A DNA stretch of 44,696 nt, taken from Acidobacteriota bacterium. GTDB lineage: Bacteria > Acidobacteriota > Thermoanaerobaculia > Gp7-AA8. Shown here one piece after another: positions 1 through 44,696 of the stretch. Numbering within the stretch: the stretch's first letter is position 1; every line of letters begins with the position of its first letter. The notes under the pieces are model-generated. The model had not been told where the DNA came from. It made no database searches and saw only the letters and a list, made by a program, of their open reading frames with translations. The position numbers and the translations under genes were made by a program. Where the stretch lies: the NCBI GenBank assembly GCA_025463165.1, contig JAOBAU010000026.1, positions 1 to 44,696 on the forward strand. Reading direction: 5' to 3'.

Positions 1-750
1 ATGATCTCGCTCCAGCACGTCTACAAATCGTTCGGCGACAAGCGCGTCCTCGATGACATGTCGCTCGACATTGACGAAGGCGAATCGGTCGTCATCGTCG
101 GCGGCTCCGGCACCGGCAAAAGCGTCACGCTGAAACACATCATCGGATTGCTGCAGCCCGACAAAGGACGCGTCGTCATCGATGGCAAAGACATCACGAC
201 GATGCCGCCGTACGAGCTCAATCGCTTCCGCCGCCGTTTCGGAATGGCGTTTCAGGAAGGAGCGCTCTTCGATTCGATGTCGGTGTTCGAGAACATCGCC
301 TTCCCGCTGCGGCGCCACACGGAGATGTCGCAAAAAGAGATTCGCGATCGCGTCGAAGAATGTCTCGACCTCGTGCATCTCGAGCGCGGCGCCGGCGCGA
401 AGCGGCCATCGGAGTTGTCAGGCGGTATGCGCCGACGCGTCGGTTTCGCGCGCGCCATTTCGCTCAAGCCGGCCATTCTTCTCTTCGACGAGCCGACCAC
501 AGGTCTCGATCCGGTCATCAGCGACGTCATCGCCGAGCTGATTCGCGAGATGGACAAGACGCTGAACACGACCACGGTCACGATCACGCACGACATGAAA
601 GTGGCGTTCAAGATCGCCGACCGCGTAGCGATGCTGTTCAAAGGAAGGATCGTTGAACAGGGAACGCCGGCCGTCTTTCAGCAGTCGCAGAGTCCGATCG
701 TGCAGCAGTTCATCGAGGGAAGAGCGGAAGGACCGCTGACCGAAAGCTGA
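1..750 (+). CDS. mlaF: MlaF-like ABC transporter ATP-binding protein
   Basis: This 249-aa ATPase probably energises an MlaE-type permease that moves phospholipids between the inner and outer membranes. Visible motifs are Walker A GGSGTGKS (34-41), Q-loop Gln85, signature LSGGM (139-143), Walker B ILLFDEP (159-165) followed by the GLDP D-loop, and the H-loop in ITHDM. The phrases GALFDSMSVFENIAFPLR and LSGGMRRRVGFARA are typical of the MlaF/Ttg2A branch rather than of general importers. The start lies exactly at the window edge and matches the usual family N-terminus. Any permease or MCE-domain partner would lie upstream, outside the window. The gene faces the next one convergently across a strong hairpin at 759-781. 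The family call is secure; lipid as substrate is inferred from the family. Confidence 0.88.
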   Translation: MISLQHVYKSFGDKRVLDDMSLDIDEGESVVIVGGSGTGKSVTLKHIIGLLQPDKGRVVIDGKDITTMPPYELNRFRRRFGMAFQEGALFDSMSVFENIAFPLRRHTEMSQKEIRDRVEECLDLVHLERGAGAKRPSELSGGMRRRVGFARAISLKPAILLFDEPTTGLDPVISDVIAELIREMDKTLNTTTVTITHDMKVAFKIADRVAMLFKGRIVEQGTPAVFQQSQSPIVQQFIEGRAEGPLTES

Positions 751-758
751 TTGATGTG

Positions 759-781
759 GGGGCGGCCGCTTCGGCCGCCCC
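759..781. terminator. Bidirectional GC-rich hairpin between convergent genes
   Basis: A perfect 10-bp stem (GGGGCGGCCG / CGGCCGCCCC) closes a CTT loop between the stop of the ABC ATPase gene (750) and that of the convergent lipoprotein gene (797). No U-tract follows on either strand, so it is either an atypical terminator or a REP-like element. A near-identical hairpin lies at 40640-40660, also at a convergent junction. Confidence 0.6.
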
Positions 782-796
782 GGTCGCGCGCTCGCC

Positions 797-1345
797 TCAG
801 TCTTTGCGCATGCGGCGATGCGTGGTCGTGGTGGTGGTCGTCGTCGATGCGGTCGTGTCAGACGAGGTCGTCTGCTGATCGTTCATCGTCGTGTCGGTGG
901 TCGTCGACGATGAAGCCATCGGCGTGTTGGTCGTCATCGTCGTATCGGCCGTCGTATCAGTCGCGGTCGTCGTCGTGTCGATCGTGGCAACCGGCGTCGT
1001 CGTGGTCGTGTCGGTCGTGTAGTTCACGGTCGAGCTGCCGGTGACCGGAGCCGGAACGGTGTTGATGTTCGTGTTCGTGCCGATTGCCGAGCCGTTGCCG
1101 GCGCCGCCGACGGAGCTCGACGTGTAGACGTTCCCGCTGCTGTCGACCTTGGCCGGGCCGGCGATGACGTTCGGATTCGTGTTGGTGTTGGAGGTGGCGT
1201 TTTCCGGAGAGGTGGCGACGTGGCCGTAGTCGTCAGTCCCGGCGACAGTGGTGCTGCTCGTGTGCGAGCAAGCCGTCAACGTAACGGCGAGAACGGCCGT
1301 CGACGCGCCGGCCGCGATCTTCCTGAGAATCGATTCTGCTTTCAT
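797..1345 (-). CDS. Thr-rich low-complexity lipoprotein
   Basis: This predicted 182-aa secreted lipoprotein has no recognisable fold. The N-terminus has basic residues, a hydrophobic core and a lipobox LTAC with the acylated Cys at residue 26. The rest is rich in Thr, Ser, Asn and Asp, and the last third is almost continuous Thr/Asp/Ser runs ending in a basic tail. An upstream in-frame ATG at 1435 was rejected, because the ATG at 1345 is preceded by GGGAG at good spacing and directly begins the signal peptide. It is transcribed divergently from xseA. A small hairpin with a GCAA tetraloop lies in the leader (1363-1376). Function is unknown; a cell-surface linker or stalk-like role would be speculation. 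Replication slippage in the GTCGTC-rich DNA would be expected. Confidence 0.7.
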   Translation of the reverse strand: MKAESILRKIAAGASTAVLAVTLTACSHTSSTTVAGTDDYGHVATSPENATSNTNTNPNVIAGPAKVDSSGNVYTSSSVGGAGNGSAIGTNTNINTVPAPVTGSSTVNYTTDTTTTTPVATIDTTTTATDTTADTTMTTNTPMASSSTTTDTTMNDQQTTSSDTTASTTTTTTTTHRRMRKD

Positions 1346-1362
1346 ATCTGCTCCCTTTCGTT

Positions 1363-1376
1363 GTGCCTTGCGGCAC
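1363..1376 (-). promoter_or_regulatory. Small GNRA-tetraloop hairpin in lipoprotein leader
   Basis: Read on the minus strand, GTGCC-GCAA-GGCAC forms a 5-bp stem with a GNRA tetraloop, about 18 nt before the lipoprotein start codon. It could stabilise the leader RNA. It is short enough to have arisen by chance. Confidence 0.25.
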
Positions 1377-1413
1377 TTCGTCATAGAGCAATGTGCTTGC
1401 CTGAAGTTATTGG

Positions 1414-1419
1414 TAGACT
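1414..1419 (+). promoter_or_regulatory. Putative -10 hexamer of the xseA operon
   Basis: TAGACT lies 9 nt before the xseA ATG, in an otherwise GC-rich region. Similar hexamers recur at nearly the same distance before other genes here. No convincing -35 box is seen at 17 nt, so the call rests on position and recurrence. Confidence 0.3.
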
Positions 1420-1428
1420 CCGCCAGGA

Positions 1429-2745
1429 ATGGCAAATGCGCCGCGCGTCTTCACCGTCAGCGAGCTGATCCGGCAGGTCAATCTCGATCTTTTTCGCTAC
1501 AACGACGTCTCCGTCGAAGGCGAAGTGACGAACTACACCCGCTCCGCGGCCGGCCATTCGTACTTCTCGATCAAGGACTCGCGCTCGCAGGTGAAGGTCG
1601 TGCTGTTCGCCATGAACGCGCGCTTCATCCGCTTCAAAATCGAGAACGGATTGCAGCTGATCGTCCGCGGACGACTGGCCATCTATGAGCAAAACGGCTC
1701 ATTCCAGCTGAACGCCGTCGCGGTCGAACCGGCCGGCCTCGGCGCGCTGCAGCTCGCATTCGAGCAACTGAAGAAACGGCTCGCCGACGAAGGGCTGTTC
1801 GACGCCGCACGAAAGAAGCCGCTGCCGATGTTCCCGCAGCGAATCGCCGTCATCACCAGTCCCGCCGGCGCTGCCATTCGCGACATCCTGCACGTCCTCG
1901 GGCGCCGCTTCGCCGGACTCTCGCTGCAGATTTATCCGGTGCGCGTACAGGGACCGACCGCCGCGCGCGAGATCGCGACCGCGCTCAAACATCTGTCGCG
2001 ATGGGAACTGCACGACGTGATTCTCATCTGCCGCGGCGGAGGTTCGCTCGAAGATCTCTGGCCGTTCAATGAGGAGATTCTGGCGCGCGCCGTTGCGGCG
2101 TCGACGATTCCGACGATCTCCGGCGTCGGCCACGAGACCGACTTCACCATTTGCGATCTCGTCGCCGATCTCCGCGCGCCGACGCCGTCCGCTGCCGCGG
2201 AGATCGTCATTCGCGCCAAGAGCGACGTTTGTACGCATGTTGACTATTCGGTGCGGCGCATCCGTCAGGTCGTCGAAGGACGCGTTCGCAACTATCGGCA
2301 CGAGCTGCGTCATCTCGCTTCATCCGATCGTCTCGGCATCCTGCCGCGGCGAATCGCCGCGCAGCGCGAGCGGCTGCAGCGCCGGCGCATGTCGCTCTAT
2401 CGACTGCTCGAAGGTCGCGCGCGGCTGTTGCGTCGCCGCCTCGAAGCCGCGAACGAACCGCTGGCGCGTTTTCCGCGGCGCGTCGATACGCTCCGTCATC
2501 GACTGCAGGGAGTCGCGGCCACGCTCGACGCCGTCTCGCCGCTTTCCGTCCTCTCGCGCGGTTACGCAATCGCCTTTTCGCGAAAGAAGAAACGCCGCAC
2601 GCCGATCCTCGATTCGGCCGCCGTCTCTGTCGGCGATCCGATCGAAGTGCAGCTCAAACGCGGACAACTGCTCTGCACCGTCGACGGCAAATCGATGGGC
2701 GTCGAGAGCGTCTGGCCTTCCGTGAATAGGGAGCCTGAGCTATAA
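1429..2745 (+). CDS. xseA: Exodeoxyribonuclease VII large subunit
   Basis: This 438-aa protein is the catalytic subunit of exonuclease VII, which degrades single-stranded DNA from both ends in repair and recombination. An N-terminal OB-fold (about residues 5-100) is followed by the catalytic core, with PQRIAVITSPAGAAIRDI, the RGGGSLEDLW loop and the hallmark GVGHETDFTI then RAPTPSAAAE. An Arg-rich coiled-coil region and a short C-terminal domain containing LSRGYAIA follow. Length is normal for the family. The ATG at 1429 has AGGA very close upstream. It is the first gene of a tight operon with xseB, ispA, dxs, a PIN gene and tlyA. Confidence 0.96.
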   Translation: MANAPRVFTVSELIRQVNLDLFRYNDVSVEGEVTNYTRSAAGHSYFSIKDSRSQVKVVLFAMNARFIRFKIENGLQLIVRGRLAIYEQNGSFQLNAVAVEPAGLGALQLAFEQLKKRLADEGLFDAARKKPLPMFPQRIAVITSPAGAAIRDILHVLGRRFAGLSLQIYPVRVQGPTAAREIATALKHLSRWELHDVILICRGGGSLEDLWPFNEEILARAVAASTIPTISGVGHETDFTICDLVADLRAPTPSAAAEIVIRAKSDVCTHVDYSVRRIRQVVEGRVRNYRHELRHLASSDRLGILPRRIAAQRERLQRRRMSLYRLLEGRARLLRRRLEAANEPLARFPRRVDTLRHRLQGVAATLDAVSPLSVLSRGYAIAFSRKKKRRTPILDSAAVSVGDPIEVQLKRGQLLCTVDGKSMGVESVWPSVNREPEL

Positions 2746-2755
2746 CGTTCGGCCG

Positions 2756-3043
2756 ATGGCCGCCCGCACCCGCACCAACGAATTCGAGAAGTCGTTTCAG
2801 CAGCTCGAGAAAATCGTCCAGCGACTCGAAGGCGAAGAGCTGCCGCTCGATGAATCGCTGCAACTCTTCGAAGAGGGAATCCGCCTCTCGCGCTTCTGCC
2901 ATCAGCGGCTGGAAGAGGTCGAAAAGAAGATCGAGCTGATTCTCGCCGATGCAAAAGGGCAGCCGCGCGTCGAACCGTTCGATGACGCTCCCGTTGTCGA
3001 AGGTGACGATGAAGACGACGACGCAGAGCTCGATTCGGAATGA
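2756..3043 (+). CDS. xseB: Exodeoxyribonuclease VII small subunit
   Basis: This 95-aa helical protein binds the XseA coiled coil and is needed for exonuclease VII activity. The family core is clear: FEKSFQQLEKIVQRLEGEEL, then a second helix with LFEEGIRLSRFC and a final helix with LEEVEKKIELI. The C-terminus carries a very acidic tail (EGDDEDDDAELDSE), a little longer than in minimal family members. It starts 10 nt after the xseA stop, and its own stop overlaps the ispA start as ATGA, so the three genes are probably translationally coupled. Confidence 0.95.
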   Translation: MAARTRTNEFEKSFQQLEKIVQRLEGEELPLDESLQLFEEGIRLSRFCHQRLEEVEKKIELILADAKGQPRVEPFDDAPVVEGDDEDDDAELDSE

Positions 3044-3948
3044 TCCCGCTCGCGCAGTACCTCGCGGATAAGCGAGCGCTCGTCGACGCCGCGCTCGATG
3101 CGCATCTGCCGGCGGCGACGACGCGTCCCGCGGTCATTCATGAGGCGATGCGTTACGCGGTGCTCGGCGGCGGCAAACGCATTCGTCCGATCATCGCCAT
3201 CGCCGCCGCGGAAGCATGCGGCGCAAATGCGGAGCCGCTGCTGCAACACGTCGCGGCGCTCGAGCTGATTCACACCTACTCGCTTGTACACGACGATCTG
3301 CCGGCGCTCGACAACGACGATCTTCGGCGCGGCCGCAAAACGACGCACGTCGTCTTCGGCGAAGCGATGGCGATCCTGACCGGCGACGCGCTGCTCACCG
3401 AAGCGTTCGGCTGGCTGGCCACACCGATCGAAGGGGTCGATCCGCTCCGGCAGTTGCGCGCCATCCGCGAAGTCGTGTTCGGCGTCGACTCGACCGGCAT
3501 GATCGGCGGCCAGGTCGCCGACATCATCGCGGAGCGCTCACAGGAAAAAGAGCTCGACCACAATGCGCTGCTCGATGAGCTCGAGTTCATCCATGCGAAC
3601 AAAACCGGACGGCTTCTAACCGCGTCAGTCGTGCTTGGCGGTCTCCTCGCCGGCGCAACCGAAACACAGCTTCTCGCACTTCGCGAGTACGGCCGCGCAA
3701 CGGGGCTCGCGTTCCAGATCGTCGACGATCTCCTCGACATCGAAGAGACCGCGGAAGCGCTCGGCAAAACTGCGGGCAAAGACATCGCGCAGGGAAAGCT
3801 GACGTATCCGGCGCTGGTCGGCATCGAAGCGGCACGAGCCAAAGCGGCGGAGCTGCTGGAGATCGCCGTCCGCAACGCTGATAAGATGCCCGGTCCCGTG
3901 AACTATCTCGCGCAGATCGCACGTTACGTCTGCGAACGCCGCTCCTGA
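3040..3948 (+). CDS. ispA: Polyprenyl (farnesyl/geranylgeranyl) diphosphate synthase
   Basis: This 302-aa trans-prenyltransferase condenses isopentenyl diphosphate with allylic diphosphates to make C15 or C20 prenyl diphosphates. It shows GGGKRIRP (43-50), the first Asp-rich motif with the bacterial insertion DDLPALD (85-91), GQVADI (158-162) and the second motif DDLLD (229-233). Length matches bacterial IspA. Linkage to dxs is a common arrangement that groups precursor supply with chain elongation. The ATG overlaps the xseB stop by 4 nt. Product chain length cannot be fixed by eye, so C15 versus C20 remains open. Confidence 0.92.
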   Translation: MIPLAQYLADKRALVDAALDAHLPAATTRPAVIHEAMRYAVLGGGKRIRPIIAIAAAEACGANAEPLLQHVAALELIHTYSLVHDDLPALDNDDLRRGRKTTHVVFGEAMAILTGDALLTEAFGWLATPIEGVDPLRQLRAIREVVFGVDSTGMIGGQVADIIAERSQEKELDHNALLDELEFIHANKTGRLLTASVVLGGLLAGATETQLLALREYGRATGLAFQIVDDLLDIEETAEALGKTAGKDIAQGKLTYPALVGIEAARAKAAELLEIAVRNADKMPGPVNYLAQIARYVCERRS

Positions 3949-3962
3949 GGGCGCCCGAAGCC

Positions 3963-5999
3963 ATGACTCGACTTCTCGACCAAATCGACACCCCGGCCGA
4001 CGTGCGCAAGCTCGATCGCAAACAGTTGCCGCAGCTTGCGCAGGAAATCCGCGAGACGATCATCGACACCGTGTCGAAGATCGGCGGCCATTTCGGCGGC
4101 AATCTCGGCATCGTCGAGCTGACGCTCGCGCTCCATTACGCATTCGACACGCCGCGCGATCAGATCGTCTTCGACACCGGCCACCAGACCTATCCGCACA
4201 AATTGATCACCGGACGCCGCGAGACGTTCCCGACGATTCGTCAGCACGAAGGCATCTCCGGTTTCTGCAAGCGTGAAGAGTCGGAGTACGACGTCTTCAA
4301 CGCCGGCCACGCATCGACCTCGATCTCTGCCGCGCTCGGCATCGCCGTGGCGCGCGACTTCCGCAAAGAGGATTACCGCGTCGTTGCGGTGATCGGCGAC
4401 GGCGCGCTTTCCGGCGGCCTCGCGCTGGAAGGACTGAATCAGGCCGGCCATCTGAAGCGCAAGCTGATGATCGTCCTGAACGACAACGACATGTCGATCT
4501 CGACGAACGTCGGGGCGATGTCGGGCTACCTGAACTCGATCATCAAAGGTCAGCGCTACAACCAGATGAAGGACCTCGCCAAGGGCGTGATGGATCGCAT
4601 CCCGCTCGTCGGCGGCAAGCTCCACGGCCTCGCGCACGACATGGAGCAGGTCCTCAAAAACATGGTCGTTCCGGGCACTCTTTTCGAGGAGCTCGGCTTC
4701 CGCTACCTCGGCCCATACGACGGTCACGATCTCGAGTTCCTCCTCAACCTTTTCGAAGAGAACCGCGACTACAACGGTCCGCTGCTCATCCACGTCATTA
4801 CCAAAAAAGGCCTCGGCTACAAGCCGGCCGAAGACAAGCCGATCTGGTCGCACGGCGTCTCGCCGTTTGACCGCGCATCGGGCGAAGTGAAGAAGTCGGA
4901 CAAGCCTGCGCCGCCGTCATACACCGCCGTCTTCTCCGACACGCTGATCGAGCTGGCGAAGCGCGATCCGAAAATCGTCGCCATCACGGCGGCGATGCCG
5001 GACGGCACCGGACTCGATAAATTCGCGAAGGCGCTGCCGGAGCGGATGTTCGACGTCGGCATCGCCGAAGAGCACGCCGTGACGTTCTCCGGTGGCATGG
5101 CGACGCAGGGAATGAAGCCGATCGCGGCGATTTATTCAACGTTCCTGCAGCGCGCGTTCGATCAGGTGTTCCACGACGTGGCGATCATGGATCTGCCGGT
5201 CGTCTTCGCGCTCGATCGCGGCGGCATCGCCGGCGCCGACGGCCCGACGCACCACGGCATCTACGACATGGCGTACCTGCGCGTCTTCCCGAACATGATC
5301 TGCATGGCGCCGAAGGACGAGAACGAGCTTCGCCACATGCTGAAGACGTCGTTCGAGACCGGCCACCCAACCTCGCTCCGTTATCCGCGCGGCAACGGCT
5401 ACGGCGTGACGATGGATGCCGAGCTGCAGTCGCTGCCGATCGGAAAAGGTGAAGTGCTTCGCGATCCCGCGAACCCGCAGGCAACGATCTTCGCGATCGG
5501 CAACGAAGTGTGGCCGTCCATGCAGGCCGCCGAGCTGCTCGCGAAAGAAGAGATTGAAGTCGCGGTCGTCAACGCGCGGTTCATCAAGCCGCTCGACGAT
5601 GAGCTGATTCGCAGGTACTGCGTTCCCGGCGCAAAGATCGTCACCGTCGAAGAAGGCTCGCTCGCAGGCGGCTTCGGCTCGGCCGTGATGGAACGTTGCG
5701 AAGCGCTCGGCATCACCGGCGTGCAGTTCCACCGCATCGGAATCCCCGATGAGTACGTGCACCACGGCGCGCAGGATGTTCTCCGCGCGCAGTACGACCT
5801 CCACGCGGAAGGGATCGCGAAGAGATTGCGAGTGTTCGGAGCGCAACGCACGGGAACTGTCGGTGAGATGGCGAAAATACTCATCGAGCTCGGAAACCAG
5901 ATCCCGGAAGAGGACCTGCTGCAAATGCACGCGAAGGATAAAGACTCGGATCACATCGACGAGTTCGTCTACGGTAAGCGACGCGCTTCCGTGAAGTAA
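3963..5999 (+). CDS. dxs: 1-deoxy-D-xylulose-5-phosphate synthase
   Basis: This 678-aa TPP enzyme makes DXP from pyruvate and glyceraldehyde-3-phosphate, the first step of the MEP isoprenoid pathway. The N-terminus (LDQIDTPADVRKL, QLPQLAQEIRETI) is diagnostic. Other markers are HQTYPHKLITGR, the TPP motif IGDGALSGG, the catalytic region GIAEEHAVTFSGGMA and DRGGIAGADGPTHHG. It is somewhat longer than typical family members (about 620-640 aa) through a charged C-terminal tail that reaches the next gene. It sits 14 nt after ispA, with GAGGG upstream of the ATG. Its TAA stop overlaps the PIN gene's ATG by one base. Confidence 0.97.
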   Translation: MTRLLDQIDTPADVRKLDRKQLPQLAQEIRETIIDTVSKIGGHFGGNLGIVELTLALHYAFDTPRDQIVFDTGHQTYPHKLITGRRETFPTIRQHEGISGFCKREESEYDVFNAGHASTSISAALGIAVARDFRKEDYRVVAVIGDGALSGGLALEGLNQAGHLKRKLMIVLNDNDMSISTNVGAMSGYLNSIIKGQRYNQMKDLAKGVMDRIPLVGGKLHGLAHDMEQVLKNMVVPGTLFEELGFRYLGPYDGHDLEFLLNLFEENRDYNGPLLIHVITKKGLGYKPAEDKPIWSHGVSPFDRASGEVKKSDKPAPPSYTAVFSDTLIELAKRDPKIVAITAAMPDGTGLDKFAKALPERMFDVGIAEEHAVTFSGGMATQGMKPIAAIYSTFLQRAFDQVFHDVAIMDLPVVFALDRGGIAGADGPTHHGIYDMAYLRVFPNMICMAPKDENELRHMLKTSFETGHPTSLRYPRGNGYGVTMDAELQSLPIGKGEVLRDPANPQATIFAIGNEVWPSMQAAELLAKEEIEVAVVNARFIKPLDDELIRRYCVPGAKIVTVEEGSLAGGFGSAVMERCEALGITGVQFHRIGIPDEYVHHGAQDVLRAQYDLHAEGIAKRLRVFGAQRTGTVGEMAKILIELGNQIPEEDLLQMHAKDKDSDHIDEFVYGKRRASVK

Positions 6000-6397
6000 T
6001 GACGACGTACTTCGCCGACAGCTGGTTCTTCATCGCGCTGATCGATCGTCAGGATGCTCACCACCGTCGCGCGATCAGGCTTGCAGAGGCAACGGAGTTT
6101 TTCGTCACCTCCGATGCCGTGCTCACGGAGGTTCTGAACTATTTCTGTGACGATGGCGCGCACAGTCGCCTGGCCGCCGTCGAAGCTGTTCGGCGAACGC
6201 TCCGGCAATTCAGTGTAGTCAGCACGAATCGCGCGCTTTTCAAACGCGCAGTCGACCGCTATGCAGCGCGCCCCGACAAACAGTTCTCCCTCACCGACTG
6301 CGTCTCGATGGTCCTGATGGAAGACCTCGCCATCACACACGTCCTCACCAACGACCATCACTTCACACAGGCCGGCTTCACCATCGTCAACGGATGA
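5999..6397 (+). CDS. PIN-domain ribonuclease (VapC-like), no antitoxin visible
   Basis: This 132-aa protein has a complete PIN fold. The four acidic residues expected to bind Mg/Mn are visible: Asp7 in YFADSWFF, Glu44 in LTEVLN, Asp100 in FSLTDC and Asp119 in VLTNDHHF. VapC proteins cleave tRNA, rRNA or mRNA and usually follow a small VapB-type antitoxin. Here the upstream gene is dxs, with a 1-nt stop/start overlap, and the downstream gene is tlyA, with a 4-nt overlap, so no antitoxin can be encoded between them. It may be a solitary RNA-processing PIN protein rather than a toxin. RNA as target is a family inference. Confidence 0.85.
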   Translation: MTTYFADSWFFIALIDRQDAHHRRAIRLAEATEFFVTSDAVLTEVLNYFCDDGAHSRLAAVEAVRRTLRQFSVVSTNRALFKRAVDRYAARPDKQFSLTDCVSMVLMEDLAITHVLTNDHHFTQAGFTIVNG

Positions 6398-7164
6398 AGA
6401 AGCAGCGGCTCGACGTCGCCCTCGTCGAGCGCGGGCTCGTCGATTCCCGCACGAAGGCGCAGTCGCTGATCATGGCGCGACGCATTCTCGTCAACGGTCA
6501 ACACGTTGACAAAGCAGGAGCGAACGTCGTCGCCGATGATCTGCTCGCGATCGAAGAGCTCGAACATCCGTGGGTCGGTCGCGGCGGGATGAAGCTTGCG
6601 CATGCGTTGCGCGAATTCGGAATCGTCGTCGCGGGCAAAACGTGCGCGGACATCGGCGCGTCGACCGGCGGCTTCACCGACGTCCTGCTGAAGAACGGCG
6701 CGGCGAAGGTCTACGCGATCGACGTAGGTCATGGACAGCTCGATCAGTCGATCCGCGAACATCCGCGGGTCGTCAATCGCGAGAAGGTGAACGCGCGCTA
6801 TCTCACCGCGGAGAGCTTTGACGATCGGATCGAGTTCGTCTGCATCGACGTCTCGTTCATCTCGCTGAAGCTGATTCTCCCCGCCGTCGTGAAGTTTCTG
6901 CGCGGCGAGCTGGTCGCGTTGATCAAGCCGCAGTTCGAAGTAGGGAAGGGCGACGTCGGCAAGGGCGGGATCGTACGCGATGACGCGAAGCGTGCGGCGG
7001 CGGTGGAGTCGGTTGTCGCGTTCGCGAGAGAGATGGGCTTTACGGTGAAAGGGCTGATCGAGAGTCCGATCAAAGGCGCCGAGGGGAATATTGAGATGCT
7101 CATGTACGCAGCGTCAGATACTCCTGAAGACCTTCCCGCCACGACTCCGGATCGACTCCCGTAA
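6394..7164 (+). CDS. tlyA: TlyA-family rRNA 2'-O-methyltransferase
   Basis: This 256-aa protein combines an N-terminal S4 RNA-binding domain (about 1-60; RLDVALVERGLVDSRTKAQ) with an FtsJ-type Rossmann methyltransferase. The SAM-binding motif DIGASTGGF is at 86-94, and KPQFEVGKGDVGKGGIV lies in the C-terminal half. TlyA enzymes methylate 16S and/or 23S rRNA ribose; some relatives are annotated as hemolysins. It overlaps the PIN gene by 4 nt (ATGA) and ends 65 nt inside the convergent rfbD-like gene. The dxs-tlyA linkage is common in bacteria; the PIN gene between them is not. Confidence 0.93.
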   Translation: MKKQRLDVALVERGLVDSRTKAQSLIMARRILVNGQHVDKAGANVVADDLLAIEELEHPWVGRGGMKLAHALREFGIVVAGKTCADIGASTGGFTDVLLKNGAAKVYAIDVGHGQLDQSIREHPRVVNREKVNARYLTAESFDDRIEFVCIDVSFISLKLILPAVVKFLRGELVALIKPQFEVGKGDVGKGGIVRDDAKRAAAVESVVAFAREMGFTVKGLIESPIKGAEGNIEMLMYAASDTPEDLPATTPDRLP

Positions 7165-7975
7165 GGCGCGTGTAGCGCTCCGTCGACAGCACCGAATACG
7201 CGGGACGTTTCGCCGGCCGCGGAAACTCCGCGGAGCTGACCGGCTCGACCGCGATCTCATCGAACGTCCGCTCGCCGAGTCCCGCCACGATCGCGCAGGC
7301 GAATCCGTACCACGACACTTCGCCTTCGTCGGCGTAATGCACGATGCCGCGCGCTTCGTCCGACTCCGCGGCGCGCAGCGAAAGCCGGATCAGCGCTCCG
7401 GCGAGATGCGGCGTGTAGGTGGGACGGCCGCGCTGATCGTTCACGACGCGCAGCGGATTCGTTCCCTTCTTCACCTGATTGCGCATCGCTTCGACGAAGT
7501 TCGGACCGTGCACGCCGAAGAGCCACGCCGTTCGCACGATGAGGTGCTTGCGTGCGTGTGCGGCCGCTTCCTCGCCGATCCGCTTCGAGCGTCCGTACGC
7601 GGAGAGCGGATTCGTCGCGGCGTTCACTTCGTACGGCGTCGTCTGCGAGCCGTCGAACACGAAATCGGTCGAGATCTGAACCAGCAGCGCCTCGACGTCG
7701 TTCGCCGCCTGCGCCAGCAGCTCGACCGCCGAGCCATTGATCGCGTTCGCCAGCGGCTCATTCGCCTCGGCGTCATCGACTTTCGTATACGCCGCGCAGT
7801 TGACGATGATCGTCGGCCGCTTCGCGCGAATGAGCTCGCGCACCGCGCTGCCGTCGGTGATGTCGAGCTCCGCCTTCGTCACCGGAATCACCGTCTCGCC
7901 GCGCAGCTCCAGCGCGTTGCGCAGATCGATCCCGACCATCCCGCCCGCCCCTGTGATCAACCACCGATGAATCAT
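7100..7975 (-). CDS. rfbD: dTDP-4-dehydrorhamnose reductase-like (RmlD/RfbD family)
   Basis: This 291-aa extended-SDR protein probably reduces dTDP-4-dehydro-L-rhamnose or a similar nucleotide sugar, using NAD(P)H. It shows the nucleotide-binding GAGGMVG (9-15), STDFVFDG (102-109), the catalytic Tyr127-x3-Lys131 in YGRSK and the C-terminal NDQRGRPTYTP typical of RmlD. No rmlA, rmlB or rmlC is in the window, so its partners are elsewhere or its substrate differs. Its start overlaps the DUF4388 gene by 4 nt, so it is co-transcribed with that gene and tatA. Its 3' end overlaps tlyA convergently by 65 nt. Confidence 0.86.
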   Translation of the reverse strand: MIHRWLITGAGGMVGIDLRNALELRGETVIPVTKAELDITDGSAVRELIRAKRPTIIVNCAAYTKVDDAEANEPLANAINGSAVELLAQAANDVEALLVQISTDFVFDGSQTTPYEVNAATNPLSAYGRSKRIGEEAAAHARKHLIVRTAWLFGVHGPNFVEAMRNQVKKGTNPLRVVNDQRGRPTYTPHLAGALIRLSLRAAESDEARGIVHYADEGEVSWYGFACAIVAGLGERTFDEIAVEPVSSAEFPRPAKRPAYSVLSTERYTRLTGVDPESWREGLQEYLTLRT

Positions 7976-8742
7976 CGGCCGTGTTTTCCCGACTCGGTTT
8001 TGATCTGCACGCGCACCGGCTGACGAATGGCGACGAGCTGCAGCGCGAAGAAACCGTAGAGGATGCGCGCGTTGTCGGCGGAGCCCAGCGGCGGCGTGGC
8101 GATGAGGTCGACGAGCGGCGTCCGTCCGTCGACATGCTCGAGCAGCACGCCTTCATCGGCGGCCAGCGCGAGGTCGACGGCGTCGTTCGCGGTGCGTTCG
8201 AGCAACGTCGTCTTCGTACCGAGACGTGACACGAGCACGCGCGCGTCAGGCATCCGTCGGACGCCCTGCATGATCGCCTGCGGAATGGGAATGTCGATCT
8301 TGATGAACTCGAGATGCTTATCGCGGCCGGGCGTGAAGATGACGGTGCCGTCCTGCCACGCGAAGAGCGACCAGACGATCTCCTGAATCTGCGCGCGCAG
8401 CGCCACGAAGAGATCCTTCGGCTCGAGCGCATGCATCTCGATCAGCGTGACGCCCTGGCGCTTGCCGGTGGTGCGCATCCGCCGGCCGCTCTCGTCGTAC
8501 TGATCGCGCGTCAGCTTTCCTTCGCGCAGCAGCTTGTCGCCGAGCGAATCCTCGACGCGATTCGACGTCGCGAAGATGATCTGCCCGCGATCGAGAAAGA
8601 CGCGCTTCATCTCCTCGCCGCGGCGACACTCGATCGTCCCCGGCACTTTGTAGCGATGGATCGTGACGAGGATCTCGGGCAGCGGCGTCTGCGCCAGATC
8701 GGTCTGGTACAGCGTGACAGCGGGATGGGGCGGTTCGGTCAC
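7972..8742 (-). CDS. DUF4388 (PATAN-type) domain protein
   Basis: This 256-aa cytoplasmic protein has an N-terminal DUF4388-like domain of the type also found with response regulators (PatA N-terminus). Its typical core is GTIECRRGEEMKRVFLDRGQ and IIFATSNRVEDSLGDKLL, followed by a segment on length and output such as LTRDQYDES. A second region (about 100-240) with IVWSLFAWQDGTVIF resembles the helical companion found in such proteins. No enzymatic motif is seen. The family is linked to signalling and gliding or gene regulation, but the role here is unknown. It lies 9 nt after tatA and overlaps rfbD by 4 nt. Confidence 0.75.
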   Translation of the reverse strand: MTEPPHPAVTLYQTDLAQTPLPEILVTIHRYKVPGTIECRRGEEMKRVFLDRGQIIFATSNRVEDSLGDKLLREGKLTRDQYDESGRRMRTTGKRQGVTLIEMHALEPKDLFVALRAQIQEIVWSLFAWQDGTVIFTPGRDKHLEFIKIDIPIPQAIMQGVRRMPDARVLVSRLGTKTTLLERTANDAVDLALAADEGVLLEHVDGRTPLVDLIATPPLGSADNARILYGFFALQLVAIRQPVRVQIKTESGKHGR

Positions 8743-8751
8743 GCCTGGATG

Positions 8752-8925
8752 CTACGGATTCTTCTTTTCTTCGAGAGCCTTGTCATCGCGACCGCCCTTG
8801 TTCAGGCCATCGCGGAAATTGGCGATGCCTTCCCCGAGACCACGGCCGACGGAGGCGAGACGACCGGCGCCGAAGAGCAGGATGACGATGACAAAGATGA
8901 GGAGCAGTTCTGGCCAGCCGAGCAT
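8752..8925 (-). CDS. tatA: TatA/TatE-family twin-arginine translocase subunit
   Basis: This 57-aa protein has the TatA layout: a short N-terminal transmembrane helix (PELLLIFVIVILLFGAGRL), the FGAGRL hinge and an amphipathic helix (VGRGLGEGIANFRDGL) followed by a charged tail. TatA oligomers form the pore that exports folded proteins. The start at 8925 is chosen over a long upstream extension because GGAGG lies 6 nt before it and the helix starts at once. The usual Glu/polar N-terminal residue is present (PE). No tatB or tatC is in the window, which is common because tatA is often unlinked. It heads the minus-strand operon with DUF4388 and rfbD. Confidence 0.93.
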   Translation of the reverse strand: MLGWPELLLIFVIVILLFGAGRLASVGRGLGEGIANFRDGLNKGGRDDKALEEKKNP

Positions 8926-8948
8926 GAAGCCTCCGAAAATCGGCCAAA

Positions 8949-8954
8949 AGTATA
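8949..8954 (-). promoter_or_regulatory. Putative -10 box of tatA
   Basis: TATACT reads on the minus strand 23 nt before the tatA start, with the GGAGG ribosome-binding site between. No clear -35 is visible. It is one of few A/T-rich hexamers in the 163-nt divergent tatA-uvrD spacer (8926-9088). Apart from a possible TACCAT at 9069-9074 before uvrD, I see nothing else in that spacer. Confidence 0.35.
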
Positions 8955-9088
8955 CACGTCGCGGGCGGCGAGGCGCCGCGGCCTTTGTTCGCGATGCGTC
9001 CGCCACCGGCTTCGCGGCGAATGATGGCGACATCACAGTTGCAGGAACGCCAGCCTCGCGCGCGCTGTTACCATCCCGCGTTTCGAAA

Positions 9089-11530
9089 ATGCTCGACCTT
9101 ACCGGACTCAACCCACAACAGCGCGATGCCGTCGTCCACGGTGACGGGCCGCTCCTCGTTCTCGCCGGCGCCGGCTCGGGGAAGACGCGCGTCATCACCT
9201 ATCGGATCGCCTATCTGATCGGCGAGCGTGGCGTCCATCCGAACAACATCCTCGCCGTCACGTTCACCAACAAAGCGGCGGCCGAGATGTTGTCGCGCGT
9301 CTCGCACCTCGTGCCGAACATCGGCGCGCGGCCGTGGATCGGCACCTTCCACTCCACCTCTCTCCGGATGCTTCGCAAATACGCCGACCGCCTCGGCTAC
9401 ACGAAGTCGTTCGCCGTCTACGACACCGCCGATCAGCTGACGCTCGTCCGCCGCTGCATGCGCGAGCTCAACATCCCCGACGAAGCGTTTCCGCCGCGAA
9501 CGGTCCTGTCGCGAATCTCCAATGCGAAGAATGAGCTGCAGGGACCGGCCGAGTACGAAAAGCACAATCTCGACTTTTTCGGCGCACGGATCTCCGAGAT
9601 TTATCGGATGTACCAGAAGCGTCTGAAGGAGTACGACGCGATGGACTTCGACGATCTGATCGGCAATCACGTCCTGCTGATCGAGAAGAACGAAGACATC
9701 CGCGATGAGATCCACGAACGCTTTCAACATCTGCTGATCGATGAGTACCAGGACACGAATCGCGCGCAGTACCTGCTCATCAAAGCTCTCGCGGGCAGGC
9801 GCGGAAACATCGTCGCCGTCGGCGATGAAGATCAGTCGATCTATAAGTTCCGCGGCGCCGACATCAACAACATCCTCAACTTCGAGAAGGACTTCGAAGG
9901 AGCGACGATCATCAAGCTCGAGCAGAATTACCGCTCGACCGGCAACATCCTCGACGCCGCGACCGGCGTCGTCTCGAACAACATCGCCCGCAAGGGAAAG
10001 AAGCTCTTCACCGATTCCGGCAGCGGCGAACCGGTGCGTGTCGTGACATGCAGCAGCGAACGCGAAGAAGCGCAGTTCGTGATCGAGAAGATCGTCGGTT
10101 TCCGGACGCGTTACAAGCTGACCGACTTCGCGGTGCTGTTCCGGACGAACGCCCAGTCGCGGCCGTTTGAAGAAGAACTGCTGCGCGCGAATATCCCCTA
10201 CTCGGTCGTCGGTGGTGTCAAGTTCTACGAGCGCGCCGAGATCAAAGACGTGCTGTCGTTCCTGCGACTGGCGGTACGGCCGCACGACACGCCATCGATC
10301 GAGCGCGTCATCAACGTGCCGTCGCGCGGCATCGGCGACACGACCGTCGCGGCGATCAACGAGCAGGCCGTGCAGCGCGAGGTTTCGCTCTGGACGGTCA
10401 TCGAAGGCGATCTGAATTTTCTTCCGGCGCGTGCGTCGAAAGCGGTGAAGGAGTTTCGCGAGATCGTCCACGATCTGCAGCGCGCGGTCGCGAATCCGCT
10501 GCCGGAGTTTTACGACTATCTGCTGCTGCGCACCGGCTACCGCCGGATGCTCTCCGAGTCGCGTGACGTGCAGGACGAAGCGCGCCTCGAGAACATCGAT
10601 GAGTTGATGAACTCCGCGCGCGAGTACTGGGAGCAGAACCCGCAGGCGTCGCTCGCCGACTATCTCGATTCGCTGACGCTGATGTCCGATCTCGATCGCT
10701 ACGAATCGCAGAAAGGCGTCACGCTGATGACGCTCCATGCGGCGAAGGGACTCGAATTCAAAGTCGTCTTCCTCACCGGCATGGAAGAGGGCGTGCTGCC
10801 GCATTCGCAGTCGCTCGAGCACAGCGAAGATCTCGAGGAAGAACGCCGTCTTTGTTACGTCGGCATGACGCGCGCGCGCGAACAGCTCTACTGCATTCAC
10901 TGTCTCGAACGGCGCTTGCACGGACAGTTCCGCGAACAGTCTCCGTCGCCGTTCCTGACTGAGATTCCGGAGTCGGTGCGCGAAGAAGTTCGCCTCGCGC
11001 GCGCAAACTTCTATTCGCAGGAACAGCCGGCGTGGCGCGAGCGTCCGCTCGGCAGCGGCGGTGGTGGTTACGGCGGCGGCTATGGCGGCGGCTCGAATCG
11101 CTACGGCTCGCAGCAGTACGGCAATCGCAGACCGTCGTCACCGCAGCGTCCGCCGATGCAGCAGCCGCGACCTCCGGCGCCGAAGCCGCCTCCTCCGCCA
11201 CCGAAAGTGAATGAGTCGATGAACAGCGTCTTCTCGTTCTTCAAGGACGTCGCGCCGGAAGCGCCTGCAAATCGCGCGGCTGCCGCCGCTACGAGTGAAG
11301 CACCGCGTCCGATCCAGTTCGATCCGGCGGCGATTCGACCGGCTTCGCAAAAGAGCGAAACGCCGCGAGGCGAGTTGAAGCGCGGCGCGCGCGTTCGTCA
11401 TGAACAATTCGGAGACGGCACGATCCTGACGATGGAAGGAAACGGTCCCGACGCGAAGCTGACCGTCTACTTCGATCGCGCCGGCTCGAAGAAGTTCGTC
11501 GCGAAGTACGCGAAGCTCGTTCGTATCTAA
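9089..11530 (+). CDS. pcrA: UvrD/PcrA-type ATP-dependent DNA helicase
   Basis: This 813-aa superfamily-1A 3'-5' helicase acts in DNA repair and in replication-fork clearance. Motifs run in order: Q-motif LNPQQRDAV (7-15), Walker A AGAGSGKT (26-33), VTFTNKAAAEM, Walker B LIDEYQDTN, VGDEDQSIYKFRGAD, TLHAAKGLEFKVVF and YVGMTRARE. Residues about 653-707 are a Gly-rich (GGGGYGGGYGGG) then Pro-rich low-complexity linker, followed by a PcrA-like C-terminal tudor-type domain (about 764-813; HEQFGDGTIL). An upstream in-frame extension lacks homology, so the ATG at 9089 is preferred. It is monocistronic, divergent from tatA, and its stop overlaps the SDR gene's stop by 4 nt. Confidence 0.95.
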   Translation: MLDLTGLNPQQRDAVVHGDGPLLVLAGAGSGKTRVITYRIAYLIGERGVHPNNILAVTFTNKAAAEMLSRVSHLVPNIGARPWIGTFHSTSLRMLRKYADRLGYTKSFAVYDTADQLTLVRRCMRELNIPDEAFPPRTVLSRISNAKNELQGPAEYEKHNLDFFGARISEIYRMYQKRLKEYDAMDFDDLIGNHVLLIEKNEDIRDEIHERFQHLLIDEYQDTNRAQYLLIKALAGRRGNIVAVGDEDQSIYKFRGADINNILNFEKDFEGATIIKLEQNYRSTGNILDAATGVVSNNIARKGKKLFTDSGSGEPVRVVTCSSEREEAQFVIEKIVGFRTRYKLTDFAVLFRTNAQSRPFEEELLRANIPYSVVGGVKFYERAEIKDVLSFLRLAVRPHDTPSIERVINVPSRGIGDTTVAAINEQAVQREVSLWTVIEGDLNFLPARASKAVKEFREIVHDLQRAVANPLPEFYDYLLLRTGYRRMLSESRDVQDEARLENIDELMNSAREYWEQNPQASLADYLDSLTLMSDLDRYESQKGVTLMTLHAAKGLEFKVVFLTGMEEGVLPHSQSLEHSEDLEEERRLCYVGMTRAREQLYCIHCLERRLHGQFREQSPSPFLTEIPESVREEVRLARANFYSQEQPAWRERPLGSGGGGYGGGYGGGSNRYGSQQYGNRRPSSPQRPPMQQPRPPAPKPPPPPPKVNESMNSVFSFFKDVAPEAPANRAAAAATSEAPRPIQFDPAAIRPASQKSETPRGELKRGARVRHEQFGDGTILTMEGNGPDAKLTVYFDRAGSKKFVAKYAKLVRI

Positions 11531-12513
11531 CGCTTTCGCATCGCGGCGATGCCGAGTGCCGCGACTCCCGCCGCCGCAAGCAGCCAGCCGCGACGCTCGT
11601 TCATCCAGAGCTGCACGCTGTGATCCTGCGAGCGGTCGCCGAACACGCCATGCGCGCCGGCGTCGCCTTTCACCGGTTCCCACAGATTGTTCGGACGATC
11701 TGCATCCTCACGCTCATCGATCATCTGCGCTTCGTAACCGTTGCGCGCGAGATAGAGATCGCAGAGTCCGGGAAAGAAGTTGTTGCCGACAATCGCTTTC
11801 GTTGCCGGCCAGCCGACGTTCAGCTCACGCCGTCTGCTGTACGCCGCGAAGAGAATCGCTTCGGCCGCAACCTCGGGCTGAAAAATCGGCGGCACCGGCT
11901 GCGCTTTGCGCGGCAGCCGGCTTTTCACCCAGCGGAACTGCGGCGTGTTGATGGCCGGCAGCTGGACCATGCAGACGTGCACGTCGCTGCCGTCGTGAAT
12001 CAGCTCCGAGCGCAGCGAGTCGTGAAATCCCTGGATTGCATGCTTCGCCGCGCAGTACGCCGACTGCAGCGGAATCCCGCGATACGCCAGCGCGGAACCG
12101 ACCTGCACGATCGCGCCGCGATTGCGCGGTTTCATTCGCCGCAGCGCGGCCAGCGTTCCCCAGACGACGCCGTGATACGTGACGTCGGTGACGCGGCGAT
12201 AGTCGTCCGGCGTCATTTCATCGATCGGCGAGAAGACCGACGCCATGGCGTTGTTGATCCAGATATCGATCGGCCCGAACGTCTCCTCGACCTTCGCCGC
12301 GGCCGCTTCGATGGCGTCGTGATCGCTGACGTCGAGCGGCAGCACGAGCGCTTCGCCGCCGAATGCTTCGATCTCGCGCCTGGCTGCTTCCAGTCCTTCG
12401 ATGCCGCGGGCGATGAGTCCGACTTTCGCGCGGCGCCGGCCGAACAGCTGAGCCGTGGCGCGGCCGACTCCCGCGGATGCTCCGGTAATGACGACGACTT
12501 CCTGTTTGTCCAT
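11527..12513 (-). CDS. Short-chain dehydrogenase with C-terminal membrane anchor
   Basis: This 328-aa classical SDR has the cofactor motif TGASAGVG (10-17), the structural NNA motif (WINNAMAS) and the catalytic set Ser140, Tyr153 and Lys157 (YCAAK). The substrate is unknown; such enzymes oxidise or reduce alcohols and ketones with NAD(P). It is longer than the usual 250 aa. After a charged region it ends in one hydrophobic segment (about 306-324; WLLAAAGVAALGIAAM) and RKR, which looks like a tail anchor placing the enzyme on the membrane. It is divergent from the small membrane-protein gene at 12555, and its stop overlaps that of the uvrD-type gene. Confidence 0.88.
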   Translation of the reverse strand: MDKQEVVVITGASAGVGRATAQLFGRRRAKVGLIARGIEGLEAARREIEAFGGEALVLPLDVSDHDAIEAAAAKVEETFGPIDIWINNAMASVFSPIDEMTPDDYRRVTDVTYHGVVWGTLAALRRMKPRNRGAIVQVGSALAYRGIPLQSAYCAAKHAIQGFHDSLRSELIHDGSDVHVCMVQLPAINTPQFRWVKSRLPRKAQPVPPIFQPEVAAEAILFAAYSRRRELNVGWPATKAIVGNNFFPGLCDLYLARNGYEAQMIDEREDADRPNNLWEPVKGDAGAHGVFGDRSQDHSVQLWMNERRGWLLAAAGVAALGIAAMRKR

Positions 12514-12542
12514 GCCGTGACTGCAGCAAGAGCCGATCCCTT

Positions 12543-12548
12543 TATGAT
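12543..12548 (+). promoter_or_regulatory. Putative -10 hexamer directly before a GTG start
   Basis: TATGAT is followed by six bases and then the GTG of the membrane-protein gene at 12555. With normal -10 to start-site spacing, transcription would begin at or next to the start codon, giving a leaderless mRNA. No Shine-Dalgarno sequence is present. No convincing -35 was found. Confidence 0.4.
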
Positions 12549-12554
12549 CGGCGC

Positions 12555-13031
12555 GTGAACATTCCGTCCATCCTGCTGTGGGGATTCGGCGCGACGATCG
12601 TGCTGACCACGCTCACGATTGCCGCGCAATCGCTGTCGCTTACGCGCATCGACATTCCGTTCATCGTCGGGACGATGTTCACCATCGATCGCGATCGCGC
12701 GAAGTTCGTCGGCCTCGCCGTGCATCTCGTGAACGGCTGGCTGTTCGCGATCGTCTACGCGCTTTTCTTCGAGAACGTCCACATCGCCACGTGGTGGTTC
12801 GGCGGGATCATCGGCGCGGTGCAGGGCGTGTTCGTCGTCGTCGCGCTGCTGCCGCTGCTGCCCGGCATTCATCCGCGAATGGTTTCCGATTCACGCGGTC
12901 CGGAGCCGACGCGGCTGCTGGAGCCGCCAGGATTTCTGGCGACGAACTACGGCCGGATGACGCCGGTCGCGCTGATCATTGCGCACGCGGTGTACGGCGC
13001 GATTTTGGGCGCGTTTTATCTTCCTCGCTGA
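12555..13031 (+). CDS. Small four-helix integral membrane protein
   Basis: I do not recognise the family of this 158-aa protein. About four hydrophobic segments are visible: near residues 5-25, 50-72, 80-102 and 136-155. The motif VGTMFTIDRDRAKFVG lies between the first two, and the loop after the third (GIHPRMVSDSRGPEP) is hydrophilic. The start is a GTG with no Shine-Dalgarno sequence but a TATGAT hexamer 6 nt upstream, suggesting leaderless expression. Its 3' end overlaps the convergent GH15 gene by 56 nt. It is divergent from the SDR gene. Function is unknown. Confidence 0.75.
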   Translation: MNIPSILLWGFGATIVLTTLTIAAQSLSLTRIDIPFIVGTMFTIDRDRAKFVGLAVHLVNGWLFAIVYALFFENVHIATWWFGGIIGAVQGVFVVVALLPLLPGIHPRMVSDSRGPEPTRLLEPPGFLATNYGRMTPVALIIAHAVYGAILGAFYLPR

Positions 13032-14814
13032 GGCAGAGCGCCGCGTTCATCAGGCCGATGTGCGTGAGCGCCTGCGGGAAGTTGCCGAGCAGCGCGCCGC
13101 TCTCGACGTCGATCTCTTCCGAAAAAAGTCCGAGATCGTTGCCGCGCGCGAGCAGCTTCGTGAACAGCGCGCGTGCTTCGTCGGAACGTCCCGCGTACGC
13201 GAGCGCTTCGACCAGCCAGAAGCTGCACGGAAGAAACGCTCCTTCGCCGGGCGGCAGCCCGTCGTCAGTGCGTAACTCATATCGATAGATCAGCTCGTCG
13301 CGGCCGAGCTCCGCGCGGATCGCGTCGATCGTGCCGCTGATGCGCGGATCGTCGCGCTCGAGAAAACCGACGCGCGCGATGTAGAGCAGGCTGGCGTCGA
13401 GCTCATCACCATCGAGCTCGCTGACGAACGTGTTCCGCTTCGCGTCGAAACCGCGCGCGAGCACGATCGCGTGAATCTCGTCCTTCGCGCGCTGCCATTC
13501 CGCGTTCGGACCGACGAGGCGCAGCGCGGAGTCGAGCGCCGACCACGCCATCACTTTCGCGTGGACGTGCTGCCGCCGCTCGGAGCGTTTCTCCCAGATG
13601 CCGCTGTCGGGCTCGCGCCACCGCTTGACGACCGTGTCGGCGAGCCGGCGAAGCAGCGTGCGGACGTCGTTCGGCACTTCGTGGTCCTGCGCGACGACAC
13701 CACCGCGCTCAAGATGCTCTTCGACGGCGCCGAGCACTTCGCCGTAGACGTCGAGCTGAAACTGATCGTGCGCGGCGTTTCCGCGGCGCACCGGCTTCGA
13801 GCCGGCGTAACCCGCGAGGTGTTCGAGCTCTCTCTCGGCGATGCGCGATTCGCCGAAGACGTCGTAGAGCATCTGCAGTCCCGGATGCGTGAGCCGCGTC
13901 GCGTAGAGCAGCCAGCCGACGAACGCGGCTCCTTCGATCTCGAAGCCGCAATCGTCGAGCGCGGCGACGGTGAATGACGCATCGCGCAGCCAGCAATAGC
14001 GATAGTCCCAGTTGCGCACGCCGCCGATTTTTTCGGGAAGAGAAGTCGTCGGTGCGGCGACGATTGCGCCCGATGGCGCGTACGTCAGCAGCTTCAGCAC
14101 GAGTGCGCTGCGCAACACGGCGTCGCGATACGGACCTTCATACGTCAGCTGCGACGACCACTCCCGCCAGAACGCAATCGTTCGTTCGACCTCGACCTTC
14201 GCTTCGTCGCCAACGTTTCCGAAGACCGCCGGTGTACGCGCATCGAAGCCGAGCGCGAACCAGCGCTGCTCGCCCGCGCGCAACGTGAATCGCGCTTCGG
14301 CGTCGGAACCGTTGATTGCGAGCTCGGCGTCGCTGCGCAGATGGAGGATGTCCGGTCCCGATTCGCAGAAGACGACGCCGCGAACGCGCGAGCGGAGCGT
14401 GGGCGATTCGCGTCCGTAGTCCGGCCGCGGCGAGAAGCGCGCGATCAGCGGCACTTCACCTTCGACTCCTTCCACGCGCCGAAGCAACTGGCGAAACGGA
14501 GTCACGTGATGACGCTTCTCTTCTTCGCGCATCACCGGCATCAGATCGGTCAGCCGCACGACGCCATCCGCGGTTGTGAACGTCGTCTCGAGCACGTTCG
14601 TCTCGTCGACATAGCGTCGCGTGGCCTCGAACGCGATCGCCGGCTGGATCTCGAAGAAGCCGCCGCGCTCGCGATCGAGGATGCGCGCGAAAAACGAACA
14701 GCTGTCGAAGCGCGGCCAGCAGAGCCAGTCGATCGAGCCGTGACGCGAGATCAGCGCGGCGGAGCGCGTATCGCCGACCATCGCGTAATCGGCGATCGGC
14801 GGATACGTGCTCAT
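12976..14814 (-). CDS. GH15-family glucoamylase/trehalase-like hydrolase
   Basis: This 612-aa protein is a cytoplasmic GH15 enzyme, expected to hydrolyse alpha-glucosidic bonds in oligosaccharides or trehalose. The N-terminal domain begins with the family hallmark PIADYAMVGDTRSAALISRH and GSIDWLCWPRFDS. The catalytic (alpha/alpha)6 barrel has NWDYRYCWLRDA (268-279), a likely catalytic Glu408 in SGIWEKR and a second Glu524 in GEGAFLPCSFW. The start at 14814 is chosen because this N-terminus is conserved and overlaps the upstream gene's stop as ATGA. It is the last gene of a four-gene minus-strand operon. Trehalase versus glucan specificity cannot be resolved here. Confidence 0.92.
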   Translation of the reverse strand: MSTYPPIADYAMVGDTRSAALISRHGSIDWLCWPRFDSCSFFARILDRERGGFFEIQPAIAFEATRRYVDETNVLETTFTTADGVVRLTDLMPVMREEEKRHHVTPFRQLLRRVEGVEGEVPLIARFSPRPDYGRESPTLRSRVRGVVFCESGPDILHLRSDAELAINGSDAEARFTLRAGEQRWFALGFDARTPAVFGNVGDEAKVEVERTIAFWREWSSQLTYEGPYRDAVLRSALVLKLLTYAPSGAIVAAPTTSLPEKIGGVRNWDYRYCWLRDASFTVAALDDCGFEIEGAAFVGWLLYATRLTHPGLQMLYDVFGESRIAERELEHLAGYAGSKPVRRGNAAHDQFQLDVYGEVLGAVEEHLERGGVVAQDHEVPNDVRTLLRRLADTVVKRWREPDSGIWEKRSERRQHVHAKVMAWSALDSALRLVGPNAEWQRAKDEIHAIVLARGFDAKRNTFVSELDGDELDASLLYIARVGFLERDDPRISGTIDAIRAELGRDELIYRYELRTDDGLPPGEGAFLPCSFWLVEALAYAGRSDEARALFTKLLARGNDLGLFSEEIDVESGALLGNFPQALTHIGLMNAALCLSEEDKTRPKSRRTPRAQ

Positions 14815-17800
14815 TTCCGATTGAGCCGGCGGATCAGCGCCATCGTGCCGGCGATCACCGCGAACGCGGCGCCGAACAGCAGCGCCACCGTCACGACATT
14901 GCGCTTCCGCGGTTTGCGGAGGCGGCGTTCCGGATAGTCGCCGGCCGGTCCTTCCGGTCCTTCGCGCAGCGCCATCTGCAGCACTTCCGCGAGATGCAGC
15001 GCTTCGCGATTCGTCGACTGCGCGATCTGTTCGCGGCAGCTGAAACCGTCGGCGATCACGAGCGTGTCGCGCCGCGCCGCGCGCACCTTCGGCAGCAGCA
15101 CGCGCTCGCCGACTTTCATTGAGGTCTCGTAATTCTCTTTCTCGAATCCGAACGCGCCGGCCATGCCACAGCAACCGGAATCCGGCACTTCGAGATCGAG
15201 TCCCATCTTCCGCATCACCGCATCTTCGGTTCCGAATTTCATGATCGCGGCGTGATGACAATGCGCCTGCGCGAGCGCTTTGCGTTTCAGTTGCGGCAGC
15301 GCGAACGCGTCTCCTTCGCGGGCGATGAACTCGGAGAGCGTCATCATCGATTCGCGCAGCTTCTTCGCGCGCGGATCGTTCGGAAAGAGATTCGGTAACT
15401 CATCGCGGAACACCGACACGCAGCTCGGCTCGAGGCCGATGATGGAGAGCCCTTCGTCGAGCTCCGGCGCGAGCACGTCCATCGTTTCGAGGAGGAGTTT
15501 CTTCGCCATGTCGAGGAAGCCCCAGTCGTAAAGCGGTCGTCCGCAGCAGAGACGTTTCGCAGGAATCGTGACGTGATAGCCGGCCGCTTCGAGCACTTCG
15601 ACCGCGGCCATCGCGGTCTCGGGATGGAAGTGATTGTTGAACGTGTCGGGCCAGAGGACGACGCGTTTCTTCGGCTCGTTGTGCGCGCTCTCGGGCATCT
15701 TGCGCCGGAACCACGAGACGAACGTTTCGCGCGCGAACTTCGGCGCGCTCCGCTCCGGCGCGATGCCGCCGAGGAACTTTACGAACGGGAGCGACATCAC
15801 GAAATTCACGACGCCGGGGGCGAGTGAAGCGAAACGCGCCCACCAGTAAATCCATCCCATCGTGTACGCGCCGAGCGGGCGCACACGGCCTTCGTAGTAG
15901 TGCGAAAGAAACTCCGCTTTGTACGTCGCCATGTCGACGCCGACCGGGCAATCGCCTTTGCACCCTTTGCAGGCGAGGCAGAGATCGAGCGCGTCTTTGA
16001 CCTCTTCGTTTTTCCAGCTGCTCTCGATCGTCTCGCCTTTGAACATCTCGAAGAACAGGCGCGAGCGGCCGCGCGTCGAATGCTCTTCTTCGCGCGTGAC
16101 CATGAAGCTCGGGCACATCGTGCCAGCGTCCATGCGGCGGCATTTGCCGACGCCGACGCAGCGCATCACGGCGCGGTCGATGCGTCCTTCGTCGTCGGGA
16201 AACTGGAAGTGCGTTTTTGGCGACCACGGTTTGAAACCGGCGCCGAGGTGGAGATTTTCGGTCGGCTCGTAAGGGGTGACGACCTTGCCCGGATTCATCT
16301 TCCACTCCGGGTCCCACAGCGATTTGAATTCGCGAAACGCGGCGATCAGCTCGTCGCCGAACATCTTCGGCAGCAGCGCCGCTCGCGCCTGGCCGTCGCC
16401 ATGTTCGCCGGAGAACGAGCCGCCATATGACACGACGAGATCGGCCGCGTCGTCGATGAAGCGGCGGAACTTCGCGATGCCGGCGGTCGATTCGAAATCG
16501 AAATTCGTGCGGGTGTGGACGCAGCCCTGACCGAAGTGGCCGTAGAGATCGCCGGTGAACTCGTAGCGATCGAGCAGCTTGCGGAGATCGCGAAGATACC
16601 CGCCGAGTTTCTCCGGCGCGACCGCGGCGTCTTCCCAACCTTCCCACGTGCGCAACTTCTTCGACGGCACGTACGCGGTAGCGCCGAGTCCTGATTCGCG
16701 TACGCCCCAGACGAGTTTCTGCTGCCGCGGGTCGTCGAAGATGCGCGTCGACTTCGGCCGCTCTTCGCGCGACAGCGCATCGACCGCGCGCTGCGCTTTC
16801 GCATTCGCCTCGGCGCGCGATTCGCCGCCGAACTCGACGAACAGCCAGCCGTTTCCCGGCGGCAGCAACCTGATCCCATCCGGAAAAATCCCTTTCGCCT
16901 TCGCGTCGTTGACGAGACGATCGTCGACTCCTTCGAGTCCGATCGGATCGAGTTTCAGCAAAGTCGGGACGTGATCGGCCGCTTCGTAAATGTCGCCGTA
17001 GCCGACGAGCAGGAGCGTGCGAACGGGCGGCGAGTAGACGAGCTTGCACTTCGCTTCGAGCACCACGACGCACGTCGCCTCGGAACCGACGAGCGCGCGC
17101 GCGACATTGAAGCCGTTCTCCGGCAGCAGCTCATCGAGATTGAAGCCGGAGACGCGGCGTGGGATGTTCGGATAGCGCTCGCGAATGAGCGTCGCGTAAC
17201 GATCGCGAATCGATTTCATCCCCGCGTAGATCTCGCCGCGACGTCCGCCTTCCGCAATGATCCGCGCCAGTTCTTCTTCCGACGTCGGACCGACCGTCAT
17301 CCGGATTCCGTCGTACGTCAGGATGTCGAGCTCTTCGATGTTGTCGACGGTTTTTCCCGCCATCAGCGCGTGAATGCCGCACGAGTTGTTGCCGATCATT
17401 CCGCCGATCGTGCAGTGCGTGTGCGTGGCCGGATCGGGACCGAACGTCAGCTTGTGGCGCTCGGCCGCGTCGCGCAGATCATCGAGGATGATGCCCGGCT
17501 GCACGCGCGCGAACTTCGCCGCCGCGTTCATTTCGACGATGTTGTTCAGGTACTTCGAGAAGTCGATGACGACCGCGACGTTGCAGCATTGTCCGGCCAG
17601 CGACGTGCCGCCACCACGCGACAGAATCGGTGCGCCGAATTCACGCGCGAGGCGGACGGTGGTGATGACGTCGTCGAGCGTGTGCGGCACGACGATGCCG
17701 ATCGGTACCTGGCGATAGTTCGAGGCGTCAGTTGCGTAGAGCGCACGCGTGCCGTCGTCGAATCGAACCTCGCCTTTGATGGAAGCGCGGAGCGCAGCCG

Positions 17801-17921
17801 CGAGATTCGCGGCATCGATCGAGAGCGTTTGCAGACGATCTTCGTGCTCGAAACGCGGCTCAATCGGGCGGGCGGGATGCGGGAACTCGACCGAGGGGAA
17901 ACGTTTGATCTCGTTCTTCAT
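14811..17921 (-). CDS. FAD-linked oxidase / Fe-S / CCG-domain dehydrogenase fusion
   Basis: This 1036-aa flavoprotein resembles D-lactate or glycolate dehydrogenases, with GlcD-like and GlcF-like parts in one chain. The FAD-binding domain (about 55-290) has SRGGGTSLAGQ (101-111) and IGNNSCGIHA, then the FAD-oxidase C-terminal domain contains GEHGDGQARA (about 506-515). Ferredoxin-like Cys sets follow: Cys588/594/603 and Cys648/651/654/658 (LCLACKGCKGDCP). Two CCG motifs (CCGRPLYDWG and SGCCGMAGAFG) indicate a further Fe-S cluster. The last 30 residues form a hydrophobic helix ending in RRLNRK, an unusual tail anchor. It lies in an operon with a pyruvate-oxidase-like gene, so lactate to pyruvate to acetate is an attractive inference. 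2-Hydroxyglutarate is another possible substrate. Confidence 0.88.
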   Translation of the reverse strand: MKNEIKRFPSVEFPHPARPIEPRFEHEDRLQTLSIDAANLAAALRASIKGEVRFDDGTRALYATDASNYRQVPIGIVVPHTLDDVITTVRLAREFGAPILSRGGGTSLAGQCCNVAVVIDFSKYLNNIVEMNAAAKFARVQPGIILDDLRDAAERHKLTFGPDPATHTHCTIGGMIGNNSCGIHALMAGKTVDNIEELDILTYDGIRMTVGPTSEEELARIIAEGGRRGEIYAGMKSIRDRYATLIRERYPNIPRRVSGFNLDELLPENGFNVARALVGSEATCVVVLEAKCKLVYSPPVRTLLLVGYGDIYEAADHVPTLLKLDPIGLEGVDDRLVNDAKAKGIFPDGIRLLPPGNGWLFVEFGGESRAEANAKAQRAVDALSREERPKSTRIFDDPRQQKLVWGVRESGLGATAYVPSKKLRTWEGWEDAAVAPEKLGGYLRDLRKLLDRYEFTGDLYGHFGQGCVHTRTNFDFESTAGIAKFRRFIDDAADLVVSYGGSFSGEHGDGQARAALLPKMFGDELIAAFREFKSLWDPEWKMNPGKVVTPYEPTENLHLGAGFKPWSPKTHFQFPDDEGRIDRAVMRCVGVGKCRRMDAGTMCPSFMVTREEEHSTRGRSRLFFEMFKGETIESSWKNEEVKDALDLCLACKGCKGDCPVGVDMATYKAEFLSHYYEGRVRPLGAYTMGWIYWWARFASLAPGVVNFVMSLPFVKFLGGIAPERSAPKFARETFVSWFRRKMPESAHNEPKKRVVLWPDTFNNHFHPETAMAAVEVLEAAGYHVTIPAKRLCCGRPLYDWGFLDMAKKLLLETMDVLAPELDEGLSIIGLEPSCVSVFRDELPNLFPNDPRAKKLRESMMTLSEFIAREGDAFALPQLKRKALAQAHCHHAAIMKFGTEDAVMRKMGLDLEVPDSGCCGMAGAFGFEKENYETSMKVGERVLLPKVRAARRDTLVIADGFSCREQIAQSTNREALHLAEVLQMALREGPEGPAGDYPERRLRKPRKRNVVTVALLFGAAFAVIAGTMALIRRLNRK

Positions 17922-17937
17922 GTTGCGCGCAGCAACT

Positions 17938-19716
17938 CTACTTCCTCCAGGAGTCGAACATCTCTTTGATCGACTGCCGGATCATCGCGCTGCGCGCCGG
18001 ATCGCGAACCATTGACTGCGTGAACGCCTTCGCCTGTTCGAGCGTGATGTGCGGCGGCAGCGGCGGCACTTCGGGATCGGTGAGGAACTCCACCACGCAC
18101 GGCCGATCGGCGTTGAGCGCTTCGTCCCACGCTGCCGCGATCCGCTCCGGTTTGTCGACGCGAATGCCTTTCAATCCGATCGACTCGGCGTAACCGGCGT
18201 ACGGAAAATCGGGAAGCTGTTGCGACGCGTCGAACTTCGGATCGCCGGCCATCACGCGCTGCTCCCACGTCACCATGTTCAGGTCGTGGTTGTTGATGAC
18301 GGCGACGACGAGCCGCGGATCGCTCCACTCCTGCCAGTACTTCGCGATCGTCACCAGCTCCGCGTTGCCGTTCATCTGCATCGCGCCGTCGCCGACGAGT
18401 GCGATGGCGACGCGATCGGGGAACGCGAACTTTGCGGCGATCGCGTACGGCACGCCCGGTCCCATCGTGGCGAGATTGCCGGAGAGCGAGCCCATCATCC
18501 CTTTGCGGAACTTCAGGTCGCGCGCGTACCAGGTCGCGGTCGAGCCGGAGTCGGCAGAGACGATGCAGCGATCGGGCAGGCGCGGCGACAACTCGCGGAA
18601 AACGCGCTGCGGATTGATCGGATTGGCGTCGTTCATCGCGCGCGCGTCGACGACCTCCCACCAGTCTCGAATCTCCGCTTCGAGTTGCTCGCGCCACGCA
18701 CGATCGCTTTTCCGTTCGAGCAGCGGGATGAGCGCGCGCAACGTCTCACGTGCATCGCCGGTGAGATTCACTTCCATCGGATAGCGGATCGATAACATCC
18801 GCCCATCGATATCGATCTGCACACCGCGCGCTTTTCCCTCCTCAGGGAGAAATTCGGGATACGGAAAGCTCGAGCCGATCATCAGCAGCGTGTCGCATTC
18901 GCTCATCGCGATGTAACTCGGCTTCGTGCCGAGCAGCCCGATCGAGCCGGTGACGAACGGCAGCTCATCGGGAAGGACCTGTTTGCCGAGCAGCGCTTTG
19001 GCGACGCCGGCGCCGAGGAGCTCGGCGACTTCGATGATCTCTTCGGCGGCGTTCGCGGCGCCGATGCCGATCAGCATCGCCACTTTCTTTCCTTCGTTGA
19101 GGACGCGCGCGGCGCGCTGCAGATCGGCGTCATTCGGAATTACGCGTGGCGACGAAAAACCGACGCCGCTGTGAATGGTCGAGTGCGCGTGCGGCGGCTC
19201 CTCCATCGCTTCGTCCTGCAGATCGTGCGGGATGATGATCGCGGTGACGGTGCGCTCCGCGAGTGCGATGCGGACGGCGCGATCGATGAGATGCCGGAGC
19301 TGCGCCGGCGCCATCGCCGTCTGCACGTATTCGCTCGCGACGTCTTTGAAGAGCGACTGAAGATCGACCTCCTGCTGATACGCGCCGCCCATCGCCAGTC
19401 GTGACGACTGGCCGACGATGGCGACGACCGGCTGATGATCGAGCTTCGCGTCGTAAAGACCGTTCAGCAGATGAATGGCGCCGGGACCGGAGGTGGCGAG
19501 ACAGACGCCGACTTCACCGGTGAATTTCGCGTGGGCGCAGGCCATGAACGCGGCCATTTCTTCGTGACGGACCTGGATGAAATCGATGGCGCCGTCGGCG
19601 CGATTGAGCGCGCCCATGATTCCGTTGATGCCGTCGCCGGGATAGCCGTAAACGCGGCGCACGCCCCATTCATGGAGACGCGCGACGATGAAATCGGCGG
19701 TCGTTTTGGAAGCCAT
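17938..19716 (-). CDS. poxB: Pyruvate oxidase/dehydrogenase-like TPP enzyme (PoxB family)
   Basis: This 592-aa protein has the three-domain fold of pyruvate oxidases. The N-terminal pyrimidine-binding domain has YGYPGDGINGIMGAL and the catalytic Glu52 in QVRHEEMAAFMA. A central FAD/nucleotide-like domain follows (about 195-340). The C-terminal TPP domain has GDGAMQMNGNAELVT and NNHDLNMVTWEQR. The best guess is oxidative decarboxylation of pyruvate to acetate at the membrane. Acetolactate synthase and related TPP enzymes share this architecture, but the GDGAMQMNGNAEL and HDLNMVTWEQR combination fits PoxB-like proteins best. Its ATG immediately follows the upstream gene's TGA, and it is followed 16 nt later by the FAD/Fe-S gene. 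Confidence 0.85.
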   Translation of the reverse strand: MASKTTADFIVARLHEWGVRRVYGYPGDGINGIMGALNRADGAIDFIQVRHEEMAAFMACAHAKFTGEVGVCLATSGPGAIHLLNGLYDAKLDHQPVVAIVGQSSRLAMGGAYQQEVDLQSLFKDVASEYVQTAMAPAQLRHLIDRAVRIALAERTVTAIIIPHDLQDEAMEEPPHAHSTIHSGVGFSSPRVIPNDADLQRAARVLNEGKKVAMLIGIGAANAAEEIIEVAELLGAGVAKALLGKQVLPDELPFVTGSIGLLGTKPSYIAMSECDTLLMIGSSFPYPEFLPEEGKARGVQIDIDGRMLSIRYPMEVNLTGDARETLRALIPLLERKSDRAWREQLEAEIRDWWEVVDARAMNDANPINPQRVFRELSPRLPDRCIVSADSGSTATWYARDLKFRKGMMGSLSGNLATMGPGVPYAIAAKFAFPDRVAIALVGDGAMQMNGNAELVTIAKYWQEWSDPRLVVAVINNHDLNMVTWEQRVMAGDPKFDASQQLPDFPYAGYAESIGLKGIRVDKPERIAAAWDEALNADRPCVVEFLTDPEVPPLPPHITLEQAKAFTQSMVRDPARSAMIRQSIKEMFDSWRK

Positions 19717-20724
19717 TCAGCGGCGGATCAGCTTCGAGAAACGGCTGTTGCGTTTGTCCTGATAGAGGAACGCGAGCTTGTCGCGATCGAACCACTCGAA
19801 CCATTCGTCCCAGTCGATTCGCTCGAGCGTGCCGGCGCCGCTGTAGCCGGGAAAGTCGATGCGCAGAATGCCCGGATCGTTCTTCTTTCCGGTGGACTTC
19901 ACGCGCGCCGGATAGCCGCCGCGCGCTTCGACCCACTTTTGGATTTTGGCGTGGTTGGTGGTCGTGGTTGAGGAGGAAGAGGATTCTTTCTTTGAGGACG
20001 CCGCCTTCTTCGATGGCGCCGCCTTCTTTGTCGCTGACGCTTTGCGCGCTGGCGCGGCCTTTTTCGACGACGACGCTTTCTTCGTGCTGCTGGTTCGCGC
20101 CGACGCTGCCTTCTTCGTGGATGCCGCTTTCTTCGTCGGCGCTTTGCGCCCAGGCGCGGCCTTCTTCGATGACGACGCTTTCTTCGTGCTGCTGCTCCGA
20201 GTCGACGCTGCCTTCTTCGTGGAGGTTGCTTTCTTCGTCGAAGCCTTGCGCGCGGGTGCGGCCTTCTTCGATGACGACGCTTTCTTCGTGCTGCTGGTTC
20301 GAGTCGGCGCTGCCTTCTTCGCGGATGCTGCCTTCTTCGCCGAGGCCTTGCGCGCAGGCGCAGCCTTCTTCGATGACGACGCTTTCTTCGCGGCCGCTTT
20401 CTTCGCAGGCGCAGCCTTCTTCTTCGTCGTCGCCTTCCGCGCCGAGCTCTTCACCGTCCCGCGTTCGACCAGTTTCGAGAAGCGGCTGTCGCCTTCATCC
20501 TGATAGAGGAACGCCAGTTTGTTCGCGTCGAATGCTTCGAACCATGGATCCCAGTCGACACGCTCGAGTGTGTCGGTGCCGGTGAATCCGGGGTAGTCGA
20601 TTCTGAGGACGCCGAGGTCGCCTTCTTTGTCGCCGGTGCGCCGAACGTGCGCGGGGAAACCGCCGCGATCTTCAACCCATTCGCGGATCTCGTCGTGATC
20701 GACTGTCGTCTTCGCCGATGCCAT
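19717..20724 (-). CDS. Duplicated ~80-aa domain joined by histone-H1-like repeat linker
   Basis: This 335-aa protein has two homologous terminal domains. Domain 1 (about 8-90) contains IREWVEDRGGFPAHV, GVLRIDYPGFTG and LAFLYQDEGDSRFSKLV. Domain 2 (about 257-335) contains IQKWVEARGGYPARV, GILRIDFPGYSG and LAFLYQDKRNSRFSKLI. I recall this as a small stand-alone family in many bacteria, sometimes labelled as related to glucan branching enzyme without proof. Between them lie about 160 residues of Lys/Ala/Ser repeats resembling histone H1 or bacterial AlgP/Hc1 tails, with a DNA period of 102 nt (34 residues). The linker predicts nucleic-acid or polyanion binding. It is the first gene of the operon with poxB, the FAD/Fe-S gene and GH15. 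Function is unknown. Confidence 0.85.
   Translation of the reverse strand: MASAKTTVDHDEIREWVEDRGGFPAHVRRTGDKEGDLGVLRIDYPGFTGTDTLERVDWDPWFEAFDANKLAFLYQDEGDSRFSKLVERGTVKSSARKATTKKKAAPAKKAAAKKASSSKKAAPARKASAKKAASAKKAAPTRTSSTKKASSSKKAAPARKASTKKATSTKKAASTRSSSTKKASSSKKAAPGRKAPTKKAASTKKAASARTSSTKKASSSKKAAPARKASATKKAAPSKKAASSKKESSSSSTTTTNHAKIQKWVEARGGYPARVKSTGKKNDPGILRIDFPGYSGAGTLERIDWDEWFEWFDRDKLAFLYQDKRNSRFSKLIRR
20055..20430 (-). repeat. 102-bp tandem repeats inside the H1-like linker
   Basis: The shared block around TTTCTTCG recurs at 20081, 20183, 20285 and, degenerately, 20387, exactly 102 nt apart. It encodes a 34-residue unit of the pattern KKASSSKKAAPARKAS plus KKA/TSxKKA motifs. The copies keep the reading frame and differ mainly at synonymous or conservative positions, so this is an in-frame coding repeat prone to copy-number change. 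Confidence 0.85.
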
Positions 20725-20792
20725 CGCAATTCCTCCCGTTACGGCGTGCGAAAAATTGCACGAAGCTCGCCAGCGGCTTCATCATCTGCCGC

Positions 20793-21545
20793 ATGACGCG
20801 ACGCGACGCCGCCCTGCTTACGCTGACGCTCGCAGGGATTTACTGCCTCTTCTCCGCGGTAATGCTGCTCCCCGAAATCGCGAAGTTGTTCCGGCCTGAG
20901 AGTGCAGAGTTGCCACAGCTCACTGGAACGTTGCCGCTTATGTTGCTGACGTGCGCCGGCGTCGCACTCATTCACGGCCGTCGCAAGTTCATGACGTTCG
21001 TGTTCGGCGAGAATCCGTCGCACGATGCCACCGCGCTCGCAGGCGCCGGCGACATGCGCCTCCTCGCGGTTCGCATCGCGGGCCTGCTCCTGTTCGCACA
21101 GTTCGCGCGTTCGCTCCAGGCAATGCTCGCGCGCTTCGCGACGCCCCTCGGTCCCGAAATGCCGCCACTGTTTGTCGCATCAGCGGCGCCTCTCGGCCTC
21201 GGCGCCGCGGTTGCGTTCTTTTTTCTGCGCCCCCGTACTGTCGTGCGCTGGCTATTCGCAGCCGGTCCGGGCGAAGGACGGTCGGCCAGCTATCGCGAAA
21301 ACCTCGAATTCGCGCTCGGAATTGTCGGCGCGTATTTCGTGGCGGGGTTCATTGGCGGAGTCGCAACAGGAATCGCTGAAGCCACGGCCAGCGATCCGCA
21401 CTTCGCCGGGCCCGTTTACATCTTCTTTACGACGGGCGGCGCCGACCTCTGCATGGTGCTGGTGGGCATCGGCCTCTTCATCGGACGTCGGACACTCGCC
21501 TCCATCTGGTCAACGATCCATCCAATGGGAATCGACACTCCATGA
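20793..21545 (+). CDS. Unrecognised polytopic membrane protein
   Basis: This 250-aa protein has about six hydrophobic segments: near residues 8-28, 45-62, 88-108, 125-145, 173-195 and 208-232. I see no known motif. The ATG at 20793 is preferred over an upstream start at 20718, because the extra residues are hydrophilic and lie in the divergent promoter region. Its stop overlaps the start of the short-chain fatty acid transporter gene as ATGA, so the two are co-translated and it may be a partner or chaperone of that transporter. It is divergent from the H1-like repeat gene, with 68 nt between starts. Confidence 0.72.
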   Translation: MTRRDAALLTLTLAGIYCLFSAVMLLPEIAKLFRPESAELPQLTGTLPLMLLTCAGVALIHGRRKFMTFVFGENPSHDATALAGAGDMRLLAVRIAGLLLFAQFARSLQAMLARFATPLGPEMPPLFVASAAPLGLGAAVAFFFLRPRTVVRWLFAAGPGEGRSASYRENLEFALGIVGAYFVAGFIGGVATGIAEATASDPHFAGPVYIFFTTGGADLCMVLVGIGLFIGRRTLASIWSTIHPMGIDTP

Positions 21546-22921
21546 CCGGCCGCGCCCCACTTCTCGCCCGCGCCGGAATGCGCATCGCTGACATCTGCGA
21601 GCGCTTCTTCCCCGACGCGTACGTCTTCGCACTCGCGGCGATCCTCATTGTCTTCCTCGGCGGACTCGCGATCGGCGTGCCCGCTCATTCACTCACGATG
21701 GAGTTCGGAAACGGGTTCTGGAGTCTCGTCAACTTCACGATGCAGATGGCGATGGTGATCATCGGCGGCTTCGTCGTTGCCAGCTCGCCGCCGGTCGCTC
21801 GTCTCACTCGTCGTCTCGCGCAAATTCCGAAGACGGCGCGCGGTGCGGTGGCGTTCGTCGCCGCGTTTGCGATGCTCTCCTCGCTCATCTCGTGGGGACT
21901 CTCGTTGATCTTCACCGGACTCCTGGTGCGAGAGATCACGCGGCGCGCGGAGGAGCGCGGCATCCGCATCGACTATCGCGCGATCGGCGCCGCCGCATAC
22001 CTCGGGCTCGGCAGCGTTTGGGCGCTCGGGCTCTCATCGTCGGCCGCGCTGATGCAGGCGACGAAGTCGTCGATTCCTCCGGCGCTGCTGCCGATCACCG
22101 GCGTCATTCCGCTGACGCAAACGATCTTCCTGCCGCAGAACATCGCCATGGCCGCGGTGCTCGTCACGATCTCGATCGCGGTCGCGTATTTCTCCGCGCC
22201 TCGCGAAGCGGACGCGAAGACCGCGCGCGAAATGGGCGTCGAATTTCAACCGATCGTCGCCGACGAGATCACGGCGCCGCGCACTCCGGGCGAACGGCTC
22301 GAACAAAGTCCGCTGCTGATGATCGCGGTCGCGCTGCTGATGCTCGTCTGGCTCTTCTTCACCTTCCGCGAAAAAGGTGGCCTCGCCGCGGTCGATCTCA
22401 ACAACTTCAACTTCATCTTCATCGCGCTCGGCATGTTGCTGCACTGGCGTCCGCGCTCATTCCTGCGCGCCGTGACGCGATCCGTTCCCGCGACCGCCGG
22501 CGTGCTGATCCAGTTCCCGTTCTACGGCGGCATCTTCGGGATGATCTCGAAGACCGCGATCAGTCATCGGCTCGCGGAGGCGTTCGTCGCCATCACGACG
22601 AAGAGCACGTTTCCGATCGTCGTCGCGATCTACTCCGCGGTGCTCGGCATGTTCGTGCCGTCCGGCGGCGGGAAGTGGGTCGTCGAAGCTCCGTACGTCA
22701 TGGCTGCCGCCAGCGCATGGCACGAGCACCTCGGCTGGACGGTGCAGATCTACAACGCCGCCGAAGCGCTGCCGAATCTCATCAATCCGTTCTGGATGCT
22801 GCCGCTGATGGGAATCCTCAACGTCCGCGCGCGCGATCTCGCGGGCTATTCGATTCTCCAGCTGCTCTTTCACGCGCCGGTCGTGCTGCTCTTGTGCTGG
22901 CTCTTCGCGCAGACGCTGTGA
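21542..22921 (+). CDS. atoE: AtoE-family short-chain fatty acid transporter
   Basis: This 459-aa integral membrane protein has around 12 hydrophobic segments and the family landmarks ERFFPDAYVFALAAILIVF near the N-terminus, FGNGFWSLVNFTMQM, AYLGLGSVWALGLSSSAALM and the loop FVPSGGGKWVVEAPYVM. AtoE proteins import acetoacetate, butyrate or other short-chain acids, and length is normal for the family. The start overlaps the upstream membrane-protein stop by 4 nt. It ends close to the convergent TPR gene, with 4 nt between stops. The nearby acetate-forming enzymes suggest traffic of short-chain acids, but the substrate is inferred. Confidence 0.9.
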   Translation: MTGRAPLLARAGMRIADICERFFPDAYVFALAAILIVFLGGLAIGVPAHSLTMEFGNGFWSLVNFTMQMAMVIIGGFVVASSPPVARLTRRLAQIPKTARGAVAFVAAFAMLSSLISWGLSLIFTGLLVREITRRAEERGIRIDYRAIGAAAYLGLGSVWALGLSSSAALMQATKSSIPPALLPITGVIPLTQTIFLPQNIAMAAVLVTISIAVAYFSAPREADAKTAREMGVEFQPIVADEITAPRTPGERLEQSPLLMIAVALLMLVWLFFTFREKGGLAAVDLNNFNFIFIALGMLLHWRPRSFLRAVTRSVPATAGVLIQFPFYGGIFGMISKTAISHRLAEAFVAITTKSTFPIVVAIYSAVLGMFVPSGGGKWVVEAPYVMAAASAWHEHLGWTVQIYNAAEALPNLINPFWMLPLMGILNVRARDLAGYSILQLLFHAPVVLLLCWLFAQTL

Positions 22922-22925
22922 ATCG

Positions 22926-23741
22926 TCACGCCGCAGCGAGCCTGCGCCGGAGCGCTGATGCGCGACGCAGCCACGCACGCTCGCGGCGCTTCTGATAACG
23001 CGGCATCGTGGCGCGTCGTGCGAGGACGCGCGCGACCAGCTCGCGCGCTTCGTTCGCGCGTCCGTGTTCGGCGAAGAAATCGGCGGCGGCGATGAGCGCT
23101 TCGGACGTACTCGTCACCGCCAGCAATCGATCGAACGCTGCCGATGCTTCTTCGATGCGGCCCGCCTTCGCCAGCGACTGCGCGAGGAACTTCGGCGCAC
23201 GCGCGTAGTCGTATTTCGGATCGACTTTCACCGTTCGCTCGAGGTCGGCGATGGCCGCCGCGTAATCGTTGAGGTGATACTCGCAAACGCCGCGACGATA
23301 GAACGGATCGATGTGATCGGAGCGCGAGCCGAGCGCGGCATCGAAGCATTCGCGAGCGCGCTCGTAGCGCTTCTCCTCAAGCAGCAATTCGCCGAGCTCT
23401 TCGTAATTTCCGGCTGACGGATTTTCGAGCACGATCGCTTCGAGCATCCGAATGCGATTGCGTCGCGAGAACCCTTTCATCGCCGCGCTGACGATGAAAA
23501 AGTCCGGGAGCATTTCCGCGAGGATGTAGGCGGTCGCGCCGAGTGCGCCGCCGATGAAGATGATCCAGAGCCAGTAGTTCTCGGGACGCCGGCGTACGAA
23601 GTGAATGATCGCGACGAGCTGCAGAATGATGCCCCAGCGGAAGTACGGGCCGATCCAGTGGCGATGCACTTCGGGTGGCGCGTCGGCCGCGGCGATCAGC
23701 AACACGACCGCAACGACGAGCAGAAGAAACCGGCCGCGCAT
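22926..23741 (-). CDS. Membrane-anchored TPR-repeat protein
   Basis: This 271-aa protein has an N-terminal hydrophobic segment (about 4-20, possibly a signal anchor), two further membrane segments (about 34-50 and 56-80) and then TPR-type helical repeats from about residue 105. They are seen in YEELGELLLEEKRYERARECF, YRRGVCEYHLNDYAAAIADL and LAQSLAKAGRIEEASAAFDR. The C-terminus is Arg/Ala-rich. TPRs imply protein-protein contacts; no catalytic site is visible. The ATG at 23741 has TATAAT 10 nt upstream and no strong Shine-Dalgarno sequence. It follows the HEAT-repeat gene on the same strand but is separated from it by a hairpin. Confidence 0.8.
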   Translation of the reverse strand: MRGRFLLLVVAVVLLIAAADAPPEVHRHWIGPYFRWGIILQLVAIIHFVRRRPENYWLWIIFIGGALGATAYILAEMLPDFFIVSAAMKGFSRRNRIRMLEAIVLENPSAGNYEELGELLLEEKRYERARECFDAALGSRSDHIDPFYRRGVCEYHLNDYAAAIADLERTVKVDPKYDYARAPKFLAQSLAKAGRIEEASAAFDRLLAVTSTSEALIAAADFFAEHGRANEARELVARVLARRATMPRYQKRRERAWLRRASALRRRLAAA

Positions 23742-23751
23742 GGGAGCGGCG

Positions 23752-23757
23752 ATTATA
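23752..23757 (-). promoter_or_regulatory. Consensus TATAAT -10 box of the TPR gene
   Basis: A perfect TATAAT on the minus strand lies 10 nt before the ATG at 23741, directly after the upstream terminator-like hairpin. Transcription would start only a few bases before the start codon. The -35 position overlaps the hairpin and lacks a TTGACA match. Confidence 0.45.
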
Positions 23758-23758
23758 T

Positions 23759-23794
23759 GAAAGACGGACGGACCGCTGAGCCCGCCCGCCTTTC
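23759..23794 (-). terminator. Terminator-like hairpin after the HEAT-repeat gene
   Basis: On the minus strand, a 13-bp stem (GAAAGGCGGGCGG with CCGUCCGUCUUUC, including two G-U pairs) closes a 10-nt loop, beginning three nt after the HEAT-gene stop. The pairing is perfect only on the minus strand, because the plus strand has two A-C mismatches. That fits termination of the sigma/anti-sigma/HEAT operon. No U-tract follows. Confidence 0.5.
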
Positions 23795-23796
23795 AT

Positions 23797-25050
23797 TTAC
23801 TCCTTCAGGTAATCGAGGAGGAAGTCGGTCGCTTCTTTCGAGCGCATCAGCGCGATCTTCTGCACGATGTCTTTCTTCAGCTCGTTGTTCTTTTCAATCT
23901 TCGCCAGCTCGATGAGCGCCTTCGCGTTCTGCTGCAGAAAGAGCGCTTTGATGACGGCGCGACGGATGTCGACGCTGGCATCGCCGTAGTACATCGTCAC
24001 GAGTTGGGGACCGGTTCGCGCGCCGCCGAGGAGTCCGAGGTTCGTGATGGCCGCGACGCGGAGCTCCTGGACTTTTTCCGTGCGCGCGATCTCGGTCAGT
24101 TTGTCGGCGTTGCCGCCGATGAACATCGCCTGAATGATCTTCTTGCGGATCGGCACGATCGGCTCGCTGCTGTAAAGCTCCGCCAGCTCGTTGCGCGCGC
24201 CGAGGATGCCGAGCTGCGTGATGGCGTCGCCGCGCAGTTCCGCGTTCTGTTCACCCTTCGCGAGCGACAAAAGATGCGTGCGATCGCCGGCGATCATGTA
24301 CGACTTCAGCACGGTCTTCTTCACCTTCACGTCGCTGGATGACGTGTAGACGTCGGCGAGCAGCTTGCGGCTTTGCTCGCCGCCCATGATGCCGAGGTAA
24401 CGGACCGCGGGCGTTTGCAGATCGGGATACGTGTCGCCCTTCGCGACCTTTGCGACGATCTCGTACGCGCGCGGCGAGCCCGACTGCGTCAGCACGAACA
24501 GCGCGCGCTCTTTGATCTTCTTCGAGTTGTTGCTGACGAGAATCTTCTCGAGGATCGGAAGCGCGCGATCGGGATCGCTGCCGAGCAGGCCGTTGAGCGC
24601 CATCAGCTTCACGTCTTCGTCTTCAACGTGTTCGGGCGAGATCTGCTGACCGGACGCCTGGCGAATCTCGACTTCGAGCGCTTTGCCGTCTTCCTTCCAG
24701 CGGCTGTGCGGATAAACCTTCTGGAACTCGAGCAGCGTCGCCAGCGCCTCGGAACGCTGACCCATTTTGCTCTGCGCGTACGCGAGCCAGTAGAGCGACG
24801 CGTCGGCGTGCGACATCGTCATCGCGGCAACTTTGCGGAACGTGTTCGCGGCCGTGCGCCAGTCGTGTTCGTCGAGCGCGTCGGTTGCGCTGTCGTACAG
24901 CTCTTCCTCGCGCTCGACGGCGCGTTCTTTATCGCTCGAGGAGTGATCGCCGGTATCGGCCTCGACGGTGATCATGACGTCGGCGAAGAGCGGCGCCGCG
25001 CCGAGCAGCAGCGCCAGCAGCGCCGCGGTGAATTTCATCGGAGTCTTCAT
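23797..25050 (-). CDS. Secreted TPR/HEAT-repeat protein of the sigma-factor operon
   Basis: This 417-aa protein has a cleavable-looking signal peptide (about 1-23; FTAALLALLLGAAPLFA) and is probably periplasmic. Residues about 50-120 form TPR-like helices (AANTFRKVAAMTMSHADASLYWLAYAQSKMG), as in YbgF-type proteins. From about 145 to the end there are roughly ten helical repeats of about 31 residues (for example LRGDAITQLGILGARNELAEL), typical of HEAT/armadillo-like solenoids. It overlaps the anti-sigma gene by 4 nt. Its place in an ECF sigma operon suggests a sensor, scaffold or regulon member, but no partner is known. An alternative start 12 nt downstream is possible. Confidence 0.85.
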   Translation of the reverse strand: MKTPMKFTAALLALLLGAAPLFADVMITVEADTGDHSSSDKERAVEREEELYDSATDALDEHDWRTAANTFRKVAAMTMSHADASLYWLAYAQSKMGQRSEALATLLEFQKVYPHSRWKEDGKALEVEIRQASGQQISPEHVEDEDVKLMALNGLLGSDPDRALPILEKILVSNNSKKIKERALFVLTQSGSPRAYEIVAKVAKGDTYPDLQTPAVRYLGIMGGEQSRKLLADVYTSSSDVKVKKTVLKSYMIAGDRTHLLSLAKGEQNAELRGDAITQLGILGARNELAELYSSEPIVPIRKKIIQAMFIGGNADKLTEIARTEKVQELRVAAITNLGLLGGARTGPQLVTMYYGDASVDIRRAVIKALFLQQNAKALIELAKIEKNNELKKDIVQKIALMRSKEATDFLLDYLKE

Positions 25051-25838
25051 AGTGAGTTCGTTCCTTTGGGCATCGGCGGAACTTTCGTTTCGCCGGTCTT
25101 TGCGCTGACGACGCGCACTTTGAAAAGCAGTCCTCGTGATTCGATCCGTTTCTGCAGCGACGAGAGCTCTTCGGCGCTGAGGTTGTTGCCGGCGTGCGAC
25201 AGCTCGAGCAGCACCGGTTCGATGTCGGAAAGCACCGCGGCGATGCGCGCGTCGCCACGTTGTGAAGCGGTCTGACGGTAGATGCGGTTGGAGGCCACCA
25301 ACTCTTCCGCGCGCTTCTGGCGCGAGGAGGTATCAAGAGACTTTTTCGGATCGGCGTTCGCCACTTCGAGCAGCATCCGTTCGGTGCTGTCGAGGTGATC
25401 GCTGACGACGAGCACGAGGAAGCGATCGCCCTGCGCCGGCGTGTTCTGCGACACCTCGGCGACCCGCGTCGCGGCGGATGACGTCACGTGTGATGCGGTC
25501 AGCGGTACGGAGTTTTGCGGCGCGGTGCTCGAGTGCCACAGCACGCCGGCCATGAAGACGATCGCGAGCACGGCGGCCGATGCGAGCGCGGAAATCCAGA
25601 CGGCGCGGCGGACGCGCGGCTGACGTCCGAGCTTCCAGCGGAGACGGTTCCACACTTCGGTGCCGTACTCTTCGCCGCGCTCCGGCACCGGCGCTTCGCT
25701 GACCAGCGCGAGCACGCCGCGGAGCAGTTGATATTGCGCGCGGCATTCCGCGCAGGCGGCGAGATGCTGCTCGGCCGCGGCCGGCGCATCATCGTCGTGG
25801 TAGTGATGCAGGATGAGCTGTTCTTCGTTCAGGTGCAT
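25047..25838 (-). CDS. Zinc-finger anti-sigma factor (ZAS type), membrane-bound
   Basis: This 263-aa protein has a cytoplasmic N-terminal zf-HC2 domain with His25-x3-Cys29-x2-Cys32, the motif of ZAS anti-sigma factors that hold an ECF sigma inactive and may release it on oxidation. A single transmembrane helix (about 80-101) precedes a periplasmic region of about 160 residues, with helical segments and no known sensor domain. The start at 25838 is chosen because it opens the ZAS domain and overlaps the sigma gene's stop by 10 nt. The stop overlaps the HEAT gene's start by 4 nt. The sensed signal is unknown. Confidence 0.88.
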   Translation of the reverse strand: MHLNEEQLILHHYHDDDAPAAAEQHLAACAECRAQYQLLRGVLALVSEAPVPERGEEYGTEVWNRLRWKLGRQPRVRRAVWISALASAAVLAIVFMAGVLWHSSTAPQNSVPLTASHVTSSAATRVAEVSQNTPAQGDRFLVLVVSDHLDSTERMLLEVANADPKKSLDTSSRQKRAEELVASNRIYRQTASQRGDARIAAVLSDIEPVLLELSHAGNNLSAEELSSLQKRIESRGLLFKVRVVSAKTGETKVPPMPKGTNSL

Positions 25839-26407
25839 GGTGTGGTCCTGACAAGCGGCTCGAGGGACTCGCGAAGTTTCCGCACCGCGCGGAAGATGGT
25901 GTGCTTCGCGGCGTTCACCTGGATGCCGAGCGTTTTGCCGATCTCCTCGACCGGCATTCCTTCGAAGTGGCGGAGCATGAATGCGGTGCGCTCGTTCCCG
26001 CTCAGCCGCTCCATGGCGGCGGCGACGGCGTCTTTCATCTCGGAGCTGAGCAGCAGCCGATCCTGTTGCGCTTCGCTGCCGGGCAGCACGCCGACCAGCT
26101 CCGCCGATTCGGGATCGCCTCCGTAGTGCGAGTCGGCGCGTTTGCGGGCGCGGAGCAGATCGAGCGCGCAGTTGACGGCGATGCGATGCAGCCACGTCGA
26201 GAAGTTCGCGCGCTCTTCGAACGCGTCGATCTGTCGGTAGGCGCGGAGAAACGCTTCCTGCACCACGTCGTCGGCATCATGCTCATTTCCGGTCATTCGC
26301 CAGGCCACTCGAAAAATCATCGGACTGTGACGTTCGACGAGGAGCCGGAACGCATCGGCATCGCCTGTTCGGGCGCGGCTGACCGCTGCGGCGTCGCTCA
26401 TCTCCAT
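25829..26407 (-). CDS. ECF (RpoE-like) sigma factor
   Basis: This 192-aa sigma-70 family protein has region 2 (about 22-90; MIFRVAWRMTGNEHDADDVVQEAFLRAYR and FSTWLHRIAVNCALDLLRARKR) and region 4 (about 127-185; LSGNERTAFMLRHFEGMPVEEIG and a helix-turn-helix). It lacks regions 1 and 3, as expected for ECF sigmas. An upstream extension to 26545 is unlikely, because it would run into the divergent DedA gene. Start 26407 or 26401 (second Met) cannot be separated. It is coupled to the anti-sigma gene by a 10-nt overlap. The 38-nt divergent spacer to the DedA-rhodanese gene must hold promoters for both. Confidence 0.93.
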   Translation of the reverse strand: MEMSDAAAVSRARTGDADAFRLLVERHSPMIFRVAWRMTGNEHDADDVVQEAFLRAYRQIDAFEERANFSTWLHRIAVNCALDLLRARKRADSHYGGDPESAELVGVLPGSEAQQDRLLLSSEMKDAVAAAMERLSGNERTAFMLRHFEGMPVEEIGKTLGIQVNAAKHTIFRAVRKLRESLEPLVRTTPCT

Positions 26408-26445
26408 TCCGCCCGTTAGACTGGCGAAAGTTCTTCCGGTTAGCA

Positions 26446-27384
26446 ATGAACCGCCTGATCCAGCTTCTCCTCCGCTACGGCGTGCCGCTCGTCGCGCTGA
26501 ACGTGTTTCTCGAACAGATCGGCGCGCCGGTGCCGGCAGTGCCAACGATGATCGTCGCCGGCGCGCTGACGCGCGAAGGACGGATGTCGTCGACGCATCT
26601 GATTCTCGCGGCGATGGTCTCGTCGCTCGTCGCCGACTACATCTGGTTTCTGCTCGGCAGACGCTACGGCTACCGCATCCTCAGAACGCTCTGCAGGATC
26701 TCGCTCTCGCCGGATTCGTGCGTGCGCGACACCGAAGCGAACTTCGAGAAGTGGGGGATGAAGTCGCTGCTCGTCGCGAAGTTCATCCCGGGATTCTCGA
26801 CTGTTGCTCCGCCGCTGGCGGGCGCAACCGGCGCGAGCTCGCTGACGTTCCTTCTGTACGACGGCTTCGGCGCGTTTATCTGGGCCGGTGCATCGGTCGC
26901 GGCCGGACGAACGTTTCATCACGCCATCGGACAAATCCTGAAGCGACTCGAAGCGCTCGGCTGGTGGGCGGTGGTCTTCGCGATCTCGCTGCTCGCGCTG
27001 ATCATTTTCGTGAAGTGGTGGCAGCGGCTCCGCTTCTACAAACGGCTGCGCGTTGCGCGCGTGACCGTCGACGAGCTGAAGGCGATGCTCGACGGCGGCG
27101 ACGAGCCGATCGTGCTCGACGTGCGCGCGCCGACGAGCCGCAAGCTCGACGCGCGCCGCATCCCGACGGCGATCGTCGCAAGGATGGAGGAGATCGACCG
27201 GCACATCCGCGACGTGCCGCCGCATCGCGAGATCATCCTCTACTGCACGTGACCAAACGAAGCCTCAGCCGCCCGTGTGGCGCGCATGCTGATGGACAAA
27301 GGATTCACGGTCGTGCGTCCGCTCGCGGGCGGATTCGATGCGTGGGTCGACGCCGGTTATCCCGTGGAGGCGACGAATGAGTGA
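26446..27384 (+). CDS. DedA-rhodanese fusion with in-frame TGA; candidate selenoprotein
   Basis: The N-terminal about 200 residues form a DedA/SNARE-associated membrane protein (GAPVPAVPTMIVAGAL, KFIPGFSTVAPPLAGATGAS, several membrane segments). From about residue 210 a rhodanese domain follows (VLDVRAP, EIILYCT). A TGA occurs at codon 269, after the likely catalytic Cys267 and Thr268. The same frame then continues for 43 codons with PNEASAARVARML and RPLAGGFDAWVDAGYP, the normal end of a rhodanese, to a TGA at 27382-27384. I recall relatives with CxCPNEA here, so TGA replaces a Cys codon: predicted Sec269 in a Cys-Thr-Sec motif, 312 aa in all. The next gene overlaps the distal stop, not the internal TGA. 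Alternatives are a nonsense mutation or sequencing error. No sel genes are in the window. Confidence 0.72.
27263..27295 (+). promoter_or_regulatory. Putative bacterial SECIS hairpin
   Basis: The RNA after the internal UGA (27250-27252) can fold into an upper 4-bp stem CGCC/GGCG (27270-27273 with 27279-27282), closing a 5-nt loop CGUGU. Below it, after an asymmetric 5-nt bulge, lies a 7-bp lower stem with one bulged U (27263-27269 with 27288-27295). The apical loop begins 21 nt after the UGA and has G at its second position, which fits the known bacterial SECIS pattern. The region is GC-rich, so chance pairing is possible. Confidence 0.5.
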
Positions 27385-28195
27385 GTCGACGTACATCCAC
27401 GGCACGAGCGAAGACGAACAGGCGCGCCTGTCGCGGATGAACGACGTACTGCTCAATCCCTCTTCGTTGCGCGAGCTCGCACTTCGCGGCGACGAGCGCA
27501 TCCTCGACTTCGGTTCCGGGCTCGGCCAGTTCTCACGTGCAATGGCGCGCGCCGTTCCGCAGGGAATGGTCATCGGCATCGAGCGAAGCGGCGAGCAGCT
27601 CGCCACCGCACGACGTCTCGCCGCCGCCGCGGGCGAAGCGAATCTCGTCGAGTTCCGCCAGGGCGACGTCCTCAATCTCGATCTCGGCGACGAAGCAGGA
27701 ACGTTCGACGTCGCGCACACCCGCTTTCTCCTCGAGCATCTTCCCGATCCGCTGCGCGTCGTCCGCGCGATGGTGAACGCGGTCCGTCCCGGCGGACGAA
27801 TCATCCTCGCCGACGACGATCACGACGTCCTCCGCCTCTGGCCCGAGCCGCCGGGCATGTACGACCTCTGGCGCGCCTACATGCGAACCTACGATCGAAT
27901 CGGTAACGATCCCTACATCGGCCGCCGGTTAGTTCAGCTGCTGCACGAAGCCGGCGCGCAACCGGTAAGAAACACGTGGATCTTCTTCGGCGGCTGCGCC
28001 GGAATGGAAATCTTCGACACGCTCTCGAGAAACATGGCGGGCGTCGTCCGCACCGCCCGGGAAACGATTCTCGAAATGTCCCTCTTCGACGCCACGCATT
28101 TCGATGAGGTGATGCGGCAATACGAGGTCTGGCGTGCACGACCGGACGCGGCGCTTTGGTTTGCGATGGCGTACGCCGAAGGAAGAAGGTGCTGA
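27377..28195 (+). CDS. Class I SAM-dependent methyltransferase
   Basis: This 272-aa Rossmann methyltransferase has the SAM-binding motif I ILDFGSGLG (42-50), an acidic residue after strand 2 (VIGIERS), motif FRQGDVLNL and the post-motif segment FDVAHTRFLLEHLPDP. The target molecule is unknown. The start ATG at 27377 is preferred over an earlier in-frame codon at 27338. It overlaps the distal stop of the DedA-rhodanese frame by 8 nt (ATGAGTGA), so the two are co-translated if the internal TGA is read through. Its stop codon is part of the first heptamer of the repeat array that follows. Confidence 0.88.
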   Translation: MSESTYIHGTSEDEQARLSRMNDVLLNPSSLRELALRGDERILDFGSGLGQFSRAMARAVPQGMVIGIERSGEQLATARRLAAAAGEANLVEFRQGDVLNLDLGDEAGTFDVAHTRFLLEHLPDPLRVVRAMVNAVRPGGRIILADDDHDVLRLWPEPPGMYDLWRAYMRTYDRIGNDPYIGRRLVQLLHEAGAQPVRNTWIFFGGCAGMEIFDTLSRNMAGVVRTARETILEMSLFDATHFDEVMRQYEVWRARPDAALWFAMAYAEGRRC

Positions 28196-28269
28196 GTGCT
28201 GAGTGCTGAGTGCCGAGTGCTGAGTAAAACCAATCCCCGACTCAGCACTCTGCACTCAGCACTCAGCAC
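28189..28269. repeat. GTGCTGA heptamer array forming a 30-bp inverted repeat
   Basis: Five tandem heptamers (four GTGCTGA, one GTGCCGA) at 28189-28223 are followed by a 14-nt spacer (28226-28239) and an inverted array ACTCAGC x4 (one with T for A) at 28240-28267. Arms 28196-28225 and 28240-28269 pair over 30 bp with one mismatch. It could act as a terminator, an RNA-stabilising hairpin or a REP/MITE-like element. It lies between co-directional genes. The rest of the spacer up to 28310 shows nothing recognisable. Confidence 0.85.
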
Positions 28270-28310
28270 AAGCCTCACAGAGGCACGCCCCGTGCAGTTT
28301 TGGGTTGGCG

Positions 28311-29123
28311 ATGTCAACAGCAACCGAAACTGCTCACCTCGACGCGCAGACGATCGCTTTCTATCGTGATGCGCTTGGGCGGCTTGACCGCGCCGGGATT
28401 CCGTATCTTGTTGGCGGCGCGTATGCGTTTGCGCGCTATACGGGGATCGAGCGGCATACGAAGGATTTCGATATTTTCATTCGGCGCCCTGACTACGACC
28501 GGATCGCGGCGGTGCTCGGCGATTCGGGATACAAGACCGAGCTGACGTTTCCCCACTGGCTCGGCAAGGCGTATAAGAGCGACGACTTCATCGATCTGAT
28601 CTTCAGCGCGGGGAATGGCGTCGCCGCGGTGGATGAGATCTGGTTCGAGCACGCCGTTTCTGAAACCGTCATCGGCATGCAGTGCAAGCTCATTCCGGCG
28701 GAAGAGATGATCTGGTCGAAAGGACTGATCATGGAGCGCGAGCGCTTCGACGGCGCCGACGTCGCGCACGTCATTCATGCGGTCGGTCCGAAGCTCGACT
28801 GGCGGCGGCTCATCGATCGCTACGGCGAACACTGGCGCGCGCTTTACGCGCACATCATTCTCTATGGCTACATCTATCCATCCGACCGTGCGAACGTGCC
28901 GGCGTGGGTGATGGAAGAACTTTCGGCGCGGCTTACGGCCGAAGTCGATCAGGGGAATCGTGAGGAACGGATTTGCTACGGCACGATCGTGTCTCGCCAG
29001 CAGTATCTGAAGGACATCGATGACTGGGGTTACCGCGATGCGCGACTGAAACCGCTCGGCAGAATGTCGGCGGAAGACATCGCGCACTGGACCGCCGGAA
29101 TCGCACTCGACGGAGCGAAGTGA
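28311..29123 (+). CDS. Nucleotidyltransferase-fold protein
   Basis: This 270-aa protein has the minimal nucleotidyltransferase signature: LVGGAYAFARYTG (33-45), then KDFDIFI with Asp52 and Asp54, and a third acidic site near Asp95 in DDFIDLIF. Family members transfer nucleotides to tRNA, antibiotics or proteins, and some are toxin or antitoxin components; the substrate here is unknown. The C-terminal half is helical with conserved-looking aromatic residues. The ATG at 28311 is used, though a TTG two codons earlier is also in frame. No clear Shine-Dalgarno sequence is seen. The stop overlaps the metallophosphoesterase start by one base, suggesting a functional pair. Confidence 0.78.
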   Translation: MSTATETAHLDAQTIAFYRDALGRLDRAGIPYLVGGAYAFARYTGIERHTKDFDIFIRRPDYDRIAAVLGDSGYKTELTFPHWLGKAYKSDDFIDLIFSAGNGVAAVDEIWFEHAVSETVIGMQCKLIPAEEMIWSKGLIMERERFDGADVAHVIHAVGPKLDWRRLIDRYGEHWRALYAHIILYGYIYPSDRANVPAWVMEELSARLTAEVDQGNREERICYGTIVSRQQYLKDIDDWGYRDARLKPLGRMSAEDIAHWTAGIALDGAK

Positions 29124-29881
29124 TGACCGATCGCGACACGCTGCGGATCGCGGCCGTTGCCGACATCCACGCAAAGAAGACTTCGCAGGGAGCGTTTCAA
29201 TCGCTCTTCACGAAAGCGTCGCAGAGCGCGGACGTGCTGCTGATTTGCGGCGATCTCACCGACTACGGCACGCCGGAAGAAGCGCGCGTTCTCGCCAAAG
29301 AGATCACGACCGGGCTGCGCATTCCGTCCATCGCGGTGCTCGGCAATCACGATTTCGAATCGGGCAACGCGACCGAGCTCGTGAAGATCCTGACCGACGC
29401 CGGCGTGGTCATGCTCGATGGTGATTCGCACGAGATCAACGGCGTCGGCTTCGCCGGCGTGAAGGGATTCGCGGGCGGCTTCGGTCGTCGCGCGCTCGGC
29501 GCGTGGGGCGAAGAGATCATCAAGAAGTTCGTCCACGAAACGATCGAAGAAGCGCTGAAGCTCGAACAGGCGCTTGCACGTTTGCGCACGCCGCAGAAAA
29601 TCGCGGTGCTGCACTATTCGCCGATTCAGGCAACGGTCGAGGGCGAGCCTCCGGAGATCATCGCGTTCCTCGGCTCCAGCAGACTGGAAGAGCCGCTCGA
29701 TCGCTATCGCGTCACCGCCGTCTTCCACGGTCACGCGCATCGAGGCAGTCCGGAAGGTCGGACGAAAGGAAACGCGCCGGTCTACAACGTGGCGATGCCG
29801 CTGCTCATGGCGACGTTTCCCGATCAGCCCGCGTTCCGCATCATCGAAGTGCCGGCCGGAACCGCGGCCATGGCGTCGTAG
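29123..29881 (+). CDS. Calcineurin-like metallophosphoesterase
   Basis: This 252-aa protein has the full metal-binding set of calcineurin-type phosphoesterases: Asp14-x-His16 (VADIH), Asp44 (CGDLTDYG), GNHD (74-77), a His in VLHYSP and the closing GHAH. It has no signal peptide, so it is cytoplasmic. Possible substrates include cyclic nucleotides, nucleoside polyphosphates or protein phosphates. It is coupled by a 1-nt overlap to the nucleotidyltransferase, so reversal of a nucleotidyl modification is a plausible but untested idea. A GTG one codon earlier is a possible alternative start. Confidence 0.9.
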   Translation: MTDRDTLRIAAVADIHAKKTSQGAFQSLFTKASQSADVLLICGDLTDYGTPEEARVLAKEITTGLRIPSIAVLGNHDFESGNATELVKILTDAGVVMLDGDSHEINGVGFAGVKGFAGGFGRRALGAWGEEIIKKFVHETIEEALKLEQALARLRTPQKIAVLHYSPIQATVEGEPPEIIAFLGSSRLEEPLDRYRVTAVFHGHAHRGSPEGRTKGNAPVYNVAMPLLMATFPDQPAFRIIEVPAGTAAMAS

Positions 29882-29884
29882 AAT
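29879..29884 (+). promoter_or_regulatory. Putative -10 hexamer before the EgtB-like gene
   Basis: TAGAAT, overlapping the TAG stop of the metallophosphoesterase gene, lies 10 nt before the EgtB-like ATG. It matches the spacing seen before several other genes. No -35 match was found. Confidence 0.3.
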
Positions 29885-29894
29885 CGACGCCCTC

Positions 29895-31166
29895 ATGAAG
29901 CATCTGTCGTATCCCAACGGCCTGACGCGGCAGCACCTCATCGACTGGTATCGCGAAGGACGCCGGCGTTCGGATGAGATCTTCGCCATTCCAACGCCCG
30001 ACGCGTATTACGAACGTCCGATCCAGCTCCGCAATCCGATCGTTTTTTATGAAGGTCATCTGCCGGCGTTCGCGGTGAACACGCTGATCAAACTGGCGCT
30101 GAAGCAGCCGGGGATCGACGAGTCGTATGAAGTGCTGTTCGCGCGCGGCATCGATCCCGACAGCCTCGACGCGGCGAAGAGTCCGACCGATGTCTGGCCA
30201 TCGCGTGAAGCCGTGCGCGCGTACGGAACGCGCGCGAATGCGTTGATCGAAGAAGCGCTCGGTGCCGCGAAGATCGAAGATGACGACGTGCCGCCACTGC
30301 GTGGCGCCGAAGCGGCCATCGGCATTCTCGAGCACGAACAGATGCACCAGGAAACGCTGATGTACATGTTTCATGAGCTGCCGTATGAGAAGAAGGTTGC
30401 GCGGGCGCCGTTGACGCTGGCGCCGACCACGGCGGCCGCAGCCACATCGGGAACCGTGCAGATTCCTCGCGGACGCGCAACACTTGGTGCGACGCGCGAT
30501 GAGTTCGGATGGGACAACGAGTTCCCGGCGCACGTCGTCGACGTCGACGCGTTCGAGATCGATCGCTGCAACGTTACCAACGGCGAGTACATGCGCTTCG
30601 TCGTCGAGACCGGCGCGAAGGCGCCGCACTTCTGGCTCGAGCGCGATGGCGAATGGTACTGGCGAGGGATGTTCGGCTTGACGCCACTGCCGCTCGACGC
30701 GCCGGTTTACGTTTCGCATGACGAAGCGACCGCGTATGCAACGTGGCGCGGCGCGCGGCTCCCCTCCGAAGCGGAGTATCACCGCGCCGCGTTCTCGACG
30801 CCGGACGGCGGCGAGCGCCGCTTTCCGTGGGGCGACGAACCTCCCGACGGTTCGCGCGGCAATTTCGATTTCACGAACTGGGATCCGGTCGCGGTCGGCT
30901 CGTATCCGTCCGGCGCGAGCGCGTGGGGCGTACACGATCTCGTCGGCAACGGCTGGGAGTGGACGTCGACGATCTTCAACGGCTTTGACGGCTTCACGCC
31001 GATGCCGTCGTATCCGGTCTACTCGAACGACTTCTTCGACGGTCGGCACTACGTGATGAAAGGCGCATCGCCCGCCACCGCGAAGGAGCTCGTCCGCCGC
31101 AGTTTTCGAAACTGGTTCCGTCCGAACTATCCGTACGTCTACGCGACCTTCCGCTGCGTTCGTTGA
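29895..31166 (+). CDS. egtB: EgtB-like non-heme iron sulfoxide synthase (DinB_2 + FGE-sulfatase)
   Basis: This 423-aa protein has an N-terminal DinB-like helical domain and a C-terminal formylglycine-generating-enzyme-type domain (about 187-423; GWDNEFPAHVVDVDAF, LPSEAEYHRAAF, NGWEWTSTIF, RRSFRNWFRP). The three iron-ligand histidines of the EgtB fold are present: His55 in YEGHLPAF and His147/His151 in EHEQMHQET. EgtB couples cysteine or gamma-glutamylcysteine to trimethylhistidine in ergothioneine synthesis. No egtD, egtC or senBC gene is nearby, so the thiol or selenol product is unproven. It starts 13 nt after the phosphoesterase. The superoxide dismutase gene follows directly. Confidence 0.85.
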   Translation: MKHLSYPNGLTRQHLIDWYREGRRRSDEIFAIPTPDAYYERPIQLRNPIVFYEGHLPAFAVNTLIKLALKQPGIDESYEVLFARGIDPDSLDAAKSPTDVWPSREAVRAYGTRANALIEEALGAAKIEDDDVPPLRGAEAAIGILEHEQMHQETLMYMFHELPYEKKVARAPLTLAPTTAAAATSGTVQIPRGRATLGATRDEFGWDNEFPAHVVDVDAFEIDRCNVTNGEYMRFVVETGAKAPHFWLERDGEWYWRGMFGLTPLPLDAPVYVSHDEATAYATWRGARLPSEAEYHRAAFSTPDGGERRFPWGDEPPDGSRGNFDFTNWDPVAVGSYPSGASAWGVHDLVGNGWEWTSTIFNGFDGFTPMPSYPVYSNDFFDGRHYVMKGASPATAKELVRRSFRNWFRPNYPYVYATFRCVR

Positions 31167-31168
31167 GG
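31165..31168 (+). promoter_or_regulatory. Ribosome-binding site favouring a GTG start
   Basis: AGGA (within TGAGGAA) overlaps the EgtB-like stop codon and lies 8 nt before the GTG at 31177. It is 26 nt before the alternative ATG at 31195, so it supports the longer form of the dismutase. Confidence 0.4.
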
Positions 31169-31176
31169 AACGCGTC

Positions 31177-31800
31177 GTGCAGCCGCACGCACGCATGGAA
31201 CAGAAGACTTACAAACCGCAGACGTTCGACCTCAGTGGACTCAACGGCATCTCCGACAAAACGCTGGAGATGCATTTCAAGTTGTACGAAGGCTACGTCA
31301 CCAACACGAACACGCTGAACGAGCGGATCGCCGCGATCCTCGCCGACGGCAAAGTCGATCAGGAAGAGCTGCCGGCGTACTCGGAGCTCACGCGCCGCCT
31401 CGGCTTCGAATACAACGGCATGGTTCTGCACGAGTATTACTTCGGGAACATGAAGCGGCAGGGGGACGGTGAGCCGGCGAAAGGCTCGAACTTCCGCGAG
31501 GCGGTCGAGCGCTGCTACCCGAGCTTCGAGATCTGGAAGACCGACTTCACGAGTGTCGGCAAGATGCGCGGCGTTGGCTGGGCGATCGCGTATCTCAATC
31601 CGGCGAACGGAATGATCTCCAATCACTGGGTCGAGCTGCATCAGAACGGCAACGTCGCCGGCTTCACGCCGCTCCTGGTGATGGACGTCTGGGAGCACGC
31701 GTTTCTGCTCGACTACAAACCGGCCGATCGTCCGAAGTACATCGAAGCGTTTCTGTCGAACGTCGACTGGAACGCCGTCGACAGCCGCTTCGGCAGCTAA
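31177..31800 (+). CDS. sod: Fe/Mn-type superoxide dismutase
   Basis: This 207-aa protein has the four metal ligands of the Fe/Mn SOD fold: His33 (LEMHFKLYEGYV), His85 (MVLHEYYFG), Asp170 and His174 (MDVWEHAFLLDY). It converts superoxide to peroxide and oxygen. The sequence differs from classic SodA/SodB, for example FDLSGLNGISDKTL at the start and an unusual mid-region, as in a variant branch common in soil bacteria. No signal peptide is seen, so it is likely cytoplasmic. The GTG at 31177 has a good Shine-Dalgarno sequence; the ATG at 31195 would give a more typical N-terminus. It ends 4 nt inside the convergent GH18-deacetylase-GT2 gene. Confidence 0.87.
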   Translation: MQPHARMEQKTYKPQTFDLSGLNGISDKTLEMHFKLYEGYVTNTNTLNERIAAILADGKVDQEELPAYSELTRRLGFEYNGMVLHEYYFGNMKRQGDGEPAKGSNFREAVERCYPSFEIWKTDFTSVGKMRGVGWAIAYLNPANGMISNHWVELHQNGNVAGFTPLLVMDVWEHAFLLDYKPADRPKYIEAFLSNVDWNAVDSRFGS

Positions 31801-34800
31801 GCCATCTCGACGGTTCCTTTTCGCTCGAGCTTTCCCCACCCGGTGCGGATTCCCGATGCCGCGTTGGTCAGCGATTTGAGGAGCACCGCGTACATCAGCT
31901 GGCGATAAACGAACCGCTGCCAGAAGAGCCAGCTCAGCAGACGGTTGTCTTCGTCATCGAGACGGAACGCGATCGCCGCGCCGATCAACTCGATGATGAA
32001 GAAGAACGCATACATGAATGCGATCAAATAGAGCGACGTCAGCGCCTGCGGCAGCGGCTGCCAGTCCTGCGTGAGCTGACCGCGCGCGATCGCCATGACG
32101 ACGTTGCCGAGCGTCCAGACGATCTCGAGATCGATCAGCGGCGAGAGCGACTGAAAGGCGATCTGGAACAGCCAGAGCGACGGCAGCATCACGCGGCCGA
32201 ACCAGCCGTAGCGGCCGAGCGCGCGGCGATGCTTCCACAAACACTGCAGCGTTCCGAACGCCCAGCGAAAACGCTGCTTGAACAGCGCGCGGAACGAATC
32301 GGGCGCTTCGGTGTAGCCGATCGCTTCGTTCTCCGTTTCGATCCGCCATCCAATGCGCCGGATGCGCCACGTCAGATCCATATCCTCGGCCATCGTGTCG
32401 GTCGTGTAGCCGCCCGCCTGCAGCACCGCTTCACGCCGCCACGCGCCGACCGCGCCGGGAACGACCGATACCGAGTTGATGTACGAGTAGGCGCGGCGAT
32501 CGAGGTTCTGACTCGTCACGTATTCGATTGCCTGCCAGTACGTCAGCGCGTTGATGCGATTGCCGACCTTCACGTTGCCGGCAACGGCGCCGACGAGCGG
32601 ATCGGCGAAACGACGCACGAGTTTCGCAATCGTGTCTTTCGCAAAGATCGTGTCGGCATCGAGCGCGATGATGATCTCGCCGGCCGCATGCGCGATCCCG
32701 CGATTAAGCGCCGACGCCTTGCCGCCGTTCTCCTGCTTCAGCAGATGCACGCGCGGATCGTTGCCGAAGTGCCGCTCGACTTCCGCGACGGTGCCGTCTT
32801 TCGAGCCGTCATCGATGATCGTGACGTCGAGCGTTCCCGCGTATTCGTTCGCGAGCACACCGGCGATCGTTCGGACGATCACCTTCTCTTCATTGAACGC
32901 CGCGATGACGACGCTGACCGACGGCGCGAACGAATCATCGAACGTTTGCTTACGCTCTTTCAGCCGCGCGAACACCGCGAGGATCGACACGAACGCGACG
33001 CGGACCGTGCCCAGCACGATCGCGAGCACGAACGCGGTGCCGAGGAAGAGCTCGATGAGATAGATGCCTTCGAACACAACGCGGTCATTTGCGAGCATCA
33101 GTGTGTCGGATGAAGTGACCGGCGGATTCACATCGTCGCGCGTCACGTCGATCAATTCCGAGACCGTGACGAAGCGATAGCCGCGCTTCCTCAGCTCCGA
33201 GATCAGCATCGGAATCAGCTTCACCGTTTCCGTGCGATCGCCGCCGCCGTCGTGCAGCAGGATGCTGCTTCCTTTCTCGGTGCCGAGCTGCCGCATCACG
33301 CTGTCGAGCATGTCCTGCGCGGTGCGCCCTTTGATGTCCCAGTCCTGCGGGTCGAGGAACTCGCCGACGGTGATGTAGTTCGCCGCCGACGCGATCACGA
33401 TCGGCTTCACTTCTTCGCGGCTCGTCGGCTCCGCGTCCGCGTTATACGGCGGCCGGAAAAGCAGCGTCGAGCGGTGGATGCGGCTCTGGAAAACGCGCTG
33501 TGTCGCGTTCAGCTCCAGCGCCGCGCGGTCCTCAGAGATCGTGCCGAAGTTCGGATGCGTGAAGCTGTGATTGCCGATCTCGTGTCCCTCGGCCCAGATC
33601 CGCCGCAGCAATGCGGGATGCCGTTCCGCGTTTTCGCCGATGAGAAAGAACGTCGCCTTCACGTTCGCCTTCTTCAGCTCATCGAGAATCTGCGCGGTGT
33701 ACGGCGAGGCCGGACCGTCATCGATCGTCAGCGCGATCGTGTTCGGTTTGTAGCCGGTTCGTGCGATGACGAACGAGGCAGGGAACGCGTGGTAGACCTC
33801 GTCGAGCACCAGGCCGGTGGCGGGATCGATCTCCAGCGTGCGTGACCCGTCGCGTGGATTTGCTTCGACGTGGAGGATCTCGCCTTCGCCGACGAACTCG
33901 ACGTCGTACGGAAACCTCACCTTGTTCAAAGCCTTGATGTCGGGCGAACGATTGAGCGTGTCGCGGCCGAGGAAGGTCCAGATGGAAGGATCGGTGGAGC
34001 CGAGGACCCAGATGGCGACGCCATGCACGCCGTAGTTCTGCGCGATCATCCACTGGTTCGCGGCGGTGACGGCGTCGAGCATCCAGATCTCGTGCTCTTT
34101 CGCTTCGTCGTCGACGTACCAGATGGTTGGATTGAGCGCGGTCGGATCGAAGTCGACGATCGTCTCCGGCTTCTCGCCGACGCGGAAATCCTGTCCGCGC
34201 AACAGCGCCTGCTGATACGTGATCGGATCGGCCCACTCCTGGCCTTCCGTCCAGTCATATGCGTAGTTTGCGAGACCGACGACGAGCTTTTCGCGCGGAA
34301 TCGTTTTCACCGCGCGCTGAATCACGTCGCGATACCAGGGAATCGACGCGATCGGTCCCGGCTTCCCGGTCGAGCCGTGCTCGTCGTACGCCATGACTAC
34401 GACGAAGTCGCAGAGATCGGCGGCCGCTTTCCAGTTCTCCGGACGATGTGCTTCGAGATCGACGCTGATCTGCAGGTTCGCGGGCGCGAATGATGATTTG
34501 AGTCTCTGCAGAAACGGGATGAGCAGCGCGTAATCGGCGTCAGGGAGATTCTCGAAGTCGATGTTGATTCCCTGATAGTGGTTGGCGAGCACCCAGCGCC
34601 GCAGCTCGGTGATGAGTCGCAGCTGGACGGTCTGATCGTTCAGGAACCTGTGCACGCGCTGCGGTTCGAACTCGCCCTGCTGCGCGTTGCTGAAGACCGG
34701 CACGATGCTGAGGTTGTACGTCTGCGCGATCCGCAGCACGTCGAGGTTGTGCGGCGTCAGTTTCGGATCCCAGTCGTGCAGATCGAGACCGGCTGCATCT

Positions 34801-35270
34801 TCCTGCAGGTGTACCCACGCGGGAAGGACATGCGTCATGCGCGACGCATTCGCCTCCAGCGCGTGCAGACCGGTTTCCTGCCACGGCGCATAAAACGCCG
34901 CGACGATGTTTCCGCCTTTGACCGGCGGCAGCGGCGGACGCGCTTTCGTACGCGTCCGATCGTGCATGATTTGCGCGAGCAGCTTTTCGCGCGCGCGGCG
35001 AGCGAGATATTGCTGCCTGCGAGTCTCGTGTCGCGGGAAATGCGCGGACGGACGCAGCGTCCGTTTCAGTGCGGTGGTGATGCCCGGCATGCCGGGAAGC
35101 ATCGGCGTGACGATGAAGAGACTGACGGCCCAGAAGCCGATCAGGAGCGCGGCGATCAGCGCGGCCAGCGCCGCGATTCCTTTGATCCACCACCAGCGGC
35201 GTCTCGAAGGATCGAAGAAGACTGCGCGGTCGGTCACCGGCGGATGATAAGTCCGCCGCCGGTCGGTCAT
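31797..35270 (-). CDS. GH18-like / polysaccharide deacetylase / GT2 fusion
   Basis: This 1157-aa membrane protein starts with one transmembrane helix (about 29-54) and a basic linker. A GH18-like domain follows (about 120-440) with GINIDFENL (234-242), matching the DxxDxDxE catalytic loop. Next is a NodB deacetylase (about 508-705) with TIDDGP (515-520) and metal-binding His568/His572 in GNHSFTHP. After a second helix (about 735-765) comes a family-2 glycosyltransferase (about 783-1015; IIDDGSKDG, DAD, EDMD, QRFRW) and further membrane helices. It may polymerise and trim a beta-linked amino-sugar polymer, like PgaB plus PgaC in one chain; polymer identity is inferred. A start further in (GTG at 35237), with TATCAT 6 nt upstream, is also plausible. 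Confidence 0.88.
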   Translation of the reverse strand: MTDRRRTYHPPVTDRAVFFDPSRRRWWWIKGIAALAALIAALLIGFWAVSLFIVTPMLPGMPGITTALKRTLRPSAHFPRHETRRQQYLARRAREKLLAQIMHDRTRTKARPPLPPVKGGNIVAAFYAPWQETGLHALEANASRMTHVLPAWVHLQEDAAGLDLHDWDPKLTPHNLDVLRIAQTYNLSIVPVFSNAQQGEFEPQRVHRFLNDQTVQLRLITELRRWVLANHYQGINIDFENLPDADYALLIPFLQRLKSSFAPANLQISVDLEAHRPENWKAAADLCDFVVVMAYDEHGSTGKPGPIASIPWYRDVIQRAVKTIPREKLVVGLANYAYDWTEGQEWADPITYQQALLRGQDFRVGEKPETIVDFDPTALNPTIWYVDDEAKEHEIWMLDAVTAANQWMIAQNYGVHGVAIWVLGSTDPSIWTFLGRDTLNRSPDIKALNKVRFPYDVEFVGEGEILHVEANPRDGSRTLEIDPATGLVLDEVYHAFPASFVIARTGYKPNTIALTIDDGPASPYTAQILDELKKANVKATFFLIGENAERHPALLRRIWAEGHEIGNHSFTHPNFGTISEDRAALELNATQRVFQSRIHRSTLLFRPPYNADAEPTSREEVKPIVIASAANYITVGEFLDPQDWDIKGRTAQDMLDSVMRQLGTEKGSSILLHDGGGDRTETVKLIPMLISELRKRGYRFVTVSELIDVTRDDVNPPVTSSDTLMLANDRVVFEGIYLIELFLGTAFVLAIVLGTVRVAFVSILAVFARLKERKQTFDDSFAPSVSVVIAAFNEEKVIVRTIAGVLANEYAGTLDVTIIDDGSKDGTVAEVERHFGNDPRVHLLKQENGGKASALNRGIAHAAGEIIIALDADTIFAKDTIAKLVRRFADPLVGAVAGNVKVGNRINALTYWQAIEYVTSQNLDRRAYSYINSVSVVPGAVGAWRREAVLQAGGYTTDTMAEDMDLTWRIRRIGWRIETENEAIGYTEAPDSFRALFKQRFRWAFGTLQCLWKHRRALGRYGWFGRVMLPSLWLFQIAFQSLSPLIDLEIVWTLGNVVMAIARGQLTQDWQPLPQALTSLYLIAFMYAFFFIIELIGAAIAFRLDDEDNRLLSWLFWQRFVYRQLMYAVLLKSLTNAASGIRTGWGKLERKGTVEMA

Positions 35271-35275
35271 ACAAT
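35270..35275 (+). promoter_or_regulatory. Putative -10 hexamer of the Ser/Thr kinase gene
   Basis: TACAAT lies 11 nt before the kinase ATG, in the 16-bp divergent spacer shared with the GH18-deacetylase-GT2 gene, and overlaps that gene's start codon if it begins at 35270. That overlap slightly favours an inner start for the minus-strand gene. Confidence 0.35.
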
Positions 35276-35286
35276 CATCACTCCCC

Positions 35287-37815
35287 ATGACAACTCCGCG
35301 GCCCAATACAGAGGAGACGGCGCGAATCGAAAGTGCAGAGCACTACACGCCGCGCTACGACACGCCGGAGCCGCAGTTCGCGCCGGGCTCGATGATCGCC
35401 GGTCGTTACCGGATCGCCGGCATCCTCGGCAAAGGCGGAATGGGCGAGGTCTATCGCGCCGATGACGTCAAGCTCGGTCAGACCGTCGCGCTGAAATTTC
35501 TTCCGGCGCGACTGGCGCGCGATCCGATTCTGCTCGCGCGTCTGCACGACGAAGTGCGCCACGGACGGCAGGTCTCGCATCCGAACGTCTGCCGTACCTA
35601 CGACATCGGCGAAGCGGATGGCGCGCACTTCGTGGCGATGGAGTACGTCGACGGCGAAGACCTCGCGCGCCTGCTGCGCCGCATCGGACGGCTCGCGCAC
35701 GACAAAGCGACCGACATCGCGCGCGGCATCGCGGCCGGACTGATGGCCGCGCACGCGAAGGGAATCCTGCATCGCGATCTGAAACCCGCGAACGTGATGA
35801 TCGACTCGCACGGCGACGCGCGCATCACCGATTTCGGCCTCGCGCTTTCCGCGACCGACGATCAGGAAGACCAGCTCGCCGGAACTCCGGCGTACATGGC
35901 GCCGGAACTTCTGGAGGGCCAGGCGGCCAGCGTGCAAAGCGATCTTTACGCGCTCGGCCTCGTGATGTACGAGCTCTTCACCGGCCATCGCGCGCATGCG
36001 GCGAAGACGCTGCCCGATCGAATGCGCGAGCTGACGAGCGAGATCACGCTGCCGTCGAATCACATTCGCGATATCGATCCGGCGGTCGAACGGGTGATCC
36101 TGCGTTGCCTTTCGAGCGACTCCTCGCAGCGGCCGCGTTCCGCGCGCGCCGTGATCGAAGCGCTGCCGGGGGGCGATCCGCTCGCGGCCGCGATGGCAGC
36201 GGGCGAAACGCCGTCGCCGCGAATCGTCGCCGCCGGGGGAACGGAAGGAAGCCTCTCGCGACGCGTGGCGTGGTCGCTGCTGGTCGTCACGTTGATCCAG
36301 ACGGCCGCCGCGGTGTTCCTGATGAGGTCGCAATCGATCTCGCACCTCAGACCATTCGAGCACTCGCCGGAGGTGTTGTTCGATCGCGTGCAAACGATCG
36401 CCGGCGAGCTCGGCGTACGTCTCAACGGAAAGCCGATTCACGGTGCCTACGAACGTCCCAACTTTCGCAGATGGCTGCAGAAACGCGAGGGCTTTCGCGC
36501 CGAGGAAGCGATGAGGAACGGACCGGGGCCGCTCCTGTTTCGCGCAGAGTACGGCGTCTCCGAAGCGGAATCGAGACTCGAATCGCTCATGGCGTCGGCA
36601 CCGGGCCGGACCTCCATCGACATCGATGAAGACGGACGACTTTCGTTTCTCCTGGCCGCTCCGGCGAAGGGCGACCTTCCTTCTCGCCCGGCGGACTGGA
36701 AACCGCTGCTCAACGTTGCAGGGCTGTCGGACGCGCGGCTGGTCGCCATTCCACCGGCGCACGCGCCACCGGCACCGTTCGACGCGCGCGCCTCGTGGAG
36801 CGGCTTCTACGCGAACAGCCGGACGCCGATTCGCGTCGAAGCAGCGGCGTGGCGCGGCGTGCCGGTGTTCTTTCGCGTGACCGGCGACTGGGATCGCGGC
36901 GACGTTGTCGACATCCCGGCGCCTGCCGCGTTCGCATACACAGTCTGCGCGTTTCTGATGGTCATCATCAGCGCGCTCGCCTGGCGGAACTTCCGCCGGC
37001 GACGCGGAGATCGCACCGGTGCGCTGCGCATCGCCTCGGCGATTTTCCTGATGCGAAGTGCCGCCTCGCTCATCGGAGCGACCTGGTCAGCCGATCCGCT
37101 ATCCGCCGTCAGCGAGGCATTTCAATTTCTCAGCGTCAGCCTCGGACACGCGGCGCTGGTCTTTGTCGGCTATCTCGCCATTGAACCGTATCTGCGCCGC
37201 CGCTGGCCCGATCGTCTGATCGCCTGGTCGCGGCTCCTCGGCGGACGGATACAGGATCCGATGGTCGGCCGTGACGTACTGATCGGTCTCGTCGGCGGCG
37301 CCGCGTTCACGCTCATCCCGGCGCTGACTCCTTCTATCCAGCGGCTCCGCGGAGTTTTCCTGCTGCCGGACATCAAGTTCGCCGATGCGCTGGTCGGTCC
37401 GTCGAGGACGATCAGGCTCGTGCTCTCGAACGTAATCGTTTCCACGAGCATCGCCTTTCTGGCGATGACCGTACTCGTCATTGCGACGATCGCGCTGCGA
37501 AAGCGGCTGCTGGCCGGTGCGGCGTTGTTCGTCATCATCGCTTCCATCTTCCTGCTCGCGCAGTCGATCCCGCTGCTGATCGCCCTCCCTTCAGCAGCGA
37601 TCCTGACGTACATCCCCTACCGGTTCGGACTGCTCAGCACGCTCGTGCTCTTCGCCGCACACATGAACGTTTTTCTTTTTCCGACCATTGATACGCCGTG
37701 GGCGACTGCTCTCGCCGTCATTCCGTACGCGACGCTTGCGGCCATTGCCATATGGGCGTTCCGCACCTCGCTTGGCGGTCAGAGCGCGTTCGGCGAATCG
37801 CTCGAAGACGTCTGA
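35287..37815 (+). CDS. Ser/Thr protein kinase with polytopic membrane C-terminus
   Basis: This 842-aa protein has an N-terminal Hanks-type kinase domain (about 40-290): Gly loop GKGGMGEV (48-55), Lys70 in VALK, HRDLKPAN (162-169), DFGLA (182-186) and PAYMAPELL. It should therefore be active. A transmembrane helix (about 327-346) leads to a region of about 200 residues, probably periplasmic, with no recognised domain. About eight further hydrophobic helices fill residues 555-830. That multi-helix tail is unusual, since most bacterial kinases of this class have one helix and a sensor domain. It is divergent from the polysaccharide-enzyme gene, which makes that enzyme a plausible target. No phosphatase is seen nearby. 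Confidence 0.9.
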   Translation: MTTPRPNTEETARIESAEHYTPRYDTPEPQFAPGSMIAGRYRIAGILGKGGMGEVYRADDVKLGQTVALKFLPARLARDPILLARLHDEVRHGRQVSHPNVCRTYDIGEADGAHFVAMEYVDGEDLARLLRRIGRLAHDKATDIARGIAAGLMAAHAKGILHRDLKPANVMIDSHGDARITDFGLALSATDDQEDQLAGTPAYMAPELLEGQAASVQSDLYALGLVMYELFTGHRAHAAKTLPDRMRELTSEITLPSNHIRDIDPAVERVILRCLSSDSSQRPRSARAVIEALPGGDPLAAAMAAGETPSPRIVAAGGTEGSLSRRVAWSLLVVTLIQTAAAVFLMRSQSISHLRPFEHSPEVLFDRVQTIAGELGVRLNGKPIHGAYERPNFRRWLQKREGFRAEEAMRNGPGPLLFRAEYGVSEAESRLESLMASAPGRTSIDIDEDGRLSFLLAAPAKGDLPSRPADWKPLLNVAGLSDARLVAIPPAHAPPAPFDARASWSGFYANSRTPIRVEAAAWRGVPVFFRVTGDWDRGDVVDIPAPAAFAYTVCAFLMVIISALAWRNFRRRRGDRTGALRIASAIFLMRSAASLIGATWSADPLSAVSEAFQFLSVSLGHAALVFVGYLAIEPYLRRRWPDRLIAWSRLLGGRIQDPMVGRDVLIGLVGGAAFTLIPALTPSIQRLRGVFLLPDIKFADALVGPSRTIRLVLSNVIVSTSIAFLAMTVLVIATIALRKRLLAGAALFVIIASIFLLAQSIPLLIALPSAAILTYIPYRFGLLSTLVLFAAHMNVFLFPTIDTPWATALAVIPYATLAAIAIWAFRTSLGGQSAFGESLEDV

Positions 37816-37841
37816 TCCGCAACATCGCGGCGCTCCATCCG

Positions 37842-37847
37842 TAGAAC
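37842..37847 (+). promoter_or_regulatory. Putative -10 hexamer of the ABC-2 operon
   Basis: TAGAAC sits 9 nt before the ABC ATPase start, within the 41-nt spacer after the kinase gene. Position and composition match hexamers before other genes here; no -35 was found. Confidence 0.3.
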
Positions 37848-37856
37848 GATCGAGCT

Positions 37857-38813
37857 ATGAACGTCATTGAAGTCTCAGGACTGAAGAAACAGTACCGTTC
37901 GACGCTGCGCGGCGCGCGCATCACCGCGCTCGACGGCGTCGATTTCACCGTCCGCCCCGGCGAGCTCTTCGGCCTGCTCGGTCCGAACGGCGCCGGCAAA
38001 ACGACCACCGTGAAAATCCTGCTCGGACTGACGCGCGCCACGTCGGGCAACGCGAAGGTTTGCGGTCTCGACGTGAGCGATCCGGAAAGCCGCCGCCGCG
38101 TCGGTTACCTGCCGGAAGGTCACAAGATCCCCGGCTATCTGACGCCGCGTCAGACGCTTTCGATCTTCGGCCGGATGTCGGGGATGGACAACGCCACGAT
38201 CGCGCGCCGCACCGGCGAGCTGCTCGAGATTCTGCATCTCTCGAAATGGCTCGACGTCCGCGTGAAGAAGTTCTCGAAAGGAATGACGCAGCGCATCGGT
38301 CTCGCCTGTGCGCTCATCCATTCGCCGGATGTCTTATTGCTCGACGAACCGACTGACGGTGTCGATCCGGTCGGACGCCGCGAGATTCGCGACATCCTCC
38401 GCGACGTCGCCCGCGAGCACGGAACCGCCGTGCTGCTCAACTCGCATCTGCTGTCCGAGATCGAGCTGACGTGCGATCGCGTCGCGGTGCTGCGCACCGG
38501 CAAAGTCGCGGCCGAAGGAACGATCGACGAGCTCACACGCCGCTCGCCGAAATACAAGCTGATCGCAACGCCGGTCGATGATGCCCTGCTGACGATTTTC
38601 CGCGACACCGGCGCGACGGCCGATCGCGTGAACGGACACGTCGAGCTCGGCGTCACTGACCTCGATCACCTCAACGCGATCGTCGACAAAGTGCGCGCAC
38701 GCGGCGCCGTCATCTCCGAGCTTTCTCCGATGCGGTCGACTCTCGAAGACGTTTTCGTCGATCTGGTCAAAGCGGCCGACGTCACCGTCGGCGCGACGAT
38801 GGAGGCGAAATGA
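37857..38813 (+). CDS. ABC-2 type transporter ATP-binding protein
   Basis: This 318-aa ATPase drives the adjacent permease. It has Walker A GPNGAGKT, the Q-loop region VGYLPEGHKIPGYLTP, a variant signature FSKGM (in place of LSGGQ), Walker B LLLDEP followed by DGVDP, and the H-loop His in LLNSHLLSE. A C-terminal extension of about 90 residues is typical of DrrA/NatA-like exporters. The substrate could be a drug, lipid, polysaccharide or signalling molecule. It overlaps the permease gene by 4 nt. The next gene codes for a secreted protein that may belong to the same transport unit. Confidence 0.92.
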   Translation: MNVIEVSGLKKQYRSTLRGARITALDGVDFTVRPGELFGLLGPNGAGKTTTVKILLGLTRATSGNAKVCGLDVSDPESRRRVGYLPEGHKIPGYLTPRQTLSIFGRMSGMDNATIARRTGELLEILHLSKWLDVRVKKFSKGMTQRIGLACALIHSPDVLLLDEPTDGVDPVGRREIRDILRDVAREHGTAVLLNSHLLSEIELTCDRVAVLRTGKVAAEGTIDELTRRSPKYKLIATPVDDALLTIFRDTGATADRVNGHVELGVTDLDHLNAIVDKVRARGAVISELSPMRSTLEDVFVDLVKAADVTVGATMEAK

Positions 38814-39661
38814 AAACGCTCTACGCAAACATCGAAGACGTGATGCGCGAAGCGGCCGCGCGCTGGACGCTGCTCGCTTACTTCACGCTCTCGAGCGTCT
38901 TTCTCGTCATCTTCGCGGCAGCGATCAATCTCGACATCGTCAACGGCTCGCTCGCCGGCGCGCAGCTCTTCGGCAAAGACATGTCGGTGCATGACGGTCT
39001 GCCGATCGACAAGCTCGTGCTCGGATTCGAATCCGGTTTCTCCGGTTTTCTCTACGTGCTCTGCACGTTCCTCGCGATCTTCGCGACCGCGCATCTCGTG
39101 CCGCGCATGCAGGAAAAGGGAACCGTCGATCTCTATCTTTCGCGTCCCGTCTCGCGCGTGAAACTGCTGCTGTCGCGCTACGTCGCCGGTTTGATTCTCG
39201 CCGGCACGAACGTCTTCTATCTCATCACGTCGATCTGGCTGATCGTGATGTGGAAGACGCACGTTTTCCATCCGCGCTTTTTTCTCGGCGGGCTGCTGAT
39301 CATGTTCGTGATCGCCGTGCTGCTCGCCTTCGCTTTTCTGATCGGCGTCGTCACGTCGTCGACCGCGGTCTCGATCATGGGGAGCTACGGTCTCTTCTTC
39401 TTCGGGATCATGCTCGCCGGGCATGATCGCTTCGCCGCCGCCGTTTCGAAGGAATGGCAGGCAACGCTGATTCAGGCGATGTACTGGGTCGTGCCGAAGA
39501 CGCTGGAGATGGCGAAAGCCGTCGTCGCATTTGTCTCCGGCGCCTCCGCTCCCGAACAGATTCAGTCATCACTCGCACTCGGACCGTTTCTTTCCACCGC
39601 CGCATTCGGCATCGGCTGTCTCGTCCTCGCCTCATGGTTGTTCCAACGAAAGGAGTTCTAG
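38810..39661 (+). CDS. ABC-2 type transporter permease
   Basis: This 283-aa membrane protein has about six hydrophobic segments: near residues 19-42, 76-96, 120-146, 160-183, 187-206 and 256-277. It fits the ABC-2 permease layout with LYLSRPVSRVKLLLSRYVAGL, a motif common in NosY-like or multidrug permeases. A long extracytoplasmic loop follows helix 1. The start overlaps the ATPase stop as ATGA, and the stop is 2 nt before the next gene's start. The pair should form a homodimeric exporter; the cargo is unknown. Confidence 0.87.
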   Translation: MKTLYANIEDVMREAAARWTLLAYFTLSSVFLVIFAAAINLDIVNGSLAGAQLFGKDMSVHDGLPIDKLVLGFESGFSGFLYVLCTFLAIFATAHLVPRMQEKGTVDLYLSRPVSRVKLLLSRYVAGLILAGTNVFYLITSIWLIVMWKTHVFHPRFFLGGLLIMFVIAVLLAFAFLIGVVTSSTAVSIMGSYGLFFFGIMLAGHDRFAAAVSKEWQATLIQAMYWVVPKTLEMAKAVVAFVSGASAPEQIQSSLALGPFLSTAAFGIGCLVLASWLFQRKEF

Positions 39662-39663
39662 TC

Positions 39664-40620
39664 ATGAAAAGGATTCTCACCACCGCAGCACTGGTCGCAC
39701 TTGGCGCAGTCTCAGCGTTCGCGAAAAACGACGCACTCTCACTGATTCCGAATGACGCGGTCACCGTCGGCGTCGTCCGCATTGGCGAGCTTCGTACGAG
39801 CCCGCTCTCGCTGATCCTCTTCCAGCACACCGACAAGATGAGCAGCAACGGCGAGGGCGATCGGTTCCTCACCGACGCCGGTCTCGATGTGAAGAAAGAC
39901 ATCGACGTGCTCGTCGTCAGCACCGCGCCGGTCACGACGCTCGGCAGCGACGCGAAAGTGCTCGTCGCCGCTGACGGCCGTTTCAACGTCGAGCGCCTGA
40001 CGAATGCGCTCGTGGCGCGCGGCGCCGTGAAGAAGACGACCGCCAACGGCGCGTACTTCCTCATGCCGGAGTCGAAGGAGCACGATCGCGGACATGGCAA
40101 CGGAGCGGTCGCGTTCCCCGATTCGCATCTCGCGCTGCTCGGCAGCGAGTCAGCGGTGACGGAAGCGCTCGCAGATCGCGCCGCCGGCGGAACGACGTTC
40201 GGTACGGCGTCGGGACTCGGCCGCGAAATGTCGCGCATCGACACGAAAGCAACCGCGTGGGCTCTCGTCGACGTCGTTCGCGCGAAGCGTCTCGGCTCCG
40301 CCGCAACGCACAGCAATCACGACAACTTCAACGCCGCGCTGAAGAATGTTTCGACGATCGCGGTGTGGGCAACCGACACCGGCGACTCGCTGAAGATCGG
40401 CGCGTTCGGTCTTTCGCACGATGCCGAAACGCTGCAGCTCGTCGAAGACACCGTTCGCGGCGCACTCTCGATGCTGCGCCTCGCCGCGCAGGAAAAATCG
40501 CCCGACATGGTCTCGCTGCTGCGCCGCTTCAACGTGTCGCGCAACGAAGAGTCGGTGACGGTGAGCGGAACGGTTCCGGCCGATTCGCTGAAGACGTTCG
40601 CCGCGAAACAGATGAAGTAG
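39664..40620 (+). CDS. Secreted protein of unknown function linked to ABC-2 exporter
   Basis: This 318-aa protein has a signal peptide (about 1-20; ILTTAALVALGAVSAFA) and no lipobox, so it is probably periplasmic or secreted. The mature part begins DALSLIPNDAVTVGVVRIGEL, a pattern of proteins that evaluate per-site scores in a beta-rich repeat, but I recognise no family. Two roughly similar halves may exist (VLVAADGRFNVERLTNAL and IGAFGLSHDAETLQLVEDTV). The ATG at 39664 has AAAGGAG at ideal spacing. It follows the permease gene by 2 nt, so it probably acts with the exporter. It ends at a bidirectional hairpin. Confidence 0.78.
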   Translation: MKRILTTAALVALGAVSAFAKNDALSLIPNDAVTVGVVRIGELRTSPLSLILFQHTDKMSSNGEGDRFLTDAGLDVKKDIDVLVVSTAPVTTLGSDAKVLVAADGRFNVERLTNALVARGAVKKTTANGAYFLMPESKEHDRGHGNGAVAFPDSHLALLGSESAVTEALADRAAGGTTFGTASGLGREMSRIDTKATAWALVDVVRAKRLGSAATHSNHDNFNAALKNVSTIAVWATDTGDSLKIGAFGLSHDAETLQLVEDTVRGALSMLRLAAQEKSPDMVSLLRRFNVSRNEESVTVSGTVPADSLKTFAAKQMK

Positions 40621-40639
40621 CTGGCTGCTTCAAGTGTGG

Positions 40640-40660
40640 GGGCGGGCGCTTCGCCCGCCC
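40640..40660. terminator. Bidirectional GC-rich hairpin between convergent genes
   Basis: A 9-bp stem (GGGCGGGCG / CGCCCGCCC) closes a CTT loop between the stops of the secreted-protein gene (40620) and the esterase gene (40662). It shares the block TGTGGGGGCGG with the hairpin at 759-781. The one changed stem position is compensated on the other arm. No U-tract follows. Confidence 0.6.
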
Positions 40661-40661
40661 T

Positions 40662-41369
40662 CTACACGAACCGCCGCAAATGCTCCCGCCACCACGGCCA
40701 GTCATGGCCAAACTGTCCCGGCCAGATCTCCAGATGGTTCGGGATTCCCTTCGCCCACAAGAGGCTCGAGAAATCGCGATTCTGCTGCACGAGTGAATCG
40801 TTCTCGCCAGTGGCAATCACCCAGTTCACGCGCGCCAGTTTCCCCGCCCATTCCGCATCCATGTTCGGGATGTTCGACACGGGACAGTTGAAGTAGCAGT
40901 TGTCGTCCCAGTAGCCGTCGAGGAATGAGTGGATGTCGTACACGCCGGAGAAACAGATGGCGCGGCTGACGACGTCGGGATATCGCGTGGCGAAGTTCGA
41001 CGCGTGATACGCGCCGAAGCTCGCGCCGTAGACGACGAGATCGCCGCGTTGCGCGCGATTGAAGATGTACGGCACGAGCTCGTGCCGCAGGTACTGGTCG
41101 TACTGAGCGTGACGCGCGGCGCGAACCGCCGGATGCACGTTCTTGTTGTACCAGCTCTCATTGTTCACCGCGTCGACCGAGATCAGCTGAATCTCGCCGT
41201 TGTTCACCTTGTCTTCGAGGGAGCCGGTGAGATGGAAATCTTCGTTCTCTTTGTAGCTGCCGCTCGAAGTCGGGAACAGCAGCACGGGCCGGCCGAACTT
41301 GCCGAACCAGAGGAACTCCATCTCACGGCCGAGCGAGGGACTCCACCACTTCACGTATTCGCGATACAT
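40662..41369 (-). CDS. Alpha/beta-hydrolase esterase
   Basis: This 235-aa protein is an esterase of the alpha/beta-hydrolase fold, related to the esterase-D/PHB-depolymerase group. The nucleophile is Ser117 in GASFG (115-119), and a His near residue 224 (FGHDWPWW) completes the likely triad. The N-terminus REMEFLWFGKFGRPVLLFPTS has no signal peptide. The substrate is unknown. It is divergent from the ATP-grasp gene through a 35-nt spacer, and the two promoters appear to overlap. A role in hydrolysing a product or a side chain of that pathway is an inference. Confidence 0.85.
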   Translation of the reverse strand: MYREYVKWWSPSLGREMEFLWFGKFGRPVLLFPTSSGSYKENEDFHLTGSLEDKVNNGEIQLISVDAVNNESWYNKNVHPAVRAARHAQYDQYLRHELVPYIFNRAQRGDLVVYGASFGAYHASNFATRYPDVVSRAICFSGVYDIHSFLDGYWDDNCYFNCPVSNIPNMDAEWAGKLARVNWVIATGENDSLVQQNRDFSSLLWAKGIPNHLEIWPGQFGHDWPWWREHLRRFV

Positions 41370-41382
41370 ATCGAGGGCGGCG

Positions 41383-41388
41383 ATTGTA
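41383..41388 (-). promoter_or_regulatory. Putative esterase promoter (-10), with -35 at 41407-41412
   Basis: TACAAT on the minus strand lies 13 nt before the esterase start. TTGCTC lies 18 nt further upstream, inside the divergent gene, giving the best -35/-10 pair found in the window. Confidence 0.45.
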
Positions 41389-41389
41389 T

Positions 41390-41395
41390 TAGGAT
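41390..41395 (+). promoter_or_regulatory. Putative -10 hexamer of the ligase operon
   Basis: TAGGAT lies 9 nt before the ATP-grasp start and one base from the divergent esterase -10 box. RNA polymerase should not be able to occupy both at once, which would make the two units mutually exclusive at initiation. Confidence 0.35.
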
Positions 41396-41404
41396 CGCCA
41401 ACTT

Positions 41405-42367
41405 ATGAGCAAAAAACGCATCGGAATCCTCTTCGGCCAGGAAGACACGTTCCCATGGGCGCTGATCGACGCGATCAATGCGCGCGGCGGCGACGAGATC
41501 GACGCCGGCCCGGTCGAGATCTCGTATCTGAAAGACGATGGCGTCTTTCCGTACTCGCTGATCCTCGATCGAATCTCGCACGAAGTGCTGTTCTATCGCA
41601 CGTATCTGAAGTGCGCGGCGGCGTCCGGCGTGAAGATCGTCAACAATCCGATCTGGTGGTCGGCCGACGACAAGTTCTTCGACAACCTCGTCGCGAAAGC
41701 AGCGAACGTCGCGGTGCCGCGCACCGTGCTGCTGCCGCACAAAGAATATCCGCCGAACACCAACGACAAATCGTTCCGCAATATGCGCTTCGTGAATTGG
41801 GACGAGGTCTTCACATACCTCGGCTTCCCGATCTTCATGAAGCCGGCGTATGGCGGCGGCTGGAAAGACGTATACAAGTGCGACAACACCGCCGAGTTCT
41901 TCGCCGCGTACGACCAGACGCGCGACCTGACGATGATGGCGCAGGAAGCGATCGAGTTCACCGCGTACTACCGCTGCTACGTGCTCGGCCGCAATCGCGT
42001 CCGCATCATGATGTACGACCCGAAGCAGCCGCATCATCTGCGCTACGTCGCGAACTACCACACGCCGCCGGAACTCGAAGCGCGCATCAAACGCGACGCC
42101 ATCGCGCTTTGCGAAGGACTCGGCTACGACATGAACACGGTTGAGTTCGCGCTGCGCGACGGCATCCCGTACGCGATCGACTTCATGAACTGCGCGCCGG
42201 ACGCCGATCGCGCATCGGTCGGTGACGAGAACTTCGAGTGGATGGTCTCGAACATGGCCGAGGTGCTGATCGACATCGTCAGGTCGGGACGGAAGCTGGA
42301 GCTGACCGGCAACTGGCCGACAGTCATGAAGACGGAGAAACCGATCGACGAGCCAATCACGGCATAA
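41405..42367 (+). CDS. ATP-grasp ligase (RimK-like)
   Basis: This 320-aa protein has the ATP-grasp layout: an N-terminal Rossmann-like pre-ATP domain (KRIGILFGQEDTFPWALIDAI), then central ATP-binding segments with IFMKPAYGGGWKDV (phosphate loop and Lys) and MMAQEAIEF. The C-terminal metal-binding region has EFALRDGIPYAIDFMNC, where the usual Glu-x-Asn motif is present in a modified form (DFMNCAPD). Such enzymes join a carboxylate to an amine via an acyl-phosphate. The substrate is unknown. The stop overlaps the next gene as TAATG, so it is coupled to the GCS2 ligase. No signal peptide is present. Confidence 0.82.
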   Translation: MSKKRIGILFGQEDTFPWALIDAINARGGDEIDAGPVEISYLKDDGVFPYSLILDRISHEVLFYRTYLKCAAASGVKIVNNPIWWSADDKFFDNLVAKAANVAVPRTVLLPHKEYPPNTNDKSFRNMRFVNWDEVFTYLGFPIFMKPAYGGGWKDVYKCDNTAEFFAAYDQTRDLTMMAQEAIEFTAYYRCYVLGRNRVRIMMYDPKQPHHLRYVANYHTPPELEARIKRDAIALCEGLGYDMNTVEFALRDGIPYAIDFMNCAPDADRASVGDENFEWMVSNMAEVLIDIVRSGRKLELTGNWPTVMKTEKPIDEPITA

Positions 42368-43488
42368 TGACGGACATGGCCGACCCAACCTTCACCCTCG
42401 GGATCGAAGAAGAGTTTCAGGTCGTCGATCCACAGACCAGAGAGCTCAAATCTCACATCCAGGAGATGTTCGCCGAGGGTGAGAAGCGGCTGAAGGACGA
42501 GATCAAACGGGAGATGCACGATCCCGTGATCGAAGTCGGAACACCGATCTGCCGCGACGTCGCGCACGCACGCCGCGAAGTGACGCGGCTGCGCGGCGAG
42601 ATCATCCGCCTCGCGCGCGAAAACGGTCTGCGCATCGCCGCCGCCGGAACGCATCCGATCTCGCACTGGAAGGAAGTGTCGATCACCGACGCTCCGCGCT
42701 ACGACCAGATCGTTTACGACCTGCAGATGGTCGCGCGCGCCAATCTCATCTTCGGGTTACACGTTCACGTCGCCATCGAAGATCTCGAAACGCGCGTGCA
42801 GATCATGAATGCGGCGCGCTACTTCCTGCCGCACATCTTCGCGCTATCGGTGAACTCGCCGTTCTGGTGCGGCTCGAACACCGGCTGGAAAAGCTATCGC
42901 GCGAAAGTGTTCGAGCGTTTCCCGCGCACCGGTCTGCCTGATTACTTTCGCACGAAGTCGGAGTTCGAGCAGTACGTCAGCACGCTCATCGCCACGAACT
43001 CGATCGACAACGCCAAGAAGATCTGGTGGGACGTGCGGCCGCATCCGTTCTTCCCGACGCTCGAGTACCGCATCTGCGACGTGCCGCTGCGCGTCGACGA
43101 AACGATCTGCTTCGCCGCGCTTTTCCAGGCGATCACCGTCAAGCTCTACCGGCTCTACAAGCAGAACCTCAGCTGGCGTCTGTATCGCCGTTCGCTGCTG
43201 CACGAAAACAAAGCGCGCGCGGCTCGGTTCGGCACGGAAGGCAAGCTGATCGATTTCGGGAAGAGTGAGGAAGTGCCGTTCGCGGTGCTGCTCGAAGAGT
43301 TGCTCGAGTTCATCGATGACGTCGTCGACGATCTCGGCTCGCGCAAGGAAGTCGAATACGCGCGGCAGCTCGTTCCAAAGAACACAGGCGCGGACCGCCA
43401 GCTGCGCGTTTTCGAGGAGACGAAGGACCTGCGCGCCGTCGTCGACTACATCATCAACGAAACGGAGCACGGCATCCCGCTTGCGTAA
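42367..43488 (+). CDS. GCS2-family carboxylate-amine ligase (YbdK-like)
   Basis: This 373-aa protein belongs to the glutamate-cysteine ligase 2 family, which makes gamma-glutamyl or similar amides with ATP. It shows the family hallmark TLGIEEEFQVVDPQT near residues 9-23, EVGTPICRDVAHARREV, GLHVHVAI (metal/substrate His residues), SVNSPFWCGSNTGWKSYR and the Arg-rich C-terminal LEYRICDVPLRVD. The start ATG overlaps the upstream TAA by one base; a second in-frame ATG is three codons on. Whether the product is gamma-glutamylcysteine is unproven, since YbdK proteins have weak activity on that substrate. It forms an operon with the ATP-grasp and amidotransferase-like genes. Confidence 0.9.
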   Translation: MTDMADPTFTLGIEEEFQVVDPQTRELKSHIQEMFAEGEKRLKDEIKREMHDPVIEVGTPICRDVAHARREVTRLRGEIIRLARENGLRIAAAGTHPISHWKEVSITDAPRYDQIVYDLQMVARANLIFGLHVHVAIEDLETRVQIMNAARYFLPHIFALSVNSPFWCGSNTGWKSYRAKVFERFPRTGLPDYFRTKSEFEQYVSTLIATNSIDNAKKIWWDVRPHPFFPTLEYRICDVPLRVDETICFAALFQAITVKLYRLYKQNLSWRLYRRSLLHENKARAARFGTEGKLIDFGKSEEVPFAVLLEELLEFIDDVVDDLGSRKEVEYARQLVPKNTGADRQLRVFEETKDLRAVVDYIINETEHGIPLA

Positions 43489-43498
43489 TTCGCCCGAA

Positions 43499-44482
43499 AT
43501 GAACAGCCTCGACATTCACAAGCCGTCCGAATTTTTCGAGTACGTGAGGCTCGACGATTCGGTTCCGGAACGCCGCGACGACCGCATCGACGTCGCGCTG
43601 CTCGACCTCAACCATTCGTGGCCGAACGTCGGTCACGATTCGCTGATCCACGCGATCGCGGAAGGCGCCGAGTCGCATCGGGAAGAGCTCGCCGGCGCCG
43701 GCGTGAAAGTGCGCGTGCTTTCGTACGACGTGCGCCGCCGCCTGCTGGTGCCGGAGTCGCCGAACGGACGCTTCCGGCTGTATGTCGGCACCGGCGGTCC
43801 CGGCCACCTCGATCCGCGGCTCAACGACGGCGTGTCGGAGTTCAGCCAGGGAATCAGCGAAGATCCGTCGTGGGAAGCGCCGCTGTTCCGGCTCTTCGAC
43901 GCCATTCACAAACACAAAGAAGCAGCGCTGCTGGCGATCTGTCATTCGTTCGGATTGGTTTGTCGCTGGAGCGGCGTGGCGCGTCCCGAACTGCGCGCGG
44001 AGAAAAGCTCCGGCATGCCGCTCAACCGGCTGACCGACGATGCGCTCGCGCACCCATTCTTCCGCGAGTTTGCGAAGGAGCTTGGCGATCACCGGCACTT
44101 CCGTGTCGTCGACAATCGGCTCTTCGATCTCGTCGTCGACAAGCTCGGCAGCGCGACGCCGATCGCGACCGAACACGAGGACAGCAGCGCGCTGACGATG
44201 ATCGAGCTGGCGCGACACGCCGACGGCACACCGCGCATGCTCGGCGTCAATCACCATCCGGAGATCGTCGACCGCGAGCACATCCTGGCCGTCCTCGCCG
44301 AGAAGCGCGCGCACGGCGACGTCTCCGAGAAGTGGTACCGCGAGCGCGCCGAAACGATGTCCGAACTTTTCCACGGCGAGCGCGAACGACAGAGCCGTGT
44401 GACGTCGCGGTACACGCTGCTCGAACCGCTGCGCCGGCAGATCGGGCGGCTGGTGATGGAGCGTTGTTCCGTCACGTCGTGA
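43499..44482 (+). CDS. Class-I glutamine amidotransferase-like protein
   Basis: This 327-aa protein contains a class-I amidotransferase fold: the oxyanion-side motif VGTGGPGHLD (about 96-105), nucleophile Cys148 in AICHSFG and a catalytic His253/Glu255 in HHPE. Family members release ammonia from glutamine for a partner synthetase or act as gamma-glutamyl hydrolases. It lacks a fused synthetase, so an ammonia acceptor or gamma-glutamyl peptide may come from the adjacent GCS2 and ATP-grasp enzymes. It begins 10 nt after the GCS2 stop, and its stop overlaps the GTG of the next gene as GTGA. A long N-terminal extension of about 30 residues is atypical. Confidence 0.85.
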   Translation: MNSLDIHKPSEFFEYVRLDDSVPERRDDRIDVALLDLNHSWPNVGHDSLIHAIAEGAESHREELAGAGVKVRVLSYDVRRRLLVPESPNGRFRLYVGTGGPGHLDPRLNDGVSEFSQGISEDPSWEAPLFRLFDAIHKHKEAALLAICHSFGLVCRWSGVARPELRAEKSSGMPLNRLTDDALAHPFFREFAKELGDHRHFRVVDNRLFDLVVDKLGSATPIATEHEDSSALTMIELARHADGTPRMLGVNHHPEIVDREHILAVLAEKRAHGDVSEKWYRERAETMSELFHGERERQSRVTSRYTLLEPLRRQIGRLVMERCSVTS

Positions 44483-44696
44483 AGCGCGCGCTGCTCCTGC
44501 TGCTGTTCGTCGGTTGCGCAACGTCGCGTCCTGCTGATGTTCGCGTGGCAATGAACGGCTTCATGAGCGCGCTCAATGCCGTCAATCTCGAAGCGATGTC
44601 GGCGTACTTCGCGGATGACATCACGGCGTTCGTTCCTTCCGCGCGCGCCGATCGCGTCGATGGAAAAGCAGCCGTCGTCGAGATCTTTCGGAACTT
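44479..44696 (+). CDS. NTF2/SnoaL-like lipoprotein, 3' end outside the window
   Basis: At least 72 residues are encoded before the window ends. The N-terminus is a lipoprotein signal with lipobox VGC (Cys13) after a short Leu-rich core. The following VRVAMNGFMSALNAVNLEAMSAYFADDITAFVPS matches the start of NTF2-like (SnoaL/DUF4440) domains, which are small ligand-binding or isomerase-like folds. The start is a GTG, sharing GTGA with the stop of the amidotransferase gene. Co-transcription with the ligase operon is likely. The fold call is a pattern match only. Confidence 0.68.
   Translation, partial: MKRALLLLLFVGCATSRPADVRVAMNGFMSALNAVNLEAMSAYFADDITAFVPSARADRVDGKAAVVEIFRN

Follow-up and report, generated by a model that had tools for sequence, protein, structure and literature searches.

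Operons of linked peptide ligases have been described as combinations of ATP-grasp, COOH-NH2 ligase and GNAT genes (PMC4431377, citing Iyer et al. 2009), and where ATP-grasp and COOH-NH2 ligases are linked, they are described as often carrying out successive ligations (PMC4431377). One other closely related arrangement is that of the carboxylate-amine ligase family of PMC2588565, for which a glutathione-like or peptide metabolite was predicted, and in which a ligase of the size of GCS2 enzymes lies beside a thiol peptidase similar to class-I glutamine amidotransferases (GATases), as it does in the locus analysed here. Glutathione biosynthesis itself proceeds through a GCS2-fold ligase (GshA of the GCS2 type) and then an ATP-grasp ligase (GshB), and both types of enzyme are likewise present here.

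The window, i.e., the whole stretch of 44,696 nt that was analysed, is an entire contig (C55 of genome G000) of a Thermoanaerobaculia-type Acidobacteriota genome. An esterase-type alpha/beta hydrolase gene (EST, 235 aa; 40662..41369, minus strand) is separated by a spacer of 35 nt (41370..41404, with recomputed boundaries) from the oppositely oriented gene of a divergent ATP-grasp ligase (ATPG, 320 aa; 41405..42367, plus strand), and a scan of this spacer region for sigma-70-type promoters gave no match above shuffles. ATPG overlaps by 1 nt, in TAATG, with the gene of a YbdK-type carboxylate-amine ligase (GCS2, 373 aa; 42367..43488, plus strand), which starts at 42367 and is followed, after a gap of 10 nt, by the gene of a hydrolase with the class-I glutamine amidotransferase fold (GAT, 327 aa; 43499..44482, plus strand). 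The end of GAT overlaps by 4 nt (GTGA) with a SnoaL/DUF4440-like lipoprotein gene, assigned by a sub-threshold profile match, whose start codon is the GTG at 44479 and whose 5' part (44479..44696, plus strand) ends at the contig edge. All of the gene boundaries, overlaps, gap and spacer lengths given in a previous sequence-only reading were reproduced, and the range that it assigned to the cluster (41383-44696) encloses ATPG, GCS2 and GAT, but the EST gene precedes its start.

The sequence of ATPG falls below every Pfam and NCBIfam cut-off, and its fold was confirmed by an AlphaFold model (pLDDT 85), in which the pre-ATP-grasp and ATP-grasp folds are both present and for which the best Foldseek matches are D-Ala-D-Ala ligases (E 2e-14), with LysX at TM 0.67/0.78. 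Residues K90, K146, E247, D259 and N262 are invariant in 101/101 orthologs, and K90 is taken here to be the linker Lys from comparison with D-Ala-D-Ala ligase. The defining residues of the ATP-grasp enzymes are a linker Lys, a strand-2 Lys, an acidic residue and an ExN motif (PMC4431377), the last of which is replaced in ATPG by D259-x-x-N262 (IDFMN). ATPG has the fold of D-Ala-D-Ala ligase and LysX/ArgX (3r23, 5k2m) and, in its active site, what appear to be the same linker Lys, strand Lys, acidic residue and Asn, and differs from them in its low identity (15-18 %), in having DxxN rather than ExN, and in lying outside all curated families. Weak matches to PF18299, the Pfam family of the R2K clade, were found in 11/21 ATPG sequences, but membership of this clade was rejected, given that it is characterized by the absence of the linker Lys that is invariant here. 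A search for the ATP-grasp among plasmids gave no match.

GCS2, by contrast with its cut-offs, scores far higher (PF04107, 211 bits vs 21; NF010039, 523 bits vs 371), and its metal/ATP-binding GhExE motif, as defined in PMC2588565, is intact (LGIEEEF), with E14 and E16 present in 68/68 sequences. The closest solved relative is YbdK (1r8g, E 3e-62), which has gamma-glutamyl:cysteine ligase activity according to the title of Lehmann 2004, cited in PMC2588565.

A further putative ligase, X3 (~400 aa), lies beyond the end of the window's contig. In this genome it occupies C64:207-1400, after the 3' part of the lipoprotein gene, which opens contig C64, and the same order of lipoprotein and X3 is found in a relative (G010, locus L032). 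Weak profile matches, namely single sub-threshold Pfam matches to three ATP-grasp families and an hhalign P of 6e-4 against X23, suggest that X3 is an ATP-grasp-like ligase. X23 is a circularly permuted ATP-grasp that stands in for X3 in the Balneolia/Rhodothermia, and four X23 loci (L108, L118, L134 and L141) belong to genomes without X3. The lipoprotein, which had been read as a member of the operon, is not conserved, being found at this position in only the present genome and G010.

EST exceeds the cut-off of PF00756 (47.3 bits vs 22), and its Ser117-Asp191-His222 triad is invariant in 63/63 sequences. It is not obvious which step this enzyme would perform if the pathway were one of simple peptide synthesis.

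GAT, like ATPG, falls below every Pfam and NCBIfam cut-off, with no GATase profile match for the window's protein in that search, and its fold was confirmed by an AlphaFold model (pLDDT 90.5), with DnfC and gamma-glutamyl peptidase 1 as the best Foldseek matches (E 2-3e-9). Matches to the HrpB4 and FGase profiles, also below the cut-off, were dismissed, and searches of PDB sequences with GAT profiles returned nothing useful, so that the fold comparison alone was informative. In sequence alignments, the nucleophile Cys148 (AICHSFG; codon at 43940..43942, plus strand) is invariant (19/19), and H253 and E255 are present in 18/19, the sole exception being a frameshifted copy; the protein also carries an oxyanion-type GGPG loop and a C-terminal helical extension. 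The nucleophile signature of the class-I glutamine amidotransferases is C-x-G-x-[QEH]. The protein of the window reads C-H-S-F-G at this point and so departs from it, with Gly at C+4 in 15/19 sequences. The homologs from the Balneolia retain a Gln at C+4, and one of these reaches 22.1 bits with PF00117, just under the cut-off of 22.8. In comparison with Arabidopsis gamma-glutamyl peptidase 1 and DnfC (9k7l, 8khs), GAT has the same GATase fold and Cys-His-Glu set, and differs in its identity of 13-19 %, its Gly at Cys+4 and its extra C-terminal helices. Both X3 and the loss of the glutamine-binding signature in GAT had escaped the sequence-only reading.

In the Terriglobia, the cassettes contain instead an M29 metallo-aminopeptidase (PEP4), in which the M29 metal ligands are invariant; six positions, conserved in this class, are presumed to be the metal and catalytic ligands. 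PEP4 is shorter (~350 aa) than the AmpS-type M29 aminopeptidases (1zjc), has a weak overall similarity to them (E 7e-6) and, unlike them, sits inside this cassette. The predicted catalytic residues are intact in the enzymes of the cassette.

The conservation of the gene set was analysed in 80 loci found by ATPG, with linkage defined as a partner gene within 6 kb. The partners were GCS2 (56 loci), EST (54), PEP4 (38), X3 (35) and GAT (10), which lie on the same strand as ATPG in 56/56 cases for GCS2, 38/38 for PEP4, 34/35 for X3 and 10/10 for GAT, and the same-strand linkage of GCS2 and GAT indicates conservation far beyond chance. The joins are tight, with median gaps of 40, 30, -1, 25.5, 1 and 7 nt, and at least two unrelated amide ligases are co-conserved in tight operons across phyla. 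The linkage of EST, ATPG and GCS2 extends over classes of the Acidobacteriota and MAGs of other phyla, and survives the change of orientation of EST, which is divergent here and co-directional in the Terriglobia, where the compact operon, for example that of Bryocella elongata, consists of EST, ATPG, GCS2, the M29 gene and X3. The hydrolase slot is exchangeable, given that it is occupied by GAT in the Thermoanaerobaculia and by PEP4 in the Terriglobia, and strong matches to the two were never found in one genome, either in the 29 genomes with the system or in 15 elsewhere. Over 61 Acidobacteriota genomes, with shared ancestry uncorrected, X3 is accompanied by a hydrolase (GAT or PEP4) in all 29 genomes that have it, and the other 32 lack both, a perfect match; the distribution of ATPG against X3, equally uncorrected, is 28/1/1/31. 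In one genus (g9), for example, both genomes are without X3, GAT/PEP4 and ATPG alike.

Exceptions to this pattern are found in family f5, where the nine sampled genomes have scattered genes, with GAT unlinked from the ligases, and GCS2 is missing from eight (the exception is G021), while ATPG is kept in 8/9 and X3 and GAT persist. In some Bacteroidota genomes, ATPG, X3 and GCS2 are unlinked and neither hydrolase is present. Given these two cases, no single composition of the cassette is obligatory. Scattering of the genes in relatives had been named as grounds for abandoning the idea of a functional set, and this objection largely fails, as the genes are scattered in f5 but X3, GAT and, with the exception of a single genome, ATPG are retained there. 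The idea itself is upheld by the linkage across classes and phyla, by the re-orientation of EST, and by joint retention and loss even where the genes are scattered.

The cassette probably encodes a pathway dedicated to one small peptide-like metabolite of non-ribosomal origin, i.e., an amide that may be gamma-glutamyl. In this pathway, GCS2 would convert a carboxylate into an acyl phosphate and join it to an amine, the gamma-carboxylate of Glu being the probable substrate, and ATPG and X3 would each add one further unit, also via an acyl phosphate. The GAT or M29 enzyme, rather than supplying ammonia, would remove a residue from the product or recycle it by amide hydrolysis, and EST may remove an ester-linked group or hydrolyse the product. 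The suggestion that such a metabolite is both made and trimmed, already present in the sequence-only reading, receives indirect support from the replacement of the GATase-fold enzyme by an M29 aminopeptidase in the Terriglobia.

GAT might instead be a true glutaminase subunit that passes ammonia to a ligase, in the manner of CarA/CarB or PurQ/PurL, so that a carboxylate is amidated, given its class-I GATase fold, Cys-His-Glu set and GGPG loop, the Gln retained at C+4 in the Balneolia, and the existence of standalone GATase subunits. This is nevertheless unlikely in view of the altered signature of the window-type proteins, the M29 peptidase found in the same slot in the Terriglobia, and the unlinked GAT gene of f5. 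The layout of GCS2 and ATP-grasp is also that of GshA/GshB, and the activity attributed to YbdK in the title cited above would fit a glutathione-like low-molecular-weight thiol, for which GCS2 would supply gamma-glutamylcysteine and the ATP-grasp would attach the final residue. However, the bacillithiol synthase BshC is found in this genome and in 51/60 relatives, whether or not they have the cassette, ATPG is closer to D-Ala-D-Ala ligase and LysX than to glutathione synthetase, and the further ligase and two hydrolases would be superfluous. A glutathione-type pathway would call for both ligases wherever it occurs, and f5, except for G021, retains its set without GCS2. The presence of BshC and the f5 set make a thiol, the other product previously proposed, less likely than a peptide (amide) metabolite, and in itself it is very unlikely.

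The ligases might also act on a protein or carrier, to which amino acids or a short tag would be attached in the manner of RimK, LysX or CDC123-like enzymes and from which the peptidase would remove them, since the structures closest to ATPG by TM-score include those of LysX/ArgX and of the RimK type, and the R2K clade, to which the weak matches point, is predicted to modify proteins (PMC4431377). The probability of this is low, however, given that the compact operons leave no room for a carrier or precursor gene, with no graspetide/RiPP precursor or carrier found within them, that K90 has not been lost as it is in R2K, and that two unrelated, exchangeable hydrolases fit small peptides at least equally well. 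Finally, the genes might be neighbours through shared ancestry and synteny only, which would explain part of the signal in family f1, where upstream ABC-transporter genes are co-conserved too; this reading is contradicted by linkage in different surroundings, across the classes of the Acidobacteriota and other phyla, by the re-orientation of EST, the exchange of the hydrolase and the concerted absence of the genes, and is extremely improbable.

A pathway to a peptide-like metabolite would be of wide occurrence, as the cassette is common in the Terriglobia and several Thermoanaerobaculia-type families, and is also found in several Bacteroidota and other lineages. Since the five genes are retained, lost and re-arranged together, they point to a single specific molecule with a real function in some of the most common soil bacteria, and it is tentatively suggested that this may be an undescribed, widespread, small peptide-like metabolite or cofactor, which up to three linked amide ligases would make and one of two mutually exclusive, unrelated hydrolases would mature or turn over. 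That a thiol hydrolase and a metallo-aminopeptidase can occupy one and the same slot bears directly on the nature of the bond hydrolysed, which makes the product testable, and the cultured carriers (Terriglobus roseus DSM 18391, which has two copies of the cassette, Bryocella elongata DSM 22489 and Edaphobacter lichenicola) mean that the compound could be identified by operon expression and metabolomics.

In relation to the known systems, the cassette differs from glutathione biosynthesis in its further ligase, its two hydrolases, the bacillithiol synthase of its host and the dispensability of GCS2 in f5. The family of PMC2588565 is a separate one, of the Clostridium CJD_1902 type and not YbdK/PRK13515, with no ATP-grasp, esterase or X3 described alongside. 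The linked peptide-ligase operons share with the cassette several unrelated amide ligases, often peptidases, and no ribosomal precursor, and successive ligations are predicted for them, as here. Full-text literature searches, the survey of Iyer et al. 2009 aside, returned no description of a cassette with EST and a slot alternating between a GATase-fold and an M29 enzyme. Linked peptide ligases are, then, a known kind of system, of which, with the same survey aside, this cassette looks to be a new example.

Ligases and hydrolases are conserved together in this cassette, their predicted active sites are intact and the hydrolase is exchangeable, being either the class-I glutamine-amidotransferase-like protein (GAT) or a member of the M29 aminopeptidase family (PEP4); beside the hydrolase stand a PF00756-type esterase (EST), a divergent ATP-grasp ligase (ATPG), a YbdK-type carboxylate-amine ligase (GCS2) and either X3, a further ATP-grasp-like family, or X23. 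In the window, which is contig C55 in full, from a 5.1-Mb draft genome whose closest named relatives among the matches listed are Thermoanaerobaculia or Acidobacteriota MAGs, EST (40662-41369, minus strand) is separated by a 35-nt spacer from ATPG (41405-42367), which overlaps GCS2 (42367-43488) by 1 nt, and GAT (43499-44482) follows after a 10-nt gap and overlaps by 4 nt a lipoprotein gene that begins at 44479 and is broken off at the contig end. These coordinates, overlaps and gaps, as given in the sequence-only reading, proved exact when re-derived. Curated profiles identify EST and GCS2 clearly; the scores of ATPG and GAT fall under all cut-offs, and these two were confirmed by fold. Just upstream (37857-40620) lie an ABC ATPase, an ABC-2 permease and a protein without a Pfam match, a trio kept in many genomes of the window's own family, f1, where its conservation is probably synteny.

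The full operon very probably comprises ATPG, GCS2, GAT, the lipoprotein and X3 and spans the contig break, given that the SnoaL-like lipoprotein cut off by the window has its C-terminal half encoded in bases 1-195 of another contig of the same genome, C64, and that the relative G010 has the same gene order (GAT, lipoprotein, X3). C55 and C64 are almost certainly neighbours in the genome (L144, G000:C64 1-1406), with X3 at C64:207-1400. None of the loci compared, apart from that of G010, showed the lipoprotein here. In G010 (L032, 7700-14300), ATPG is separated from GCS2 by ~7 kb that lie largely on the other strand and include an ABC exporter and a DUF2334 protein.

Neighbourhoods were surveyed in 32 relatives' loci drawn from whole genomes and in at least 80 loci found by scanning a single genome of each species, the two sets sharing about 10 of the listed records. 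Clustering of the neighbouring ORFs returned the same few families: EST, ATPG, GCS2, GAT and X3 in f1, the same set with PEP4 in the place of GAT in Terriglobia, and EST, ATPG, X23 and GAT in Balneolia/Rhodothermia and one Acidobacteriota. Among the loci listed, GCS2 lies within 6 kb of ATPG in 56/80, EST in 54/80, PEP4 in 38/80, X3 in 35/80, GAT in 10/80 and X23 in 5/80, a proximity that, as a simple proportion, chance would bring about in far fewer than 1 % of genomes as large as these. The grouping of GCS2 and GAT with ATPG made from the sequence alone recurs, always on the same strand (56/56 and 10/10); PEP4 shares the strand of ATPG in 38/38 and X3 in 34/35; EST is co-directional with ATPG in 42 of these loci and divergent in 12, and neighbouring cassette genes mostly touch. 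A second PF00756 esterase (EST2) often adjoins the Terriglobia cassette, upstream of and divergent from EST (L078, L089, L092, L097, L123 and others). The complete genome of Terriglobus roseus carries a cassette-bearing stretch of at least 15 kb twice (L163, L164; 99.97 % identity), at about 2.46 and 2.92 Mb, ~460 kb apart.

Co-occurrence in 61 Acidobacteriota genomes was scored by Fisher values that ignore kinship. X3 is accompanied by a hydrolase (GAT or PEP4) in 29, and the other 32 have neither; ATPG and X3 coincide in 28 and are jointly missing from 31, with one discordant genome each way, one of which (G040) carries X23. Both genomes of genus g9 are without ATPG, X3, GAT and PEP4. GAT and a strong PEP4 match never occur in one genome, either among these 61 or in a further 25 selected from other classes and phyla. 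Of the latter, 19 have X3; among the remaining six, four have X23 within the operon, and a fifth is represented by a Balneolales contig that ends just after ATPG. Scattering of the genes in relatives, which the sequence-only reading held, together with unrelated substrates, to count against a common pathway, is found in family f5, where ATPG (with EST), GAT and X3 are dispersed over the genome and GCS2 is mostly missing, but the dispersed genes are kept nonetheless (X3 and GAT in 9/9 genomes sampled, ATPG in 8/9). Several Bacteroidota have ATPG, X3 and an unlinked GCS2, but neither hydrolase; Bacteroidota-type genomes that have ATPG and X3 but lack both GAT and PEP4 are those of L079, L082-L084, L110, L112, L124, L129 and L140, most of which have GCS2.

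The ATPG model (pLDDT 85) best matches D-Ala-D-Ala ligases (E 2e-14), with TM 0.67/0.78 to LysX/ArgX, and K90, K146, E247, D259 and N262 are identical in 101/101 orthologs. In GCS2 the GhExE motif is intact and the structure of YbdK (1r8g) is a match; EST retains Ser-Asp-His in 63/63. X23 exceeds the PF14403 cut-off, which makes it a circularly permuted ATP-grasp. X3 (~400 aa) matched no curated family, but single members touch three ATP-grasp families, its profile aligns with that of X23 around the KP...GxGV region (P 6e-4), and K296, E349, R351 and N383 are invariant in 43/43; it is a probable further ATP-grasp ligase. A distant ATP-grasp homologue (~30 % identity, 425-475 aa) occurs in other Acidobacteriota (L060 6636-8036, L061 5645-6922, L062 6930-8234) near a PF00756-type esterase, directly upstream in L061 and L062, and the pair may be a second, related system.

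The GAT model (pLDDT 90.5) has the class-I GATase fold, with the amidotransferase DnfC and Arabidopsis gamma-glutamyl peptidase 1 as best matches (E 2-3e-9). Its Cys-His-Glu set, described as complete from the sequence alone, is conserved as C148, H253 and E255, with the frameshifted copy in L044 as sole exception, and is also kept in the Balneolia homologs, which fall narrowly under the Pfam GATase cut-off. Typical glutaminases have Gln four positions after the nucleophile; window-type GAT proteins have Gly there. PEP4 (50-54 bits against PF02073, cut-off 27; E 7e-6 against AmpS 1zjc) is by sequence an M29-type metallo-aminopeptidase, in which six putative ligand positions, presumably those of the M29 motif, are invariant.

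By family chemistry, each ligase would phosphorylate a carboxylate and then join it to an amine, so that two or three successive ligations would yield a short peptide-like product, in which, or in an intermediate, the hydrolase would cut an amide bond. That a metallo-aminopeptidase can take the place of a GATase-fold hydrolase, and that the glutamine-binding signature is lost, both speak for amide or peptide hydrolysis and against a supply of ammonia. The least constrained step is that of EST, whose target would presumably be an ester, either in the product or in a precursor. A glutathione-like product, in line with the low-molecular-weight thiol that the sequence-only reading had proposed as the alternative to a peptide-like metabolite, is possible but not favoured, because the bacillithiol synthase BshC is encoded in the window's genome and 51/60 relatives, cassette or no cassette, and because f5 retains the set mostly without GCS2.

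Literature searches, made outside the key survey by Iyer et al. (2009), returned no description of the cassette, X3 or the GAT/M29 exchange. The terminal ATP-grasp motif of ATPG reads DxxN, in contrast to the usual ExN. Sets of linked amide ligases that make a peptide metabolite are an already known kind of system. Burroughs et al. 2015 (PMC4431377) describe ligases linked in this way as often working one after another on peptide metabolites, and another carboxylate-amine ligase family is reported to adjoin a GAT-like thiol peptidase (Iyer et al. 2008, PMC2588565).
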